Assembly (NCBI GenBank): GCA_944325865.1
Contig: CALVBS010000004.1
Span: 1-64,000 of the forward strand
DNA: 64,000 nucleotides
Reading direction: 5' to 3'
DNA from: Candidatus Gastranaerophilales bacterium
GTDB taxonomy: Bacteria; Cyanobacteriota; Vampirovibrionia; Gastranaerophilales; Gastranaerophilaceae
The position numbers and the translations under genes are program-made. A model generated the notes under the pieces. That model saw only the letters and a list, made by a program, of their open reading frames with translations. It ran no database searches and was not told the origin of the DNA. This document shows positions 1 to 64,000 of the stretch, piece by piece. How positions within the stretch are numbered: the first letter of the stretch is position 1; the number at the start of each line of letters is the position of its first letter.

Positions 1-35
1 TCAAAACTCACAATAGATATGTTTGCAATAAAGTA

Positions 36-704
36 TCAGAGACTCAGCAAATTAACTTTCAAATCCGCATAAAGTTCCCCAAATTCCTTGTTTCTCCGCC
101 ATATTCCCTCGGCGAGTTTTTGAGGCAGGTCAACTTTATTTGAATTGTGTGAAGTAAACCTTGTTAAATAGGAGTAAACTTTCTTGAATTCCCGTTCTTC
201 AGACTTAGTAAATGCTTTTTCATCAGGGCTTTGAAATGGATTTTCACAAACAAAAACTTGATTGTCGTAAATATAAAAATGGAATTCCGTATCAAAAAAC
301 ATTCTGTTTCTGCATTGTTGCGGATATTTTCCATACAAAAAGTTTAATTTTTTAGTCTGATGTTCGTAAATCAGTTCTCTAAAGATGTTATAAATTTTTG
401 AAGATTGATCTTCGCCTATATCTAATATTTTGGCGACCTTGTATGCCGGAATTGAAAGACAGAAACAACGAATCGCAGTATCAATAATTTGTTTAGGATA
501 AAAAGACAGTATAGACGGCTTTTTACTTATTTGTTTTTTATTGTATAAATATAATCCGTTTCTTAGCGTAAGTTTTCCCTCTTGAACCAGAGTTAAGAGA
601 AGTAACTCTAATACAGACTCGTCAACATCTTCAGCAATAGTCGAAATCTCATCAAGTGTAAATTTATCCAACCTTCTGCAAAGCCTTAATACTCGTTCTC
701 TCAT
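36..704 (-). CDS. Uncharacterised third protein of the Mu-like transposition operon
   Basis: I do not recognise this 222-residue protein. Residues 1-50 look like a winged helix (KFTLDEISTIAEDV followed by a short hydrophobic helix and a GKLTLRNG turn). A second helix-turn-helix-like stretch lies at about 75-100 (AYKVAKILDIGEDQSSKIY). The C-terminal half is rich in aromatics (FFDTEFHFYIYD) and ends in conserved-looking basic helices. It is the last visible gene of a leftward operon, and its start overlaps the end of the ATPase gene by 41 bases, which implies translational coupling. Its position after transposase and ATPase suggests a DNA-binding accessory, regulator or target-choice factor, but this is inference. 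It has no zinc ribbon of the TniQ kind. The element continues off the left edge, so its full gene content is unknown. Confidence 0.6.
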   Translation of the reverse strand: MRERVLRLCRRLDKFTLDEISTIAEDVDESVLELLLLTLVQEGKLTLRNGLYLYNKKQISKKPSILSFYPKQIIDTAIRCFCLSIPAYKVAKILDIGEDQSSKIYNIFRELIYEHQTKKLNFLYGKYPQQCRNRMFFDTEFHFYIYDNQVFVCENPFQSPDEKAFTKSEEREFKKVYSYLTRFTSHNSNKVDLPQKLAEGIWRRNKEFGELYADLKVNLLSL

Positions 705-1380
705 TAAGCAGTCCTTTCAACGTGTATTCATCTATTCCTTCAATTTTGTTTGTTTCTGACAGTTTTTCTATTTTATTAATCAACTTAACCAGTTGCCTGA
801 ATTGGTTTGTCCTTGTCGCAAGGTAATTGATTGCATTAGGAGTAAACTCCAAATCGGTTATTTGTTGAAGAATCTCGGTTATATCTGTCTCATTAAATTG
901 CTCAAATTTCAAAGTTTTATACAACCTATCGACTAAATGCGGATATCTCGCAAGTTTTTTATCTGCCGCTCCCATTCCGACTAAAACTATCGGAGAGGCA
1001 GTTCTGTCGTGCAAATCCCTCAAAGTTTCAACCGTGTGTTTTTCAATCAAATAATCAATCTCATCAACAATAATAATTTTAGGATTCAATCTCAGACTTT
1101 TTTCAATAACCTCAAAATTATCTTGAGCGTGCCAGTATGGTTCTTCACCAAGTTCCTCCGCAATTTCAGACAATAGCCACTTAACTGTCATTCCCTGCGT
1201 TGCCCGAACATATACAGAATCATTTTTATCCGCCCACCACTGGATTGTCTGAGATTTTCCAAGCCCATGGTCGCCGTAAACTAATGCAAGTTTCGGAATG
1301 TTCGGCGGAAGTTTCTGCAATTCGTCCATCAGAGCTACAAACCGCTTGACGTTTTTTGTTTTAATAAATGTTTTCTTCAT
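664..1380 (-). CDS. AAA+ ATPase of MuB/TnsC type (transposition target protein)
   Basis: This is a small AAA+ ATPase of the MuB/TnsC/ExeA group. Such proteins bind target DNA with ATP and stimulate the partner DDE transposase. A Walker A motif (GDHGLGKS) lies near residue 36, and a Walker B motif (IIIVDEID) near residue 102. A sensor-like VLVGMG follows near 130, and the C-terminal lid is helical. At about 238 residues it is shorter than MuB (about 312) and close to compact TnsC proteins. I prefer the ATG at 1380 because GGAG sits 9 bases upstream; an ATG at 1395 is in frame but has no such site. The gene overlaps the end of the transposase gene and the start of the following gene, which is typical of a transposition operon. 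Confidence 0.85.
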   Translation of the reverse strand: MKKTFIKTKNVKRFVALMDELQKLPPNIPKLALVYGDHGLGKSQTIQWWADKNDSVYVRATQGMTVKWLLSEIAEELGEEPYWHAQDNFEVIEKSLRLNPKIIIVDEIDYLIEKHTVETLRDLHDRTASPIVLVGMGAADKKLARYPHLVDRLYKTLKFEQFNETDITEILQQITDLEFTPNAINYLATRTNQFRQLVKLINKIEKLSETNKIEGIDEYTLKGLLNERTSIKALQKVG

Positions 1381-3466
1381 CGTTTTCGTCTCCATATATA
1401 TTTATATATTCATCACTTCTTATGTAATCGGCGAGCCATTTCCTTTGTTCAGGATTTGTACAGCCGTTTTCCATCAACCACTCGTATTTTTCATAATTTG
1501 AATTAAACATCGGCACGTTCATCTGCTGTTCACGAGGTGTTAACTTCCGTTCACGTTTTGGCTTTGGTTCCGGAATTAGTTCAATAACATTTTCTTCAGG
1601 TTCAATTTCAAGAACCTCAGCTTTTTCACTCGGGTAATATTTCAAAAATTCTTTTTTAACCTTCTTAAACTGCCGTTGCTGTCTTTGGTACTGCTGTTTG
1701 TATTCCTCCATATCTCTAACTGTGCCGAGAACATTTGCCATCGGGTGAACTTTCTGAACTCTATGTGCCACGCATAAAAATTCGCCTTTCATTGAATAAA
1801 CATGAACCTTTGAAAGGTCAAATAAACTGTATCGTACATAAACCTTATCCCGAAGTCCAAGAATAACATCACTCCTGTAATGCATTCCGAGGAACGTTAT
1901 TCCATGCTTGTTTATTGTCCGAGCCTCAGTTTTCATCATCAGGTCGTTCAAAATATTTTTATCTATATCCTGTTTTTGAATGCCGTTTAACATTTCCTGA
2001 ATAGTTTTTGAACGGTCATTAGGACAAGGCTTTGAATTGTGAAACTCAATCCAGCAATCAATAAATTTAATAGCCTCCTGAACTGTCGGAATGTAGTTTT
2101 TAGTAAGTTTTTTGTGCATATCTCTGTGGAGTTTTTCACCACGTTTCAGCCACGCAGGTTTATCCTCAATACTTGTACCGATATAACTTGTCACCATTTT
2201 TTCAAACTCTTCTTGAAATTCAAGGAAAAATCGCTCTATGACTTTTGCACGTGCATTGTATGGTTTAGCAAAAACGGAGCGGATACCTAAATTGGCATAC
2301 ACTCCGTTAAAGCCCTCCTCGTCAAAATCACAAGATTGAAAATACTTCGCCTTGAATGCTTTGCCGTTATCCTGATACACTACTTTAGGGATTAGTCCGA
2401 GATTTAAAATAGCATTCCTTAATGCACTTGCAATACATTGTGTATTTTCAGTCATCATAATTTCATAGCCTACAAGTGACGTTGATTTCCAGTCTAAAAA
2501 ACCGACCAAAGTAGCTCTGGTCGGTTTTCCTGTAAACGGATTTATTACTTGGAAGTTGAGAACGTGTCCGTCTGCGATTAACACATCTCCCACATTAAGG
2601 ACTGAAATATCCCTCTCAATATACGCTTCCACTTTATCGTGGTAGGCTTTTTCCCCCTCCCTAAATAAAATCCATTGTGCATAATTATTCTTTTTGTAGT
2701 GTTCAGCGAATCGTCTGAATGTCAAAACACAGGGAATATCTTCAAATCCACGTTTTTCCAAAATATGTCGGGTAAGTTTTATAGCCTTGCCGACACTGAA
2801 TTTATTCGGGTGCATGAGGAATTTAATAAATATATTTTTCATCTCCTGCGTGAGGATTGTGTTATATTCATTTTGTTTTGAATATTTATATCCCGGCAAA
2901 AGCACTCTGTAATCTTCGCAATCTTCATAAGCCCAAAGCCAACGGTGAAGTGTGCCGATGGAAATACTTCCGAGAAATTGATAAACCTTAGGCAAGAGCA
3001 TTCCTGAATTATACAAATCTAAAAATACCGAATCAGCCTCTTTTTTAGTGTTGTATCTGGCTCTAATGTTCTGTAAAGCTTTAACAACATCCACTCTTGC
3101 CAGTGCTGTTAATTTTGCACTTTCTGCGATAAAGGTCGGATATTTTGGTTTAGTATCAAGCGGAACTAATGCTGTGCATTTTGATTGCGTTGCCTCTTTA
3201 ATTAGTTCGTCTTGGAGTTTTTCTTGTATTTCAGGTTCTAAACTTGAATAAAGAATTTCATACGAGGTACCGCCGAAAACCTTTACTTCACGAGCAATGT
3301 ATTTACCCTTTTGAATCGCAAGCCTTAATGAGCGATTACTCGTTAATCCTTTTATTTCTGCTATTTTATTAATGGGGACGAACGAGTTAAAAGCGGTGCT
3401 TGCACCGGCTTTTTCAACGAGTGAGGAGCCAAAAGCTTTGCTTATATTTATATATTCTTTAGCCAT
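1361..3466 (-). CDS. Mu-type DDE transposase (MuA-like)
   Basis: This 701-residue protein has MuA-like architecture. The N-terminal Mu-type DNA-binding domain covers about residues 25-85 (INKIAEIKGLTSNRSLRLAI, then a GGTSYEI strand). Helical end-binding domains follow, then an RNase H-fold catalytic core and a basic C-terminal region. The apparent catalytic triad is D299 (IADGH), D366 (YQDNGKAF) and E411 (KVIERFF). The 67-residue spacing between the two aspartates equals that in MuA (D269/D336). The start is set at the ATG at 3466, because the N-terminal domain begins there and the longer in-frame start at 3520 adds only non-conserved residues. The gene lies closest to the element end, reads leftward and overlaps the ATPase gene. 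It could belong to a Mu-like prophage or to a plain transposon; the remaining genes lie outside the window. Confidence 0.9.
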   Translation of the reverse strand: MAKEYINISKAFGSSLVEKAGASTAFNSFVPINKIAEIKGLTSNRSLRLAIQKGKYIAREVKVFGGTSYEILYSSLEPEIQEKLQDELIKEATQSKCTALVPLDTKPKYPTFIAESAKLTALARVDVVKALQNIRARYNTKKEADSVFLDLYNSGMLLPKVYQFLGSISIGTLHRWLWAYEDCEDYRVLLPGYKYSKQNEYNTILTQEMKNIFIKFLMHPNKFSVGKAIKLTRHILEKRGFEDIPCVLTFRRFAEHYKKNNYAQWILFREGEKAYHDKVEAYIERDISVLNVGDVLIADGHVLNFQVINPFTGKPTRATLVGFLDWKSTSLVGYEIMMTENTQCIASALRNAILNLGLIPKVVYQDNGKAFKAKYFQSCDFDEEGFNGVYANLGIRSVFAKPYNARAKVIERFFLEFQEEFEKMVTSYIGTSIEDKPAWLKRGEKLHRDMHKKLTKNYIPTVQEAIKFIDCWIEFHNSKPCPNDRSKTIQEMLNGIQKQDIDKNILNDLMMKTEARTINKHGITFLGMHYRSDVILGLRDKVYVRYSLFDLSKVHVYSMKGEFLCVAHRVQKVHPMANVLGTVRDMEEYKQQYQRQQRQFKKVKKEFLKYYPSEKAEVLEIEPEENVIELIPEPKPKRERKLTPREQQMNVPMFNSNYEKYEWLMENGCTNPEQRKWLADYIRSDEYINIYGDENDEENIY

Positions 3467-3550
3467 CGTACACACACGATAACTCTGAAGACAAAGGATT
3501 GGAACTCTACTTCCGACCATTGTGTCGGTTTCGTATCAATTGAAAAATAT

Positions 3551-3880
3551 TTGTTTCAAATTTGGTTCCGTTTATTCTCAAATTTAATGTAAAAATTTTC
3601 CAACCTTAAGAAAAAAGTTCCGACCTTGTTTCAAATTCTCAAACCTTATGATATTTTTGTGAAAATTTGCGGAACTGGACTATTCCGAAATAATCAAATT
3701 ATCCGTACAGTTCAAATTTGGTGCGTATCTCACTGATAATATACAAATCTCAATCTATCCGTACAGTCCAGAAAAAGTCCAGTTTTCCAGTTTGATTTTT
3801 TGGGAACACTTAATTTTTCCGACCCGAAAACGCCCACACAAAGCCAACTTTACCAAAATAATCTATCTAGCCGTACAAAT
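3551..3880. repeat. Repeat-rich end region of the Mu-like element
   Basis: The stretch between the transposase start and tRNA-Asn contains no convincing gene but several short repeats. The core CCGTACA occurs at 3703-3709, 3759-3765 and 3871-3877; the first two lie inside an identical ATCCGTACAG. Spacings are 56 and 112 bases, that is one and two times 56. TTGTTTCAAATT occurs at 3551-3562 and 3626-3637, and TTCAAATTTGGT at 3555-3566 and 3711-3722. Arrays of this kind beside a MuA/TnsB-type gene usually are transposase-binding sites at the element end. The exact terminus and target duplication cannot be fixed because the other end is outside the window. Confidence 0.55.
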
Positions 3881-3922
3881 CAACCTGGACAAAAAACTAC
3901 ATTGAAATCAGACAAACAATAT

Positions 3923-3936
3923 AAAAGCCGGCTTTT
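3923..3936 (-). terminator. Possible terminator after tRNA-Asn
   Basis: The perfect palindrome AAAAGCCGGCTTTT sits 16 bases past the 3' end of tRNA-Asn in its direction of transcription. The stem is short and the following U-tract is weak, so this is tentative. Confidence 0.3.
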
Positions 3937-3952
3937 GTTTTGCAATAAAAAA

Positions 3953-4024
3953 CTCCCCAGGTTGGACTCGAACCAACAACCTACCGGTTAACAGCCGGTT
4001 GCTCCGCCATTGAGCTACTGAGGA
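3953..4024 (-). tRNA. tRNA-Asn(GTT)
   Basis: The minus strand folds as a tRNA of 72 nt. The acceptor TCCTCAG pairs with CTGGGGA through one G-U pair. The D-arm contains GCTCAATGGC, and the anticodon stem CCGGC/ACCGG surrounds a loop with GTT. The T-arm has GGTTCGAGTCC, and the discriminator base is G as expected for Asn. CCA is not encoded. The end of the Mu-like element lies within about 80 bases of its 3' side. Confidence 0.95.
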
Positions 4025-4106
4025 TTATCTCATCCCACAACTTATTTAAGTGGGGCTTATGAAATTATTATAAAATAAAAAATTTTTATTGTAAAGTCTT
4101 TTTTTC

Positions 4107-5915
4107 TTAATTTATTGATGACAATTTCAACAAATTATCAAAATCTTCATACTTTGTTGAGAGTTCCTTGAATGTCCCAATATCAACCAATTTCCCATCT
4201 TTTATATATATTAATTTATTGCAGGTTTTCAATGTCGAAAGCCTGTGTGCTATAGCTATTATTGTTTTATGATTTACAAATTTACTCAACATGCCGGTAA
4301 TTTCATGCTCCACTTTAACATCAAGAGAAGATGTAGCTTCATCAAGAATTATTATGTCAGGATTTCTGTATAGTACTCTGGCAAGAGCTATACGCTGTTT
4401 CTGCCCTTGCGAAGCCCCGGAGTTACCAATAAACGGCATCGCATCAATCCCATCCGAAAACTGTTTTACATAATCCCCAAGCTGTGCGGCTTCCAGAGCA
4501 TGCTTTACTTTAACTTCATCAATTTCATTATCCGCATATCCCCATGCTACATTTTTCTTAAAAGATTCCTCAAAAACTTTCACTTCCTGCGGAACATATC
4601 CTATCAAATTACGGAAGCTATTATAGTTATCTTCAGTAAGCTTTACTCCGTCAACAAGGATTTCTCCGGAATCCGGCGGCAGTAATCCCATTAAAATATC
4701 AGCAAGTGTAGTTTTTCCTGAACCGGACAGTCCAATAATTCCAATAAAATCACCTTTTTCAATCTCAAATGAAATATTTTTTAGAACCTGTTTGCCTTCA
4801 ATATATGAAAAAGAAATATTACGCAATTCTATTTTATGATTAAAGCTAAACGGCTCTTTTTTGATACCGATTTTTGGTTTAAAATCACACAGATTAAATT
4901 TTTCATAGAATAAATTCAGTGACTTAAGATAACTTCTCGCCGTATTAATGTTAATAATTGATGTCTGAATCCTATTTAAAGCAGGTGCAATTCGGAACAG
5001 TGAGGCTACTATAACGGCAAAAGACGCTACCATAGCCGATCTATCCTCCATAGTTGTAAATGCAATAAACGCACCAAGAATAAGCAACGAACATACCACT
5101 AACATTTCAATAACATATGGCGGCATTCCTGCATAAAAATCTCTGTCTGCCTCTATGGCATATAAAGCATGACTGTGCGATACATAACTGTTATAAAATT
5201 TATCCTCAGCCCCGATTATTTTTATTTCTTTCATATTTTCAATATTTGAACACTTTAAGCCATTTACAATCTGACTTTCCGGTTGAATTTTTTCATTAAT
5301 TACGGCAGTAATTCTTTTAAGAAATTTATTCTGAATTAACATACTGAATATTGAGAATAGAATTGTTATAAAACCGGCAAGCGGGAATTTGAATAATATC
5401 AATAAAATTATCATTAACACAATTAATGTATTTGTGAGAAGAGTTACAGTTCTAAAAACAAAATTATTTAAAACCTGATGACATAATGTATTCAAAATAT
5501 AGAGTTTATCAGAGTTTGAAGATTTAATAATATCTTTGTACGACGCATAGAGAAAATATTTCATAAACATACATAGAATATCGCCTTTCCAGTTAAGTAC
5601 AATTCGGCTTTGGACTCGCAAAAAGATAATCATGTAGATATTTTTCAAAACAAACATCAATAAAGCCAGAGCACCCAGAATTAATGCATTAATAAGAGAA
5701 TCTGATATTCCGGTTAATCGAACAAAATGCGTATAAAAAGAACCCGAAGCTATTGATTCAGGGCTTACTATCATAAGTATAAACGGATAAATCAAAGCTA
5801 TACCCAAGAATTCAAGCAAACCGGCAATAATAGACATACTGATAAAAACAGTCAGTTGAAACCGTTTTTCCTGCCCGAAATATTTAATAAACTTCTTAAA
5901 ATTCTCTAAAATCAT
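4107..5915 (-). CDS. ABC exporter, fused permease and ATPase (MsbA/PglK-like)
   Basis: This 602-residue half-transporter has about six membrane helices in residues 20-330 and a nucleotide-binding domain from about 360. Walker A is GLSGSGKT (395-402), the signature region is ASQGQ (501-505), and Walker B is IIILDE (521-526), followed by SSLD and a switch histidine in IAIAHRLS. The family flips lipids, lipid-linked oligosaccharides or peptides across the inner membrane using ATP. The signature departs from the usual LSGGQ in its first residues. No glycan genes lie directly beside it, so the substrate is unknown. It stands alone, downstream of a divergently transcribed Bax-inhibitor-like gene, and reads toward tRNA-Asn. 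Confidence 0.88.
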   Translation of the reverse strand: MILENFKKFIKYFGQEKRFQLTVFISMSIIAGLLEFLGIALIYPFILMIVSPESIASGSFYTHFVRLTGISDSLINALILGALALLMFVLKNIYMIIFLRVQSRIVLNWKGDILCMFMKYFLYASYKDIIKSSNSDKLYILNTLCHQVLNNFVFRTVTLLTNTLIVLMIILLILFKFPLAGFITILFSIFSMLIQNKFLKRITAVINEKIQPESQIVNGLKCSNIENMKEIKIIGAEDKFYNSYVSHSHALYAIEADRDFYAGMPPYVIEMLVVCSLLILGAFIAFTTMEDRSAMVASFAVIVASLFRIAPALNRIQTSIININTARSYLKSLNLFYEKFNLCDFKPKIGIKKEPFSFNHKIELRNISFSYIEGKQVLKNISFEIEKGDFIGIIGLSGSGKTTLADILMGLLPPDSGEILVDGVKLTEDNYNSFRNLIGYVPQEVKVFEESFKKNVAWGYADNEIDEVKVKHALEAAQLGDYVKQFSDGIDAMPFIGNSGASQGQKQRIALARVLYRNPDIIILDEATSSLDVKVEHEITGMLSKFVNHKTIIAIAHRLSTLKTCNKLIYIKDGKLVDIGTFKELSTKYEDFDNLLKLSSIN

Positions 5916-6001
5916 CTTATAAATTATCCGAACTAATCAAGTTTGCAAATTTATGATATAGTATAATATTATTGTAACATGAATAATAAAGGAGGGTAAA
6001 T

Positions 6002-6736
6002 ATGTCAAATCCCATTTTAAACAACAGATTTCTTGAAGGAGAGCGGGTTCTTGACGGTGAACCGATGACCGTAAACGGTGCAATAAATAAAACTTTAATT
6101 ATGCTGGCACTTGTAATTATCGCAGCAGCATACACCTGGAGCCTTGTATTCGGCGGATTTATGGACAAAGCATTTATGCTGGGAACTATTGGAGCTGTTG
6201 CCGGCTTTATCTTAGCATTAATCATTTGCTTTACCGGCGGCAAAACCGCACCGTATCTTTCACCATTGTATGCAGTATGCGAAGGGTTATTTGTCGGAGG
6301 AATCTCTGCATTATTTGAATCTCAATACTCAGGACTTGTAATTCAGGCTGTAGCTGCAACATTTGCCAGTGCATTTGCAATGTTAATTCTATATAGAACA
6401 AACGTCATCAAATGTACCGAAAAATTAAGAGCGGTAATTTTCACCGCAACATTATCCGTTGCATTAATTTACGTTATACAAATTGTCGCAAACTTATTCG
6501 ACAGAGGTATTCCGCAAATATTTACATCAAGCCCGATTGGTATTGTATTCAGTGTAATTGTTGTAGCTATAGCAGCATTAAACCTTATTCTTGATTTCGA
6601 TTTTATTGAAAGAGGAGCTGAAAACTATCTTCCAAAAAATTACGAATGGATGGGAGCTTTCGGATTAACTGTAACTCTTGTATGGCTTTATATTGAAATA
6701 CTTAAATTATTAGCAAAATTTGCAGACAGAAATTAA
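6002..6736 (+). CDS. Bax inhibitor-1/YccA family membrane protein
   Basis: This 244-residue integral membrane protein has about seven hydrophobic helices and no signal peptide. The N-terminus carries the soluble NNRFLEGERVLDGEPMTVNGAINKT segment typical of the bacterial YccA-like branch of the BI-1/TMBIM family. The last helix is followed by YEWMGAFGLTVTLVWLYIEILKLL, a hallmark of that branch. Family members are thought to act as membrane leak channels or protease modulators, but the role here is unknown. AAAGGAGG stands 6-8 bases before the ATG. The gene is single, with its own bidirectional terminator. Confidence 0.85.
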   Translation: MSNPILNNRFLEGERVLDGEPMTVNGAINKTLIMLALVIIAAAYTWSLVFGGFMDKAFMLGTIGAVAGFILALIICFTGGKTAPYLSPLYAVCEGLFVGGISALFESQYSGLVIQAVAATFASAFAMLILYRTNVIKCTEKLRAVIFTATLSVALIYVIQIVANLFDRGIPQIFTSSPIGIVFSVIVVAIAALNLILDFDFIERGAENYLPKNYEWMGAFGLTVTLVWLYIEILKLLAKFADRN

Positions 6737-6760
6737 GCATAAAAAAACAATAAATTAAAT

Positions 6761-6788
6761 AAAAGGAGCTTTATTATAAGCTCCTTTT
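6761..6788. terminator. Bidirectional intrinsic terminator
   Basis: An 11-bp stem (AAAAGGAGCTT / AAGCTCCTTTT) with a 6-nt loop lies between two convergent genes, with T-runs on both sides. It can serve both the Bax-inhibitor-like gene and mtaB. Confidence 0.85.
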
Positions 6789-8101
6789 TATATTAGTTTT
6801 CCGTATATTTTACCATTTTCATATTTTACTATTTTTACTTTAGCAAGTGAATTCAAAAGCTGTTCATCTTTTGAGTCAGTTATTACCGTAAGATAGTTTC
6901 TTGTAACGCCTTTAAGAAAACCGCTGTGTTTATCTGCATGTTTTTCTATTAAGATTTCTCTTACGGATCCGAGATTTTTATTTATAAATTTATCCAGCTT
7001 ATGCTTTGAAATTTCTTTAACAATACCGGCACGCTTTTCTTTTACCTTATCATCAACCTGATTATCCATATCTGCACCTATAGTTCCTGCTCTTTTAGAA
7101 TATGGGAATGTATGAATTTGTGATAATCCGGATTTTTCAAGATTTTGTTTTGTGATTGTAAAATCAGCATCTGTTTCACCTGCAAATCCTGTAATTATAT
7201 CACTTCCTAAAAACGGCAGATCAAACATTGAATTAATTTTATCAATTTGTTTAAGATAATCCTCAACCTTATAAAACCTGTTCATTGATTTCAATGTTTT
7301 ATTGCATGCAGATTGAAGTGACAGGTGAAAATGCGGACAAAATTTTTCAGACTTACACAAAAATTCAAGTAAATCATCCGTAATTTCAAGCGGGTTCAAA
7401 GACCCCAACCTATATCGCTCAATAGAAGTTCTGCCCTCAACCTCTTTCAACAAATCTATAAGCGTCAGCCCGAAATCCTTACCCCACAAACCAATATGAA
7501 TTCCGGTAAAAACAACCTCATGAAATCCGTGTTGTGAAAATTTATTAATCTGTTCGATGATAAAATCAATATCTGCACTACGGCTCTTTCCTCTTGCGAA
7601 CGGAATAATACAGTAAGAACATCTGTTATCGCACCCGTCCTGAATTTTCAGACTTGCACGAGTTTTTGCAGTATCAATAAGCACAGCCTTATGAAATTCA
7701 GAAAGTTTCATGATATCAGAAGCCGCACAATTTAAATGTTCTTCTCCAAGCTTTTGGATAATTTCATAAAAAGAAAGCTTTTCATCATTGCCTATAACAT
7801 AATCAATAAAATCATTTTCAAGCAGCCTATCTTTTTCAACTTGAGCCACACACCCTGTAAGAACGGTAACGATAGAAGCCTTTTTATGCTTGGCATTCCT
7901 TAAAAGGTACAATGCCTCATTATCGCTTTTATGAGTAACCGTACAGGAATTAAGAATATAAATATCAGCATCCTCAATTTTTGTGACTCTCACTAAACCG
8001 TTTTTTTGAAGATTTTCAATTATAAGAGCCGATTCAAATTGATTAGCCTTACAACCCATAGTATGTATGTAAAAAGTTTTATTCATTAAATTCACAGCCA
8101 T
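6788..8101 (-). CDS. mtaB: tRNA (t6A37) methylthiotransferase MtaB
   Basis: This radical SAM enzyme of the MiaB/MtaB family adds a methylthio group to t6A at tRNA position 37. The N-terminal cluster-binding domain has C17 (TMGCKANQFES), C53 (NSCTV) and C84 (TGCVAQ). The radical SAM motif has C157, C161 and C164 (GCDNRCSYC). A C-terminal TRAM-like region follows, with SGFLKGVTRNYLTV. GCKxNQxE rather than GCQMN separates MtaB from MiaB, and the length of 437 is normal. Translation may instead start at the second Met (8086), which begins the conserved strand; neither start has a clear ribosome site. The gene is single, with a terminator shared with the convergent neighbour. Confidence 0.9.
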   Translation of the reverse strand: MAVNLMNKTFYIHTMGCKANQFESALIIENLQKNGLVRVTKIEDADIYILNSCTVTHKSDNEALYLLRNAKHKKASIVTVLTGCVAQVEKDRLLENDFIDYVIGNDEKLSFYEIIQKLGEEHLNCAASDIMKLSEFHKAVLIDTAKTRASLKIQDGCDNRCSYCIIPFARGKSRSADIDFIIEQINKFSQHGFHEVVFTGIHIGLWGKDFGLTLIDLLKEVEGRTSIERYRLGSLNPLEITDDLLEFLCKSEKFCPHFHLSLQSACNKTLKSMNRFYKVEDYLKQIDKINSMFDLPFLGSDIITGFAGETDADFTITKQNLEKSGLSQIHTFPYSKRAGTIGADMDNQVDDKVKEKRAGIVKEISKHKLDKFINKNLGSVREILIEKHADKHSGFLKGVTRNYLTVITDSKDEQLLNSLAKVKIVKYENGKIYGKLI

Positions 8102-8160
8102 AATTTTTATAATAAAAAAAATATAAAGTATTGTAAATATTTATAAAGACTATATTAAAA

Positions 8161-8190
8161 AATAGCAAAAAATTTTACTTTTGATTTTTA
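8161..8190 (+). promoter_or_regulatory. 30-bp upstream element, copy 1
   Basis: This block matches the one at 9211-9240 at 28 of 30 positions. It begins AATAGCAAAAAATTTTA and continues with T-runs. Each copy lies 20-70 bases upstream of an F-x-G protein gene, so it may be a shared promoter-proximal element or a regulator site. Confidence 0.45.
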
Positions 8191-8228
8191 ATAATGTATA
8201 ATAAGTTTGCGAAAGTGTAGGTGTGTAT

Positions 8229-9155
8229 ATGCAGATTTCAGCAATTTCTAATCAGGGATTTACAGGCAGAAGAACTAATATTGATAACGTTATTGCTCAG
8301 GATGATTCAGTTTTAAGAGAGGTTGCTGTTAATGCAGCACTTCAACATTCTGATGACAAAAAACATAAAAAAATAAATAATGCGTTATGGTATTCAGTTC
8401 CTATAGTAGCAGGTCTTGCTGCAGGAATTTTAAATAAAGGGCAATCAACCTTATTTCATAAAACAATAACAGGTACAGCAGCTAAACTTGCCAGCGGTCT
8501 AAAACATGCCGCAGGCTGGGGGATTGCACTCGGGGCAGCTGATGCTATTGTAGGCGGGAAAAATCTTTTAACAAAACATTCTGAAGAAGCACGTGAATTT
8601 GAAAAGAAACATCCGTTTGCAATGTTTGCCGGATTATTAGGAACAGGACTTGCAGTTCTGGCAGTTCTACCTAAAGGAATCTCAAAACTTTATTCAAAAA
8701 TAAGCCCTAAAGTTATCGGGAATTTAGCTGCTAAAACCGGAAAAATTGCAGATTCAATTAATAATAATAATTTCGTTAAAAAAGCAAATAAATTCTTTGG
8801 CAATATCGGTAAAAAAGTTCCTTCCGTAGCAAAAGAAGCCGGAAAAACAGCTCTTTCCTGGGCTCCCGATGCGTTATTAATCGGAACACTTATTCACTCA
8901 CTCAATCATGGTTTCAGTGTAGGCCGAGAAGCTAATGAAAATTATAATTATCTGAAAGATAAACAAATGGATTTGGCAAAAGCCAGAATCAATGAATTAA
9001 AAATGGAAAATGATTTCTTAAGACAATTTCCTGAAAATGAAGAACACTTAAAATTAAGGAAACGTCCGCTTGCAGACCTTCCGGAAGAAATTCAGGAAAA
9101 ATTGGCAGCAATCCAAAACGAATCTCAAGCTACAGAAGAAATCATTGAAGAATAA
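8229..9155 (+). CDS. Lineage-specific membrane protein with N-terminal F-x-G motif
   Basis: I do not recognise this 308-residue protein. A short N-terminal segment ends in FTG (residues 11-13), a motif shared in position with other small proteins of this window. Hydrophobic helices follow at about 60-80 (WYSVPIVAGLAAGIL), 100-118 (GWGIALGAADAIVGG), 140-160 (MFAGLLGTGLAVLAVLP) and 218-235 (WAPDALLIGTLIHSL). The C-terminus is charged and probably coiled coil. I chose the ATG at 8229 over the GTG at 8223 because a TAGGTG site precedes it. Function is unknown. The gene next to it begins with the same type of upstream element and motif, so the two may be co-regulated. Confidence 0.75.
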   Translation: MQISAISNQGFTGRRTNIDNVIAQDDSVLREVAVNAALQHSDDKKHKKINNALWYSVPIVAGLAAGILNKGQSTLFHKTITGTAAKLASGLKHAAGWGIALGAADAIVGGKNLLTKHSEEAREFEKKHPFAMFAGLLGTGLAVLAVLPKGISKLYSKISPKVIGNLAAKTGKIADSINNNNFVKKANKFFGNIGKKVPSVAKEAGKTALSWAPDALLIGTLIHSLNHGFSVGREANENYNYLKDKQMDLAKARINELKMENDFLRQFPENEEHLKLRKRPLADLPEEIQEKLAAIQNESQATEEIIEE

Positions 9156-9172
9156 AATTTAAAATTGAAATA

Positions 9173-9202
9173 AAAAAGACCTCTTAAAAAGAGGTCTTTT
9201 TT
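9173..9202. terminator. Intrinsic terminator
   Basis: A 13-bp stem, AAAAAGACCTCTT with its complement, encloses a short A-rich loop and ends in a T-run. It closes the gene ending at 9155. A very similar hairpin lies at 60081-60113. Confidence 0.9.
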
Positions 9203-9210
9203 ATATGAAT

Positions 9211-9240
9211 AATAGCAAAAAATTTTATTTTTAATTTTTA
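9211..9240 (+). promoter_or_regulatory. 30-bp upstream element, copy 2
   Basis: This is the second copy of the block at 8161-8190, with only two C/T and G/A changes. It lies between the terminator of the previous gene and AAAAGGAG, the ribosome site of the next gene. Confidence 0.45.
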
Positions 9241-9262
9241 TATTTTCCAAAAGGAGATTTAT

Positions 9263-9826
9263 ATGATTAACCAGATTACATTCAGTTCTTACAATTCGAT
9301 AAACGTAAGAAACAGATATCAGCAACATCCTAATTTTCAAGGAGCAGGGCAAACCGTTTCGAAATATGTTCGCCCTATTGATTCAAAACATATAGGACTT
9401 ATTGATACAATAAGTGAATTTTTTAAGGGTGTCTCAGACATGCTGCTTTCTCAGTATAAAAAGCTCTCAACACAAAGCGGAAGCCTTTTGGTTGAAAATA
9501 AAGCCCGCCCAATTCCGGAAGCCTCAATGAAGATGCACGATTCAAAAATGATGATTATTAAACCTCATAAATTCTACGTTGATAATAAACCATTGGAGCT
9601 ATGCACATTTGAACTTGAAGACAGGTATAAAAATAAAAGATTTGATATCGTTTTAACTGACAATATCAAATCCCCGCAAAAAGGCGATTTGTTTTTATAT
9701 AATTATCATAGAGCGGATAAACACCCCATAAGAGACTCTGAAATTAATGACGTCAATAAGCTGCTTGACAAGTATTCAAATGATATAACCAGAATCCTAA
9801 GAAAATATCAGAAAAAATTATCATAA
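9263..9826 (+). CDS. Hypothetical lineage-specific protein with N-terminal F-x-G motif
   Basis: I do not recognise this 187-residue soluble protein. The first 27 residues are low in charge and end in NFQGAG (FQG at 25-27), the same kind of motif as in the preceding gene. The rest is a mixed alpha/beta domain, with strands around MMIIKPHKFYVDNKPLELCTF and KRFDIVLTD and a basic C-terminal helix. AAAAGGAG stands about 6 bases before the ATG. The gene has its own upstream element and a strong terminator behind it, so it is probably transcribed alone. Confidence 0.75.
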   Translation: MINQITFSSYNSINVRNRYQQHPNFQGAGQTVSKYVRPIDSKHIGLIDTISEFFKGVSDMLLSQYKKLSTQSGSLLVENKARPIPEASMKMHDSKMMIIKPHKFYVDNKPLELCTFELEDRYKNKRFDIVLTDNIKSPQKGDLFLYNYHRADKHPIRDSEINDVNKLLDKYSNDITRILRKYQKKLS

Positions 9827-9829
9827 CAA

Positions 9830-9855
9830 AAGGCGGAATCAAAAGATTCCGCCTT
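9830..9855. terminator. Bidirectional intrinsic terminator
   Basis: An 11-bp GC-rich stem (AAGGCGGAATC / GATTCCGCCTT) with an AAAA loop separates the convergent F-x-G gene and the oxidoreductase gene. Confidence 0.85.
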
Positions 9856-9876
9856 CTATTTATTAAAGTAAATTAA

Positions 9877-12800
9877 TTACTTCATCAATTCGCCGACAGC
9901 TTTGTAAACTGCCATACGTTTTGCTGCATCTTCTTCAGCCTGAGCGTATAATTCAGCTGCATGTTCTGGGTTTGTTTTAAGCAGTGATTTATAACGGCCT
10001 TCAGACTTAATAAAGTCCTGATAGCTTTCTTTAGGGTCTTTAGCATCCCATGTGAACGGAGCTTCAGGATTTGCAGGGTTGTATCTGTAAAGCGGGAAGT
10101 ATCCGGCTTCAACAGCACGTTTCTGTTCAGTTTGAGTTTTGCTCATATCTATACCGTGAGCGATACAAGGAGCATAAGCAAAGATGATTGACGGTCCGTT
10201 GTAAGCTTCAGCTTCCTGGAATGCTTTAAGAGTTTGAGCTCTGTCTGCACCCAAAGCAACTGATGCAACATAAACATAACCGTAAGACATACTCATCAAG
10301 CCCATGTTTTTCTTGTAAGTTTTCTTACCGCCTGTAGCGAATTTTGCAACAGCACCGGTAGGAGTTGACTTAGAAGCCTGACCGCCGGTATTTGAGTAAA
10401 CTTCGGTATCAAGAACAAGAATATTAACATTCTGGTTCTGAGCCAATACGTGGTCAATACCGCCGTATCCGATATCGTTAGCCCAACCGTCACCACCGAT
10501 AATCCATACAGATTTATCAGTGAAGTAGTCTTGAAGTTCTCTTACTTTTGCTAAATCAGGACATCCGCAATCAGCGTATTTTGCAAGAACTTTCTTAGCA
10601 TTTTCCTGAGCAGCAACAGCTTCTTCTGTTTTTGAATTATCGAAGTGAGCCATAGCACCTTCAAGGGCTTCTTTCAGGTCAGCAGGAGTTTTTTCATTTT
10701 CAAGAACTTTTTCAACATAAGTTTTCAAAGTATCTCTGTTTTGATCAACTGCCAATCTCATACCAAAACCGAATTCAGCGTTATCTTCAAATAAGGAGTT
10801 AGCCCAGGCCGGACCTCTTCCGTCTTTGTTAGTTGTGTAAGGAATTGTAGGGAATGTACCTGAGTAGATTGATGAACAACCGGTTGCGTTAGCAACGATT
10901 GCATTTTCACCAAACAACTGTGAAACGAGTTTAACATAAGGTGTTTCACCGCATCCGGCACAAGCTCCTGAGAATTCAAACAACGGTTTTCTAAGCATTG
11001 CACCTTTGATAGTTTTTGTTGTGTTTTTACCCATTACATTATCCGGCAATGCATCGAAGAATTCTTCGTTAGCCATTTCACCTGCAGCTTCTTCTTTTTC
11101 TATAGAAGACCAGCTAAGAGCTGCTTTTTCCGGGTTTTTAGCCATCGGGCACTGATCGATACAAACACCGCATCCTGTACAATCTTTGCAGTAAACCTGT
11201 ACTTTAAATTCCTCGTCTGCTGCAGCCGGTTTTGCAGGAATAGTCTTGAATGAAGCAGGAGCATCTTTAAGATTTTCCTTTTCAATCAATTTAGTTCTGA
11301 TAGCTGCATGCGGACAAGCAGAAGCACATATACCGCACTGAATACAAAATTCAGAATTCCATTTAGGAACACGAGGAGCGATACCGCGTTTTTCAAGACA
11401 AGCCGTACCGGTAGGAATTACACCATCGATAGACATAGCTGAAACCGGAATATCGTCGCCTTTTTGTCTCATTGAAGGTTCAATGATTTTCTTAGCAAAA
11501 TCTGATGCATCATCAGAAATCAATTTAACATCTTCAGCACAAGCAACGCCATCTAAAGAAGCAGGAACAACAACTTCTTCTGTTGCGTTAACAGCAGCAT
11601 CAATCAATGCTAAATTCATGTTAACAACATCGTCGCCTTTTTTCTTGAAGGTTTTCTTAGTCATTTCTCTCATACCTTCAAGAGCCTGTTCAAACGGAAT
11701 AATTCCTGAAACTTTAAAGTATGCTACCATCATAACAGTGTTAGCACCTTTACCTCTCAAGCCCGGTTGTTGTTCAATAAGAGCTTCCGCATCTACATTG
11801 TAGAATTTGATTTTCTTATCAATGATAGTTTTTTGCATATCTCTTGTTAAGTGAGAGAAAGCTTCTTCTTTTGACCAAGGGCTGTTGAGAAGGAATGTTC
11901 CGCCTTCTTTAATACCTTTCAATAAATCATATCTGCCAATGTATGCATGAGCAGAGCATGATACAAAGTCAGGAGCTGTGATAAGGTATGTTGATTTAAT
12001 AGGTTTATCACCGAATCTCAAGTGAGAAACTGTAACACCGAAAGATTTTTTAGAGTCATAAGCAAAGTATGCCTGAGCATCTTTGTTAGTATATTGACCG
12101 ATAATTTTGATTGAGTTTTTGTTAGCACCAACGGTACCGTCAGAACCCAAGCCCCAGAACATACAGTTTGTAGTACCTTCAGGTTCGGTAACAATATGAT
12201 CAACAACGGTTAAAGATTTTTCGGTTACGTCATCTTCAATACCAACCGTAAATCCGTGGAATCCGTTATTTTCAGCATGTTTGTAAACAGCAAGAACCAT
12301 AGACGGAGTGAATTCTTTAGAAGCCAAACCGTAACGGCCGCCGATAATTCTGATATTTTTACCTTCCAATGCTGCAACAACATCAAGATATAAAGGTTCA
12401 CCGATAGAACCAGGTTCTTTAGTTCTGTCAAGAACTGTAATACGTTTAACTGTTGAAGGAAGAGCCGCGATGAAACGTTTAACATCAAACGGTCTGTATA
12501 ATCTAACCTTAACCAAACCGTATTTAGTACCGCGTTTAGCGTTAAGGTATTCTATAGTTTCTTCAATAGTTTCACAACCTGAACCCATAGCAACGATAAC
12601 ATCAGTAGCATCAGGAGCACCGACATAATCGAACGGATGATATTGTCTGCCTGTTACGGAAGCAACTTTATCCATATATTCCTGAACGATATCAGGAACT
12701 GCATCATAGTATTTATTAACAGTTTCACGACCCTGGAAGTAAACATCAGTATTCTGAGCACCTACTTTACAAATAGGAGCTTCCGGTCTCATAGCTCTGT

Positions 12801-13413
12801 TTCTGAATTCTTCAATATATTTAGGTTCAACTAATTTAGCAATATCTTCATAAGAAATTTCTTCGATTTTGTGTACTTCGTGAGAAGTTCTGAAACCGTC
12901 GAAGAACTGCAAGAACGGAACTTTAGCTTTGTAAGTTGCTAAGTGAGCAACAAGAGCCAAATCCATTTCTTCCTGAACTGAGTTAGCCGCTAACATTGCA
13001 TAACCTGTGTTACGACAACCCATAACATCTGAATGATCACCGAAGATTGCAAGAGATTGAGCTGCTATAGCACGGGCTGCAACATGGATAACATGCGGAA
13101 GCATTTCACCGGCCATTTTGTGCATAACAGGAATCATCAAAAGCAAACCTTGTGATGCTGTGTAAGTAGAAGTCAAAGAACCTGCAGCCAAAGAACCATG
13201 AACTGCACCTGCAGCACCGGCTTCTGATTGCATTTCGGCAACTCTGACAGTTTTTCCCCAGATATTTTTCTTACCCTGGGAAGCCCATTCATCAATCCAT
13301 TCACCCATTGTAGATGACGGAGTGATAGGATAAATTGCTGATACTTCGCTCATCGCATAAGCAACATGTGCGGCAGCGTAGTTACCATCAACCGTTATAG
13401 TTTTTCCTGGCAT
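9877..13413 (-). CDS. nifJ: Pyruvate:ferredoxin (flavodoxin) oxidoreductase
   Basis: This single-chain PFOR of 1178 residues, the normal length, converts pyruvate and CoA to acetyl-CoA, CO2 and reduced ferredoxin or flavodoxin in anaerobic metabolism. The N-terminal pyrimidine-binding half opens with the usual YAMSEVSAIYPITPSS. Two 4Fe-4S motifs lie near residues 690 (CIQCGICASACP) and 748 (CKDCTGCGVCIDQCP). A further cysteine pair is in SGACAGCGETPY. The thiamine diphosphate motif (GDGWANDIGYGG) is near 978. AGGAGG precedes the ATG by 12 bases. The gene stands alone with a terminator behind it. Its codon choice looks more regular than that of its neighbours, as expected for a highly expressed central enzyme. 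Confidence 0.97.
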   Translation of the reverse strand: MPGKTITVDGNYAAAHVAYAMSEVSAIYPITPSSTMGEWIDEWASQGKKNIWGKTVRVAEMQSEAGAAGAVHGSLAAGSLTSTYTASQGLLLMIPVMHKMAGEMLPHVIHVAARAIAAQSLAIFGDHSDVMGCRNTGYAMLAANSVQEEMDLALVAHLATYKAKVPFLQFFDGFRTSHEVHKIEEISYEDIAKLVEPKYIEEFRNRAMRPEAPICKVGAQNTDVYFQGRETVNKYYDAVPDIVQEYMDKVASVTGRQYHPFDYVGAPDATDVIVAMGSGCETIEETIEYLNAKRGTKYGLVKVRLYRPFDVKRFIAALPSTVKRITVLDRTKEPGSIGEPLYLDVVAALEGKNIRIIGGRYGLASKEFTPSMVLAVYKHAENNGFHGFTVGIEDDVTEKSLTVVDHIVTEPEGTTNCMFWGLGSDGTVGANKNSIKIIGQYTNKDAQAYFAYDSKKSFGVTVSHLRFGDKPIKSTYLITAPDFVSCSAHAYIGRYDLLKGIKEGGTFLLNSPWSKEEAFSHLTRDMQKTIIDKKIKFYNVDAEALIEQQPGLRGKGANTVMMVAYFKVSGIIPFEQALEGMREMTKKTFKKKGDDVVNMNLALIDAAVNATEEVVVPASLDGVACAEDVKLISDDASDFAKKIIEPSMRQKGDDIPVSAMSIDGVIPTGTACLEKRGIAPRVPKWNSEFCIQCGICASACPHAAIRTKLIEKENLKDAPASFKTIPAKPAAADEEFKVQVYCKDCTGCGVCIDQCPMAKNPEKAALSWSSIEKEEAAGEMANEEFFDALPDNVMGKNTTKTIKGAMLRKPLFEFSGACAGCGETPYVKLVSQLFGENAIVANATGCSSIYSGTFPTIPYTTNKDGRGPAWANSLFEDNAEFGFGMRLAVDQNRDTLKTYVEKVLENEKTPADLKEALEGAMAHFDNSKTEEAVAAQENAKKVLAKYADCGCPDLAKVRELQDYFTDKSVWIIGGDGWANDIGYGGIDHVLAQNQNVNILVLDTEVYSNTGGQASKSTPTGAVAKFATGGKKTYKKNMGLMSMSYGYVYVASVALGADRAQTLKAFQEAEAYNGPSIIFAYAPCIAHGIDMSKTQTEQKRAVEAGYFPLYRYNPANPEAPFTWDAKDPKESYQDFIKSEGRYKSLLKTNPEHAAELYAQAEEDAAKRMAVYKAVGELMK

Positions 13414-13609
13414 AATTTTACCTAACCTCCTTGTTTATATGCTATTACTTAATACTATAATACCCTTACATTTTAATACAAACAAAATAAATATACAAAA
13501 AAAGGCCTTTGTAAATTTATATTAAGATTATTGCATATTTTTACTCAAAAAGGTAAATTTTTATATTCAGGATTCTTTGTGAATATATAAAATCAGAAAG
13601 GATTTTTAT

Positions 13610-14806
13610 ATGAATATTTTACCGATTATCCAGAAATTGCAACCCCAGAATTCAGCACAGAAAGGCAGTCTGAATAACAGTCATGTTATTCAGCCAAAGT
13701 ATTGTAATACTTTGGCAAAAGATACGGTTTCTTTTTGTGGAACTCCAAATATGTCAAAAGTATCAGATTTTGTTGAAGCTCAAATCGGAGCCGAATCCGG
13801 ACGATTAAATCGTATTGCAACGACTTATCTTGATATTCTGGAATCGGTAGCTTTTCGATTAAAGGATAAAGGATTTTCTTTTGATCGTTCATACTGTGAA
13901 CTGCATCCGGTAAAATCACCGGAATCTTATACAAGTAAAATTGTCAGATCAGGCAAGTTTAAAGTACCGGATACTATCAGAGCGACTTTATATTGCAAAA
14001 ATCCTTACGATTTATCTCTGTTAAATGATGCACTTCTTCCGGAAATGAAAAAAAGAGGTTATGTACTTGCTGACACGGAAATGTCAGTGAAGGATTTAAT
14101 CAAAAGAGGATACATCCCTACCGATGAAGAACTGAAAAACACTTCAATCGAAAAAATTGTACCTGATTTAGATATAAGACTGGATATTGAAGATGTAGCT
14201 GAACAGGTTACCAAACTGGATCCGGCATTAAGATACAGCATTAGCAAACCGCAAAAATCAGGATATGAAGATATTCAAATGAGATTTATCAGAGATTTTG
14301 ACAAAAAGAAAAATCCTGTTCAGCATGAATTAATTATTCTTTTCGGTCCTCACACTGCGGTGGCAAAAGGAGAAGAATCTAACCGTGTATATAATCATCT
14401 CCGCAGTTTCGGAGAATTGCGTGTTGACCTTAACAATAAAACTATTGGGTCTCATTCGTATAGAGCCGGCCGTTATATAGATTTAATCAATCAGATGTTC
14501 AGGGGCAAAGTATCTGAAAAACTCTACCTGAATGCAAAAAACAAAGATTTATATGACATCACGGAAGAAGTCCCTATTAGTTTTTCTGAAACTGATGTAT
14601 CTATGTTTGAAAACTATTTTTCTGGCCTTAGAGACAGAATTACATCTGTTTACAGTGAAGCGAAAAAAGGTGCAACTATCAGCGATTCCGCAAAAAAACA
14701 ATTAACAAAAGATTTACGCCACGACAGATCTCTGCTTACAAAAATTCATGACAGTTTACGTGAGACAATAGAATACTTCAATTATCAACATGATTTGAAA
14801 AAATGA
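13610..14806 (+). CDS. F-x-G protein with possible diverged RelA/SpoT-like nucleotidyltransferase domain
   Basis: This is a 398-residue protein of no assigned family. An N-terminal tail of about 50 residues ends in VSFCGTP (FCG at 42-44), then a folded region follows. Parts of that region resemble an alarmone-synthetase core. TSKIVRSGKFKVPDTIRATLYC recalls the S-x-x-x-K-x-x-R then D-x-x-x-R order. SGYEDIQMRF recalls GYRSIH, and VQHELIILFG recalls VEVQIRT. The usual second glycine and several charged residues are changed, so activity is doubtful. The C-terminus is a basic helical tail. AAAGGA precedes the ATG. The gene converges closely on the methyltransferase gene, with 7 bases between the stops. 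The fold assignment is my inference by eye; the coding call itself is secure. Confidence 0.7.
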   Translation: MNILPIIQKLQPQNSAQKGSLNNSHVIQPKYCNTLAKDTVSFCGTPNMSKVSDFVEAQIGAESGRLNRIATTYLDILESVAFRLKDKGFSFDRSYCELHPVKSPESYTSKIVRSGKFKVPDTIRATLYCKNPYDLSLLNDALLPEMKKRGYVLADTEMSVKDLIKRGYIPTDEELKNTSIEKIVPDLDIRLDIEDVAEQVTKLDPALRYSISKPQKSGYEDIQMRFIRDFDKKKNPVQHELIILFGPHTAVAKGEESNRVYNHLRSFGELRVDLNNKTIGSHSYRAGRYIDLINQMFRGKVSEKLYLNAKNKDLYDITEEVPISFSETDVSMFENYFSGLRDRITSVYSEAKKGATISDSAKKQLTKDLRHDRSLLTKIHDSLRETIEYFNYQHDLKK

Positions 14807-14813
14807 TAAGCAA

Positions 14814-16172
14814 TTATACCCGATTTACATTTATAACTGCAACATTTTCAACATGATAAGTGTGACAAAACATATCAAACGGCTGAACGCTCTCAATATT
14901 ACATCCTTGCTCACATAAATATTTCAAGTCTCTTGCCAATGTTGCAGGATTGCAGCTTACATAAATTATCTTTCCCTTTGAAAGCCTCAAAACTTCATTC
15001 AGAGACTCCTGGCTACAGCCCTTACGCGGGGGATCAAGAATTATAACATCAAACTTACGTTTTGTTTTTTTACAAAATTTGGCGGTATCTTCGTTATGAA
15101 GCTCAACATTATCAATGTTATTTAACTCTAAGACTTCTCTTGCTTTTTCTATTGATTCTGTATTTTCTTCTACCGAAACGACCTTTTGAGCAACATCAGA
15201 TACAATTATACCGAAAGTTGCAATCCCTGCATAAGCATCAAGAACTGTCGGTGTTTCAAAATTTTCTTTTATATAATTTTTTACATAAGCAAAAATATTT
15301 TCTGCACTTTTCGGATTAATCTGGAAAAATGTGTTTGCCCCTATTCTGAATGTTTTATTCAGAATTTTCTCTTTTACAAAATCTTTTCCGCAAACGCATT
15401 CAGTCTCATCTGAAAGAATTACGTTTGTTTTTTTTGTATTGAAGTTGACACATACACCGGCTACCTGTTTAAATTCCGCAAAAATTTCATTACAAAAATC
15501 CTTCAATCTCGGAAAAACTTTCTTAGAATTGACAACCAGAGTAACAAGCACCATACCGGTTGCGGCAGAAACTCTCAATACAACATGCCGTAAATCCCCG
15601 GCATGTTTTTTTTCGTTGTACCCCGAAATTCCAAAGTCAAAACATTTTATACGAATAAATTCAATAATATCATCACATATCCGAGGCTGAATAGGACAGT
15701 GCTTAATATTGACAATTTCGTGGGTGTTAGGCTTGTAATACCCCGCAAGGATTCTTCTTGAAACTTTTGTCTGTGAAACCGGATACTGAACCTTGTGACG
15801 ATAAGCGATGATTTCAGGACTGGAAACTGTTTTGTGAATATCAATATCAAAACCGCCGATTGAACGCATTGCATCCTCTACCATCCTGCGTTTAAGCTCA
15901 AGCTGGTAATCATAGTCTATAAATTGAAGCTGACAGGCACCGCACACTTTTTGTAAAGCACAAAAAGGTTCAACTCTGTGAGGAGAAGGTTTTATAACTT
16001 CAATAATTTTTGCATTTGCATAATTTTTAGAAACCTTTGTAACCTTGACTTTAAGTTCATCTTCAGGACAGGCATTTTCCACAAAAATTACAAACCCGTC
16101 AACACGTGCAATACCTGTTCCGAGATTAGAGAGTTTTTCAATACGTACAACCAATTCATTATTGATATTCAT
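14814..16172 (-). CDS. rlmD: 23S rRNA (uracil-C5)-methyltransferase, RlmD/RumA family
   Basis: This 452-residue TrmA/RumA-family enzyme transfers a methyl group from S-adenosylmethionine to a uracil C5 in 23S rRNA. An N-terminal TRAM domain (SNLGTGIARVDGFVIFVENA) covers residues 10-60. Iron-sulfur cysteines lie in CALQKVCGACQLQF at about 75-90. The Rossmann core carries FFQINPKSAENIF and LDAYAGIATFGI. The catalytic cysteine is in SCNPATLARDL, preceded by LDPPRKG. Family members split into RlmC, RlmD and RlmCD specificities, and I cannot decide the exact target uridine. The gene stands alone. Confidence 0.87.
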   Translation of the reverse strand: MNINNELVVRIEKLSNLGTGIARVDGFVIFVENACPEDELKVKVTKVSKNYANAKIIEVIKPSPHRVEPFCALQKVCGACQLQFIDYDYQLELKRRMVEDAMRSIGGFDIDIHKTVSSPEIIAYRHKVQYPVSQTKVSRRILAGYYKPNTHEIVNIKHCPIQPRICDDIIEFIRIKCFDFGISGYNEKKHAGDLRHVVLRVSAATGMVLVTLVVNSKKVFPRLKDFCNEIFAEFKQVAGVCVNFNTKKTNVILSDETECVCGKDFVKEKILNKTFRIGANTFFQINPKSAENIFAYVKNYIKENFETPTVLDAYAGIATFGIIVSDVAQKVVSVEENTESIEKAREVLELNNIDNVELHNEDTAKFCKKTKRKFDVIILDPPRKGCSQESLNEVLRLSKGKIIYVSCNPATLARDLKYLCEQGCNIESVQPFDMFCHTYHVENVAVINVNRV

Positions 16173-16465
16173 ATGAAAATTATAGCATAAATTCTACGGA
16201 AGATTCTTGAAATAGTCAGCATCTGTTAATGCAGAATAGGCGATAACATACATCTATTAATCTAAATGTTTTTATTTTCATGCATAACCTCCATATTATA
16301 CCTAATGAGATATAGCAAATTAACTATAATCAATTTGTCATATCTTATTAAAATTATTGAAGTTGAAAAAAGGCTTCCGGACGGATTTAAATTAATTGAT
16401 GATTGATTAACTTGACAATATCTATTTTGACAGCTAAATTATAATCTATAGTTTAGGAGAAGTTT
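16173..16465. other. Intergenic stretch without a supported gene
   Basis: This 293-base AT-rich gap contains a minus-strand 19-codon open frame (16194-16253) without a ribosome site. GGAGGTTATGCATG also lies on that strand near 16284, leading into frames that stop within a few codons. It could be the remains of a decayed gene. A promoter-like TTGACA at 16412 with a T/A-rich -10 lies before the next gene. Confidence 0.4.
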
Positions 16466-16840
16466 ATGAATAACTTTTTTACTGCCGTTGGTGAACTATT
16501 CGGCAACTTAAAAATTTTCAGACTGCATTCAAAATATTATTCCAAAATTGCAATAACTCTTCTTTTGCTTGACGGATTTTATTATGCCATGTTCATGCTC
16601 ACACTTAGTCAAACAGAAGAAGGAGTGGCAAAATATGTATTTATTTTACTTGGCATACTATTATGCATTGTAGTGTTTGGGATTTACTGCCTTATTGGAG
16701 CCATAACCCACATGATAAAAATAAGCCGCAAACAGTTTGACATGACGAGATTCAACAAACATCTTATTATATATGACCTTATTTATATAGCCGTAATCAT
16801 AGTAGAACCGATACTTAGAAAAATTTTTATAAAACAATAA
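16466..16840 (+). CDS. Small membrane protein of unknown function
   Basis: I do not recognise this 124-residue protein. It has three to four hydrophobic helices, at about 27-47 (KIAITLLLLDGFYYAMFML), 60-90 (YVFILLGILLCIVVFGIYCLIGA) and 105-120 (IIYDLIYIAVIIVEPIL). The N-terminus is short and soluble, and the end is basic, so the C-terminus is probably cytoplasmic. TAGGAGAAG precedes the ATG. It stands alone just before tRNA-Val. Confidence 0.7.
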   Translation: MNNFFTAVGELFGNLKIFRLHSKYYSKIAITLLLLDGFYYAMFMLTLSQTEEGVAKYVFILLGILLCIVVFGIYCLIGAITHMIKISRKQFDMTRFNKHLIIYDLIYIAVIIVEPILRKIFIKQ

Positions 16841-16912
16841 AAGAAAAACTGTTGACAGCAAATTTTTTTTTGATACTATAATAAATGTCAAAAGACAAAC
16901 CCCACGGGGTGA

Positions 16913-16985
16913 GGGCGTTTAGCTCAGTTGGTAGAGCGTCTCCCTTACAAGGAGAGGGTCAGAAGTTCGAGTCTTCTAACGCCCA
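16913..16985 (+). tRNA. tRNA-Val(TAC)
   Basis: A 73-nt cloverleaf has acceptor GGGCGTT paired with AACGCCC and D-arm GCTCAGTTGGTAGAGC. The anticodon arm CTCCC-TTACAAG gives TAC, the T-arm is AGAAGTTCGAGTCTTCT, and the discriminator is A. CCA is not encoded. TTGACA at 16852 and TATAAT at 16877 form a plausible promoter. Confidence 0.96.
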
Positions 16986-16988
16986 AAT

Positions 16989-17019
16989 AAAAGGAGTAAC
17001 ACAGGTTGCTCCTTTTTTT
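16989..17019 (+). terminator. Intrinsic terminator after tRNA-Val
   Basis: A 12-bp stem (AAAAGGAGTAAC / GTTGCTCCTTTT, one T-G pair) has an ACAG loop and a T-run directly behind the tRNA. Confidence 0.85.
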
Positions 17020-17109
17020 ATAAATAACAAATAGATGCTGTCATAAGAAGTTGTATTGAACACAAAAATTTTTGTACAAAAGCTTAACAAAGTTCAGCAT
17101 AACATAGAA

Positions 17110-17182
17110 GGGGCGTTGGCGCAGTTGGTAGCGCGTGACACTGGCAGTGTCAAGGCCAGGGGTTCGAATCCCCTACGCTCCA
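17110..17182 (+). tRNA. tRNA-Ala(GGC)
   Basis: A 73-nt cloverleaf has acceptor GGGGCGT paired with ACGCTCC, which includes the G3-U70 pair that marks alanine tRNAs. The D-arm is GCGCAGTTGGTAGCGC, and the anticodon loop CTGGCAG gives GGC. The T-arm is CAGGGGTTCGAATCCCCT, and the discriminator is A. CCA is not encoded. Confidence 0.96.
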
Positions 17183-17316
17183 TTTTTATATTGGCGTTAT
17201 GATACAAAAATGCACTTTATGAAAGGGTTAACAATAAGTAGAGGGCAATTAAAACAATCGTTATGAGTTTATTCTTAATGAACAAACTTTTATAACAAAC
17301 TAATAAAAATTATCTG

Positions 17317-17347
17317 AATCAGAGTACTAAAGATGCTCTGATTTTTG
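17317..17347 (+). terminator. Hairpin with T-run before the ATP-grasp gene
   Basis: AATCAGAG and CTCTGATT flank an 11-nt loop and are followed by TTTTTG. It may end the tRNA-Ala transcript or act as an attenuator for the gene starting 22 bases later. Confidence 0.55.
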
Positions 17348-17368
17348 TATAAGAATTGAAAGGATAAA

Positions 17369-18352
17369 ATGAAAAAAATTATTAAATATATTCTATCAAT
17401 AATGGGATATAAATTTGTAAAACGTGTAGGATTTAAAATTATAATACAGAAAGAAACTAAACTGGACAAATTATTAAAAAGAAAATATGACCCAAACCTT
17501 TCACTTGAAGAGAAAAAATATATTATAGAACAACGATTTGAAAAATATGCAGGTTATAAGCCTGATATTGATAACCCGAAAACTTTTAATGAAAAATTAC
17601 AATGGCTAAAATTATATAATCCGGAACCGCTCAATATATACGGTGATAAATATTTAGTTAGAAAATTTATAAAAGAACAAATCGGAGAAGAATATTTGAT
17701 TCCTCTATTAGGCGTTTGGGATTCACCTGATGAAATTAATTTTGACAAACTACCGGAACAATTTGTACTAAAAGTAAACTGGGGAAGCGGACAAAACATT
17801 ATCGTAAAAGATAAATCTAAACTCAATAAAAAAGAAACAAAAAGAAAATTAAAGGAATGGATGAATAAAAAAAATTGTCACTATTATCACTCTTTTGAAC
17901 CAAGTTACAAAGATATTATTCCTAAAATTATTTGTGAAAAATACATAGACAGCAATGATAAGAATTTAACCTGTTATAAAATTTTTAATTTCAATAAAAA
18001 ACCATATCTTATTCAGGCAGTATTTGATGATAAAACACCATACGAAACAATTAATTATTATGATTTAGAGTGGAATAAACTAAATTTACGCCAAAAATTT
18101 CCTAATAGTGATATAGAACAACCACAACCGAACCAACTTAAATTAATGCTTAATCTTGCAGAAAAACTGGCTCAAAATTTTCAGTACTTTGTCAGGACAG
18201 ACTTTTTCACTACCGGAAATAAAGTTTATTTTAGCGAACTTACGTTCTTTTCAGACAATGGAATGGGAGAATTTCACCCTGCAGAATGGGATTATAAACT
18301 TGGTGAAATGATTAATTTGCCAATAGTTACGAAGAAAAATAGCTTTAAATAA
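17369..18352 (+). CDS. TupA-like ATP-grasp protein
   Basis: This 327-residue protein matches the TupA-like ATP-grasp family found in cell-surface polysaccharide clusters, where members are thought to form amide or peptide links on glycans such as teichuronopeptide. The early hallmark NPKTFNEKLQWLKLY is at about 70-85. The next conserved block, YGDKYLVRKFIKE, is followed by LPEQFVLKVNWGSGQNIIV, the ATP-binding strand and loop. The metal- and product-site region RTDFFTTGNKVYFSELTFF ends in NGMGEFHPAEWD. GAAAGGA precedes the ATG. The convergent neighbour is UDP-galactopyranose mutase, supporting a role in surface glycan assembly. Confidence 0.82.
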   Translation: MKKIIKYILSIMGYKFVKRVGFKIIIQKETKLDKLLKRKYDPNLSLEEKKYIIEQRFEKYAGYKPDIDNPKTFNEKLQWLKLYNPEPLNIYGDKYLVRKFIKEQIGEEYLIPLLGVWDSPDEINFDKLPEQFVLKVNWGSGQNIIVKDKSKLNKKETKRKLKEWMNKKNCHYYHSFEPSYKDIIPKIICEKYIDSNDKNLTCYKIFNFNKKPYLIQAVFDDKTPYETINYYDLEWNKLNLRQKFPNSDIEQPQPNQLKLMLNLAEKLAQNFQYFVRTDFFTTGNKVYFSELTFFSDNGMGEFHPAEWDYKLGEMINLPIVTKKNSFK

Positions 18353-18373
18353 AAACCGGAGAAACCATCCTGT

Positions 18374-19486
18374 TTATTTCAAAATATTCTTCATTAGCTT
18401 CAAGGCTCTGTCAACAGCCAGATCCATGTTGTAGTATTTGTAATCTCCAAGACGTCCGAAGAAATAAACATTATCCAATTTTTCCGCATCTGCAAGATAT
18501 TTCTTATACAGTGCCTCATTCTCTGTTCCAACAATCGGATAATATCTTTCATTTTGACCGTTTACGAATTTTTGCGGATATTCGATTGAAATTACGGTCT
18601 TATCAGATTTTTCGTTCAAGAAATACTTATGTTCCGTAATCCTTGTAAAATCATAGTTATTAGGATAATTTGTAACAACAGTCCTCTGATAATATTCGAC
18701 ATCTCTTGTCTGCACATCAAATCTGAGACTTCTATACGGGAGTTCCCCGTATTTGTAATTGAAATATTCATCAATAGCACCGGTATAAAAAACTCTTTTC
18801 CAATCTTTTTTAAGATATTCCGAAGCTTCAGTTTTTAATTTAACTTCAATATTTCTATGGTCAAACATCTTTTTAACCATAGCTGTATAACCCCTCAACG
18901 GAATTCCTTGATATTTATCATCAAAATATCTCATGTCATGGTTAATCTGTACCGGAACTCTTGCTGTAATAGAAAAATCTATATCTTCAGGTTTTGCATC
19001 CCACTGTTTCATAGTATAATTTTTGAATACGTTTTCATAAACATATTCTGCAAGAAATTTCAAATCTTTATCATCATTATTCTTTAATTCAAGAATAGAA
19101 ACCTTAACGTTGTAACCGTATTTTTCAACCAGTTTATTTTCAAGTCTTTCTGCCATTGCAGGAGAAAATAATTCATAAATGGTCGCAAGTGAAAAAGGAA
19201 GACTAACCGGTTTGCCCTCAATAATTACATTAGGTTTGAGGAAAAAATAATTCCACTGTGTAAATTTAGAAAGATAATCCCAAACCTCTTTTATTCTGGT
19301 ATGGAAAATATGCGGTCCGTACTTGTGGATATGAATATTATTTTCATCTTTGTAATCATATACATTGCCTGCAATGTGGTCTTTTCTGTCAATTACTAAA
19401 ACTTTTTCTCCGTTTTCAGCCAGAATATTTGCAGCAACCGCTCCTGATAAACCCGCACCTACAATTAAATTAGTTTCTTTTTCCAT
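18374..19486 (-). CDS. glf: UDP-galactopyranose mutase
   Basis: This FAD-dependent enzyme interconverts UDP-galactopyranose and UDP-galactofuranose, the donor for galactofuranose in surface glycans. The N-terminal dinucleotide fold is LIVGAGLSGAVAANIL, with an acidic residue at the end of strand two (VIDRKDHIAGNVYD). The conserved HKYGPHIFHT follows near residue 55. The substrate arginine and tyrosine regions (IPLRGYTAMV, EYFNYKYGELPYRSL) and the C-terminal GRLGDYKYYNMDLAV are intact. Length 370 is normal. AAAGGAG precedes the ATG. A TupA-type ATP-grasp gene converges on it, pointing to a surface-sugar locus. Confidence 0.96.
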   Translation of the reverse strand: MEKETNLIVGAGLSGAVAANILAENGEKVLVIDRKDHIAGNVYDYKDENNIHIHKYGPHIFHTRIKEVWDYLSKFTQWNYFFLKPNVIIEGKPVSLPFSLATIYELFSPAMAERLENKLVEKYGYNVKVSILELKNNDDKDLKFLAEYVYENVFKNYTMKQWDAKPEDIDFSITARVPVQINHDMRYFDDKYQGIPLRGYTAMVKKMFDHRNIEVKLKTEASEYLKKDWKRVFYTGAIDEYFNYKYGELPYRSLRFDVQTRDVEYYQRTVVTNYPNNYDFTRITEHKYFLNEKSDKTVISIEYPQKFVNGQNERYYPIVGTENEALYKKYLADAEKLDNVYFFGRLGDYKYYNMDLAVDRALKLMKNILK

Positions 19487-19570
19487 ATCTAAAACTCCTT
19501 TTCCGGAATTATTATAACATGTACATATGTGGAATGATATTTATTTATAAAAAGAAATAATATAGTCATT

Positions 19571-20884
19571 ATGAATTACGTAAATAAACTATTGGAAGCA
19601 TTAGGACATAATAAACATCTGCATTTTGACATCTGGACACAAAAACATGAATATGTTTCCGGAAACAAAAAATGGCTCGGGAATATCCTGCCTTATGAAA
19701 TTCTTGAAAGAAGTGTCAAAAAAGCTGTTGAATCGCTTGTTACTCTTTGTGAATGCGAAGAGTTTTTTACAGAGTTTCCTGATAATATTGAGACCCCGAA
19801 TTACGGGGACACCTGGGGAAGACTTGCAAATTACATTGAAATCAACAACCGTGCCATAGCGGAAATGAATGGAAATAGAACCAGAAATGGAATTTTAAGT
19901 GCTATAAAAATACTTCCGGCAATTCCACCATCAGCACAAAGCTGGGCAAACTGCGTAATTTTATCCCAAATTTTCCCGAATATTTACGGTGACGGATATA
20001 ACAGCGGAGTATTTGATGAAAATTCAATATATGGAATAAAATTAAATTCCGGAAGCTATAGCGGAAACATAATTAATTATGAAATTGCTAACAAAATAAA
20101 TCCGGAAGAACAGTTTATGGCTTTCAATGCTCTTGCCCACTTTCACGGCTTAAAAACAGGATTCAGAACCGTAATTTCAGCAGATCAGATAAAAGTTGCA
20201 TATCCAGACAGAGAAGAAGGTTTTAATTGGTGCAATCCTGAACATCAGGAAATTTTTATTAACGAACACGTTAAACTTATACAAACAGGATTTGAATGTA
20301 TTTTTATAGATTCGGCAAAACATATAGGAGGTTATGAATGCGAAAATTATACAGGTGTCGGCGACCTTCCCGAATATAATCAAATGCAATATATTTTACA
20401 GCAAATAAGAGAACGCTCCGGAAAGACAACTCTGAGCTTTGTAGGAGAAAAAAGCACAGGAGATTTTGAAAGGTATAAAAATATGGGACTCACTGCTGGT
20501 ACAGCCTTTGTGAATCCCGATGATTTTGAAAACGTAAAACAGTGGTCAGAAAAACTTAAATATAACAGAGAATACGCACCCGGAATTGAGGTTTCTAATG
20601 ACAATGATACCGGAGGTTCAAAATATGAAGACCGTCTGAACAGAATTAATACATGTTTATTCGGATATGAATCTCCAAGTGATAAACTTCCAAGTTTTAT
20701 GCAAATGGAAGATTTATTCCCGCTAAGATACGATACAAGCACACACCATCTTATGATGACAAATCCTTCATATTCGACGGACGGAACACCTGAAAGTCAT
20801 TTTGAAAATCTTTTTACTAAAGATGATGGCAGATATTACAATGCAAAGGTTTCCGAATTATTTGCAAAAGCATTAAATCTCTAA
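19571..20884 (+). CDS. Probable glycoside-hydrolase-like TIM-barrel protein
   Basis: This 437-residue soluble protein has no signal peptide. Its core reads like a glycosidase barrel of alpha-amylase type. A strand FNALAHFHGLKTGFRTVIS (about 178-200) is followed by FECIFIDSAKHIGGYE, whose aspartate would sit at the nucleophile position, then TLSFVGEKST, whose glutamate would be the acid/base. Late histidines (STHHLMM) could line the active site. I do not know a named family for it, and the catalytic assignment is inference. It stands alone, divergent from the glf gene and before the sigma factor gene. The ribosome site is weak. Confidence 0.6.
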   Translation: MNYVNKLLEALGHNKHLHFDIWTQKHEYVSGNKKWLGNILPYEILERSVKKAVESLVTLCECEEFFTEFPDNIETPNYGDTWGRLANYIEINNRAIAEMNGNRTRNGILSAIKILPAIPPSAQSWANCVILSQIFPNIYGDGYNSGVFDENSIYGIKLNSGSYSGNIINYEIANKINPEEQFMAFNALAHFHGLKTGFRTVISADQIKVAYPDREEGFNWCNPEHQEIFINEHVKLIQTGFECIFIDSAKHIGGYECENYTGVGDLPEYNQMQYILQQIRERSGKTTLSFVGEKSTGDFERYKNMGLTAGTAFVNPDDFENVKQWSEKLKYNREYAPGIEVSNDNDTGGSKYEDRLNRINTCLFGYESPSDKLPSFMQMEDLFPLRYDTSTHHLMMTNPSYSTDGTPESHFENLFTKDDGRYYNAKVSELFAKALNL

Positions 20885-20965
20885 ATGCAACATTTTTAAA
20901 TCTCTTTCGTCAAAGACTTATAAGGAAGATTTACATTTTAATAATTTAGATGAGAGGGATTTGTA

Positions 20966-21955
20966 ATGACATTAAACACTAGTATCTGTCAGGAAATTGA
21001 TAATCTTTACAGTGATTTTAATCAAAACACAGAAGATGAAGAGTTAAAAGATTCTCCGGATATAGAGGATGAACTTCTTGAACACGGGAATCCAAAAACT
21101 TTCAGTTCCATTGCTAAAGAAGATGATATTCTGCAAATGTATTTAAAAGATGTAGGAAAAATTCGTCTCTTAAATTCAAAAGAAGAAAAACTACTTGGCA
21201 AGGACATAAAGGAAGGTGAGGATAAAAAAGCTGAAATTGCAAAACGTAAACTTGTTCAAGCGAATTTAAGGCTTGTTGTAAGTATTGCGAAAAAATACAT
21301 AGGACAGGGTGTACTGTTTATGGATTTAGTACAGGAAGGTTCATTAGGACTAATTAAAGCAGCGGAAAAATTTGATTATACAAAGAATTTCAAATTTTCT
21401 ACATATGCAACATGGTGGATTAAACAAACAATAATGAGAGCAATCGCAAACAATTCAAAAACAATAAGAATTCCGGTACATATGGCAGACAAAATCCGCA
21501 AATATAAAAAAACATTTTCAACACTATCATTTGAACTGGGCAGAGAACCAACTGATAAAGAAATATCAGAAAAAATGGGATTAAGTCTAAAAAATATCCT
21601 TTCTATAAAAAGAGCAATAATAAAAGAGCCAATAAGCCTTGAAACACCGGTAACCGATGATTTATGCGTAGGAGATTATATAGAAGATAAAAGCTACAAC
21701 TCACCGGATACTCAAGCCAAAAACAATGCAATAAAAGGCAGTATTCACCAGTTGCTGAACACATTAAATGACAGAGAACGAAGGATTATCAACTGCCGTT
21801 TCGGAGTAAACGGAGAAACTCCAATGACACTTGAACAACTCGGAAAAACAATGGGTTACTCAAAAGAAAGAATCAGGCAATTAGAAGATGCGGCCTTGAC
21901 AAAAATGCGGCAAAGGCAAGAACTGAGACACTTCAGAGACTTCATCGAGGATTAA
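20966..21955 (+). CDS. RNA polymerase sigma-70 family factor (SigA/group 2 type)
   Basis: This 329-residue sigma factor resembles the cyanobacterial SigA group. An acidic N-terminus is followed by region 1.2 ([22 protein letters not shown]) and region 2 ([27 protein letters not shown], then [18 protein letters not shown], the -10 binding helix). Region 3 and the region 4 helix-turn-helix ([21 protein letters not shown]) follow. There is no long region 1.1 or spacer domain, so it may be an alternative group 2 factor, although a compact primary factor cannot be excluded. GAGGG precedes the ATG. A large repeat region follows the stop, where one expects a terminator. Confidence 0.93.
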
Positions 21956-21974
21956 GTAAATGGGGGGTGGTGCT

Positions 21975-22354
21975 ATTGCAGCCCCCATAACCCCTTGAAA
22001 AAACGGGGATAACAACGCATCACTTCATAAGGTAGGAGCCACGAAGTGACAGTGGGGGGTTCGATATTGCAGAAAAAATCCCCCTAGCCCCCTTTAAAAA
22101 AGGGGGCTAATAATGCCTCCCTTCGTAAGGGAGATGACACGTAAGTGGCAGAGGGTTTTCATTATTGCAGAAAAAATCCCCATAACCCCCTTTAAAAAAG
22201 GGGGCTTATAATGCCTCCCTTCGTAAGGAAGGTGCCACGAAGTGGCAGAGGGTTTTCATTATTGCAGAAAAAATTCCCCTAACCCCCTTTACAAAAGGGG
22301 GCTTATAATGCCTCCCTTTATAAGGGAGGTGCCACGAAGTGGCAGAGGGTTTTT
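21975..22354. repeat. Four tandem copies of a 91-98 bp hairpin-rich unit
   Basis: Units start with ATTGCAG at 21975, 22066, 22164 and 22261. Each holds a C-run/G-run hairpin (CCCCCTTT ... AAAGGGGG), a TCCCTTCGTAAGGGA hairpin and CCACGAAGTGG, followed by G-AGGG-TTTT. The first unit is the most diverged. The repeats are intergenic, all in the same orientation, and have no spacer-like unique DNA between them. Partial units recur at 41262-41309 and 41530-41625. Confidence 0.85.
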
Positions 22355-22573
22355 ACTTCATACTATTTTTAATGTGTATTTTTTGTAGTCTGTTCTTTCT
22401 CTTTGCATAGCAACAAAGAGAAAGAACAGACAGAAGAAAGAGAAACATGCTATACTACGGCAATGCTTCGCATTGCTTTATTCAAAATGACGCCGTGAAA
22501 AACAGAGTTTTTCACCTTTCAGCCTCGCTATCGTGCTATCGCACACGCTCGGCATTTTTTTAGCAAACAGCCT
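22355..22573 (+). repeat. 219-bp dispersed repeat, copy 1
   Basis: This segment recurs almost unchanged at 41310-41529. It holds a large hairpin at 22388-22431 (18-bp arms GTCTGTTCTTTCTCTTTG and complement, loop CATAGCAA). Smaller hairpins are GCAATGC-TTC-GCATTGC and GTGAAAAAC-AGA-GTTTTTCAC. No reading frame of note crosses it. It may be a non-autonomous mobile sequence or a structured RNA. Confidence 0.85.
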
Positions 22574-22594
22574 CCCTTTGCAAGGGAGGCTGTT
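22566..22594. terminator. Strong hairpin between sigma factor repeats and SPFH gene
   Basis: A 13-bp stem (AACAGCCTCCCTT and complement) with loop TGC forms the end of the repeat region. It could stop transcription from either side, although the T-runs are short. Confidence 0.5.
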
Positions 22595-22619
22595 CTTTCA
22601 AGTTTCGCCTTTCTTTTTT

Positions 22620-24023
22620 CTATATATCATTTTTCAAAACCGGCTGAGCCTCTTTATTTCCGCAAAGGACTACCAAGAGGTTATTAACCATTTTTGCTTT
22701 ATCAGCATCACTCAAATTAACAACATTATGCTCGTTTAATCTATTTAAAGCCATTTCGACCATACTAACTGCACCGTCAACTATAGCTCTTTTTGCATCA
22801 ATAATTGCGGCAGCCTGCTGTCTTTGAAGCATAGCAGCAGCAATTTCCGGAGCATAAGCCAGATGTGTTATTTTTGCATCAATAATATTTAAACCCGCGA
22901 CACGAACATTTTTTTGAATTTCTGCTTTCAATTTAGCCGAAATTTCCTGACTGTCACCTCTCAATGTTTGTTTTCCGGAATCTTCCGTTGCATCATAAGG
23001 ATAAGTTCTTACGATATTTCTCAATGCAGAATCAGCCTGAGCAGAAAGAAAAGTATTATAATCATTTACATTAAACATTGCTTTTGCCGTATCCTGCACT
23101 TCCCAGATTACAATAATACCAACTTCTATCGGATTACCAAGCTCATCGTTAATTTTTTGTTTACCGTTTTCAAGAGTTCTTGCCTTTAATGAAATAGGTA
23201 CAAAAGGAGTTATACTCTGTGCAAGAGGATTAACCCAGTGGAACCCGGCACCTTTTAAGGTTCCCACATATTTTCCAAAAACAGTAAGCACCATTGCTTC
23301 TTGAGGTTTCAAGAGCTTAAATCCCATGAAACCAAAAACAATTAAAACAACAAGAATTACACCGATAAACCCGAGTCCTATCGAGAAAAACAGCCATGCA
23401 AATAACGCAATTATAAAGAATACAAATAACATAAAAAATCCGTTTATGGATATAACTTTACGTTCCTCTTCCTTTCCTTGAATAGGTGAAATTGAAGAGT
23501 TAATAGTATGATTTTCATTATGGACAGAATGTTCTTTTTCAACCTCCGTATTTGTTTCCTGTACCGGTTTTTGTTCATGTTCCACTATTTTTTCTTCCGC
23601 AGATTCCTGTTTAGACGTTGGCTGAACAGACTTAGGTTTGGCGGAAGAACAAACTTTTTCAAGAAAAACGAGGTTATCAATAACACCTGCAGGTTGTTTC
23701 ATAAATAGACTAAAATACTTTGAAAGCTCTCCGTTATCAAACCATACACTTTTACAATCCACACATTTATCAGCAATAATTCCGTTAAAAAATACTTTAT
23801 GCATGGTTTTTGCACAGGTAGGACAATTTCTCAACTCTTCTTTTATCTTCAATGGTTCCATTTCAACAGGATTTACGAGTGGGGCTTTTAAATCCAGCCA
23901 TTCTCCTATTCTTTGTAACGCATTAAATGAAATCCACACTGCTTTACAATTCTTGCAGTAATAGATATTTAAACCGTTACGGTTATAACCGGTTAACTCA
24001 ATATTACATTTTGGACAATTCAT
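22620..24023 (-). CDS. SPFH (band 7) membrane protein with N-terminal zinc ribbons
   Basis: This 467-residue protein joins two zinc-ribbon units to a stomatin/prohibitin-like domain. C3, C6, C23 and C26 form the first zf-TFIIB-type ribbon; C67, C70, C87 and C90 form the second, with VWFDNGEL behind it. A low-complexity charged linker covers about 130-185. Two adjacent membrane helices follow at about 195-245, then the SPFH domain from about 250 (EAMVLTVFGKYVGTLKGAGFHWVNPLAQ) to a helical C-terminus. SPFH proteins oligomerise at membranes and often scaffold proteases, but the role here is unknown. recN lies 30 bases upstream on the same strand, so the two may share a transcript. Confidence 0.87.
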   Translation of the reverse strand: MNCPKCNIELTGYNRNGLNIYYCKNCKAVWISFNALQRIGEWLDLKAPLVNPVEMEPLKIKEELRNCPTCAKTMHKVFFNGIIADKCVDCKSVWFDNGELSKYFSLFMKQPAGVIDNLVFLEKVCSSAKPKSVQPTSKQESAEEKIVEHEQKPVQETNTEVEKEHSVHNENHTINSSISPIQGKEEERKVISINGFFMLFVFFIIALFAWLFFSIGLGFIGVILVVLIVFGFMGFKLLKPQEAMVLTVFGKYVGTLKGAGFHWVNPLAQSITPFVPISLKARTLENGKQKINDELGNPIEVGIIVIWEVQDTAKAMFNVNDYNTFLSAQADSALRNIVRTYPYDATEDSGKQTLRGDSQEISAKLKAEIQKNVRVAGLNIIDAKITHLAYAPEIAAAMLQRQQAAAIIDAKRAIVDGAVSMVEMALNRLNEHNVVNLSDADKAKMVNNLLVVLCGNKEAQPVLKNDI

Positions 24024-24053
24024 AACTCTCCCCCGATCTTATTGTAAAGTAAA

Positions 24054-25706
24054 TTACGCTTCTATAAGCGATTTTGCAAATTCTACAGATTGTTCATTAA
24101 TTTCGCCGCCCGCCAATTCAGCAAGAGCCTTAATTCTGTTTTCACCTGTCAATACATACACCTCAACTTTTGTTTCATCATTCTGTGATTTTCTTACATA
24201 AAAATGTTTATCAGCTTTTGAAGCAATAATTGGCTGGTGTGTAATTAAAATTATCTGATGATATTTTGACAAATCCTTTATTTCGTCGGCAACACTCTGG
24301 GAAGCTTTGCCGGAGATTCCGGTATCAATCTCATCAAAAATAACAGTATCAATATCATCAGACTGTGCAAAAATTGATTTTATTGCAAGCATTACTCTGG
24401 AAATTTCACCGCCTGAAGCTACTTTTGCAAGCGGTTTCAAATCTTCCGAAACATTAGTTGAAATCAGAAATTCCACATTATCCGCACCGTCTGAAGCAAT
24501 CTCCTTTGGCGTAACAGAAATTTCAAAACGTGCCTTTGGCAATTCCAGTTTTTCCAACCGCTCCTGAATATAAACAGAAAGGACTTTTGCATAATCCTGA
24601 CGTTTTTCTCTAATTACAGAAGCTTTTTGAACAAGAACATCATATTGTTCTTTTAATGATTTTTCCAGCTCTTCAATATTTTGTGTGGAATACTCAATAC
24701 CGGCAAGTTCATCTGCCAGTTTTTTATAAGTTTCCAAAACTTCCGCTAAGGTAGAACCGTACTTGCGTTTCAATTTATCGAGTAAAAACAGCCTTTCCTG
24801 AATTTCATTCAATCTTTCTTCATCATTATCAAGATTCTGGCTGTATTCTCTCAATTCCGAACCGACATCCCTCAATCGCTCAATCGCATCAACAAGATTT
24901 TGTTCGGATTCATCAAGCTTTTTGTCCATATCAACAGCTTTTGAAAGATTTTGTTTAATCTTACCAAGAGCCTCAAGTATAGAACCGTCATCCCCGTTGA
25001 TTGCCCAATATGAAGAACCCGTAAGCTCTTTCAGCTTTTCAGCATTTTCAAGCACTTCAAGTTCTGCCCCCAATTCTTCATCCTCTGTTTCAGACTGGAT
25101 TTCGGCAGCTTCAATCTCCTGAACCTGAAATTTCAAGAACTCAATCTGTGATTCTGTCGTATCAGCGGAATTTTTTGCGGCATCAAGGAGATTTTTTGTA
25201 TCAAGATATTTTTTATAAAGCTCTTTATATTCTTCCAAAATATGTCCGTAAACATCTTTTGCATAGTTATCAAGCAATGTAATATGATATTTCGGCTGCA
25301 TAAACACATAAGTCTGATGCTGGGAGTGAATATCCAAAAACAAAGATTTAATCTGTTTTAAAAATTCCTGATTAATCAACGTTCCGTTTATACGTGTTCT
25401 GACCGAACTCTGTGTAATTTCTTTTGATAAAACAATTTCCGTACCGAAATCATCAATGGCGTATTCTTCAAAAAGCGGCTTTAAATCGTGTTTTGTATTT
25501 TCTATTACAAGTTCAATTACAGCTTTTTCACGGCCGTTTTTGATAACTTCTTTTGATACACGCGGAGCAAAAGCAAGATCAATAGCACTAATCAAAATAC
25601 TCTTACCCGCCCCGGTTTCACCTGTTATAACATTTAAGCCCTCATGAAAATTTGCGGTAAGTTCGTCTATAAGTATATAATCTTTCAACCGTAATTGTTT
25701 TATCAT
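24054..25706 (-). CDS. recN: DNA repair protein RecN
   Basis: This SMC-like ATPase acts in double-strand break repair and chromosome cohesion during recombination. Walker A (GETGAGKS) lies near residue 34. A long coiled-coil middle region covers about 140-370. The ABC-type signature ASGGEISRVMLAIKS and Walker B VIFDEIDTGISG are in the C-terminal third. At about 550 residues its length is usual. I start it at the ATG at 25706 (MIKQLRLKDYILIDEL), which begins the conserved first strand; a GTG eight codons earlier is less likely. It precedes the SPFH gene on the same strand. Confidence 0.96.
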   Translation of the reverse strand: MIKQLRLKDYILIDELTANFHEGLNVITGETGAGKSILISAIDLAFAPRVSKEVIKNGREKAVIELVIENTKHDLKPLFEEYAIDDFGTEIVLSKEITQSSVRTRINGTLINQEFLKQIKSLFLDIHSQHQTYVFMQPKYHITLLDNYAKDVYGHILEEYKELYKKYLDTKNLLDAAKNSADTTESQIEFLKFQVQEIEAAEIQSETEDEELGAELEVLENAEKLKELTGSSYWAINGDDGSILEALGKIKQNLSKAVDMDKKLDESEQNLVDAIERLRDVGSELREYSQNLDNDEERLNEIQERLFLLDKLKRKYGSTLAEVLETYKKLADELAGIEYSTQNIEELEKSLKEQYDVLVQKASVIREKRQDYAKVLSVYIQERLEKLELPKARFEISVTPKEIASDGADNVEFLISTNVSEDLKPLAKVASGGEISRVMLAIKSIFAQSDDIDTVIFDEIDTGISGKASQSVADEIKDLSKYHQIILITHQPIIASKADKHFYVRKSQNDETKVEVYVLTGENRIKALAELAGGEINEQSVEFAKSLIEA

Positions 25707-25762
25707 ACTAATAGGATAGCTCAAATTCACTTATAGTGCAAAATTTTACGATTTGTTAAATA

Positions 25763-26491
25763 TTAAAGTTTATACGGATAATCATCTTTGAACTCCCAGT
25801 TATCATAAAGCAACAGTGTTGAACAATATGCAGCAATCGTTTTACACTTTTGTAATGCATTTTCTCTTGTAGGTGCATTTACAGGAATATACGAACACCA
25901 GTGTTTATTATTTCCGCAATGCGTTTTTTGATATGGTTCCTTGCATAACAAAAATGTAAACCTGTCATATCCGCTTTTATTAGGATTCTTATTCCCATTG
26001 ATGTCTATAGTCATATCAATACAATTACCATTATGGAAATAAACAATAGAACCATCAAGCATAATTATCCTTAGCTCATAATTCTTCATCTCTTCTCCCT
26101 CTTCCACTTCTTCAGCCTTATCAACAGAAAGATATTTTAAATACGGTCCTATGTATGACATAAAGTAATTATAACTTGCCTGTGCATTGGCAAGTTTGTT
26201 TTCATCAGCATCATCCCCCTTATGTTCACCTTCCTTATTCCAGTACATGACTTCAGCATTATCAATTTCAGAAAGCATAATTGCCTGCTGCATTGTGCTG
26301 TAGAATTTTTTTAATCGGGATACAGCCTCTTTCTGCTTATATGAAGAAATAACCGACGGCAAAGTCATTGCTGCAACAACACCGATTATACCAAGTGTTA
26401 TAAGAACTTCAGCCAAAGTAAATGCTGGTACTCGTTTCTGTTCAAAGACTTCTGAAAAACCTCGCAACATGGTAACTGTATTCCTTTTCAT
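25763..26491 (-). CDS. Type IV prepilin-like protein (module 1)
   Basis: This 242-residue pseudopilin-like protein has a class III leader. After 23 residues comes AFTLAEVLITLGIIGVVAA, with F at +1 and E at +5, but Ala instead of Gly at -1. Helix alpha-1 continues to about residue 70 (SRLKKFYSTMQQAIMLSE). The globular part has GNCIDMTIDINGNKNPNKSGYDRFTF, a D-x-N-G loop that could bind calcium, several cysteines, and ends in YDNWEFKDDYPYKL. The ending matches two other pilins of the window. AGGAGG stands 8 bases before the ATG. A small helix-turn-helix gene diverges from it across about 110 bases with a promoter and inverted repeat. The export machinery is not in this neighbourhood. Confidence 0.9.
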   Translation of the reverse strand: MKRNTVTMLRGFSEVFEQKRVPAFTLAEVLITLGIIGVVAAMTLPSVISSYKQKEAVSRLKKFYSTMQQAIMLSEIDNAEVMYWNKEGEHKGDDADENKLANAQASYNYFMSYIGPYLKYLSVDKAEEVEEGEEMKNYELRIIMLDGSIVYFHNGNCIDMTIDINGNKNPNKSGYDRFTFLLCKEPYQKTHCGNNKHWCSYIPVNAPTRENALQKCKTIAAYCSTLLLYDNWEFKDDYPYKL

Positions 26492-26530
26492 AACAATATC
26501 CTCCTATTACAATATTAAATTAATACATAT

Positions 26531-26565
26531 ATTATAAACATATTCATTTAATATAGTCAATATTA
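26531..26565 (-). promoter_or_regulatory. Promoter and candidate operator of prepilin module 1
   Basis: On the minus strand TTGACT (26560-26555) and TATAAT (26536-26531) are separated by 18 bases. The -35 box is embedded in the inverted repeat TAATAT-AGTCA-ATATTA (26549-26565), a plausible site for the divergently encoded regulator. Confidence 0.5.
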
Positions 26566-26601
26566 TTTAATTATAAAGTCATTAATTTCCCTAAACATGC
26601 A

Positions 26602-26826
26602 ATGATATTAAGTATGAGAATTGTTACCGAATTAAAAGAAATTTTATACAGCAAAGGTCTTACGTTAAAATATGTTGCGGAAGAACTCGGTAAAAAAGTC
26701 GGCAAAACTTATACACTTGCAAATCTCTCAAATAAATTACGTAACGAAACAATTACATACAGAGAGATGAAAATTATAGCAGATATCATAGACTGCACTC
26801 TTGAAATTACTCCCAACAAAAAATAA
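26602..26826 (+). CDS. Small helix-turn-helix regulator (module 1)
   Basis: This 74-residue protein (70 if it starts at the ATG at 26614) is little more than a DNA-binding domain. LTLKYVAEELGKKVGKTYTLANLSNKLRNETITYREMKIIADIIDCTLEITP has the helix-turn-helix order of small XRE-like repressors. The recognition helix is probably TLANLSNKLRN. It diverges from the prepilin gene, and the gap holds an inverted repeat over the pilin promoter, so repression of the pilin and of itself is a reasonable inference. No clear ribosome site is seen for either start. Confidence 0.75.
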   Translation: MILSMRIVTELKEILYSKGLTLKYVAEELGKKVGKTYTLANLSNKLRNETITYREMKIIADIIDCTLEITPNKK

Positions 26827-26847
26827 AAGGGACATGAAAGTCCCTTT
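26826..26847 (+). terminator. Hairpin after the module 1 regulator
   Basis: AAAGGGAC and GTCCCTTT enclose ATGAAA directly after the stop codon; the T-run behind it is only three bases. Confidence 0.55.
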
Positions 26848-26879
26848 AGCAAATGGAGTTTGAAATATTAACGCAAAAA

Positions 26880-27716
26880 TTAAGAACCTACAAGCCTTAA
26901 AGCTTCTTCCAGAAGTTCTTTATTGGTAGATATCAGTTTATTGGAAACTTCCATCTGCAATTTTGCCATCTGGAAATATGAAATATTAGCTTTAAAATCA
27001 GCGTTAGATAATTCCAAAAGTCCGGAGCGAATTTCCCCGTACCCTAACAAAGGTTTTCCGGAAGCTTCGGTTTCCAAAAATTCCCCGTCATTAACTTCCA
27101 GAAGTCCTGCAGCGTTGTGGAAATTTCTCGTTGTTATTCTATACAACGGAACGGTTCTTTTACCGTTATCAGCCTTTCCATAAATAGTTCCGTCGTTTTT
27201 TATCTCATAATCGTCATACTTACCTAAATATTTCCCGTTATTAGGATCTATCCAGAGTTTTATGTTTGTTGTAGGTATATCCAATGCTCCGCCTCTAAGA
27301 GCAGTTTCCTGATAAAGATCAGCAGAAATTGACTTCGTACCCTGCATAATCTCGCCTTTATCATTCAAAATGTAACCCTGAACAGTATTACCGTTTCTTG
27401 CACGATAAACACCTTCTCCATCAAACGTAAATTCACCAAGGCGTGTATAAACACTCTTTCCGTCTGCTGTTTTTGTCAGGAAAAAGCCTTTTCCCTCCAA
27501 AAATAAATTCGACTGGGAAGTACCCGGAGTTGATTTACCCTGATCAATTTTTTTGTCATAGTCATCTGAAATAGCCCCTCCGAGAAAGGTTTTAAAATTA
27601 ACTTGTTTTTCCCTGAACCCCGGAGTATAGACGTTGGACATGTTATCTGCAATAACATCCATCCAGTTCTGGGTTGATTTTTGCGTGTTTATCGCGGTTG
27701 TAAAGGAATCATTCAT
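26880..27716 (-). CDS. Flagellar hook/basal-body protein (FlgE/FlgG-like)
   Basis: This 278-residue axial flagellar protein has the usual N-terminal helix with MNDSFTTAINTQKSTQNWMDVIADNMSNVYTPGFRE, corresponding to the rod/hook signature with the N-x-x-N-x-x-T-P-G-F core. The C-terminal helix is ELSNADFKANISYFQMAKLQMEVSNKLISTNKELL. Central strands such as GKGFFLTKTADGKSVYTRLGEFTFD are typical of FlgE, FlgF and FlgG. It is shorter than most hook proteins, so it may be a rod or short hook subunit. Its ATG overlaps the end of the FliK-like gene, and FliJ lies upstream, giving a compact flagellar operon. Confidence 0.85.
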   Translation of the reverse strand: MNDSFTTAINTQKSTQNWMDVIADNMSNVYTPGFREKQVNFKTFLGGAISDDYDKKIDQGKSTPGTSQSNLFLEGKGFFLTKTADGKSVYTRLGEFTFDGEGVYRARNGNTVQGYILNDKGEIMQGTKSISADLYQETALRGGALDIPTTNIKLWIDPNNGKYLGKYDDYEIKNDGTIYGKADNGKRTVPLYRITTRNFHNAAGLLEVNDGEFLETEASGKPLLGYGEIRSGLLELSNADFKANISYFQMAKLQMEVSNKLISTNKELLEEALRLVGS

Positions 27717-28626
27717 CGCTGTCGCTCCTTTTTTTATTTCTTTGCTCCTGCTCTTGTTTTTCCTGACGGGATTTAGAATAATTTAAATCACCGTATGCAA
27801 TATTTTCCTCATTAAATCTTTGTCTGAGAAAATCTATATTATTTCTCAAATAAGCTTCAACGGCCTTATCCCCCGGAATAAAGTTGGCATTTATTTTACC
27901 TTCTTTATCAACTTTCAAAATAACTGAAACATCTTTATCAAAATCAATTCTAAACGGCTGATTTGTTTTGGATGATTCCTGTAATGCAGCAATTAAAGCA
28001 GCAGAGGCCTTTGCTGTGGATTGAGCCTGCTGAACCTGTCCGCGGGCAAGTGTCTTTTGAAATTCGGAAGCAATGCTCTGCATCGACATATCTGTATTCT
28101 TCACAAGATTTGAAAAAAACATTGCGTCACTATCACTCATCTGAATTGAAGTATAGTCAACTTTCGGCTGAACTGATGAGATTTCAGCACGCGTATTCGC
28201 GGTCATAAGATTATTATTTATATTAAACTGGGTACCGTTTTTCAAAACATAGTTTTTCATTTGCTCTGAAAGCATAGCATAGGCATCTCCGTTTTGAGCA
28301 GCATCAACAGTCACACCGCCGGTAAGCTGATTTTGAGAATTTTGTTCAGACTTTTGAACTTCGGGATTTTTCTCTTTGGAATTTTCTTTAACAGCCTTTT
28401 TATCAGCTTTTTCGGAAGATTTATTTTCGGCAGCTTTATCAGTTGAATTTGCATCTTCTGTTTCTTTAACTTCAGAAGATTCATCCTTTGCAGCACTGCT
28501 TAATTCATCCTGAAAAGAAGAATTGCTATAAGAATTTTTACGGTTTTGCACCGATATACTGCTGTTGACTTCGGAACCGCTTAATATTGCTCCAGCTGCA
28601 TTTGTTACGTTTGACTCGAAATTCAT
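27709..28626 (-). CDS. fliK: FliK-like flagellar hook-length control protein
   Basis: This 305-residue protein has a long low-complexity N-terminal half, rich in Ser, Lys, Glu and Asn (residues 30-105), as expected for the exported molecular ruler. The compact C-terminal region is about 215-285. There FRIDFDKDVSVILKVDKEGKINANFIPGDKAVEAYLRNNIDFLRQRF resembles the FliK substrate-specificity switch domain. FliK controls hook length and switches the flagellar export gate. It lies between a FliJ gene (upstream, one base between) and a hook/basal-body gene (8-base overlap). The assignment rests on composition, C-terminal pattern and context. Confidence 0.72.
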   Translation of the reverse strand: MNFESNVTNAAGAILSGSEVNSSISVQNRKNSYSNSSFQDELSSAAKDESSEVKETEDANSTDKAAENKSSEKADKKAVKENSKEKNPEVQKSEQNSQNQLTGGVTVDAAQNGDAYAMLSEQMKNYVLKNGTQFNINNNLMTANTRAEISSVQPKVDYTSIQMSDSDAMFFSNLVKNTDMSMQSIASEFQKTLARGQVQQAQSTAKASAALIAALQESSKTNQPFRIDFDKDVSVILKVDKEGKINANFIPGDKAVEAYLRNNIDFLRQRFNEENIAYGDLNYSKSRQEKQEQEQRNKKRSDSDE

Positions 28627-28627
28627 C

Positions 28628-29119
28628 TTATAATCCTGCCTCCAGTTGTTCCAGCTGTTTCAAGATTTCTTTCTCTTCTTCTTCCTGTCTTTCAAGGTTT
28701 TGATGGAAGTATCTTGTTACACCCAGTTCGGAATATTGTTTTAATTCAGCGGCTTTTTCTTCCGCTATGTAAGCTTCTCTGTTTTTTTCTTTGTGTTTTT
28801 CAAGAACTTTTACGGCCTGCTCTAACTTGACCAGTTTTGCTTTTTCCAAATCAAGTATTCGCTGAGCCTCTATTCTGATTTGTTCAAGTTGTTCAGCCTT
28901 TTCCCATAAATGTATCAAATATTTATCATAAGTTTCATACATCATAGGATCCGCCTTACGCATATTGGTTTTTGTCGCCTCAATTTCTTCGTTATTCTTT
29001 CTTATGTTCTCTTCAGCTTCAAATACAGCCTGTTGAGCTTTTTGTACGACTTGTAACTGTTCTTCTTTCTTTCTGATTCGGAAATCAAGGACTTTCTGTA
29101 ATCGATATCGAAAAGGCAT
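28628..29119 (-). CDS. fliJ: Flagellar export protein FliJ
   Basis: This 163-residue protein is almost entirely coiled coil. It opens with MPFRYRLQKVLDFRIRKKEEQ, the typical FliJ start (F-x-Y-R-L-Q-x-V-L). FliJ is a soluble component of the flagellar type III export ATPase complex that links FliI to the gate. It is the first visible gene of the three-gene flagellar operon. The ATPase gene fliI is not adjacent on this side. Confidence 0.85.
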   Translation of the reverse strand: MPFRYRLQKVLDFRIRKKEEQLQVVQKAQQAVFEAEENIRKNNEEIEATKTNMRKADPMMYETYDKYLIHLWEKAEQLEQIRIEAQRILDLEKAKLVKLEQAVKVLEKHKEKNREAYIAEEKAAELKQYSELGVTRYFHQNLERQEEEEKEILKQLEQLEAGL

Positions 29120-29209
29120 TTCAGACTACACTTTCTTGCTGATATTATGACCTATATCCGCAAGGTTTGAACCATCTAAACGTATGATATATTTAATGAT
29201 ATTTTCAGA

Positions 29210-29785
29210 TTAGTCAAGTATTTTTATACCGACACCGCTCCCGACCTGTTCGTTGTGAATTGCCCAGCCGTTATTTCCGGAATAACTTGATTGACGGCCC
29301 CAATCAGAAGAATTCGGAGAAACTCCGTAACCGTAATAAGGCTGAATCTGAGGTGTAAATCCCGTTGGGGTTCCGTAAAACATATTATTTAACCCGTTAA
29401 TCATATTAGTTAACTTACCCGTTCTTGTTGTATTTCTTGTAAATGAATTAGGGTAACTGTTATTATAATTCATAATAAGATTATCCATACGCTGATTCAA
29501 CGGCATGCCGGGATATGTTCTGTGAAAAACACTTTTTTCCAATCTGTTTAGCCTGGCCTTTGAACTTTGCCTGTCATAAGTTCTGCCATATAGCGAACGC
29601 TCAACATCAGCAAGTCTGGCTGAATTAAAGTTGCTGTTAATTCTATGGTTATAAACACCAGGATTATAGTTATACCGATGATTATAACGTTTAGGCGTTG
29701 TGTAAGTGTGTGTAACATATCTTGTTGCAAATGCAGTATTTATACTGAAAATAAGTCCTAAAATTAATACAAAAATATTTTTCAT
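29210..29785 (-). CDS. Secreted protein with short leucine/arginine repeats
   Basis: This 191-residue protein has a clear signal peptide (cleavage after residues near 20, INTAFA). The mature part is rich in Tyr, Asn and Arg. Two to three units of a motif of about 22 residues occur at about 55-105: ARLADVERSLYGRTYDRQ, then ARLNRLEKSVFHRTYPG, then a shorter QRMDNLI. The pattern R-L-x-x-(V/L)-E-x-(S/K) followed by an aromatic and T-Y is seen in exported proteins of cyanobacteria and their relatives, as far as I recall. The C-terminus is Gly/Ser/Tyr-rich. Function is unknown. It follows the flagellar operon on the same strand, but as a separate unit. Confidence 0.72.
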   Translation of the reverse strand: MKNIFVLILGLIFSINTAFATRYVTHTYTTPKRYNHRYNYNPGVYNHRINSNFNSARLADVERSLYGRTYDRQSSKARLNRLEKSVFHRTYPGMPLNQRMDNLIMNYNNSYPNSFTRNTTRTGKLTNMINGLNNMFYGTPTGFTPQIQPYYGYGVSPNSSDWGRQSSYSGNNGWAIHNEQVGSGVGIKILD

Positions 29786-29870
29786 AAATTTACTCCTCTG
29801 ATTTACAGAGAGAATAAATTATCAGTAAAGGAAAAACATTCACTAATCGGACAGTACAAATTATTAACAC

Positions 29871-29900
29871 AAAAAAGCCACCCGAAACGGATGGCCTTTT
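29871..29900 (-). terminator. Intrinsic terminator of the Ycf23-like gene
   Basis: On the minus strand AAAAGGCCATCC, a short loop and GGGTGGC form a stem with one mismatch, followed by a T-run. It lies 34 bases after the stop at 29934. Confidence 0.75.
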
Positions 29901-29933
29901 ATATTTTTTATCTCATTAAATGTTTATAATGAC

Positions 29934-30686
29934 CTAAACTAAAACAGCAATTTTTTCAGCATTTTTAGCAGCAATTTCAACTAATTGTTTTGCTGTTGCA
30001 AGCATAGAAATTTCAGAATTCATTTTATTTATGCAAGAACCGCAGCCGATAGCACTTGCACCGGCAGCAAATGCAAACGGAGCCGTTGTAGGGTTAATAC
30101 CGGTTGCAGTCATAATAGGCATTTCAACATTTCTTGAAAGTTCGATAGTATTAGAAAGTGTAAGTTCTGCTCTTTCCATCAAGCCTCTGACACCGTCAGC
30201 CTGTTCTTTTGAGAAATGACCTTCAGTTTGAATAAGGTCAATACCCATAGCTTCCAATTCTCTTGCAAGTTCAATCTGATCTGAAACAGAAATTTCTCCA
30301 GGAATTGTTACACTGAAGAACACTTTTTCATCAATAATTTCAAGAGTTCTTTTTACAAGTGCAAGAACATCATCTTTAGAGAAAGATGCACCTTTTTTAT
30401 ATAAAACATCAAAGTTTCCGAGTTCAATAGCATCAGCACCGAGTTCAACAGCTTTTGCAAGTTCTTCCGGAACGATTGAAGATACAAATAAAGGCAAATC
30501 TGTCATACTTCTGATTTCTTTAACGATATCTGAATCAGCACAAATATCAACAGCACTTGCACCTGCCTGTTCAGCGGCAGTAACAACTTTTTTAATATTT
30601 TCAATATCAAAATTATCAATACCTGCAATAATTTTAACAGCCTTTTTAGCTTCTAAGTCTCTTTTAAATGATTCAATTCTGCTCAT
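29934..30686 (-). CDS. ycf23: Ycf23/DUF561 family TIM-barrel protein
   Basis: This 250-residue protein matches the Ycf23 (DUF561) family encoded in cyanobacteria and in red algal plastids. Landmarks are KAVKIIAGIDNFDIENIKKVV near the start and ASAVDICADSDIVKEI, then LPLFVSSIVPEELAKAV, LGADAIELGNFDVLYKKG, SVTIPGEISVSDQIELA and DLIQTEGHFS. A cysteine near the end (GCGSCINKM) follows the last strands. The fold is a TIM barrel resembling NAD- or flavin-independent aldolase/synthase barrels; the biochemical role is not established. The gene is single, divergent from a serine protease gene. It is a useful lineage marker, because it links a non-photosynthetic-looking genome to cyanobacteria. Confidence 0.85.
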   Translation of the reverse strand: MSRIESFKRDLEAKKAVKIIAGIDNFDIENIKKVVTAAEQAGASAVDICADSDIVKEIRSMTDLPLFVSSIVPEELAKAVELGADAIELGNFDVLYKKGASFSKDDVLALVKRTLEIIDEKVFFSVTIPGEISVSDQIELARELEAMGIDLIQTEGHFSKEQADGVRGLMERAELTLSNTIELSRNVEMPIMTATGINPTTAPFAFAAGASAIGCGSCINKMNSEISMLATAKQLVEIAAKNAEKIAVLV

Positions 30687-30850
30687 TGTTTTCTCCTTTT
30701 TTTATACTAAAGCATATGATTGTCATTATTTTACTTCCTGAATTATACATTAAAATTTTAATAATTTCAATAACTAACCCCGTATATTTATATTTTACGA
30801 ATGAAAAACAGGCAAAAAGATAAATAATTAATATTGTAAAGGAAAAGCTT

Positions 30851-31531
30851 ATGAATTACTTGAGAATATTTTTGGTTTTTGCTGCGATAAGCACAAATAT
30901 GCTGGTAATATCCCCCGTATTCAGTGCTGATTATGCAAACGACGAACAAATAAATATCACGGTTTATGAGTCAATAAATCCGGCAATAGTATCAATAGAA
31001 GCAGACATAGATGACGGAGTATCCGCCGGAACCGGTTGTATCGTGACCTCTGACGGGCTTATACTAACCGGGTCGCATGTTATTGAAGGCGGACATAACA
31101 TTGAAGTTACAACATACAACGGACAGGTTTACAAAGCTCAGATAGTATCTAAAATGGGTAAAAACAAAGATCTTGCACTTATAAAAATTACGCCTAAAAA
31201 ACCGCTTCAAACAATAAAATTCGGAGATTCCTCAACCTGCAAAGTAGGTCAGAAAGTTCTTGCAATAGGCAACCCTTTTGGATTCTCCGGAACGCTAACA
31301 CAGGGAATTATTTCAAGAATAGATTACACAAAAAACAAAATACAAACAGATGCAGCAATTAATCCCGGATGTTCCGGAGGCCCACTGCTGAATTCAGCCG
31401 GAGAAGTTATCGGGATTAACCAGTCAATATACAATCCGGATAATAATATATCAAATATCGGAATAGGTTTTGCAATCCCTATAAACGATGCAAAAAAATT
31501 CATTCAGTTAGCTCAAATTGACAAAAAATAA
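30851..31531 (+). CDS. Secreted trypsin-like serine protease (HtrA type without PDZ)
   Basis: This 226-residue protein has an N-terminal signal peptide or anchor (residues 1-26, SPVFSA) and a chymotrypsin-like protease domain of the Deg/HtrA group. The catalytic triad is H76 (LTGSHVIEG), D107 (NKDLALIKI) and S175 (NPGCSGGPLLN). The residue before the serine is Cys where Asn is usual (GNSGGP), an odd but tolerated change. The PDZ domains of normal HtrA proteases are missing, and the frame stops at the end of the protease domain, so this is a minimal form. It stands alone with a terminator behind. Confidence 0.87.
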   Translation: MNYLRIFLVFAAISTNMLVISPVFSADYANDEQINITVYESINPAIVSIEADIDDGVSAGTGCIVTSDGLILTGSHVIEGGHNIEVTTYNGQVYKAQIVSKMGKNKDLALIKITPKKPLQTIKFGDSSTCKVGQKVLAIGNPFGFSGTLTQGIISRIDYTKNKIQTDAAINPGCSGGPLLNSAGEVIGINQSIYNPDNNISNIGIGFAIPINDAKKFIQLAQIDKK

Positions 31532-31537
31532 CCCTTT

Positions 31538-31568
31538 ACTGCCGTTTTACATGAAACGGCAGTTTTAT
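31538..31568 (+). terminator. Intrinsic terminator after the protease gene
   Basis: ACTGCCGTTT and AAACGGCAGT form a perfect 10-bp stem with loop TACATG and a T-rich tail. Confidence 0.88.
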
Positions 31569-31719
31569 ATAAGTTTCCAAAGATAGGATTTTACGCATTC
31601 AGAATATTTAAAATGTTTTACCTGTTTCCGCCACCCAAACTTCACTTAATGTAATATTATTTAACCTTTAAATAAATAAAAATTATTTCGTGGTATATTA
31701 ATGGAATAAGGAGGATAGT

Positions 31720-32634
31720 ATGACTGAGTATTATTTTATGAACGGGGAATATGTAGAAGCTGAAAAGGCTGTTATCCCTGTAAGAACACATGCTTTTTTA
31801 TACGGTACCGCAGTTTTTGAAGGTATCAGAGCTTACTGGAACGAAGAAGAAAAACAGTTATACGTTTTCAGGGCTAAAGAGCATTACGAAAGACTTGAAA
31901 GAAGTGCTAAAATTATGTATATGGAATGCCCTTATACAGTTGATGAGTGCTGTGAAATAACTAAAAAATTAATGGCTAAAAATGAGTACAAACAAGACGC
32001 ATATATGCGTCCGACATTGTACAAATCAGCACAAAAAGTAGGTCCGGGTCTTTATGATAACGAAGACTCCTTTATGATTGTTTCAAACAAAATGGGAGAT
32101 TATATTGATACTTCTAAAGGATTAAAAGTTTGTGTTTCAAGCTGGAGAAGAAACAGCGACAACGCTATTCCTCCTAGAGCAAAAGTTGCAGGAGCTTATG
32201 CAAATTCAGCTTTAATAAAAACAGATGCACACAATGCAGGTTTCGACGACGCTGTTGTACTGGATGAAGAAGGCAGAGTAACGGAAGGTTCCGCAATGAA
32301 TCTGTTCCTCGTTCAAAACGGGAAACTTGTTACAACAATGAAAACTGATAACATACTTGTCGGTGTTACAAGAAATACTATTATTGAAATAGCTAAAAAT
32401 GAACTCGGCATTGAAACAGAAGAAAGAGCAATCGACAGAACCGAACTTTATATTTCTGATGAAGCATTCTACTGTGGTACAGGTGCTCAAATCAGTCCTA
32501 TTACTGAAATAGACAGCAGAAAACTCGGTGACGGTAAAGTCGGGCCTATAGTTACGAAACTTCAAAAACTTTACTTTGATGTTGTCAAAGGAAAAGTTGC
32601 AAAATATAAACACTGGTGCATGCCTGTTTACTAA
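31720..32634 (+). CDS. ilvE: Branched-chain amino acid aminotransferase
   Basis: This 304-residue fold-type IV PLP aminotransferase catalyses the last step of valine, leucine and isoleucine synthesis and their reverse breakdown. HAFLYGTAVFEGIRAYW is the classic early motif. The PLP lysine is K155 in PPRAKVAGAYANSAL. The cofactor phosphate loop and the EGSAMNLFLV motif follow, then FYCGTGAQISPITEID. Length is normal. AGGAGG precedes the ATG. It has its own terminator and no other pathway gene beside it. Confidence 0.95.
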   Translation: MTEYYFMNGEYVEAEKAVIPVRTHAFLYGTAVFEGIRAYWNEEEKQLYVFRAKEHYERLERSAKIMYMECPYTVDECCEITKKLMAKNEYKQDAYMRPTLYKSAQKVGPGLYDNEDSFMIVSNKMGDYIDTSKGLKVCVSSWRRNSDNAIPPRAKVAGAYANSALIKTDAHNAGFDDAVVLDEEGRVTEGSAMNLFLVQNGKLVTTMKTDNILVGVTRNTIIEIAKNELGIETEERAIDRTELYISDEAFYCGTGAQISPITEIDSRKLGDGKVGPIVTKLQKLYFDVVKGKVAKYKHWCMPVY

Positions 32635-32644
32635 AAATGATTAT

Positions 32645-32668
32645 GGCGGGGATAATCCCCGCCGTTTA
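32645..32668 (+). terminator. Intrinsic terminator after ilvE
   Basis: GGCGGGGA-TAA-TCCCCGCC is an 8-bp GC-rich hairpin followed by a short T-run. Confidence 0.85.
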
Positions 32669-32679
32669 TAATAAAAAAG

Positions 32680-33417
32680 ATGATTAAATTTTTTGGTCTA
32701 TGCGTTCAAAATTTAATAAGAAGTTTGAAATATCTGTTCACGGGACAGATGCGATTTGAGTCGGTAATAAATCAAGCTGTAGCTATCGGTTATGAATCAC
32801 TTCCGATTTCATTAATTATAGCATTCATAGCTGCGGCTGTAATAGCAATTCAGGTTGCAAAACAGTTCCTTATGACAGGAGCAGAAGCTTATATTGGCGG
32901 GACTATTGCGATTGTAATGATAAGAGAAATTGCACCCGGTTTTGTTGCACTTGCAATAGGTGCAAGAGCCGGAACCGCTATATCTGCTGAAATTGCAAAC
33001 ATGCAGGTTACGTCTCAGGTTGATGCAATAAAAACACTAAAAGTTGATCCTGTAGGTTATTATTTTACACCCAGACTTACTGCGGCAGCAATAACAGTTC
33101 CAATGGTAGTCCTTCTTGCGGAAGTTGTCGGTGTCGGCGGAGGACTGCTTGTTTCTAACCTAACAATAGGTTTGCATCCTAACCGATATATGTATTCAGT
33201 CTGGGCATGGCTTGCTACAAAAGATATTTACATAAGCCTTTTGAAAGCTTCTGTATTCGGGGTATTAATATCTCTTGTCTGTGCTACCCAGGGATATGAA
33301 ACAAAGGGCGGAGCTAAAGAAGTCGGGAATTCAACAACACAGGCGGCAATACTGTCAACAATCTATATACTCTTTGCCGACTTCATTATAAATTTAATTT
33401 TCTATATAGCAAAATAA
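32680..33417 (+). CDS. mlaE: MlaE-family ABC transporter permease
   Basis: This 245-residue permease belongs to the MlaE/TGD1 family, which moves phospholipids between inner and outer membranes together with an ATPase and an MCE protein. Landmarks are FESVINQAVAIGYESLPISLIIAFI near residue 30, AYIGGTIAIVMIREIAPGFVALAIGARAGTAISAEIANM in the middle, and TKDIYISLLKASVFGVLISLVCATQGYE toward the end. Five to six membrane helices are visible. The partner ATPase and MCE genes are not adjacent in this window. The start lies only 12 bases after the ilvE terminator, without a strong ribosome site. Confidence 0.9.
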   Translation: MIKFFGLCVQNLIRSLKYLFTGQMRFESVINQAVAIGYESLPISLIIAFIAAAVIAIQVAKQFLMTGAEAYIGGTIAIVMIREIAPGFVALAIGARAGTAISAEIANMQVTSQVDAIKTLKVDPVGYYFTPRLTAAAITVPMVVLLAEVVGVGGGLLVSNLTIGLHPNRYMYSVWAWLATKDIYISLLKASVFGVLISLVCATQGYETKGGAKEVGNSTTQAAILSTIYILFADFIINLIFYIAK

Positions 33418-33423
33418 AAGTAT

Positions 33424-33561
33424 TTACTCAATAAGAGTCCAATTTTCCGGAAACTCTTCATATATCATCTGCAAAAGTTTTTCCGGTTTCAAATAGAATG
33501 TTTCTGCAATCTTGCAAAAAGTTGTCATCTGAGGGGCAAGCTCACCTGATTCGGCCAACAT
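33424..33561 (-). pseudogene. Truncated helix-turn-helix gene remnant
   Basis: The minus strand encodes 45 residues reading MLAESGELAPQMTTFCKIAE and on to FPENWTLIE. The in-frame upstream part extends only four to seven codons before a stop. MLAESGELAPQM looks like the recognition-helix region of a small XRE-type repressor, followed by its third and fourth helices. The first two helices are missing, so I read it as the 3' end of a decayed regulator gene. No prepilin gene lies beside it. The rest of the gap to 33669 shows nothing I can identify. Confidence 0.45.
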
Positions 33562-33669
33562 CAGCGTTATTTTGACATATTTATTTCATTAAAAATTTAA
33601 CTCTGGACTATATTTTGAACTGTATAGCTCCTTGCCTGTTTAATCTGCTTTTATGCATACAAAAAAGCT

Positions 33670-35058
33670 TTATACAAGATACTTTTGTAATGTAGTCTTA
33701 TCAAAAACTTCAATACTCTCCTGTGAATGAATAAATATCATACAGCTTAAAAGAGATTTCAGAGTTTCAAAATCGGAAAATGCCATTTTATTCCGTAAAT
33801 CTTCCATATTATTTGCCAGAAATTCCATGATAATAATCTTATTATCAAAAACCAGACCTGAAAAGTAATCAAAAATCTCTTTAGTCTTGACCCCTTCAAG
33901 ATAGATGATATCAGGTGATTGGAACTCGATAAACCTTGACGCTTTATCCATATTAAAGCTTACATTTTCATTAAGTTCACACTGGTTTACACCTTTCAAA
34001 TTGTATTTTGCAATACTTTCAAGAGTCATAATATTTTTGTTTTTATATCTTGAAGCTATTTCCAGTAACAGAGAATAGATAATGTGAGTTTTTCCGCTTA
34101 ATGGAGACCCGCAAACAAGGATAATTCCTGGTTCATTAATGGCGTAATTAATTGTCTTCAGCTGACTGTCTGTTTTTAATATTGAGGATAACTTTTTAGG
34201 AGGTTTATAAATTTTAAGAAAAATTCTCTCGCCCATAATGGTCGGGAAGGTGGAAACACTTGCTATTAAGTCAATATCATCCACTTTAAATGATAATTTC
34301 CCGAGCTGTGGCACTTCGGAAACAGAAGGATCAAGCTCAGCAAGAGTTTTTAACTTTGCAATAAATGATGAAATCAAAACATTAGGAATAGTACCTTTAA
34401 CGTTAATTTCGCCGTTAAGTTTAAAATTCACAGCTAATCCAGAATCTTCATGTTGAAATGTTATTTCATGAACATTTTCCAGAATTGCCTGTTTAAGAAT
34501 TGCACGGATAATTTTTTGTATATGATTATCGCTCAAATCCTCACTGTGGAGTTCTTCTCTCCAGTCAAAATTAATATATTCACTATTGGTGTATATTTCA
34601 CCTACTGTAATATCAGTTTTATAATATTCGTCAATCTTTTTCAAAATACTTGCTTCCGTAGCAATAACAGGTTCAATAGAACATTCCGCAGATTCAATTA
34701 TTCTGTCTATTGCAAATAAATCCAGAGGATCGGCCATTGCAACAGTCAGAGTATCTTCAATTTTAAACAGCGGAATAATCCTGTATTTTTTTGCATCGGA
34801 AAAATTTATAAACTTAAGACAATTTTTATCAAGAGTATAATCATCAAGATTAACAGACGGAATATGCAGTTTACTTTCAAGAAATTTTATAATTGTCTCC
34901 TCTGTTAAAATTCCTGAATTTATAAGAGCCTGACCGATATTAATATTTTGTGCGGACGCAATTTCCTCCGCCTGTTCTATTGTTTCATAAGGCACAAGTC
35001 CGGCTCTGACTAAATCGTATTTCAATTTTTCAAGAGTTTTGTTAGTAACGGTTTCCAT
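33670..35058 (-). CDS. Divergent PilB/GspE-like type II/IV secretion ATPase
   Basis: This 462-residue protein follows the PilB/GspE layout: a GspE N-terminal domain (about 1-150, with GQALINSGILTEETIIKFLESKLHIPSV) and an ATPase domain from about 180. The active-site motifs have drifted. Walker A reads CGSPLSGKTH near residue 313 instead of GPTGSGKTTT. The Walker B region reads PDIIYLEGVKTKEI instead of PDIILVGEIRDxET. The four-cysteine zinc motif of PilB is absent, and the C-terminal part is short. It may be a regulatory or inactive paralogue of the pilus motor. A response regulator gene lies 10 bases upstream on the same strand, so the pair is probably co-expressed. Confidence 0.78.
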   Translation of the reverse strand: METVTNKTLEKLKYDLVRAGLVPYETIEQAEEIASAQNINIGQALINSGILTEETIIKFLESKLHIPSVNLDDYTLDKNCLKFINFSDAKKYRIIPLFKIEDTLTVAMADPLDLFAIDRIIESAECSIEPVIATEASILKKIDEYYKTDITVGEIYTNSEYINFDWREELHSEDLSDNHIQKIIRAILKQAILENVHEITFQHEDSGLAVNFKLNGEINVKGTIPNVLISSFIAKLKTLAELDPSVSEVPQLGKLSFKVDDIDLIASVSTFPTIMGERIFLKIYKPPKKLSSILKTDSQLKTINYAINEPGIILVCGSPLSGKTHIIYSLLLEIASRYKNKNIMTLESIAKYNLKGVNQCELNENVSFNMDKASRFIEFQSPDIIYLEGVKTKEIFDYFSGLVFDNKIIIMEFLANNMEDLRNKMAFSDFETLKSLLSCMIFIHSQESIEVFDKTTLQKYLV

Positions 35059-35068
35059 AAATAAAAGC

Positions 35069-35431
35069 CTATTTCAAATATTCATTAACTTTTTTCACAA
35101 CTTCTTCCAGCTCAAACGGTTTTGTAATATATTCATCTGCTCCTGTTTCTTCTCCTATGAGCTTGTCTTCTTCCTGAGAACGTGCAGTAATCATCAAAAT
35201 GGGAATATTTTTGTATTTGTTATCAAACTTCAAAAGGCGGCTGATTTTATACCCGTTAATCTTCGGCATCATAACATCCAGAATAATCAAATCCGGCATA
35301 ATTTCTTTAGCCAGTCTAAGCCCGTCCTCGCCGTTATAAGCACAGTAGCAGGTATAATCTTCTACTTCAAGAACAAATTTAAGGCTTTCAACAATATCTT
35401 GTTCATCATCTACAATGAGAATCTTTTTCAT
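35069..35431 (-). CDS. Stand-alone response regulator receiver
   Basis: This 120-residue protein is a single CheY-like receiver domain without an output domain. Acidic pocket residues are at D8/D9, the phosphoacceptor is D52 (LIILDVMMP), T82 is in MITAR and K104 in ITKPF. It reads into the PilB-like gene with a 10-base gap, so it could control pilus or motility output by protein contact. A hybrid histidine kinase gene lies about 2 kb away at 37.5-39.3 kb and could be a partner, but this is only positional. Confidence 0.93.
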   Translation of the reverse strand: MKKILIVDDEQDIVESLKFVLEVEDYTCYCAYNGEDGLRLAKEIMPDLIILDVMMPKINGYKISRLLKFDNKYKNIPILMITARSQEEDKLIGEETGADEYITKPFELEEVVKKVNEYLK

Positions 35432-35601
35432 AATTTCCCCTAATCTTAATAAAACAAATAAAATTCGTTCGTAATTTCATTATAACATATCAAAACACAT
35501 CTTCTAATATATTACAATTTGTAAAAAGTAAACAATATGAAGGCAAATTAGAGTATTCACGTGTTTTATGAAAGTTAAAAAGAAATATAGGAGAAATCAT
35601 T

Positions 35602-36438
35602 ATGTTCGGGAAATTAGGCAGAAAAGCTATTCAGGAAGCTGCTCAAAAGATATCAAAAGAAAAACCTGTTTACAGATTTAACGAAACCTTTCAAACAATG
35701 GGTGCTCAGGTCAGACCTGCCGACACCAGAACTCCGGGACAGGTTCTTGCGACAATGGAAGACCTTGCAAAAAGGAATCCTGATATCGCAGAATTTATGA
35801 CAGAACTTAAAAAGATGAATCCGGAACATCAAAAACTTGCAGCAGATACAATGGAACTTGCAAGAATGCATGAAATGCTTCCAACAAATATAGATATGAA
35901 TCAAAAAAATCCACAAACCGGAAAATCTCTGCTACAAGCGGTACTTAACATTTTACCCAAAGCTTCAAAAGAAAATCCTGCAATCATTGATTTTACAAAA
36001 GAAGTTATTAACAACACAGACTCAACAACAGCAAAGTATTTTTTGGCAAGTTTTCCGGACAACGCACTCAAAACTGAATTTGCACAACATTTAAAAGCTT
36101 CTATCCCTATAGTAAAAAATATTGCTGAACAAACTCTCAGCGGCGGTTATACAATGGACTTCAGCAAACAGAAAAACTTTATGGATTTCATTGCCACTTT
36201 AATTAACAGAGAATCAAAACCTGAAAAAATTGCTCTGCTGCCGAAATTAACAAAAGTAGCCGATGAAATTCCTGGGGAAAATATGCTGTATCTTGACAGC
36301 TTTATCCGCTCAAACACTCCTGTTGAACAGGTAGAGAAAAATTTTGAAACAGTTAAAGATGTTGCTGAAATGATGAACAAAAAAGGCAGCTCTTTTGATA
36401 TTGTTGACTTTTTAAATAATAACGTAAACCTTGATTAA
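35602..36438 (+). CDS. Alpha-helical protein of unknown function
   Basis: I do not recognise this 278-residue protein. It is soluble, has no signal peptide and is predicted by eye to be nearly all helical. Repeating blocks such as NPDIAEFMTELKKMNPEHQKLAADTMELARM and NPAIIDFTKEVINNTDSTTAKYFLASFPDN suggest a helical-repeat fold. There are no cysteines or obvious catalytic motifs. AGGAG precedes the ATG, and a terminator follows. It lies between the response regulator and the second prepilin module but diverges from the former. Confidence 0.72.
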   Translation: MFGKLGRKAIQEAAQKISKEKPVYRFNETFQTMGAQVRPADTRTPGQVLATMEDLAKRNPDIAEFMTELKKMNPEHQKLAADTMELARMHEMLPTNIDMNQKNPQTGKSLLQAVLNILPKASKENPAIIDFTKEVINNTDSTTAKYFLASFPDNALKTEFAQHLKASIPIVKNIAEQTLSGGYTMDFSKQKNFMDFIATLINRESKPEKIALLPKLTKVADEIPGENMLYLDSFIRSNTPVEQVEKNFETVKDVAEMMNKKGSSFDIVDFLNNNVNLD

Positions 36439-36463
36439 TAACTTCATAAAATACAATTATAAA

Positions 36464-36497
36464 ACAAACCTGTAAAATACAAATGCAGGTTTGTTTT
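36464..36497. terminator. Terminator between helical protein and module 2 regulator
   Basis: ACAAACCTG and CAGGTTTGT form a 9-bp stem with a 13-nt loop and TTTT behind it on the plus strand. The convergent regulator gene ends at the same place. Confidence 0.7.
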
Positions 36498-36720
36498 ATT
36501 CATTTAAATGAAAAATATTCTCAACAGGAACACCGAGAGAATCAGCAAGAACAACTACCTTTTTTATAGTAAGGTTCTGTTCCCCGCGTTCTACTTTACC
36601 TATGTAATTCGTATGAACATTGGCAAGTTCTGCAAACTTTTCCTGCGACAGTCGTCTTTTTATTCTTTCGACACGAAAATTCAATCCGATTTTCTTTAAA
36701 ACATCAATGTAATCAGACAT
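36496..36720 (-). CDS. XRE-family regulator (module 2)
   Basis: This 74-residue repressor-like protein starts at the ATG at 36720 (MSDYIDVLKKIGLNFRVERI). A longer frame upstream would run through the pilin promoter and is rejected. The canonical XRE domain is LNFRVERIKRRLSQEKFAELANVHTNYIGKVERGEQNLTIKKVVVLADSLGVPVENIF. It diverges from a prepilin gene, with only about 70 bases between the two starts. That gap contains a strong promoter and a palindrome across its -10 box, so it very likely controls the pilin and itself. Confidence 0.9.
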   Translation of the reverse strand: MSDYIDVLKKIGLNFRVERIKRRLSQEKFAELANVHTNYIGKVERGEQNLTIKKVVVLADSLGVPVENIFHLNE

Positions 36721-36737
36721 ATGCAAATCATATACTA

Positions 36738-36781
36738 TTGACAATGTGCATTCTATACTATTATAATAGTGTATCAGGAGG
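36738..36781 (+). promoter_or_regulatory. Promoter, operator and ribosome site of prepilin module 2
   Basis: TTGACA (36738-36743) and TATAAT (36762-36767) are 18 bases apart. The -10 box sits inside the perfect palindrome ACTATTATAATAGT (36757-36770), which extends with one mismatch to 36754-36773. AGGAGG follows at 36776-36781, so the leader would be very short. Confidence 0.65.
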
Positions 36782-36789
36782 TATTTATT

Positions 36790-37524
36790 TTGACTAAAAT
36801 CAGAATTACACATCGAAAGAATATCCTTAAAAGTACATCCCAACTAGCATTTACCCTTGCTGAAACCCTTATCACATTAGGAATAATCGGTATAGTAGCA
36901 GCAATGACCCTACCGGCACTTATTGGCAAATGGCACAAGCTTGTCACGGTTAACAAGTTAAAAACGGCATATTCCTTGATATCACAGGGAATAGAACGTG
37001 CGGAATCCGACTATGGAGCGGTAAAAGATTGGACATTTCGTGATAAAGATGATTTTACAAATAAATACATAAAACCGTATTATGATGTGCTAAAAGTATA
37101 TGAAAAAGGGGATTTACCGGCAGGATTTCATCATTACTGCATGGACGGCACAACATGTGACAATTACGGAAGCTTTAAAAATGCACAAAAAATTATCCTC
37201 AAAAATGGCATGATGCTCTCTATGGATATTGATACAACGACAGAAAACTATGTTTGGCTTACAATCACAATAGATTTAAACGGATTAAAAAATTTCAGCA
37301 CTTACGGTAAAGATACATTTATTTTTTCTCTTGATCCTACAAATGAAAAACTTCTCCCTTATGGCCTGGGCAGAGTGACAGGCGAATTTACAAATACAAA
37401 CAGGGATAAATCAAGAAAGGCTTTAATGTCGGGAGAAACCAGAAGCTGTACTCGGGCTGGACTATTTTGCGGTGCTGTAATTTTTCTTGACAACTGGGAA
37501 ATTAAAGATGACTACCCGTGGTAA
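36790..37524 (+). CDS. Type IV prepilin-like protein (module 2)
   Basis: This 244-residue pseudopilin-like protein starts at TTG 36790, eight bases after AGGAGG; an earlier GTG at 36769 would overlap the ribosome site. The leader of about 19 residues is basic, then comes AFTLAETLITLGIIGIVAAMTLP with Ala at -1, F at +1 and E at +5. The globular part has four or more cysteines, a WLTITIDLNGLKNFSTYGKDTFIF segment equivalent to the D-x-N-G loop of the other two, and a C-terminus of LDNWEIKDDYPW. It lacks the final Y-K-L of the other pilins. The divergent XRE gene is its probable regulator. Confidence 0.9.
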   Translation: MTKIRITHRKNILKSTSQLAFTLAETLITLGIIGIVAAMTLPALIGKWHKLVTVNKLKTAYSLISQGIERAESDYGAVKDWTFRDKDDFTNKYIKPYYDVLKVYEKGDLPAGFHHYCMDGTTCDNYGSFKNAQKIILKNGMMLSMDIDTTTENYVWLTITIDLNGLKNFSTYGKDTFIFSLDPTNEKLLPYGLGRVTGEFTNTNRDKSRKALMSGETRSCTRAGLFCGAVIFLDNWEIKDDYPW

Positions 37525-37530
37525 ATAAAT

Positions 37531-39252
37531 TCAACGGCTTAAAACGGAAAATTCTTCTGTTTTAACGGATTTTTGTGAAGCCACAGGGATTGCAAAACAG
37601 AAATTTGAACCCTTTTCAAGCTGGCTGTCGCACCAGATTGCTCCTTTATGGGCATCCAGAAGTTGTTTTGCAATCGGAAGTCCGAGTCCGGAACCGCCGG
37701 CTTTCCTTGACAGGGAGTTCTCTATCTGGGCAAACTTATCAAAAGCACGCAGCAAATCGGTCTCTGCAATACCAATACCTTCATCTTTCACCGAAACAAC
37801 AATGTAATCACCATTAAGATTTGCAATTTCATCCTGAAAGTACGGATGAACCGAAATATCGTCTGCATTCTTCAATTCAGACGTAATTGTGATATTTTTC
37901 CCTTCCGGAGTAAATTTAATTGCATTAGAAACAAGATTAGTAAGCACCTGTTCCAGTCTTTGCGAATCAGCATAAATTTCAGGCAAATCTTCTGCCTCAA
38001 CTATATTCAAATTAAGCCCTTTTTCTTTTGCAAGAATTGAGATAGTAGATTTTACATACTCAATAACCTGATGAATATTAATATTTTTAAAATGAAAATC
38101 CATCTTTCCTGCTTCAATTTTCGATAAATCAAGCAGGTCATTTATAATTCCGGAAAGGCGTTGAACATTTCGTTTTGCCATATCAAGAAATTTATTTCCC
38201 GACTCGTTAATCTCCCCGCATTTACCTGTCAAAAGAATATCCAGAGAATTTTTGATTGAAGTCAAAGGCGTTCTCAGTTCATGTGAAACGATTGATATAA
38301 ATTCAGATTTGAGCCGCTCAAGCTTTTCGAGTTTCAGATTAGTTTCTTTAATCTCCTGATACAACGTTGCACTTTTCAACGGTAGAGTTACCTGCTGAGC
38401 TATTGTTTGAAAACATGTTGCGTCTTCCGTTGAAAACGGTACGTCTTTAAAAATTTCTATACACCCGAAAACCGTATCTCCAAGTTTAACCGGGGCAAAC
38501 ATATTATCATACTGAAATAAATTAAAGTTAAATTTATTTGCCGGATACTTAATATGTTTTATCACCCTTAAAGACTCTGCATCAAGTGCAAATGGATATT
38601 TATTATCTTCAAACATTGATTTGTAATGCAAAACTGTCCGCAGCTTTAAAGCATTAATAAGTTCATCGGATAAATCGTAGAGCGAATTTATCAACAAAAC
38701 AGGTTTATCTTCCGAACATAAGGAAAGTGTACAAGTAAGCGAAAAACTCAAAGACTTATCAATGCCTTCAATCATATAATTAATAAGTTTTTTCTTATCA
38801 AGAGTTCCTGCAAAACGAGAACTGGTATCATACAAAGCATTTAATCTATACAAACTGCCTGCTAAATCTTTGTTTGTCTCAGAAAGCTGTTCCAGAGATT
38901 TTTTCATTCTTAAATTCATATCAATCGTAGCAAGCACCAGTTCATCACACATATTATCGTTAATAATTGCGTTAGCAATTTTTAACAGCTCTTTATCAAT
39001 TACTGAGTTATCAGTATTTAAAATAACAGAAGAATTTTCGCATAAAGGTTTTATCTTTTTAGCCAGAGTTTTAAAATTAATATTTTCAGACAAAAAATCA
39101 AAAATAATAATATCAGGTTTTCTGACACTTATAGAATCGTAAAGATAAGTCTCATCAGCACACACAGCAAACTCAAATTTGTTTGCGGAAAAAAGTTGCA
39201 TTAAATGTTCCTTAATCTCTGTTCTGTCAGATACTAATAAAATATAACCCAT
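37531..39252 (-). CDS. Hybrid-type sensor histidine kinase with receiver-like and GAF domains
   Basis: This cytoplasmic histidine kinase of about 573 residues starts at the ATG at 39252 (MGYILLVSDRTEIKEHLMQLF); a longer frame adds an unrelated hydrophobic stretch. Residues 1-120 resemble a receiver domain (PDIIIFDFLSEN at the phosphoacceptor strand). A GAF-like domain follows at about 150-310. The dimerisation/phosphotransfer domain has H324 (IVSHELRTPL), and the ATPase domain has N-box NLVSNAIKFTPEG, DEGIGI and GSGLGLPIAK. No membrane helix or signal peptide is present, so it senses an internal signal. The stop lies 6 bases from the convergent prepilin stop. Confidence 0.92.
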   Translation of the reverse strand: MGYILLVSDRTEIKEHLMQLFSANKFEFAVCADETYLYDSISVRKPDIIIFDFLSENINFKTLAKKIKPLCENSSVILNTDNSVIDKELLKIANAIINDNMCDELVLATIDMNLRMKKSLEQLSETNKDLAGSLYRLNALYDTSSRFAGTLDKKKLINYMIEGIDKSLSFSLTCTLSLCSEDKPVLLINSLYDLSDELINALKLRTVLHYKSMFEDNKYPFALDAESLRVIKHIKYPANKFNFNLFQYDNMFAPVKLGDTVFGCIEIFKDVPFSTEDATCFQTIAQQVTLPLKSATLYQEIKETNLKLEKLERLKSEFISIVSHELRTPLTSIKNSLDILLTGKCGEINESGNKFLDMAKRNVQRLSGIINDLLDLSKIEAGKMDFHFKNINIHQVIEYVKSTISILAKEKGLNLNIVEAEDLPEIYADSQRLEQVLTNLVSNAIKFTPEGKNITITSELKNADDISVHPYFQDEIANLNGDYIVVSVKDEGIGIAETDLLRAFDKFAQIENSLSRKAGGSGLGLPIAKQLLDAHKGAIWCDSQLEKGSNFCFAIPVASQKSVKTEEFSVLSR

Positions 39253-39420
39253 AATATAATGGTAGCAACAAATCAGACTTTTGCAAATTGTTAAAAAAAA
39301 TATATTTAAATTAATGTAAACAAACTTTAACAATTTTCAAAAATAATTAAAGAAAAAGCCGGAATAAGCCGTAAACCATGGTGTAAACTTATAAACTGAT
39401 TGGAAAGGACAGAGTTTCAA

Positions 39421-41244
39421 ATGGGTTTATCGGCATCACAGGCCAGATTATTAAGCATAACATCAAGGATATCGGACAATGAACTTCGTTCACAGACGAT
39501 AACCAATGCAAAGACTGCACTTGCAAACAAGACAAGTCAGGCAAGTCAGGAATATCTTGCTGCACTGGATGAAACGAATATGTTCTTTTCAACCTATGAT
39601 GAAGACGGAAATAAAGTAAAAGAATCACTGACTGCTGCCTGTCTATCACAATATGCACCGTTAAAAAATCAATACGGTATTATTAATACAGACGGGCAAA
39701 TAATGGTTTCCGAAATAGATGCACAGAATTATTTGGAAAGTGCAACACTGGGCGAATTTTTGGAAAAATACGGTGTTGCAACCGTAGAAAATGTTCAGGT
39801 TGACAACCCTGAATATGTTGAACAGGCAATTTACATTTACGGTTCCAACTGGAAAGAATGGATTGATGGTACAGCAGATGAAAGTACAGCTGGAGGGCTA
39901 CAAGGTCTTCAACCAATGCTTCCAGATTACAATAAAGTAGTATGGACTGAAACTATAGATGAAACCTTGTATCCAAAATTTGTAAATGCATCAAAGGGAT
40001 GTTTGGACCATTGTTACAATAAAGAAGGTTCAGGAGAAGATTGTTATTTACACGTACTGGCACACCTTCTGGAGCTTGACGTGGATGAGAACACCGGAAC
40101 AGTAAACTCCGCCGCATATCCAAAAGAATTTACTACAACCTACGGGCAACCAATAAAAGTTGGTACAGGTCAAATAACATCGTCTAATATTTATGGAATA
40201 GGAATTCCTCACAACAAAACTCTTGACATGAAAGAAGTTTCTGATGCCGTTTGTAATGAAAGCGGCAAAGTCTATCACGCAGCGGAAGATGAAGCGGATA
40301 AAGCACATTATGAAAGTCTTGCAACATCAGGGCTTACAGGTAATGATTTACTGGTAGAACAATTATTGAGTAACTACTACACTGATGAAAACGGAGAAAC
40401 TCAATTAAAAACTTTAAAACAAAAAATCATTGATTTATACTATGTAACAGAAAACCGCCATAGCTTAGGTGTTGATTTTGACACAACCTTGATAGAAGCT
40501 ATTGAAAGATTTCAGGAAGATATGAAACTGAAAGAATATAAAGCAGATAGTGTACCTGACGAAGAAGCCTGGAAAAAAGACCACGACAAATGGCAGCTGG
40601 CTATGGAACAGGCCCTTGAAGTTTTGAACGGTCTGGAGAGATACTTAACCGATGACCAGATAACATATACCGATGCGGATCAGGCACAATGGTATGTAAA
40701 CCTATGGCACAGAATGAACGGGGCTTCCGATTACAAAGTCACCATTGACGGGGTTGATAACGGAACGCATCCTACCGAACATTATCTCGGACAGCTGGAA
40801 GAAGAAGAAAAATATGCCCAGATGGATAATTCACTCATTAACGGTCTGACAGATAACGGGAAACTGTTATGGACAGTTCTTGAAGACGGACTTATGAATA
40901 GTGCTGATTACCTTAATTACGGATTGAAAAACGGTACTCTGACACTTGAACGAGTCAACTTCACAGAACCTACAGAAGACGGTTCCGGTATTGAACAGGC
41001 AACCTGGACATCCATTATCTATACAAATGCTCTGGATATCTCTGAGGAAGAAAACGAAAAAGCCATTACAAAAGCTGAAGTTAAATACGAACAAACGCTC
41101 AAAGACATTGAAGCTAAAGATAAGCAATACGATAATATGATAAGACGTCTTGATACTGAACACAGTGCATTACAAACAGAATACGACACTATCAAGAATG
41201 TCATCAGCAAAAACATTGAGCGAACATTAAAAATGTACTCATAG
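39421..41244 (+). CDS. Large acidic protein with helical ends, possible flagellar-type export substrate
   Basis: This 607-residue acidic protein belongs to no family I can name. It starts at the ATG at 39421 (MGLSASQARLLSITSRISDN), with GGAAAGGA upstream. The first 60 residues form a polar amphipathic helix, and the last 60 (KAEVKYEQTLKDIEAKDKQYDNMIRRLDTEH and on to NIERTLKMYS) form a coiled coil. Paired helical ends with a variable middle are the plan of flagellar and type III-exported axial proteins, so export by the flagellar system is possible. The middle has two cysteine pairs (CLDHCYNKEGSGEDC) and no enzyme motif. No signal peptide is seen. It is followed by the dispersed repeat region. 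Confidence 0.7.
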   Translation: MGLSASQARLLSITSRISDNELRSQTITNAKTALANKTSQASQEYLAALDETNMFFSTYDEDGNKVKESLTAACLSQYAPLKNQYGIINTDGQIMVSEIDAQNYLESATLGEFLEKYGVATVENVQVDNPEYVEQAIYIYGSNWKEWIDGTADESTAGGLQGLQPMLPDYNKVVWTETIDETLYPKFVNASKGCLDHCYNKEGSGEDCYLHVLAHLLELDVDENTGTVNSAAYPKEFTTTYGQPIKVGTGQITSSNIYGIGIPHNKTLDMKEVSDAVCNESGKVYHAAEDEADKAHYESLATSGLTGNDLLVEQLLSNYYTDENGETQLKTLKQKIIDLYYVTENRHSLGVDFDTTLIEAIERFQEDMKLKEYKADSVPDEEAWKKDHDKWQLAMEQALEVLNGLERYLTDDQITYTDADQAQWYVNLWHRMNGASDYKVTIDGVDNGTHPTEHYLGQLEEEEKYAQMDNSLINGLTDNGKLLWTVLEDGLMNSADYLNYGLKNGTLTLERVNFTEPTEDGSGIEQATWTSIIYTNALDISEEENEKAITKAEVKYEQTLKDIEAKDKQYDNMIRRLDTEHSALQTEYDTIKNVISKNIERTLKMYS

Positions 41245-41261
41245 TTAGTAATACACAAGTT

Positions 41262-41309
41262 TCATTGCCCCTTTTGTAAAGGAGGTGCCACAAAGTGGCG
41301 GTGGGTTTC
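41262..41309. repeat. Partial hairpin-repeat unit before dispersed copy 2
   Basis: CCCCTTTTGTAAAGG followed by GGTGCCACAAAGTGGCGGTGGG matches the 3' half of the units at 21975-22354. It abuts the dispersed repeat exactly as at the first locus. Confidence 0.75.
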
Positions 41310-41529
41310 ACTTCATACTATTTTTAATGTGTATTTTTTGTAGTCTATTCTTTCTCTTTGTTGCTATGTAAAGAGAAAGAACAGACAGAAGAAAGAGAAA
41401 CATGCTATACTACGGCAATGCTTCGCATTGCTTTATTCAAAATGACGCCGTGAAAAACAGAGTTTTTCACCTTTCAGCCTCGCTATCGTGCTATCGCACA
41501 CGCTCGGCATTTTTTTTAGCAAACAGCCT
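41310..41529 (+). repeat. 220-bp dispersed repeat, copy 2
   Basis: This is nearly identical to 22355-22573 and in the same orientation. In the large hairpin (41343-41386) the loop reads TTGCTATG, the exact reverse complement of the loop in copy 1, while the flanks are unchanged. Confidence 0.87.
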
Positions 41530-41625
41530 TCCTTCGTAAGGGAGGTGACACGAAGTGGCGGTAGGTTTTCACTATTACAGAAAAAATCCCCCCTGCCCCC
41601 CTTTACAAAAGGGGGCTTATAACTG
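41530..41625. repeat. Partial hairpin-repeat unit after dispersed copy 2
   Basis: CCTTCGTAAGGGAGG, a CACGAAGTGG hairpin, ATTACAGAAAAAATCCCCCC and a CCCCCCTTTAC-AAAAGGGGG hairpin match one unit of the 21975 array. The last hairpin also lies just behind the stop of the convergent regulator gene and could terminate it. Confidence 0.75.
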
Positions 41626-41847
41626 CTATTTCAAATCAATCAAATCTTCAAGTTTGCAATCCAAAGCTCTGAGTATAGCAAACAATGTAGTTACTCTGAT
41701 ATCTACTTCACCTTTTTCAATACGCCCTAAATGTTGAGCATTAATTGAATCAGCACGTTCTACTAATTGTTCTTGAGTTAACTTTTTCTTTGCTCGCTCT
41801 ATCCGGATATTGTCACCCAGAATAACCAAATCTTTATTCTTTTTCAT
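41626..41847 (-). CDS. XRE-family regulator (orphan module)
   Basis: This 73-residue protein is a bare XRE domain: LGDNIRIERAKKKLTQEQLVERADSINAQHLGRIEKGEVDIRVTTLFAILRALDCKLEDLIDLK. It resembles the regulators beside the prepilin genes in size and layout, but here the divergent partner is a 77-residue protein of another kind. A perfect 11-bp inverted repeat lies between the two genes and is its likely operator. Confidence 0.92.
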   Translation of the reverse strand: MKKNKDLVILGDNIRIERAKKKLTQEQLVERADSINAQHLGRIEKGEVDIRVTTLFAILRALDCKLEDLIDLK

Positions 41848-41865
41848 GAAATTTATTATATTTAA

Positions 41866-41915
41866 TTGACATTAACCCTACCATATGTAATAATATTAAT
41901 AATCAATATTATTAC
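41866..41915 (+). promoter_or_regulatory. Promoter and long inverted repeat between the divergent pair
   Basis: TTGACA (41866-41871) is followed by GTAATAATATT (41887-41897), a 7-base spacer and AATATTATTAC (41905-41915), a perfect 11-bp inverted repeat that covers the -10 region. A second TTGACA lies at 41933. The half-site AATATTA also occurs in the operators of prepilin modules 1 and 3. Confidence 0.6.
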
Positions 41916-41958
41916 ATTGATATATAAAACATTGACATTGAAAAATATAGGATTATTT

Positions 41959-42192
41959 ATGTTAGACCAATTAACATTAATAAAGAAAATGCATTTTAGG
42001 AATTCCGAACTTATCTGTGAACTGAGCGATTTATCACAGACTCTGAAAGATTCTATGGAATACCATATGGATACAAATTCAGAATGTATCCATAATCTTG
42101 CTCTAATCCGCATTATTCATGACAAAATGCTGGAGTTACATAAAAAATACTTTGATATAGGAATACGGATTAACGAAATTCTTATGAAATAA
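41959..42192 (+). CDS. Small helical protein of unknown function
   Basis: This 77-residue protein (MLDQLTLIKKMHFRNSELIC and on) is all helical by eye, with no signal peptide. An ATAGGA site precedes the ATG at 41959; an upstream in-frame start would read through the promoter and is rejected. It has two cysteines and several histidines (HMDTNSECIH, IIHDKMLELHKKYF). Divergent pairing with an XRE gene might suggest a toxin/antitoxin or regulated effector, but nothing in the protein supports a specific activity. A terminator follows. Confidence 0.65.
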   Translation: MLDQLTLIKKMHFRNSELICELSDLSQTLKDSMEYHMDTNSECIHNLALIRIIHDKMLELHKKYFDIGIRINEILMK

Positions 42193-42230
42193 AAAGTGCC
42201 GCATCAGAACGAGAACGGCACTTTTATTTT
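42192..42230. terminator. Bidirectional intrinsic terminator
   Basis: AAAAGTGCCG and CGGCACTTTT form a 10-bp stem with a 14-nt loop, between the small helical gene and the convergent secreted-protein gene. Confidence 0.8.
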
Positions 42231-42245
42231 TATTATTTATACGAC

Positions 42246-43304
42246 CTATTTTTTTGCAGTTTTGTTAAGCGTTTCTACGTCATTGACTCTCATCGCAAAG
42301 TATGGAACCTGCTGGTCATATTCCTGTAAGAACATTACAAAAGTATCATCAAAATAGAATTTTCTAGGCTTATTTTCCTGAGGGAACAAAGCACATGTTT
42401 TCATTGCAATAATTGCTTCACTTTTCAACTTAACTCCTTCATTGTTCATTTTAAACTGAACAGTTTCAAGAGCTTTATCAATTTCTATATTAGTACCTTT
42501 AATACGCTTATGCGTCAACTGATTAAATTCCTGCTCTTTATAAAGATCAAGATTTGGCACTTTTAATTCATCTTTACTGCTAAATTCATAACTTCCTTCA
42601 TATTGAGCTTTTTTAATCATCATATCAGAATAGTATTTATCAAAGGTTTTGTCGTCATCAGTTCTGTAAAGATAAACAAGATCTTTTCCCTCAGTTCTTA
42701 TTGCTACTGCAAAATCATTTTTTGCGTTATAGAACAGAACTCTGAGCGTATTATCTAAATCAGCCTCAGAATCTTTATTAATTCCAAAGTATTCAACCTT
42801 TGTTCTGTTGCTGCCAAACTTATCGCTTTCAAGTTTTGAGAAAGCCTTTATAAATTTAAAATCTTTCTTTAACATTGCATAAGCAACATATTTACCTTCG
42901 TCTTTTGTCCAATCAATGGCATCAAGAACATCGCTTGTTTCGTTAAATTTTTCTTTGATAGCCTGTTCAATTTCCGCTCTCAATTCAGGAGAGGTTTCGC
43001 CAAATTTCGAGTAATACGAATCAGGCGAGATATAAGCCGCTTTAAATGATTGAGAGTTCAATTCTTTCACAAGCGGCGATTTGTAGCCTTCAAACTTTAC
43101 AGGCCCCTTGGTGAAATTATCCATTAACTCATTCCATGCCAGCTGGAATGTACCGACCCAAATTCTGTTTTGAGCCTGAGAAGGACATTTCATGGTAGGA
43201 ACAAGTGCAATAGTCTCTTCCTGCTTAGTCCACCAGAAAGCATTCGCTGATAATCCGCCGAAAAACAACAGTGCGGCAAACACCGATACTAAAATTTTCT
43301 TCAT
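42246..43304 (-). CDS. Secreted protein, possibly serpin-like
   Basis: This 352-residue protein has a signal peptide cleaved after about residue 22 (GGLSANA). Early residues include NRIWVGTFQLAWNELMD, and the last 60 residues read VKLKSEAIIAMKT, a proline-rich turn, then FYFDDTFVMFLQEYDQQVPYFAMRV. That order (S-E-A-x-x-A-M loop, F-x-F-D-x-x-F strand, then a hydrophobic strand ending in R-V) recalls the reactive-loop end of serpins, but the identity is too weak to claim. No catalytic motif is visible. It follows the DUF167 gene by 17 bases on the same strand. Confidence 0.65.
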   Translation of the reverse strand: MKKILVSVFAALLFFGGLSANAFWWTKQEETIALVPTMKCPSQAQNRIWVGTFQLAWNELMDNFTKGPVKFEGYKSPLVKELNSQSFKAAYISPDSYYSKFGETSPELRAEIEQAIKEKFNETSDVLDAIDWTKDEGKYVAYAMLKKDFKFIKAFSKLESDKFGSNRTKVEYFGINKDSEADLDNTLRVLFYNAKNDFAVAIRTEGKDLVYLYRTDDDKTFDKYYSDMMIKKAQYEGSYEFSSKDELKVPNLDLYKEQEFNQLTHKRIKGTNIEIDKALETVQFKMNNEGVKLKSEAIIAMKTCALFPQENKPRKFYFDDTFVMFLQEYDQQVPYFAMRVNDVETLNKTAKK

Positions 43305-43321
43305 TAAATTGCTCCTTTTCT

Positions 43322-43600
43322 CTAATGTAAAACACTGTTTATAAAATTTATCTTATCATTATCAAAAACTTTAATCAATAAAGTTTTTTCTTTTGAGGTC
43401 TCACCTTTTACAATCTCAATAGAACTTTTCGGAACTTTAAATGTTTTGGAAAGAAATTCAACAAGACATTTATTAGCCTTGCCGTCTATTGGCTGAGCCG
43501 TAATTTTTACTTTCACGCCATCTTCCGTTCGTATAATTTCATTTTTTGATGCGTTGGGTGAAATTTTCAGTTTTATGATAAGTCCTTCTTCTCTTGCCAT
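43322..43600 (-). CDS. DUF167/YggU family protein
   Basis: This 92-residue protein has the short mixed alpha/beta pattern of the DUF167 (YggU) family. It reads LIIKLKISPNASKNEIIRTEDGVKVKITAQPIDGKANKCLVEFLSKTFKVPKSSIEIVKGETSKEKTLLI. The core K-V-x-P-x-A-x-x and P-x-x-G-x-A-N-x-x-L motifs are intact. Function is unknown in the family. It is divergent from the rel gene and upstream of the secreted protein gene. Confidence 0.87.
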   Translation of the reverse strand: MAREEGLIIKLKISPNASKNEIIRTEDGVKVKITAQPIDGKANKCLVEFLSKTFKVPKSSIEIVKGETSKEKTLLIKVFDNDKINFINSVLH

Positions 43601-43673
43601 CGGTAATCCTTATGAATGAAATTTGTTGAATTTTCTTGAAAAAAACATTTAAAATTCGTATTATGATTATACC

Positions 43674-45902
43674 ATGTCCGAAAATTTATTTAACGAAATA
43701 AAACGTACACTCATAGAACAAAACAGAAGCGAAGAAGACATAAAACAGATAGAAAAGGCATTTCTGTTTGCACAAAAGCTTCATGAAGGACAATATCGGG
43801 TTTCAGAGGAACCTTATATAATCCACCCTGTTGAAGTTGCCAAAATTCTGATTAATTTAAAAGTTGACACACACACTATTATGGCAGCATTTTTGCACGA
43901 CATACTGGAGGATACGGACACAAAGCCGGAGGAAATCAAAGAATTATTCGGAGATGATGTTTTAACACTTGTACAGGGGGTTACAAAACTAGGGAAACTT
44001 CAATTTAAATCAAAAGAAGAACGTCAGGCCGAAAATTTCAGACGTTTATTCATTGCAATGGCGAATGATATAAGAATTATTTTCCTGAAACTTGCTGACA
44101 GACTGCATAATATGCGAACTCTTAACTTTATGGCGGCACCGAAACAACAGAAAATTGCACGTGAAACTTTAGACATCTTTGCCCCTCTTGCAAACCGTTT
44201 AGGTATTGGTAAAATCAAAACAGAACTTGAAGATTTGGCTCTTCGTTACCTTGAACCCGACAAATATTTTGAAATTGCACAACTAGTATCCCAAACAAAA
44301 GCCGAACGTGAAATGACAGTTCAACTTTTGATTGACAAAATTTCAAAAGATGTTAAAAAGAGCGGGATTAATGCTCAAATAACAGGACGTGCCAAGCACT
44401 ATTACAGCATTTATGCCAAAATGAAACGTTTGAATATCGCATTCCATGAACTTTATGACATAACGGCTGTTCGTGTAATTGTTGATACCGAAAAAGAATG
44501 TTATGAAGTTCTGGGGCTGATTCATTCACAATTCAAACCGATACCGGGAAGATTTAAAGATTACATAGCTATGCCTAAAGGCAATATGTACCAGTCTCTT
44601 CATACATCGGTAATCGGGCCTCGATCAAAACCGCTTGAAGTTCAGATTAGAACATGGGAAATGCATGAAGTCGCAGAATATGGTGTTGCCGCACACTGGC
44701 GTTACAAAGAAAAAGGTTCGCAAAAAGCAGACAATCCTGCAGATTTAAAATTTTCCTGGATGAGAAAACTTGTCGAATACGACAAGGATATGACCTCTGC
44801 AGAAGACTATGTAAACTCGGTTAAACTGGACTTATTTTCAGATCAGGTCTTTGCTTTCACTCCGAACGGGGATGTTCTGGACTTACCGCGTAACGCTACC
44901 CCTGTTGACTTTGCATACCGTATTCACTCCGATGTAGGCAACAGAACAGTCGGGGCATTAATTAACGGCCGAATTGCCCAACTTGATACAAAATTAAACA
45001 ACGGAGATATCGTTGAAATTTTAACCTCGAAAACCCCTGCCCCGCGTCTGGATTGGCTGAATTTTGTTGTAACAAAACAGGCATCTTCTAAAATAAAACA
45101 GTGGTTTAAGAAAAATAACCGCGAAAGCCATATTGAAGTCGGTAAAACGAATCTGGAACACGAATTGACAAAAGCCGTATTCGATGAATACACAAAACAG
45201 GGTGAATTTGAAAAAGTTGCAAAAGTAATGAACTATCAAAGTTCGGAAGACCTTTTTGCAGCACTGGGATACGGAGAAACAACCGTTAATAAAGTCTTAA
45301 ATAAACTCAAAAAACCGCAGGAAAATAAGATTCCTGAAGCTGCATTCCACACTTCTAAACGGAAAAAATCAGAAAAGGACATTGTGGGTCTTGAAGGGCT
45401 TATGTATTCGTTTGCCAGATGCTGTTCTCCTATTCCGGGAGAACCGATTGTAGGAGTCGTAACCCGCTCAAAAGGAGTTACTGTCCACAGAATAGACTGT
45501 AAAACTCTTGAAAATGTCCAGCCGGAAAGACTTCTTGATATTCACTGGTCCGGTCAGAACGTAAATAAAACATATGCAACAACAATCAGAGTTGAAACAG
45601 GTGAAAAATTAGGTTTACTCAAAGATATCATAGCTGCAGTATCCGACAATAATATAAATATTAATTATGCAAACGTAAAATCAAAAAATAACAGAATAGG
45701 TGTTATTGAACTCGGTATTGAACTTGATAATGTTGAAACACTTAAGAAAGTTATTAACTGCATACAGGCAATACCTGACGTATTCAGTGTAAAAAGAATA
45801 CAAACTTCCTACTCTCATATTCCAAACCCTCCGCAGAGAAATAATAAAAACCCTCATCGCGGCAAAAATGGTCAGAAAAGAAATAGCAAACCTAATTCGT
45901 AA
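43674..45902 (+). CDS. rel: Bifunctional (p)ppGpp synthetase/hydrolase (Rel/SpoT)
   Basis: This long RelA/SpoT homologue of 742 residues makes and degrades the alarmone (p)ppGpp. The HD hydrolase domain carries EEPYIIHPVEVAKIL and AAFLHDILEDT (about 70-80) with intact metal-binding residues. The synthetase domain has the GRAKHYYSIYAKM, YDITAVRVIV and NMYQSLHTSV motifs, then LEVQIRT (about 235-340). A TGS domain follows (VFAFTPNGDVLDLPRNATPVDFAYRIHSDVG, about 395-455). After a helical region, the zinc-finger-like RCCSPIPGEPIVG and a C-terminal ACT domain complete it. Both activities look intact. The tail is short, basic and Asn-rich. The gene is single. Confidence 0.96.
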   Translation: MSENLFNEIKRTLIEQNRSEEDIKQIEKAFLFAQKLHEGQYRVSEEPYIIHPVEVAKILINLKVDTHTIMAAFLHDILEDTDTKPEEIKELFGDDVLTLVQGVTKLGKLQFKSKEERQAENFRRLFIAMANDIRIIFLKLADRLHNMRTLNFMAAPKQQKIARETLDIFAPLANRLGIGKIKTELEDLALRYLEPDKYFEIAQLVSQTKAEREMTVQLLIDKISKDVKKSGINAQITGRAKHYYSIYAKMKRLNIAFHELYDITAVRVIVDTEKECYEVLGLIHSQFKPIPGRFKDYIAMPKGNMYQSLHTSVIGPRSKPLEVQIRTWEMHEVAEYGVAAHWRYKEKGSQKADNPADLKFSWMRKLVEYDKDMTSAEDYVNSVKLDLFSDQVFAFTPNGDVLDLPRNATPVDFAYRIHSDVGNRTVGALINGRIAQLDTKLNNGDIVEILTSKTPAPRLDWLNFVVTKQASSKIKQWFKKNNRESHIEVGKTNLEHELTKAVFDEYTKQGEFEKVAKVMNYQSSEDLFAALGYGETTVNKVLNKLKKPQENKIPEAAFHTSKRKKSEKDIVGLEGLMYSFARCCSPIPGEPIVGVVTRSKGVTVHRIDCKTLENVQPERLLDIHWSGQNVNKTYATTIRVETGEKLGLLKDIIAAVSDNNININYANVKSKNNRIGVIELGIELDNVETLKKVINCIQAIPDVFSVKRIQTSYSHIPNPPQRNNKNPHRGKNGQKRNSKPNS

Positions 45903-45982
45903 CATTATGTAAAAATCCGGCAAAAATATCTAAAGTTTTTTCCATGACTCTCCGATTTATATTTTGTAGAGGTTAGATACAA

Positions 45983-47734
45983 ATGTTTGATAATTACTAT
46001 ACAAAATATAAAGATGCGAAATATTTCATTAATGAAAAGACTGCAGAAGAGATTTGTCAAAAGCTTTTAAATGACGTCAAAAATAAAAATATGACGGCAG
46101 AAAAGTATGCATACCTTTCAAAAGCTTATACATATATGCAGGACGACAAACATGCCCTTGAAACAGCAAAAATGGCAGTAAGGCTGGATAAAACTTATGC
46201 TTACGGATATATCAGGCTTGCTTTTACATACGGCAGGCTCGGAAAAAGAAAAGAAGCCGAAAATGCTGCTGTAATTGCAGAACGACTTGGTGCAGACAAC
46301 TGGTTTATATGTGCATTTTTAATAAATATTTTTGCATGGCTTGACGAATATGAAAAGGCAGAATGCTACCTTAACAAGATTGAAAGTTTAAATATTGAAA
46401 CACCTGATTATTATTATTCTCTCGGATTTTCTTTCGGATGCCCGCAGATAAAAGAGTATGAAAAAGCAGTTTATTATTTTAAAAAGGCAGAAGAAAAAGG
46501 CTACAAAAATTATTACGATCTAATTTATAAAATGATGTTAATTTTTGGAAAACTCTGTGATAGTGAGAACACTGAAATTTATCTCAATAAATGTCTTGAA
46601 TATGGTGAAACCGAAGATTTGCTTGAAAGAAAAATCCAGCTTGCGTTATACAAAGAAACTCCGGAAGAAGTTATTAATGATATACGACATTTTTACAGAC
46701 TAACAGAAGATAAACAACAAGCTCTGATTTACCTTGCAAAAGCCTCCCAGCAAAAGGGAGAACCTAAAAAAGCGTTAAAATATCTTCAGTTTGCACAATA
46801 CTCCACGGAGCCTACCCTGTTTTTGTTCTATCAAATGGCAGTTTTATATGAATTACAAAGTGATTTCAAAAATGCAGTTATATGTTATAAAAAGGCATTA
46901 AAATTTGATAAAAACGATGAAGATATACTTCTGGGGTTATCATATTGCTATTCAAATCTCAAAGAAAATGAACTAGCTGAACTCTATGTTGATAAAGTCC
47001 TGCTTCTTGAGCCTGATGAACCTTATCCTTACTATAGAAAAGGCAACCTTTGCTGTGATTTGAAAAGATACGATGAAGCCGCAGAATTTTATAAAAAAGC
47101 ACTTGAATTAGACCCTTCCGATGTAGATTATTACGGAAGTGTATCATATGCATATTCGAAAGTTGAAAAATATGATTTGTCCCTTGAATATGCAAACAGA
47201 GGAATTATGGTAAACAAAAACGATTGTTATGTCCATTTTAGAAAAGGCTGGGCATTACAGGAACTCGGTAAGTATGATTCCGCAATAAAAGCATACCAAA
47301 ATTGTATTGACTGCAATGAATCATATGTTGATGCATATGCAAATATATCTTATTGTTATTCAAAAATGGGTGAAATGAAAAAATCTATGATTTATGCAAA
47401 CAAAGCAATTCTGGTAAATAAAGACTATGCTTACGCTCATTATAGGAAAGCATGGGGTTTACATTATCTTGGACAGTTTGAAGAAGCCAAAGAATCTTAC
47501 GAAACAGCACTTGAACTCGATCCAACAGATCAATACAGCTACATAGGACTTGCAGCAACAAGTCTCGATTTACGAGAATCAATGGATGCATTAAAAGCCG
47601 CTAATAAAGCCATTATGCTGGATAGGAACTGCGGAGAAGCCTACTATTTTAAAGGTCTGGCTTTGAGTTATCTGGGAAAACTGAAAGAAGCCCAAATCTC
47701 ATATGCTAAGGCTGCATCTCTTGGATACTCTTAG
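45983..47734 (+). CDS. Tetratricopeptide-repeat protein
   Basis: This 583-residue protein is a chain of about 15 tetratricopeptide repeats without signal peptide or other domain. Typical units include AYGYIRLAFTYGRLGKRKEAENAAVIAERLG, DEPYPYYRKGNLCCDLKRYDEAAEFYKKALELDPSD and DYAYAHYRKAWGLHYLGQFEEAKESYETALELDPTD. TPR proteins act as docking scaffolds; the partner here is unknown. The 3' end overlaps the convergent comEC stop by 29 bases. GAGGTT precedes the ATG. Confidence 0.9.
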   Translation: MFDNYYTKYKDAKYFINEKTAEEICQKLLNDVKNKNMTAEKYAYLSKAYTYMQDDKHALETAKMAVRLDKTYAYGYIRLAFTYGRLGKRKEAENAAVIAERLGADNWFICAFLINIFAWLDEYEKAECYLNKIESLNIETPDYYYSLGFSFGCPQIKEYEKAVYYFKKAEEKGYKNYYDLIYKMMLIFGKLCDSENTEIYLNKCLEYGETEDLLERKIQLALYKETPEEVINDIRHFYRLTEDKQQALIYLAKASQQKGEPKKALKYLQFAQYSTEPTLFLFYQMAVLYELQSDFKNAVICYKKALKFDKNDEDILLGLSYCYSNLKENELAELYVDKVLLLEPDEPYPYYRKGNLCCDLKRYDEAAEFYKKALELDPSDVDYYGSVSYAYSKVEKYDLSLEYANRGIMVNKNDCYVHFRKGWALQELGKYDSAIKAYQNCIDCNESYVDAYANISYCYSKMGEMKKSMIYANKAILVNKDYAYAHYRKAWGLHYLGQFEEAKESYETALELDPTDQYSYIGLAATSLDLRESMDALKAANKAIMLDRNCGEAYYFKGLALSYLGKLKEAQISYAKAASLGYS

Positions 47735-50108
47735 AAAAATCTTCAACATATTTATGCTTATCCCTGCTGTATGTGTAAATATCATATTTTTCACCGTTTG
47801 AAACAATTTTAACGGAATGATTAATATCTGTTCTGTAAGTTCTAGTATTTCTTAGAGTATCAAGTGTGCCCTTTCGCGGATGCCCGAAAGAATTTCTGCC
47901 TGTAGATATTATTGAAATATCCGGCGTAAGATGCTCAAGCATTGCTCTGTCCGTTACATTCTTTGCACCGTGGTGGCCTACTTTAAATATTTCAATATTA
48001 TGCGGAATATCAGATTTAACCTGATTGAAGGCTTCAACACCCGCATCACCAGTAAACAACATATCAAAATCTTTGTAAGACAGTAATGTTATTATTGAAT
48101 TTTCATTATCATTCTTACATTCCGCTTTGTAAGTCTTTAGTTTAAAATCATCGCCTTCCGAATATATTACATCGTTATTTTTTGCCAGACTTGAGTCAAT
48201 ATTTTGTGTCTTAAGCGTTTTATAGATTTTAACTGAGGTATAAGCTCTACTGTCATAAGAGTTTATATAAACATGATTGATATTAAGATTTTCCATTAAA
48301 TCTACAGCACCGCCCGAATGATCGTTATCAAAGTGAGTAATGATTATGCCTTCTATATTTTTAATCCCTCTGTCTTTTAAATATTTGAGAATAATAATCT
48401 TTGCCTGAGAAGAACTGCCCTTATATCCTGATTTGCCGGTATCAATTATAAAATATTTATTTTTAGGGGATTTTATCAGAAATGCATCTGCATTTTGAAC
48501 ATCAAATGTAATAATCTCAACATTTTTGGACGGAATATTTATAAGCGAAATTAATAATATTAAAAGAAGTGCACCAGCTGCAATAATTATTCGTTTTGAA
48601 AATTCCGTCTTGAATGAATATGTTATTAAAAGAATAATTAAATAATAAATCAAAATTTGAATAATTGACGGATGTGTAGTTGTAATACTTGCATATGGTA
48701 AATTTGAAAATAAATCCGATATCCATACCAAAATATCAAGAAAATACTTTAATACAAAATCACTAACTGCACATACAAAATTTGCAATCGGTGTAATTAT
48801 GGCAAGAACGGAACTTACAAAACCACCGAAACTTATTATACTTAAAAATGGCATTGTAGCAATATTTGCAAATACAGAATACGACGAAAAAGTATTAAAA
48901 TAGAACATCTGTATTGGAGCAACCCAGATTTGTGCAACTAAAGGAATAAGTACACCTGCACTCAGCCAGGCAGGAATTTTAGTATCATTCAGTCTGGCTG
49001 TTACGGCACTTGCCGTTGTAAGAAGCCCGAAGGTTACAAGAAAAGAAAGCTGAAAGCCTACATCATTTATATACGCCGGATTATATATAAGCATCAGCAT
49101 TGCGACAAGAGCAAGAAGAGCAACACTGTGTGCATCCCTGTCAATTAATTTTCCAGCAAGAATAAATAAAAGCATAAGAGCCGCTCTGATTAGAGAAGGT
49201 CCGAGTCCTGTCATCAATGTATATAAAACAATAACAAACATACCGCTGATTACGGTTATTTTAAAAGGAACTCTCAAACGCCTTAAAATGAAAAACCAGA
49301 ATCCATACACAAATGCAACATTCATTCCTGATGCTGCAAGAATATGCAATAAACCTGAATTTACAAAAGAAGCTTTTATGTAATCCGGTGGAGCGACAGC
49401 ATCATCCCCGAAAACAATTCCGCCAAGAATTTCAATATTAGGGCTTTTCAAATATTGTGAATGTGTTTTTAAAATTCTATTTCGAACATTGTTAAGCCCC
49501 TGTAAAAATTTCCACTTGAAAGGCATTTCTCCGGATATTTCGCTGCAATCAGACTTTTCCGCGTAAAATACAGTATAAGCTTTGTAATTTCTCAAATATT
49601 TTGCATAATCAAACTGTGATGGATTTGTAGCCATAAATGGCTGTCTGAGTTTACCTTTGATTAAATATTTATCTCCTATATTAAAATTCTCAAACCCGCC
49701 ATTTTCATCAGTAAGGGTTACAAAAGTTTTTCCGCTTACCGGTTTCTCATCTATACTTTCGACACCAAAGAAAAACTTTACCCTATCAAAAGAATTTCCT
49801 GTAGGAATAGAAAGGATTCTTCCGCTTATAACCGCATCAACAGGTGCAAGTTCAGTCAGAGCATCCGTAGATTTTATTCTAAAATAAGAGTTAAAAAATC
49901 CGAAATAGAAAATAAACATCCAGAAAAGAACATATTTATAAGAAATGTACTTTTTAAAAAGTATAAATAAAACCAATAAGGAAAAAACTACCGACGCCTG
50001 TATCGCACAATCATTGAAATATGCCATTATCCCCAGCATAAATATCAGTGCCGTAATAAACATAATTGCATTTTTATTTTGTAAAAAGCAAATAATACGT
50101 TCTCTCAC
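47706..50108 (-). CDS. comEC: ComEC/Rec2 family DNA uptake channel protein
   Basis: This 800-residue membrane protein carries single-stranded DNA through the inner membrane during natural transformation. Early hydrophobic helices and a DUF4131-type soluble domain (about 60-190) are followed by the Competence domain with about ten membrane helices (GLLHILAASGMNVAFVYGFWF near 230-250). A C-terminal metallo-beta-lactamase domain carries FLIDTGKSGYKGSSS, IITHFDNDHSGG, FTGDAG and KVGHHGAKN. Length is usual. Together with prepilin-like genes and a PilB-like gene it points to possible competence, but no complete pilus operon is seen here. It is the last gene of a four-gene leftward operon. Confidence 0.93.
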   Translation of the reverse strand: MRERIICFLQNKNAIMFITALIFMLGIMAYFNDCAIQASVVFSLLVLFILFKKYISYKYVLFWMFIFYFGFFNSYFRIKSTDALTELAPVDAVISGRILSIPTGNSFDRVKFFFGVESIDEKPVSGKTFVTLTDENGGFENFNIGDKYLIKGKLRQPFMATNPSQFDYAKYLRNYKAYTVFYAEKSDCSEISGEMPFKWKFLQGLNNVRNRILKTHSQYLKSPNIEILGGIVFGDDAVAPPDYIKASFVNSGLLHILAASGMNVAFVYGFWFFILRRLRVPFKITVISGMFVIVLYTLMTGLGPSLIRAALMLLFILAGKLIDRDAHSVALLALVAMLMLIYNPAYINDVGFQLSFLVTFGLLTTASAVTARLNDTKIPAWLSAGVLIPLVAQIWVAPIQMFYFNTFSSYSVFANIATMPFLSIISFGGFVSSVLAIITPIANFVCAVSDFVLKYFLDILVWISDLFSNLPYASITTTHPSIIQILIYYLIILLITYSFKTEFSKRIIIAAGALLLILLISLINIPSKNVEIITFDVQNADAFLIKSPKNKYFIIDTGKSGYKGSSSQAKIIILKYLKDRGIKNIEGIIITHFDNDHSGGAVDLMENLNINHVYINSYDSRAYTSVKIYKTLKTQNIDSSLAKNNDVIYSEGDDFKLKTYKAECKNDNENSIITLLSYKDFDMLFTGDAGVEAFNQVKSDIPHNIEIFKVGHHGAKNVTDRAMLEHLTPDISIISTGRNSFGHPRKGTLDTLRNTRTYRTDINHSVKIVSNGEKYDIYTYSRDKHKYVEDFSKSIQEMQP

Positions 50109-50134
50109 AGATTTATGCTAGCATGAATAAGAGG

Positions 50135-52003
50135 TTATTTAAATATTAAGGTGTTTTTCTTTTTCTGTGAAGGCAAAAGTTTTGGCTGTGGAGCTGCAGC
50201 TTCAGGAATTATCACTTCCGGCTGTCGCAGTTCGGAAGCCGACGGCTGAGAAGCATATTTAAAAACTCTCGTCGCTATAGCATTAATATACTTGTCATCA
50301 AGATGTGCAAAATCAAACAATATAACACCGTTTATATCAAGTTTTCTAGTCTCATGAATTTCTCTTATTAAGTCTTCCTCACTTCCGCCCATGAAAGTTA
50401 CAAACAATCCTGCAAACAAATCCGTATTAGCAGATTTATGGGACATAACTTCTGTAAGCATTGCATTTAAAGTTTTTGCATTACACGTCAAAAACAGCGG
50501 AGTAAAGCCTTTAATATAATTATTCACTGACCAGGTCTGCCAATCCTGCAATTTAAGCTTCAAAGCAGCATCTCTGTCCGGAAAAATAACAGCACTTACA
50601 TAAATATTTTTAGATTCACCGAGTTTTCCGATTCTTTGAACAAATTCCGTAATTTTTTGTCTTCTGTAATTATTCCATTGCAGCCAAAGCGGATCTTTTA
50701 ATGTAAGTTCTACCGGATCTTTGCCGTAAAGCGAATAAAATTCATTTCTTGCGTACTCTGTGTAACCCCAGTTACTATAAGGCGAGTATGAAATAGCATG
50801 CGGATACCGGATATAATCAAGATTTATGCCGTCAGGTTTGTATGTGGTAATAATCTCAGACAACAGCTGGTATAAAAAGTCTTGAACTTCAGGATTCGCA
50901 GGATCAATAAAGAAACCGTTATGCTCCGATGCAGAAGGGGTCGGCATTGCAGACTCATAATTTGCACCCGTTTTATTTCCCCAGGCCGGCTTTACTGCAA
51001 GAATATTGGTAGGATTAGCATTAGGTTTTTGATTACCTACATAAAAAGTTTCAAACCAGATATGAACTTTAATATTATTTTTATGAGCTTCTCTAATCCA
51101 AATTTTCAAAGGATCAAAGCCTGCAAACTTTTCATTTTGTGCAATAAATCCATAACTTTGCATTGTTTTACTAGGAAAAATTGTACGACCATGAAAATAT
51201 GTTTCAATAAAAATGTTATCTATACCGGACTTTTTAATTTTTTTAATTGAATTAATAATTTCCTGCTCGCTCGTTTCTGTAGGTCGAAGCCAAACGCCCT
51301 TAAACTCTGTATTTTTATAAGGAATTACACTTTTTAAAGCCGTATTTGCAGATTTTATTGCAAGCTGTGAATATTTTTGAGCTTCATCGGGGTGTTTTTC
51401 AACTTTTTTCAAATAATTTTCAGCATCTTTAATATAAGAAAGCGGCGAATTAACATCATATTCAGGATTAACATTTTTGTAGTAATTAACCATATTTTTG
51501 GCCTCATTTATTTTATTTTGAGCCTCAAAAATATAACTGTCCGACGTTGTATATGTTGTAATAACTCCGGTCATCTGATCGTAATACACTTTTGTTCCAA
51601 CCGTAACATTAGAAGTAATCCAAGTTTTACCAAGTCCGTGCCCGCTTATAACAGCACCGTTTTCAGGAATAAATGAATCAGCCCCGCTTAATTCGGTAAC
51701 AGTATTACCTACAATAATAGCCTCCATACCAAATTCATTTGTGTGAGTTCTCTCTCCGTAGTCTTTTGTATAAAGAACCAGCTGATTTACCCCTCTTGAC
51801 CCAGGCAGATAACTTGCTGATTTATTTGAATTAGGTGTAGGATTAACTGCATCAACCACACGTTTTGAGTGACTGAACAATATTTCACCCTTCTTCATTG
51901 TATATGGTTCAAACATATTATCAGTATTATTAGCATAAGATTTCAGACTGCAAATAGTCATAAATGCCAAAAATATTAATAATAATATTGTTTTAAATTT
52001 CAT
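50135..52003 (-). CDS. Secreted glycoside-hydrolase-like protein (GHL10/DUF187)
   Basis: This 622-residue protein has a signal peptide (about residues 1-24). An N-terminal beta region includes SGADSFIPENGAVISGHGLGKTWI, and a charged helical linker spans about 155-230. A TIM-barrel domain of the GHL10 family (about 235-560) follows. KGVWLRPTETSEQEIINSIKKIKKSGIDNIFIETYFHGRTIF, then FDPLKIWIREAHKNNIKVHIWFETFYVG, is the classic start. PDGINLDYIRYP contains the proposed acid residues. A proline-rich tail ends the protein. GHL10 proteins are thought to cleave cell-wall or surface glycans. It starts at the TPR gene stop (TAATG overlap), so the two are translationally coupled. Confidence 0.9.
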   Translation of the reverse strand: MKFKTILLLIFLAFMTICSLKSYANNTDNMFEPYTMKKGEILFSHSKRVVDAVNPTPNSNKSASYLPGSRGVNQLVLYTKDYGERTHTNEFGMEAIIVGNTVTELSGADSFIPENGAVISGHGLGKTWITSNVTVGTKVYYDQMTGVITTYTTSDSYIFEAQNKINEAKNMVNYYKNVNPEYDVNSPLSYIKDAENYLKKVEKHPDEAQKYSQLAIKSANTALKSVIPYKNTEFKGVWLRPTETSEQEIINSIKKIKKSGIDNIFIETYFHGRTIFPSKTMQSYGFIAQNEKFAGFDPLKIWIREAHKNNIKVHIWFETFYVGNQKPNANPTNILAVKPAWGNKTGANYESAMPTPSASEHNGFFIDPANPEVQDFLYQLLSEIITTYKPDGINLDYIRYPHAISYSPYSNWGYTEYARNEFYSLYGKDPVELTLKDPLWLQWNNYRRQKITEFVQRIGKLGESKNIYVSAVIFPDRDAALKLKLQDWQTWSVNNYIKGFTPLFLTCNAKTLNAMLTEVMSHKSANTDLFAGLFVTFMGGSEEDLIREIHETRKLDINGVILFDFAHLDDKYINAIATRVFKYASQPSASELRQPEVIIPEAAAPQPKLLPSQKKKNTLIFK

Positions 52004-52668
52004 TATTTTGCTCCCTGATAATATTCGGAATTCTCATAATTTAGATTATTAATTTTTTCAAGTCTGGATTTAATCGCCGATTGTTGAGGATTTATGCTTA
52101 ATGCTATTTGGTAGTATTGCTTTGCCTTTTTCAAATCACCAAGTTTATCATAAGCTATCGCAAGTCTGCAATTCAAATTATAATTTTTTTCATACCCGTT
52201 TTGATAGGCAATAATATAATGAATAACTGCTTTCTCCAGCTTGTCTCTTTTAAAATAGAATTCGCCGAAATGGTAATTTACATGCGGACTTTTAGGTTCA
52301 ATATTAAAGGCTCTGAAATAGTATTGTTTTGCGTATTTATCTTCTTTTTTCAAATCATGAATACGGGCAATTTGAGTAATTGCATATACATCTTTCGGAT
52401 TTGCTTTTGTTACAAGATAATATCTGCTTAATGCCTTTTCAAAAGCCTCTTTTTTTACCGTTTTTTGCTGGGCTGCCAGAGCTTGATTGAAATATATATT
52501 ACCCTCATAAGTCAGTTCTTTTGTATCAAGGGCGGAAAAATCAAACCTATCTTCATGGTATTCTAAACCGCCCTTTTTAATCTCTGCCATTGAGGCATTA
52601 AAAAAAGAGGTGAATAAAACTATAAAAGCCGTAGATAAAGTAAGAACAAACTTACGATTACAAATCAT
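52003..52668 (-). CDS. Exported tetratricopeptide-repeat protein
   Basis: This 221-residue protein starts at the ATG at 52668 (MICNRKFVLTLSTAFIVLFTSFFNASMA), which gives a good signal peptide. A longer frame to 52770 runs inside the upstream gene and is rejected. The mature part has about four TPR units (ETYLVTKANPKDVYAITQIARI-like and NVNYHFGEFYFKRDKLEKAVIHYIIAYQNG). The ATG overlaps the stop of the preceding gene (ATGATTTGTAA), and its own stop overlaps the next start. This coupling suggests one envelope-associated complex with the GHL10 protein. Confidence 0.83.
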   Translation of the reverse strand: MICNRKFVLTLSTAFIVLFTSFFNASMAEIKKGGLEYHEDRFDFSALDTKELTYEGNIYFNQALAAQQKTVKKEAFEKALSRYYLVTKANPKDVYAITQIARIHDLKKEDKYAKQYYFRAFNIEPKSPHVNYHFGEFYFKRDKLEKAVIHYIIAYQNGYEKNYNLNCRLAIAYDKLGDLKKAKQYYQIALSINPQQSAIKSRLEKINNLNYENSEYYQGAK

Positions 52669-52987
52669 CGAAACCGAAATCTTGGTCAATATCTCGAGTA
52701 AAGTACTTACCGTCATCCCAAGCAGGATCCCAATATCTAAATGCAGCATGAACAGCTTCAGCAGTAGCATTTAAAAACTTATTATCGGAATACTTAACTT
52801 TTTTATTTTGAGCTACAGGAATTCCGTTTGCATAGTGTTTATCAAGCTGAATTAACCTGATAGCTTCAGAAGAATAATTGCTGTTTCTTAAATAATACGG
52901 TTCGGTTAAAGTATTAACATCAACTTCCGCCAGTGCAGGAGCTGCCGCTAAAACCAAAATTCCAAACAATAATAGATTTTTTTTCAT
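52658..52987 (-). CDS. Small secreted protein of unknown function
   Basis: This 109-residue protein has a clear signal peptide (MKKNLLLFGILVLAAAPALA). The mature part is acidic, with NTLTEPYYLRNSNYSSEAIRLIQLDKHY and a FRYWDPAWDDGKYFTRDIDQDFGFDDL ending. I do not recognise it. As the first gene of the operon leading to an exported TPR protein, a GHL10 protein and ComEC, it is probably a periplasmic or surface component. Confidence 0.8.
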   Translation of the reverse strand: MKKNLLLFGILVLAAAPALAEVDVNTLTEPYYLRNSNYSSEAIRLIQLDKHYANGIPVAQNKKVKYSDNKFLNATAEAVHAAFRYWDPAWDDGKYFTRDIDQDFGFDDL

Positions 52988-53073
52988 ATTTCACCTCATT
53001 TAGTAACTATTATATAACTTTTTTATTACAGTTTCAATAATATTATAATTTCTTTACACTTAAATGAAATGGA

Positions 53074-54129
53074 TTATTTGTATGATTTTCTTATAATTTC
53101 TTCTAATTTTTCAAGCAACTCATCTTCGGGAACTTTAGCAATTATTTCGCCCTTTTTAAATATCAAACCTTCATTGATACCGCCAGCGATTCCGAAGTCG
53201 GCATGCTTGGCTTCACCCGGACCGTTCACAGCACAACCCATAGTTGCAATAGTTATAGGATAAGGCAAGTCCTTAAATTTTTCTTCAACTTTTTTAGCCA
53301 GAGAAATCAAGTCTATCTGAGTCCTTCCGCATGTAGGGCAGGAAACAAAATTAACACCGTGTTTTCTTAAACTCATACATTTTAGTATTTCAAATCCCGC
53401 AGTAACTTCTTCCGCCGGATTTTCAGTAAGAGAAACTCTTATTGTATCCCCGATGCCTTCTGCAAGAAGAGTTCCAATACCTGCTGCAGATTTAATTAAA
53501 CCGCCCCTGAGAGTTCCGGCTTCTGTGACACCCAGATGTAAAGGATAAGGAACTTTTTCCGCAATAGAACGATATGCATCAATGGTTGTCATAACGTCCG
53601 AAGATTTAAGTGAAACTTTTATCAAATCAAAATCCAAATCTTCCAATATTTGAATATGTTTCATTGCACTTTTAACCATCTTTTCGGAAAGCGGAATGTT
53701 TTCATCATTAAGCTCTTTTTCAAGAGAACCTGCATTTACACCTATTCTTATAGGAATTTGCTGCTGTTTCGCAAGCTTTACCACGGCCTCAACATTTTCT
53801 CTCTTACCTATATTTCCCGGATTAAGCCGAAGAGCATTAATGCCGTTATTTATACATTGAATTGCAAGTTTATAGTCAAAATGAATATCTGCAACCAGAG
53901 GAACTGTCGTTTTTTTCACGATTGTTTTTATCGCATCTGCCGCATCTTTATTTAATACTGCCAGACGAACAATTTCACATCCCTTTTCTTCCAATTCTTT
54001 TATCTGACGGCATGTAGCTTCAATATTTCTTGTGTCGGTATTACACATAGACTGCACACTGATAGGATTATTTCCGCCAATTTTCACATTGCCTATTGCA
54101 ATTTCTTTTGAAATTCTTCTTTTTATCAT
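53074..54129 (-). CDS. ispG: 4-hydroxy-3-methylbut-2-enyl diphosphate synthase (IspG)
   Basis: This 351-residue iron-sulfur enzyme performs the penultimate step of the methylerythritol phosphate route to isoprenoids. The start (KIGGNNPISVQSMCNTDTRN) and the barrel strands (PLVADIHFDYKLAI, ALRLNPGNIG) are typical. Cluster cysteines lie in VSCPTCGRTQ and TMGCAVNGPGEAKHADFGIAGG. Length matches the short bacterial form without insert. The divergent gene is a metallophosphoesterase. No other isoprenoid gene lies beside it. Confidence 0.96.
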   Translation of the reverse strand: MIKRRISKEIAIGNVKIGGNNPISVQSMCNTDTRNIEATCRQIKELEEKGCEIVRLAVLNKDAADAIKTIVKKTTVPLVADIHFDYKLAIQCINNGINALRLNPGNIGKRENVEAVVKLAKQQQIPIRIGVNAGSLEKELNDENIPLSEKMVKSAMKHIQILEDLDFDLIKVSLKSSDVMTTIDAYRSIAEKVPYPLHLGVTEAGTLRGGLIKSAAGIGTLLAEGIGDTIRVSLTENPAEEVTAGFEILKCMSLRKHGVNFVSCPTCGRTQIDLISLAKKVEEKFKDLPYPITIATMGCAVNGPGEAKHADFGIAGGINEGLIFKKGEIIAKVPEDELLEKLEEIIRKSYK

Positions 54130-54169
54130 ATAATCATGGTATCACAAATAAAAAAGGAGAGCGAAAGTA

Positions 54170-54910
54170 ATGAAAGTTGCGGTTATTTCTGATATTCACG
54201 GGAATTATCAGGCCTTGGAAAGTGTTTTAGCTGATATAGAAAAAGAAAAATGCGAAAAAATTTTATGCCTTGGAGACCTGGCACTTGCAGGCCCGCAGCC
54301 GGATGTCGTATTAAACTATATAATGGATTTAACATTCGGACAATGGGAAATTATTCAGGGGAACACCGATAAAATAATAGGGGAATGTTCTACTGAAATG
54401 TATAAAAAAATGTCGGAAAAGTTCCCGATTATGGCAAACGCTCTTCTTGATGACAGAGACATTCTTACTCCGGAACAGAGATACTATTTAAGAACGCTTC
54501 CGCCAAGAAAAGAACTTATGTTCGGAGGGGTTTCAATTTTAATGGTTCATGGTTCCCCGAGAAGAATGAATGAAGATATTTTACCGGGAATGAAGCTTTC
54601 TGAAGTTCAGGAAATGTGTGAAGGTGAACTTGCCGATTTAATCCTTTGCGGTCACACGCATATTCCATGCGGATATCAGCTGTTGACCAATCAAACAGTT
54701 GTAAATGTCGGAAGCGTCGGACGCCCCATGACGGGAATTCCGAAGGCAAATTATGCGGTGTTTGAATTTGAAGACGGAGAATTTACGGTTAATCACAAAG
54801 AAGTTGATTATGACTATGAAATGGCTGCAATGCTGATGCGAAACAGAGGTTTTGAAGGCTGTGACGAAATTGCGGATCAGTTGATTTGCCCTATATTGCG
54901 GCATTTATAA
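54170..54910 (+). CDS. Metallophosphoesterase (YfcE/calcineurin-like)
   Basis: This 246-residue soluble phosphoesterase has intact metal-binding motifs: VISDIHGNYQAL (D9, H11), LGDLALAGPQP, GNTDKIIG, MVHGSPRRMNE and LCGHTHIPCGY. The family cleaves phosphodiesters or phosphomonoesters of varied substrates, so the target is unknown. AAAGGAGAG precedes the ATG. It is the first gene of a rightward run that continues with a sugar kinase, a DUF4330-like protein, an O-antigen-ligase-like protein and a GH38 enzyme, pointing to envelope glycan metabolism. Confidence 0.92.
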   Translation: MKVAVISDIHGNYQALESVLADIEKEKCEKILCLGDLALAGPQPDVVLNYIMDLTFGQWEIIQGNTDKIIGECSTEMYKKMSEKFPIMANALLDDRDILTPEQRYYLRTLPPRKELMFGGVSILMVHGSPRRMNEDILPGMKLSEVQEMCEGELADLILCGHTHIPCGYQLLTNQTVVNVGSVGRPMTGIPKANYAVFEFEDGEFTVNHKEVDYDYEMAAMLMRNRGFEGCDEIADQLICPILRHL

Positions 54911-54967
54911 GATTTTTGATTTCAAATTTTGTTTGTGTTAACCTGAAAATAATCAGACGAGTTTATT

Positions 54968-55972
54968 ATGGATATAAATAAAGAAAAACTGGTTTCATAT
55001 ATTTCAAAATTAAGACAGCCGAAGGTTCTTGTAATAGGCGATCTGGCAATGGATGAAATGATATACGGGGATGCGGAAAGAATTTCCAGAGAGGCTCCTG
55101 TATTGATATTACAGCATTCATATACAAAACTTATTCTCGGCGGTGCTTCAAACGCAGCTCACAACGTATCAACACTTAACGGGAATCAGGTAAGTGTAAT
55201 AGGAGTTATGGGCGAAGATTATCAGGCCGGGCAGCTTATTGAAACATTTAAAGAAGCCGGTATTGATACGAGATATGTAATTAAAGATAAGACAAGAAAG
55301 ACAACAACAAAAACCAGAATTTCAGGTTCTATATCAACGTCAATAACACAACAGATTGTACGTCTTGACAGACAGACTAACAGCCCTATTTCCGAAAAAA
55401 CAGAAGAAAAAGTTTTAAGAAATATTGAAAAAGCAATACCTCATCATGATGCGGTTATTCTGTCGGATTATCATATAGGAACTCTTACTCCGAGAATAAT
55501 AAATCGTTCAATAGAACTTGCCAATAAGTATAATAAAATTATTGTTGTTGATGCACAGAGAAATTTACAAAATTATAAAAATGTTACTTCAATGACTCCA
55601 AACCTTCCGGATACTCAAAAATCAGTGGGATTTGATATTGTTGACGAAAAAACATTACAAAGAGCCGGCGACAAATTACTATTTGATACAGAGGCAAAAT
55701 TCATTCTTATAACCTGCGGGGCTGACGGAATGTTTGTTGCCGAACCGAATAAAAAATATACAAAAATCCCTGTATTTAATAAATCGGAAGTATTTGACGT
55801 AACAGGTGCCGGCGATACAGTTACGGCCGTCTATACACTGGCACTTGCAGCAGGTGCTGACGCTGTTTATGCAGCACTAATAGGAAATGTTGCGGCAAGT
55901 CTTGTTGTCAGACAATTCGGCTGTGCAACTACCACAGTTGAAGAACTTCTTGCCGCCGTAGAAAAACTCTAA
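54968..55972 (+). CDS. PfkB-family sugar kinase, heptose-7-phosphate kinase (RfaE1/HldE-N) type
   Basis: This 334-residue carbohydrate kinase resembles the kinase half of HldE/RfaE, which makes heptose bisphosphate for LPS core. Landmarks are VLVIGDLAMDEMIYGDAERISREAPVLIL, LGGASNAAHNVSTLNG, KTRKTTTKTRI and VVDAQRNLQNYKN. The ATP site is DVTGAGDTVTAVYTLALAAG. The nucleotidyltransferase half is absent, so this is the single-domain form. Heptose in this lineage is an inference from family alone. It sits second in the envelope operon, 57 bases after the phosphoesterase gene. Confidence 0.85.
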   Translation: MDINKEKLVSYISKLRQPKVLVIGDLAMDEMIYGDAERISREAPVLILQHSYTKLILGGASNAAHNVSTLNGNQVSVIGVMGEDYQAGQLIETFKEAGIDTRYVIKDKTRKTTTKTRISGSISTSITQQIVRLDRQTNSPISEKTEEKVLRNIEKAIPHHDAVILSDYHIGTLTPRIINRSIELANKYNKIIVVDAQRNLQNYKNVTSMTPNLPDTQKSVGFDIVDEKTLQRAGDKLLFDTEAKFILITCGADGMFVAEPNKKYTKIPVFNKSEVFDVTGAGDTVTAVYTLALAAGADAVYAALIGNVAASLVVRQFGCATTTVEELLAAVEKL

Positions 55973-55984
55973 TAAGGAGAATAT

Positions 55985-56551
55985 ATGGAAATTTTAAAAA
56001 AAATAAGAACTGTAGATTTTATTATTGTTGCTGGTATTATAATCGCTTTGATTGTTGGATTTTTTACATTTAAACACTTCCGCCAGACTGCGGACAAACA
56101 AATTGAGGCAACCTCTCAAATTTCTTTTGATGTTTTCATCAGAGGTATAACATATACCGGCAGTGATATGCCTATACATAAAGGTGACAAAACCTTTATC
56201 AGTATCAGAAATGTGCCTTATTCCGATTTGGAAATCACTAATGTTAAAATAAAAAGACGTCAGATGGCACTTTCAGCAATTCCGGCAGCAAATGAAAGAT
56301 TTGCACTTACAATAATTGAGGATCCGTCAATGGAAAATCTTTATGACATTATGATTACACTAACGGATACGGCAAAGATTACAAAAGACGGAGCTGTTGT
56401 CGGCGGTAACAAAATAAAAATAGGATTACCGATTACTCTTGAAGGAAAAGATTATAAGTTTAACGGCACAGTTTCTAATGTACAATTAATGCACTATGAT
56501 GCCGAAAATAAAATGGGAGCAAATATAAACACTACAGATGATATTCAATAA
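55985..56551 (+). CDS. DUF4330-like membrane-anchored protein
   Basis: This 188-residue protein has one N-terminal membrane helix (VDFIIVAGIIIALIVGFFTF, about 10-30) and an extracytoplasmic beta-rich domain. ISFDVFIRGITYTGSDMPIHKGDKTFISIRNVPYSDLEI, with the later LPITLEGKDYKFNGTVSNV, recalls DUF4330, a family of cyanobacteria and relatives. Function is unknown. AAGGAG precedes the ATG. The stop overlaps the start of the next gene by 14 bases, so the two are coupled. Confidence 0.72.
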   Translation: MEILKKIRTVDFIIVAGIIIALIVGFFTFKHFRQTADKQIEATSQISFDVFIRGITYTGSDMPIHKGDKTFISIRNVPYSDLEITNVKIKRRQMALSAIPAANERFALTIIEDPSMENLYDIMITLTDTAKITKDGAVVGGNKIKIGLPITLEGKDYKFNGTVSNVQLMHYDAENKMGANINTTDDIQ

Positions 56552-57875
56552 TATACTTAATTTTACTCAGAACAAGCTGGATTATATTTATAAAAACAGC
56601 TTGTTCCTTCAAAATACGGATAAGTTGATTTTCATTTCAATAATAGGGGTATTATTAGCCTCAACAATATTGTCTTCTGACGGTATCGGGTTTATAGCCC
56701 TAATAACGATATTTTTAACAGTCATAAAAGTGATATTTAAAAAGGGTGAAAAATTTGAACCAAATTTATTTGAACTTTTCATCCTCATATATTTTATGAT
56801 AGTTTTAATAAGCCTTGCCGGCTCAACACTTTTTGCGTTGAGTCTTAAAGGGTTTATGAAAACCGTTACCTACCTGGGATTTTATGTTTCTGTTGTACAT
56901 TATTTGAAAGATAACCGGAATAAAATCCCTTATATTCTTGCAGCAATAGGACTATGTGTAGGGATTGAGGGGATTGCAGGTTTTTTACAGAACTTTGCAC
57001 ATGTAGAGGAAATCTCAACATGGCAGGATGTTACGAATCTTAATCCGGAAGAAGTAATGACAAGAGTTTACGGAACATTGAAACCATATAATCCAAATCT
57101 TCTCGGCGGATACTTTGTTGCAGGAATTCCGTCAATTTTAGGCCTTACAGCACTCCTGCTTTATCTGAAAAAACATATGATGGCAATTATCTGTGGAATT
57201 TTATCATTAATTTCAATAGCCGCACTTTTCATGACCGGATGCAGAGGTTCTTATATCGGATGTATGGTAATCTTTTGCGGAATATTTTTAATCTCGGCAA
57301 AATTCTTGTGGAATAATTACAAAAAGATATATCTTTCAATAGCCGGAGGATTTATAGTACTTATAACAACGGCTCTTCTTGCTATGAATTCATTGAGAGC
57401 AAGAGTTCTCTCAATATTTGCAATGAGACAGGACTCTTCAAATTCATTCAGATTCAATGTTTATCAATCGTCATTCAAAATGTTTCAGGATAACTGGCTT
57501 TTTGGTATCGGTGTCGGAAATAAAAACTTCAGAGAAATTTACGGCTTATATATGAGAACCGGATTTGATGCACTAAGTGCTTACAATATCTTTCTTGAAA
57601 CAGCAGTTGAAAGCGGGATTTTTGCACTTATTGCATTTGTTGTATTTCTGATAATTTTAATTAAAGATTCTGTAAAATACATATTGAATTCCGACGATAT
57701 CAAAAATATTATTTTTATTTCAACAGCATTAATTTCAATATGTGCAGTTATGGTTCACGGACTGGTTGATACTGTATTTTTCAGACCGCAAATACAGTTT
57801 GTATTCTGGACAATGGTTGCAATCGCATCGTCAGTTTTGAAAACAAACTCTGCAATTACTAAAACTTTTGACTAA
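56538..57875 (+). CDS. O-antigen ligase/polymerase-like membrane protein (Wzy/WaaL)
   Basis: This 445-residue protein has about 12 membrane helices. The Wzy_C region carries the usual AALFMTGCRGSYIGCMVIF helix and a large periplasmic loop (about 290-340) with FQDNWLFGIGVGNKNFREIYG, then the last helices. The family joins or polymerises glycans on lipid carriers in the periplasm; the exact reaction is not clear from sequence. The start is translationally coupled to the DUF4330-like gene. It belongs to the envelope operon with the heptose-kinase-like gene. Confidence 0.88.
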   Translation: MIFNNILNFTQNKLDYIYKNSLFLQNTDKLIFISIIGVLLASTILSSDGIGFIALITIFLTVIKVIFKKGEKFEPNLFELFILIYFMIVLISLAGSTLFALSLKGFMKTVTYLGFYVSVVHYLKDNRNKIPYILAAIGLCVGIEGIAGFLQNFAHVEEISTWQDVTNLNPEEVMTRVYGTLKPYNPNLLGGYFVAGIPSILGLTALLLYLKKHMMAIICGILSLISIAALFMTGCRGSYIGCMVIFCGIFLISAKFLWNNYKKIYLSIAGGFIVLITTALLAMNSLRARVLSIFAMRQDSSNSFRFNVYQSSFKMFQDNWLFGIGVGNKNFREIYGLYMRTGFDALSAYNIFLETAVESGIFALIAFVVFLIILIKDSVKYILNSDDIKNIIFISTALISICAVMVHGLVDTVFFRPQIQFVFWTMVAIASSVLKTNSAITKTFD

Positions 57876-57905
57876 TGTTCTAAAAACTTATATAATTAAT
57901 ATGTT

Positions 57906-59831
57906 ATGAAAAAGAGAGTAATTGCATATCTGCACACACATTGGGACAGAGAATGGTATAGAGAATTTGAAATTTTCAGACTAAGGTTATTAAGAGTTTT
58001 TGATAATGTTCTGGAAATGCTTTCCGGCGGGAAAATTCCGTCATTTTATTTTGACGGACAGGTTTCTGCAATGTTGGATTATCTTGAAATAAGACCGGAA
58101 AAAGAAGAATTAATCAGAAAGTTTATTGCTGAAAAAAAGCTTTTTATAGGTCCATGTTACACACTTGTGGACGAATTACTCACCGATAAAACTGTTTTTG
58201 AAAAAAATCTTGAAATTGGTTTAAAGATATCAAAAGATTTTGGCTGTAATGATTTTATAGGATACCTTGCCGATACTTTCGGACACAGCAAAAATATTCC
58301 GTCAATATTTCTAAAATACGGCATAAATAAATGTATGGTTTGGCGGGGCTGCGGAGATATTCCTTCAGAATTTAAATTCAACGGAATTGACACAGTTAAC
58401 CTGATTCGCGGCTACTTTATGGATATATTTTCAGCACCAATGACAATAGAAGATAAAGCAAACTGGCTGAAAGGCAACCTTGATAAAATTGCAGCGAAAT
58501 CCTCAGATATATTGCTTTTACCGATAGGTGCCGATCATCTCGGGGTTGAACCAGATATTGCAGAGCAAATTGATGGTGTTAACCGATTTTTGGAAGATTA
58601 TAATATAGAACTTGGCTCACCTTTTGATTACTTTGAGCTTGTAAAAAATAATTTCAATCAGTTTGAATGGAATGACGAACTCCGTGACAATTCTAAAACA
58701 TTTATTCTGCCCGGAAGTTATTCCGCAAGAACCAAAATTAAACAGTACAACACAGAATGCACATACCAACTTGATTTTGCAAACAAAATTCAAAAACACT
58801 ATGGAGGAAATTACGATTCAGTAATAGAATATGCATACAAACTTCTTTTACAAAATCAGGCACATGACGGTATCTGTGGATGTTCGACAGATGATGTACA
58901 TAAGGAAAACATTATCAGGTACAAAAAAATTCTGCAAATTGCAAATACAGTCATTGAAGAGCTGAGACTAAAATACAACTTTAAAACTCCAATAATGGTT
59001 TCTAAAGAACCCGTTGATGGTTATGAAATCATTGAAAAACACCATGGTTTTGAAAACCAGCTGCTTTATGATACACAACGAATTCCGGTAACGGAAGATT
59101 TTACAGAACTTCTAACCTTAAGAAAAATCCCGAACAAACGTACTGATATAAAACTTACACTACGGGATGGTAAATTATATGCAAATGATATTGAAATAGA
59201 ATTTCTCCGGCGAGAAGATTTAGGTGACACATATAATTTTGCACCCAAAGAAGACGATTACGGTGAAATCGCAAAAATTTTCTATTTGGATGATAAAACA
59301 ATTAAGACAAGCTTTTTTGACGTAGAATTCTACAGAAGTGAAAATCTTATTAATTTTAAAATAAATTGGAATAATACTTTAAAAGATAAGCTATGGCAGG
59401 TACGCTTTAATCTTAAAAATCCTGTCACAGAAACTTTTTCAGAAGATATGAACAGTCTTTTACATCGTACATTCGACCCTGACTACGATATGCGAAAACA
59501 TTTGCCAAAAACTCGCGGGATAGAAACAAAGTCAAACTTTGCACCGATGCAGAGATATGTAGGCTCTCAAGGTTTAGGCATAATAACCAAAGGACTGACC
59601 GAATACGAAGTTTACAAAAATCAATTATCAATAACCATTTTACGCTCTACAGGCATTATCTCAAATCCAAAAAATCCTGCCCGCTCAACGCCTGCAGGAC
59701 CTCCGCTTGCAGTACCTGAGGCTCAGCAAATATGTGAGAATACTGCCGAAATTTCAATCGGATTTTTTAACGAAAATTGTTATCAAAAATATATAGATGA
59801 AGTCTTCCCTAATGTGTGTATTGAAGATTAG
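57906..59831 (+). CDS. GH38 family alpha-mannosidase
   Basis: This 641-residue cytoplasmic glycoside hydrolase of family 38 opens with YLHTHWDREWYREFEIFR, containing the zinc ligands H12 and D14. The catalytic nucleophile is D123 in GYLADTFGHSKNIP. The third zinc-site region HDGICGCSTDDVHKE follows near residue 320. A C-terminal beta-sandwich completes it. GH38 enzymes release alpha-mannose from glycans. No signal peptide is seen, so it acts on imported or internal oligosaccharides. It is shorter than the large eukaryotic forms, close to bacterial ones. It lies 30 bases after the ligase-like gene, without a strong ribosome site. Confidence 0.92.
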   Translation: MKKRVIAYLHTHWDREWYREFEIFRLRLLRVFDNVLEMLSGGKIPSFYFDGQVSAMLDYLEIRPEKEELIRKFIAEKKLFIGPCYTLVDELLTDKTVFEKNLEIGLKISKDFGCNDFIGYLADTFGHSKNIPSIFLKYGINKCMVWRGCGDIPSEFKFNGIDTVNLIRGYFMDIFSAPMTIEDKANWLKGNLDKIAAKSSDILLLPIGADHLGVEPDIAEQIDGVNRFLEDYNIELGSPFDYFELVKNNFNQFEWNDELRDNSKTFILPGSYSARTKIKQYNTECTYQLDFANKIQKHYGGNYDSVIEYAYKLLLQNQAHDGICGCSTDDVHKENIIRYKKILQIANTVIEELRLKYNFKTPIMVSKEPVDGYEIIEKHHGFENQLLYDTQRIPVTEDFTELLTLRKIPNKRTDIKLTLRDGKLYANDIEIEFLRREDLGDTYNFAPKEDDYGEIAKIFYLDDKTIKTSFFDVEFYRSENLINFKINWNNTLKDKLWQVRFNLKNPVTETFSEDMNSLLHRTFDPDYDMRKHLPKTRGIETKSNFAPMQRYVGSQGLGIITKGLTEYEVYKNQLSITILRSTGIISNPKNPARSTPAGPPLAVPEAQQICENTAEISIGFFNENCYQKYIDEVFPNVCIED

Positions 59832-59856
59832 TGTTAAGAAGTGTAAAGAAATACAG

Positions 59857-60038
59857 TCGATATAGCAATTATATACTTGCAAAATACTTTATATAAATGT
59901 AAGCAATATCGATTAAATAAACACGAGACATAAAACATACACTTACTACTACACTACCTACTACACACTAACCTTCTACACACACGAGGAATTACAAAAA
60001 AATTCCAAGGCTCTATCTTCAAGATAGAGTTTTTTTTG
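59857..60038 (+). ncRNA. Candidate structured small RNA with G-free linker
   Basis: Between the mannosidase stop and the terminator at 60011 lies a nested hairpin. The outer arms are TCGATAT (59857-59863) and ATATCGA (59906-59912), and the inner arms TTATATA and TATATAA. A 58-base run without any G (59928-59985) with repeated CTACTACAC follows. There is then an ACACGAGGAATT stretch and a terminator. No coding frame fits. It may be a small RNA or a 3' leader of the mannosidase transcript. No promoter is certain. Confidence 0.3.
60011..60038 (+). terminator. Intrinsic terminator
   Basis: CTCTATC and GATAGAG close a TTCAA loop and are followed by eight T residues. Confidence 0.85.
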
Positions 60039-60080
60039 CGAATAAAATAATAATGATTTATAATCAACCAGAAGGATAAC

Positions 60081-60113
60081 AAAAAGACCTCTCTAAAATG
60101 AGAGGTCTTTTTA
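60081..60113. terminator. Bidirectional intrinsic terminator
   Basis: AAAAAGACCTCTC and GAGAGGTCTTTTT form a 13-bp stem with a 6-nt loop, and the gap gene ends 18 bases further on. The sequence resembles the terminator at 9173-9202. Confidence 0.88.
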
Positions 60114-60130
60114 TTATTAAATTATAAAAA

Positions 60131-61141
<1,011 letters not shown>

Positions 61142-61243
61142 TTACTCCTTCTTATTCTGTAAATCTATAACATGTTTTTTATATCATTAACAAAAAAACT
61201 AATCAATAGGTTTAGGCCCCATGAATTATTAAGAAAAAGTTAA

Positions 61244-61900
61244 TTATCTTAATTTATAAGGATAATCATCCTTAATTTCCCAGCCGTCATACATCAAAAG
61301 AGCTGAACAGACAAGCGGATTAGATTTGCATTCATTTAGGAGTTGAGTTCTTGTACACCCGGTTCTTCCGCAGCCAGGAAAATATGCATCAAAAGGCATT
61401 TCTTTATTTCTGAGTAAACCTGCATTATATCCTTCTTCTGTACAAAGAAGAAAATCAAACATATCAACTCCAAGTGTATTAGGGGCTTTTTGACCGTTGT
61501 AGTCAAAATTTATATCCAAACAATACCCGCTGCTTAGCTTAATCTTAGAACCATCTGCAAACATTATATCAATAGTCGTTCCACCATTATCTATTTCTGT
61601 AGTTTTCTTCAAATATTTTGCAAGATACGTATTATAAAAAGCAAGAACCCCCTCTCGGTTACCCGCGTTACCACCGTTACCGTCATCAATTCTAGGCGAT
61701 TTTGACCAGTAATACGCCGGTCCGTTCTCCAGTTCAGAAAGTTTAACCGCCTGAGACATAGTTGTGTAGAACTTTTTCAGTTTAGCTTCAACTTCCTGTT
61801 TTTTATAATTATGAACAATTTGCGGCAGAGTCATTGCGGCAACAACTCCTATTATACCTAGTGTTATTAAAACTTCCGCAAGAGTGAATGCTTTTTTCAT
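61244..61900 (-). CDS. Type IV prepilin-like protein (module 3)
   Basis: This 218-residue pseudopilin-like protein has the shortest leader: MKKA, then FTLAEVLITLGIIGVVAAMTLP, with Ala at -1. Helix alpha-1 runs on through EAKLKKFYTTMSQAVKLSE. A Gly/Asn-rich loop lies near residue 73, and SSGYCLDINFDYNGQKAPNTLGVDMFDFLLC is the D-x-N-G region. Four or more cysteines follow, and the end is YDGWEIKDDYPYKLR. TGGAGG precedes the ATG. The divergent XRE gene lies across a 113-base gap that contains a 10-bp inverted repeat. It is the closest of the three to module 1 in both leader and tail. Confidence 0.92.
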   Translation of the reverse strand: MKKAFTLAEVLITLGIIGVVAAMTLPQIVHNYKKQEVEAKLKKFYTTMSQAVKLSELENGPAYYWSKSPRIDDGNGGNAGNREGVLAFYNTYLAKYLKKTTEIDNGGTTIDIMFADGSKIKLSSGYCLDINFDYNGQKAPNTLGVDMFDFLLCTEEGYNAGLLRNKEMPFDAYFPGCGRTGCTRTQLLNECKSNPLVCSALLMYDGWEIKDDYPYKLR

Positions 61901-61930
61901 TTGGCCTCCAAAATATAAATAATAATTAAA

Positions 61931-61956
61931 TAATATTATATAACTGTATAATATTA
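61931..61956. promoter_or_regulatory. Inverted repeat between module 3 genes (candidate operator)
   Basis: TAATATTATA and TATAATATTA flank TAACTG, a perfect 10-bp inverted repeat in the gap between the prepilin and XRE genes. The gap is very AT-rich, so the significance needs the comparison with the other modules. Confidence 0.5.
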
Positions 61957-62013
61957 TTATATATTACAATAATAAATTTTACAAGAGTAAGCCTACAATG
62001 CAAAAATTTTATT

Positions 62014-62217
62014 ATGATACGAAATAAACTTTCTGAAATAATGGGACGCAGACGTTTGAATATGGCTGAAGTTGCAAGAATTGCAGGACTTACACATGTC
62101 ACGGTATTCAGAATTTATCATGATAAAACAAAAACAATAGAACTTGAAACTTTGAACAAATTGTGCAATGCTTTAAACTGTAGAATTCAGGATATATTTG
62201 AACACATTCCTGACTAG
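62014..62217 (+). CDS. XRE-family regulator (module 3)
   Basis: This 67-residue protein is a bare helix-turn-helix domain: IRNKLSEIMGRRRLNMAEVARIAGLTHVTVFRIYHDKTKTIELETLNKLCNALNCRIQDIFEHIP. It resembles the small XRE proteins that act with helix 3 (HVTVFRIYHD) in DNA contact. It diverges from the module 3 prepilin gene and is followed by two small lineage genes on the same strand. An inverted repeat stands in the gap. Confidence 0.92.
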   Translation: MIRNKLSEIMGRRRLNMAEVARIAGLTHVTVFRIYHDKTKTIELETLNKLCNALNCRIQDIFEHIPD

Positions 62218-62229
62218 ATTAGGGAAAAT

Positions 62230-62559
62230 ATGAAAATTCAAAACATTAACACTACCGTATTTAAAGCAAACACAACACCTCAAAATAAAAGCTGGCTTGA
62301 TAAAATTCACGAAAATACCCGTAATGCCTCTGATATGACAGACACTATTGTAGTTCCGCGGACGATTTTTAAGGGGTATCTCGGGATTATGACCGGTACT
62401 ACGCTTGTGACACTGGGCGGACTCATTAACAAAACCAAACACCCGAAACTTTTTAAAGGTACAATGGCTGCGGGTCTTTTGACGTCATTATACGGTACCT
62501 GGGCATTTGTAAGACCATTTATATTAAAAGACGCAAAAGGCGTTGCAAAAGAGAAATAA
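62230..62559 (+). CDS. Small membrane protein with F-K-A variant of the N-terminal motif
   Basis: This 109-residue protein has an N-terminus (MKIQNINTTVFKANTTPQ) like those of the F-x-G proteins, but with FKA in place of FxG. Two hydrophobic helices follow: FKGYLGIMTGTTLVTLGGLI (about 54-73) and FKGTMAAGLLTSLYGTWAFV (about 80-99). Function is unknown. It lies 12 bases after the XRE gene and may share its transcript, which would place it under the same regulator as the prepilin. Confidence 0.7.
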   Translation: MKIQNINTTVFKANTTPQNKSWLDKIHENTRNASDMTDTIVVPRTIFKGYLGIMTGTTLVTLGGLINKTKHPKLFKGTMAAGLLTSLYGTWAFVRPFILKDAKGVAKEK

Positions 62560-62572
62560 ATGAGGTGTACCT

Positions 62573-62806
62573 TTGAGATTAGACGAATATTTAGCAGAAG
62601 TAGCAGTTCTGGAAATGCAAAATTTAGCTCCGCAAACCCAATTTAAAATAAGAGATTTGTTCAGCAGCAATGCATGGGACATTGTACCTATACAAATAAG
62701 ACAACAGGCTGGTTTAAGATTTTTTGAAAAAGTTTCGAAACACAAACCTCCGCAGGTTAGAGAGGTAAGATTTGACAACGATGCTACATTATATGAAAAG
62801 CTTTGA
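62573..62806 (+). CDS. Small DUF1413-like protein
   Basis: This 77-residue protein starts at TTG 62573, five bases after GAGGTG. The core QFKIRDLFSSNAWDIVPIQIRQQAGLRFFEKVSK resembles the DUF1413 pattern (F-x-L-x-D-L-F, W-x-x-I, R-x-x-x-G-x-x-F). Members are small proteins often near mobile or regulatory genes, with no known function. It follows the membrane gene by 13 bases, and an opposing radA end lies 40 bases on. Confidence 0.62.
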   Translation: MRLDEYLAEVAVLEMQNLAPQTQFKIRDLFSSNAWDIVPIQIRQQAGLRFFEKVSKHKPPQVREVRFDNDATLYEKL

Positions 62807-62846
62807 TTTCAGCCAAGTAAGTTATATTAATCTTTTATAATAAATT

Positions 62847-64000
62847 TTACTGAGCTGAAACACAGGCAGCTATTGCGTCCATAAGGCGTTTTACTTTAAC
62901 TGTTTCTATTTTTTTCAAGTCATTCGGAATATCGTTTGCATACGGAATAATTGCTTTTTTAAAACCGGCAGCGGCCGCTTCATTCAATCGTTTTTCTATA
63001 TTATTAACAGGATGGATTTCACCTGAAAGTCCTATTTCACCGATAATAACAGTCTGGCTGTCCACAACAACATCTCTGGCACAGGTTGCCACGGCAAGTG
63101 CAATGCCTAAATCAGCACTAGGTTCATCAACCTCAATACCACCCATAACATTCACATAAACATCTTGTTTTGACAGGTTAAGCCCGACACGTTTTTCCAA
63201 AACCGCAAGAATTTGGTGGAGCCTGCTCATATCAACGCCATTAGTAACTCTTCTCGGGGAAGGATACGATGTCGTTCCTACAAGGGCCTGAATTTCAACC
63301 ATAAGCGGTCTTGTACCTTCATTAGTAACGACAATGGCACTTCCTGGTGCTGCGACCTGTGAACGTTCATTAAGAAAAAGTTCGTTCGGATTGCTTACAC
63401 ACCTCAATCCTGTGGCATTCATTTCAAAAATTCCGACTTCAGAAGTATTCCCGAAACGATTTTTCATAGAACGGAGCATCCTATATGATTTATATTTATC
63501 TCCTTCAAAATATATTACGGTATCAACCATATGTTCAAGAACTTTAGGACCTGCAATGTTGCCGTCTTTTGTAACATGACCTATGACTATAGTTGTTATA
63601 TTTTTGCTTTTCGCAATGTGCATAAGGATATTACAACACTCACGAATTTGAGAAACAGAACCTGCGGAACTCGGTACATTATTGGAATAGATAGCCTGAA
63701 TACTATCCACAACAACAAAATCGGGAGTCAGTTCTTCAATTTGAGATTTAATATTTTCCATATTAGTCTGCGGATATATATAAAGAGAATCAGAATTAAT
63801 TCCAAGGCGATCTGCACGGAGTTTAAGCTGACTGGCACTTTCTTCGGCAGAAACATAAAGAACTTTTTTACCTGTTTTACAGAGTTCACCGCAGGTTTGC
63901 AGTGTAATGGTGGATTTTCCTATACCTGGATCGCCGGCAAGCAGCACAAGAGAACCCTGCACAAACCCTCCTCCGAGGATTCTGTCAAATTCAGAAATAT
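62847..64000 (-). CDS. radA: DNA repair protein RadA, 5' end beyond the window
   Basis: The visible 384 residues run to the right edge in frame (FDRILGGGFVQGSLVLLAGD), so the N-terminal zinc finger is outside. Walker A is GDPGIGKST, Walker B is DFVVVDSIQAIY, and the RadA-specific KNRFG motif is present (SMKNRFGNTSEVGIFEM). The C-terminal Lon-like domain (VYVNVMGGIEVDEPSADLGIALAVATC) is intact. RadA drives branch migration in recombinational repair. A GTG-initiated reading at 63962 is not the true start. Confidence 0.96.
   Translation of the reverse strand, partial: ISEFDRILGGGFVQGSLVLLAGDPGIGKSTITLQTCGELCKTGKKVLYVSAEESASQLKLRADRLGINSDSLYIYPQTNMENIKSQIEELTPDFVVVDSIQAIYSNNVPSSAGSVSQIRECCNILMHIAKSKNITTIVIGHVTKDGNIAGPKVLEHMVDTVIYFEGDKYKSYRMLRSMKNRFGNTSEVGIFEMNATGLRCVSNPNELFLNERSQVAAPGSAIVVTNEGTRPLMVEIQALVGTTSYPSPRRVTNGVDMSRLHQILAVLEKRVGLNLSKQDVYVNVMGGIEVDEPSADLGIALAVATCARDVVVDSQTVIIGEIGLSGEIHPVNNIEKRLNEAAAAGFKKAIIPYANDIPNDLKKIETVKVKRLMDAIAACVSAQ

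Follow-up and report, generated by a model that had tools for sequence, protein, structure and literature searches.

Divergent arrangements of a small regulator gene and its target are familiar from phages of the CI/Cro type and from the C proteins of restriction–modification systems, in which an autoregulated XRE repressor and the target gene are transcribed away from each other. Large families of prepilin-type proteins are likewise known from other phyla, an example being the DUF1559 proteins of Planctomycetes, and we know of no divergent private regulator attached to families of that type. Allelic replacement at the pilA locus has reportedly taken place in Vibrio cholerae, Acinetobacter and Pseudomonas, Adams 2019 and Piepenbrink 2016 being the pertinent papers that PMC8088505 lists. 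In Neisseria gonorrhoeae, the pilE/pilS system comprises a single expressed gene accompanied by some 19 silent copies.

Here we analyse a 64,000-bp stretch of DNA (the window) from the 2.03-Mb genome of a Gastranaerophilales relative (G000), in which pilin-like genes are paired with small regulator genes. There are far more than three of these pilin–regulator modules, and what is new is that they are slots with swapped bodies. A search of open-licence papers turned up neither an account of scattered pilin slots under private repressors nor a paper on DUF6613, the Pfam family of these pilins, and the open-licence literature on Gastranaerophilales described ordinary pil genes only.

Three divergent modules in the window

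The first-pass annotation had drawn attention to a pilin-like gene and a helix-turn-helix (HTH) gene facing away from each other across about 110 bases at 25763-26826, and to the same layout, with different regulator sequences, at 36.5 and 61.2 kb. All three modules are present in the sequence, the second and third at 36496-37524 and 61244-62217 with unrelated regulators, and their features are as follows (coordinates are those of the window).

25731..26879, no strand: whole recN/flagellar-gene slot (slot 1), filled, empty, pilin-deleted or otherwise filled in relatives
25763..26491, minus strand: slot 1 pilin-like gene of 242 aa, scoring above the N_methyl and DUF6613 cut-offs
26357..26425, minus strand: conserved pilin start of slot 1, about 69 bp beginning at the cleavage motif (AFTLAEVLITLGIIGVVAAMTLP)
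26531..26560, minus strand: slot 1 pilin promoter of consensus type, TTGACT (26555-26560), 18 bp, TATAAT (26531-26536)
26549..26565, no strand: slot 1 candidate operator TAATATAGTCAATATTA, covering the -35 box
26614..26826, plus strand: slot 1 regulator HTH1, 70 aa, XRE/lambda-repressor-like helix-turn-helix
36496..36720, minus strand: slot 2 regulator, 74 aa; Pfam HTH_3 4.4e-11
36738-36743 and 36762-36767: slot 2 promoter, TTGACA and TATAAT, respectively
36757..36770, no strand: slot 2 inverted repeat ACTATTATAATAGT, covering the -10 box; p=0.16 alone
36790..37524, plus strand: slot 2 pilin-like gene, starting with TTG and preceded by AGGAGG; DUF6613 1.2e-10
61244..61900, minus strand: slot 3 pilin-like gene, 218 aa; N_methyl over cut-off
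61929..61958, no strand: slot 3 inverted repeat AATAATATTATA-n6-TATAATATTATT, immediately upstream of the pilin start; p=0.03
62014..62217, plus strand: slot 3 regulator, 67 aa; Pfam HTH_26 5.3e-20

Judged by their coding sequences, the slot products are type IV pilin-like (prepilin) proteins. They carry a prepilin motif with E5 and a hydrophobic helix, the slot 1 and slot 3 pilins exceed the N_methyl cut-off, and the three window pilins score 30.9, 42.1 and 31.9 bits against DUF6613 (PF20318; gathering score 24.3). The hexapeptide AFTLAE, which had been taken for a leader, was misassigned: under the usual prepilin rule its first A occupies position -1, and the mature protein begins with F (residue 1) and has E at residue 5. 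The slot 1 pilin thus reads A(-1) F1 T L A E5, has two conserved C-terminal cysteines and terminates in DNWEFKDDYPYKL. Its structure model (pLDDT 85.8) has a helix at residues 2-56 followed by strands; Foldseek with this model retrieved no pilin, only noise, and VIA-align gave weak matches only (PAK pilin Z 4.5, FimA 3.6, PilE 3.0). On the minus strand the gene is preceded by AGGAGG at 26500-26505 and starts with ATG at 26491.

With respect to the slot 1 regulator, the open reading frame as called spans 26602-26826 on the plus strand, 110 bp from the pilin, and its homologues begin at 26614, which gives an intergenic gap of 122 bp. HTH1 falls below the Pfam HTH_3 cut-off and has a phrog_3 repressor match at 5.6e-4. 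Its AF2 model (pLDDT 91.7, four helices) looks like an XRE domain, with HipB, BldD, DdrO and C.BclI among the structural neighbours.

In terms of machinery, the genome encodes one PilB-like ATPase, two PilT-like ATPases and one prepilin peptidase, and pilC lies beside a pilin slot. That slot region (L067/L261, G000 C9:5700-10100) has a divergent weak HTH gene and lies near both pilC and the only PilB-like ATPase gene. The window itself contains, at 33670-35058 on the minus strand, a 462-aa open reading frame with a partial T2SSE-type ATPase match (1.1e-25).

Size of the pilin family and pairing with regulators

The genome contains 53 AFTLAE-coding sites in 52 genes and none of the reversed pattern. 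AFTLAE is invariant across the 36 own pilins from which we built a profile, although these were selected by AFTLAE itself; the profile detects 80 pilin genes or fragments in the same genome. In public data the nearest relatives are without exception Candidatus Gastranaerophilales assemblies, or records that carry a wrong label and cluster with these assemblies by sequence. AFTLAE copies range from 0 to 190 per genome of the same family, with a wide spread even within one genus, and reach 15 at most, and usually none, in other families of the class. Two genomes of the same genus, G005 and G008, have one or two AFTLAE genes only; rapid loss or replacement of an entire set is therefore possible.

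Some family members depart from the standard form. In a few proteins the AFTLAE mature start is repeated in frame, as two or three copies, through 54-bp repeats (e.g. AFTLAEVFSPYFLNQRKIAFTLAEVLITLG), which gives two or three possible prepilin cleavage sites per protein; examples are L033 (G000 C1:72972-73043), L134-L152 in G113 and G132 C32:479-604. Pilin pseudogenes occur at L031:5500, L050 and L057 in G000 and at L225 and L257 in the close species G001, and their lesions are single stops or internal deletions with both ends kept, one deletion running across a 15-bp direct repeat.

HMMs built from the genome's own regulators place a divergent gene for a small DNA-binding protein at 41 of the 52 AFTLAE genes (79 percent), leaving about a fifth without a regulator. 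Among open reading frames of at least 180 aa, 36/47 pilins are paired compared with 4/317 others (Fisher 2e-35). As these HMMs were seeded from the same loci, the independent count is the one that uses Pfam only, with two regulators added by eye: a divergent HTH gene lies within 500 bp at 47 of the 80 pilin genes or fragments, where 0.8 would be expected randomly. The orientation is nearly uniform (47 divergent, 0 same-strand upstream, 1 same-strand downstream), and the pilin-facing genes make up 47 of the 82 HTH genes counted in the genome. The regulators are of several unrelated kinds, namely short and long HTH_3, HTH_26, a weak HTH class near DUF6471 and ParG-type ribbon-helix-helix; that of L046 appears AbrB-like by eye only and has no Pfam match. 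Upstream of the pilin, L050 and L069 have a common intergenic repeat with CCCCCTTTACAAAAGGGGG. L050 also carries the reading-frame remnant PPFVKGGRGDF, and similar-looking remnants precede some regulator-less pilins (L036, L038, L056).

Whether AFTLAE genes in related genomes also face a small HTH gene had been proposed as the decisive comparison, and its outcome is mixed. Two further genomes of the same genus have 14 of 21 (G006, 67 percent) and 8 of 20 (G007, 40 percent) AFTLAE genes paired, and genus g18 has 17 of 20 (85 percent), against 0/9, 0/10 and 2/12 in G132, G113 and G103, genomes of three other genera with 114 to 190 AFTLAE sites each and hardly any divergent regulators. Among named records, 17/48 loci are paired. 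The pairing belongs to certain lineages: it is common in genera g1 and g18 and absent or rare in g19, g11 and g9, in which AFTLAE genes are no fewer. We therefore rejected it as a universal trait of the family. Because pilins have expanded in genera that lack the pairing, the regulators are not needed for pilin expansion.

Candidate operators

An inverted repeat at p<0.05 occurs in 12 of 39 own intergenic regions, where about 2 would be expected. The first-pass annotation had pointed to a palindrome over the slot 1 -35 box. That palindrome exists, but as evidence of an operator we rejected it, since the best inverted repeat of the region is not above local chance (p=0.74 against shuffles). The pattern TAATAT-n5-ATATTA occurs three times in 0.52 Mb of the genome. 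The slot 1 pilin promoter is unchanged in G011, G004 and G009; the 17-bp palindrome is identical in G011, from which the pilin is deleted, and is not clearly kept in G004/G009. The slot 3 inverted repeat is single-copy in the same 0.52 Mb.

At several orthologous slots the symmetric arms are kept and the centre is altered, the kept sites being ATTGGCT-n3-AGCCAAT, AAAATTTGCA-n4-TGCAAATTTT, a double CCCATATATGGG, ATT[A/C]GTTAA-n4-TTAACGAAT and [A/G]CATGTTTCC-n4-GGAAACATG[T/C]; in the last of these, across three species, the outermost base is altered on both sides together. Each such site is limited to its own slot within the 0.52 Mb examined. At several other slots neither the inverted-repeat search nor the orthologue comparison found a symmetric site. 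Most of the conserved sites are located downstream of the -10 box and ahead of the ribosome-binding site, or overlap the promoter, a position that fits repression, and the retention of slot-specific symmetric sites beside the pilin start suggests that this repression would be private to each slot.

An unlikely alternative is that the regulators activate, or answer a specific signal, such that each slot is an inducible pilin with the same architecture. This would suit those inverted repeats that precede the -35 box or directly adjoin it (such as the one at -80..-49 of L057, where TTGACT stands at -49), as well as the site at slot C5:38802, which is 119 bp from the cleavage-motif codons and near the regulator gene. 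The location of most conserved sites nonetheless speaks for repression, as do the many pilin promoters that are already near consensus (TTGACA-17-TATAAT), and the small regulators have no sensor domain.

Exchange of pilin bodies behind fixed regulators

The part of the module that is exchanged between species is the pilin body, not the regulator or the pilin start. Across 74 pairs, bodies do not track regulators in similarity (Mantel r 0.036, p 0.12). Specifically, L037 and L192 have regulators that are 87 percent identical and unrelated bodies, whereas L042 and L199 have bodies that are 71 percent identical and regulators at 34 percent. DNA homology at swapped loci runs from the neighbouring gene through the regulator, the promoter and the first 62 to 71 bp of the pilin, is then lost, and is regained at or just around the stop codon, ahead of the same downstream gene (L037/L192, L059/L188, L044/L163). 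The pilin start of about 69 bp is thus the 5' boundary of body exchange in slots other than slot 1.

Between G000 and G001, 14 slots are comparable: 8 bodies are conserved, 5 are replaced and 1 is deleted to an 8-residue stump. Divergence at the replaced slots is 9, 12, 18 and 36 percent at -300..-150, -150..-20, 0..69 and 75..225, respectively. Some conserved slots have a first 69 bp that diverges more than both flanks (at L031/L249, 14/69 vs 4/126 and 5/150), which suggests local recombination, with modest statistical weight (pooled p 0.04). The clearest case is slot C5:38802, where seven species hold five unrelated bodies. Here identity is 74-98 percent in the intergenic region, 83-100 percent over the N-terminal 23 residues and 79-94 percent in the 3' flank, compared with 24-37 percent for the bodies, apart from the pairs G004/G009 (94 percent) and G006/G012 (78 percent). 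A regulator-backed body of G000 has a 98 percent identical counterpart in G001 that sits one gene away and has no regulator.

Recent exchange inside one genome was not seen in G000, where even the most similar bodies reach an identity of about 58 percent only, which lends no support to frequent switching within a genome; local mosaic patches do occur at the gene start between G000 and G001. Two candidate cases were set aside. L248/L044, considered as a regulator replacement behind a conserved body, proved to have a diverged homologue of the same regulator, and L054/L230 was dropped as a swap because two different slots had been compared.

These results bear on the proposal of lineage-specific, individually switched pilins, each with a divergent small regulator. 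The pairing itself is far above chance, with a distinct conserved symmetric site, the putative operator, for each slot studied. Individual switching would be our reading of these arrangements, and the switched unit would be the slot rather than any particular pilin, because the body is exchanged behind a conserved regulator.

The recN slot in relatives

Slot 1 sits between recN and a flagellar gene, and this position illustrates several states of a slot. G004 and G009 retain both genes (HTH 81-83 percent, pilin 46 percent, recN about 89 percent). G011 retains the HTH gene and promoter with the pilin shrunk to ATGAAAAACGACGGCTTTACTTTAGCATGA, and the site is empty in G010 and G007 (108 and 131 bp). 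In G001, where recN is 98-99 percent identical, other genes lie between the same flanking sequences. The genus has HTH1-family loci at 20 places; the gene opposite is a pilin at 12 of them, a pilin stump at one and a different exported-protein gene at one, and the remainder are cut off or have no such gene opposite. The genes at the G001 site (L120/L259) encode a membrane protein and an exported protein, and the different exported-protein gene lies opposite HTH1 at L104 in G012, so slots may take non-pilin cargo.

Filled sites, empty sites and a pilin-less regulator at a single locus might also be expected if regulator and pilin were a selfish pair, of the toxin–antitoxin or phage-repressor cargo type, spreading and kept by addiction or by silence on arrival, and the regulators are indeed HipB-like and phage-repressor-like. 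We regard this as quite improbable. Bodies and regulators are decoupled in transmission, which led us to reject pairs travelling as fixed units even though both genes are absent together at the recN site. The pilin has been lost with the regulator retained in G011, and relatives appear on only 2 of 2.9 million viral contigs. Toxin–antitoxin genes, moreover, normally form one operon, and with hardly any pilin pair co-oriented we rejected assignment to the type II systems.

The body swaps could alternatively be chimeras of metagenome assembly, joined at the conserved pilin start: many of the relatives' genomes are metagenome assemblies, and the 69-bp start is common to paralogues. The 69-bp starts of the genome's own slots mostly differ at no fewer than 9 positions, however (L050/L069 being the exception), and so offer little exact sequence to misjoin. 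The 3' junctions fall in unique flank sequence, one slot is swapped across several independent assemblies, and the two exceptional pairs at C5:38802 each have one swapped body common to two species in the same slot, all of which makes this explanation very improbable. Least credible is a chance or annotation effect, with pilins merely inserted beside pre-existing HTH genes in divergent intergenic regions and no functional link. For it one may cite the roughly 80 HTH genes of the genome and the relatives that have pilins without HTH genes, but against it stand the Pfam count and its lack of same-strand upstream genes, the survival of operator-like sites beside the pilin start when bodies are exchanged, and the joint absence of regulator and pilin at the empty recN site.

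A proposed model of individually repressed pilin slots

The reading that we favour, and consider probable, is that each module is one of dozens of dispersed expression slots, individually repressed, in which the pilin body can be exchanged; both repression and display are inferences. What the comparisons establish is the pairing, the structure of the slots, the independence of regulator and body, and the retention of symmetric sites particular to each slot. The fixed part of a slot comprises the small regulator gene, the divergent promoter region with its slot-specific symmetric operator and the first ~23 pilin residues. Counted from the cleavage motif, these residues would form the membrane and assembly helix, a constant start serving the shared export and assembly machinery (PilB-like, PilT-like, PilC and prepilin peptidase), such that all slot products may be exported through a single PilB/PilC/PilD set. 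The exchangeable part is the rest of the pilin, predicted to make up the globular domain that is exposed.

In each slot, the regulator is most likely a repressor of that single pilin, and probably of itself too, bound to its own operator next to the pilin promoter or ribosome-binding site. Private repression could then lead to a subset of pilins being shown per cell. Over evolutionary time, homologous recombination, bounded by the conserved 5' segment and the 3' end, would replace bodies, while slots are also emptied, broken or refilled. The benefit may lie in a diversified surface, of use against phage or host or in adhesion, for instance. A fuller version is a surface-display system of a previously undescribed kind, in which dozens of private repressor–operator slots fused to a constant pilin start and loaded with interchangeable bodies by recombination would provide combinatorial, heritable control of displayed subunits; we advance it tentatively, as slightly less likely than not.

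If this is correct, one gut bacterial family holds pilin genes by the tens, each under separate control and with an exposed part that is swapped as a cartridge would be. Such a system would offer a new explanation of surface diversification in an uncultured gut commensal facing phages, hosts or neighbours, and would provide a natural set of dozens of distinct small repressor–operator pairs.

Comparison with known systems

The slots resemble the DUF1559 families in being a lineage-specific expansion of prepilin-type proteins, and differ in their Pfam family, which is DUF6613. With phage CI/Cro repressors and C proteins they have in common a small HTH gene divergent from its target and symmetric operators over the promoter. 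In contrast to those systems, the slots are repeated dozens of times per genome, use unrelated regulators for one protein family and have an exchangeable target body.

As in pilA allele exchange, one locus combines a conserved pilin start with strain-specific bodies, although pilA is a single major-pilin locus without a private repressor and the slots are tens of parallel loci. There is also a likeness in gene structure to pilE/pilS of Neisseria gonorrhoeae, in which the coding region has a conserved N-terminal part, the variable rest contains two conserved cysteines, and bodies are exchanged by recombination (PMC12871193). Membership in neisserial-type antigenic variation was nonetheless rejected, as the genome does not have one expression locus backed by silent copies that lack promoters; the slot pilins are dispersed, and most have a start codon and ribosome-binding site, often with a near-consensus promoter. 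Where pilE/pilS relies on silent copies, the slots are dozens of complete dispersed genes, most with a regulator of their own.
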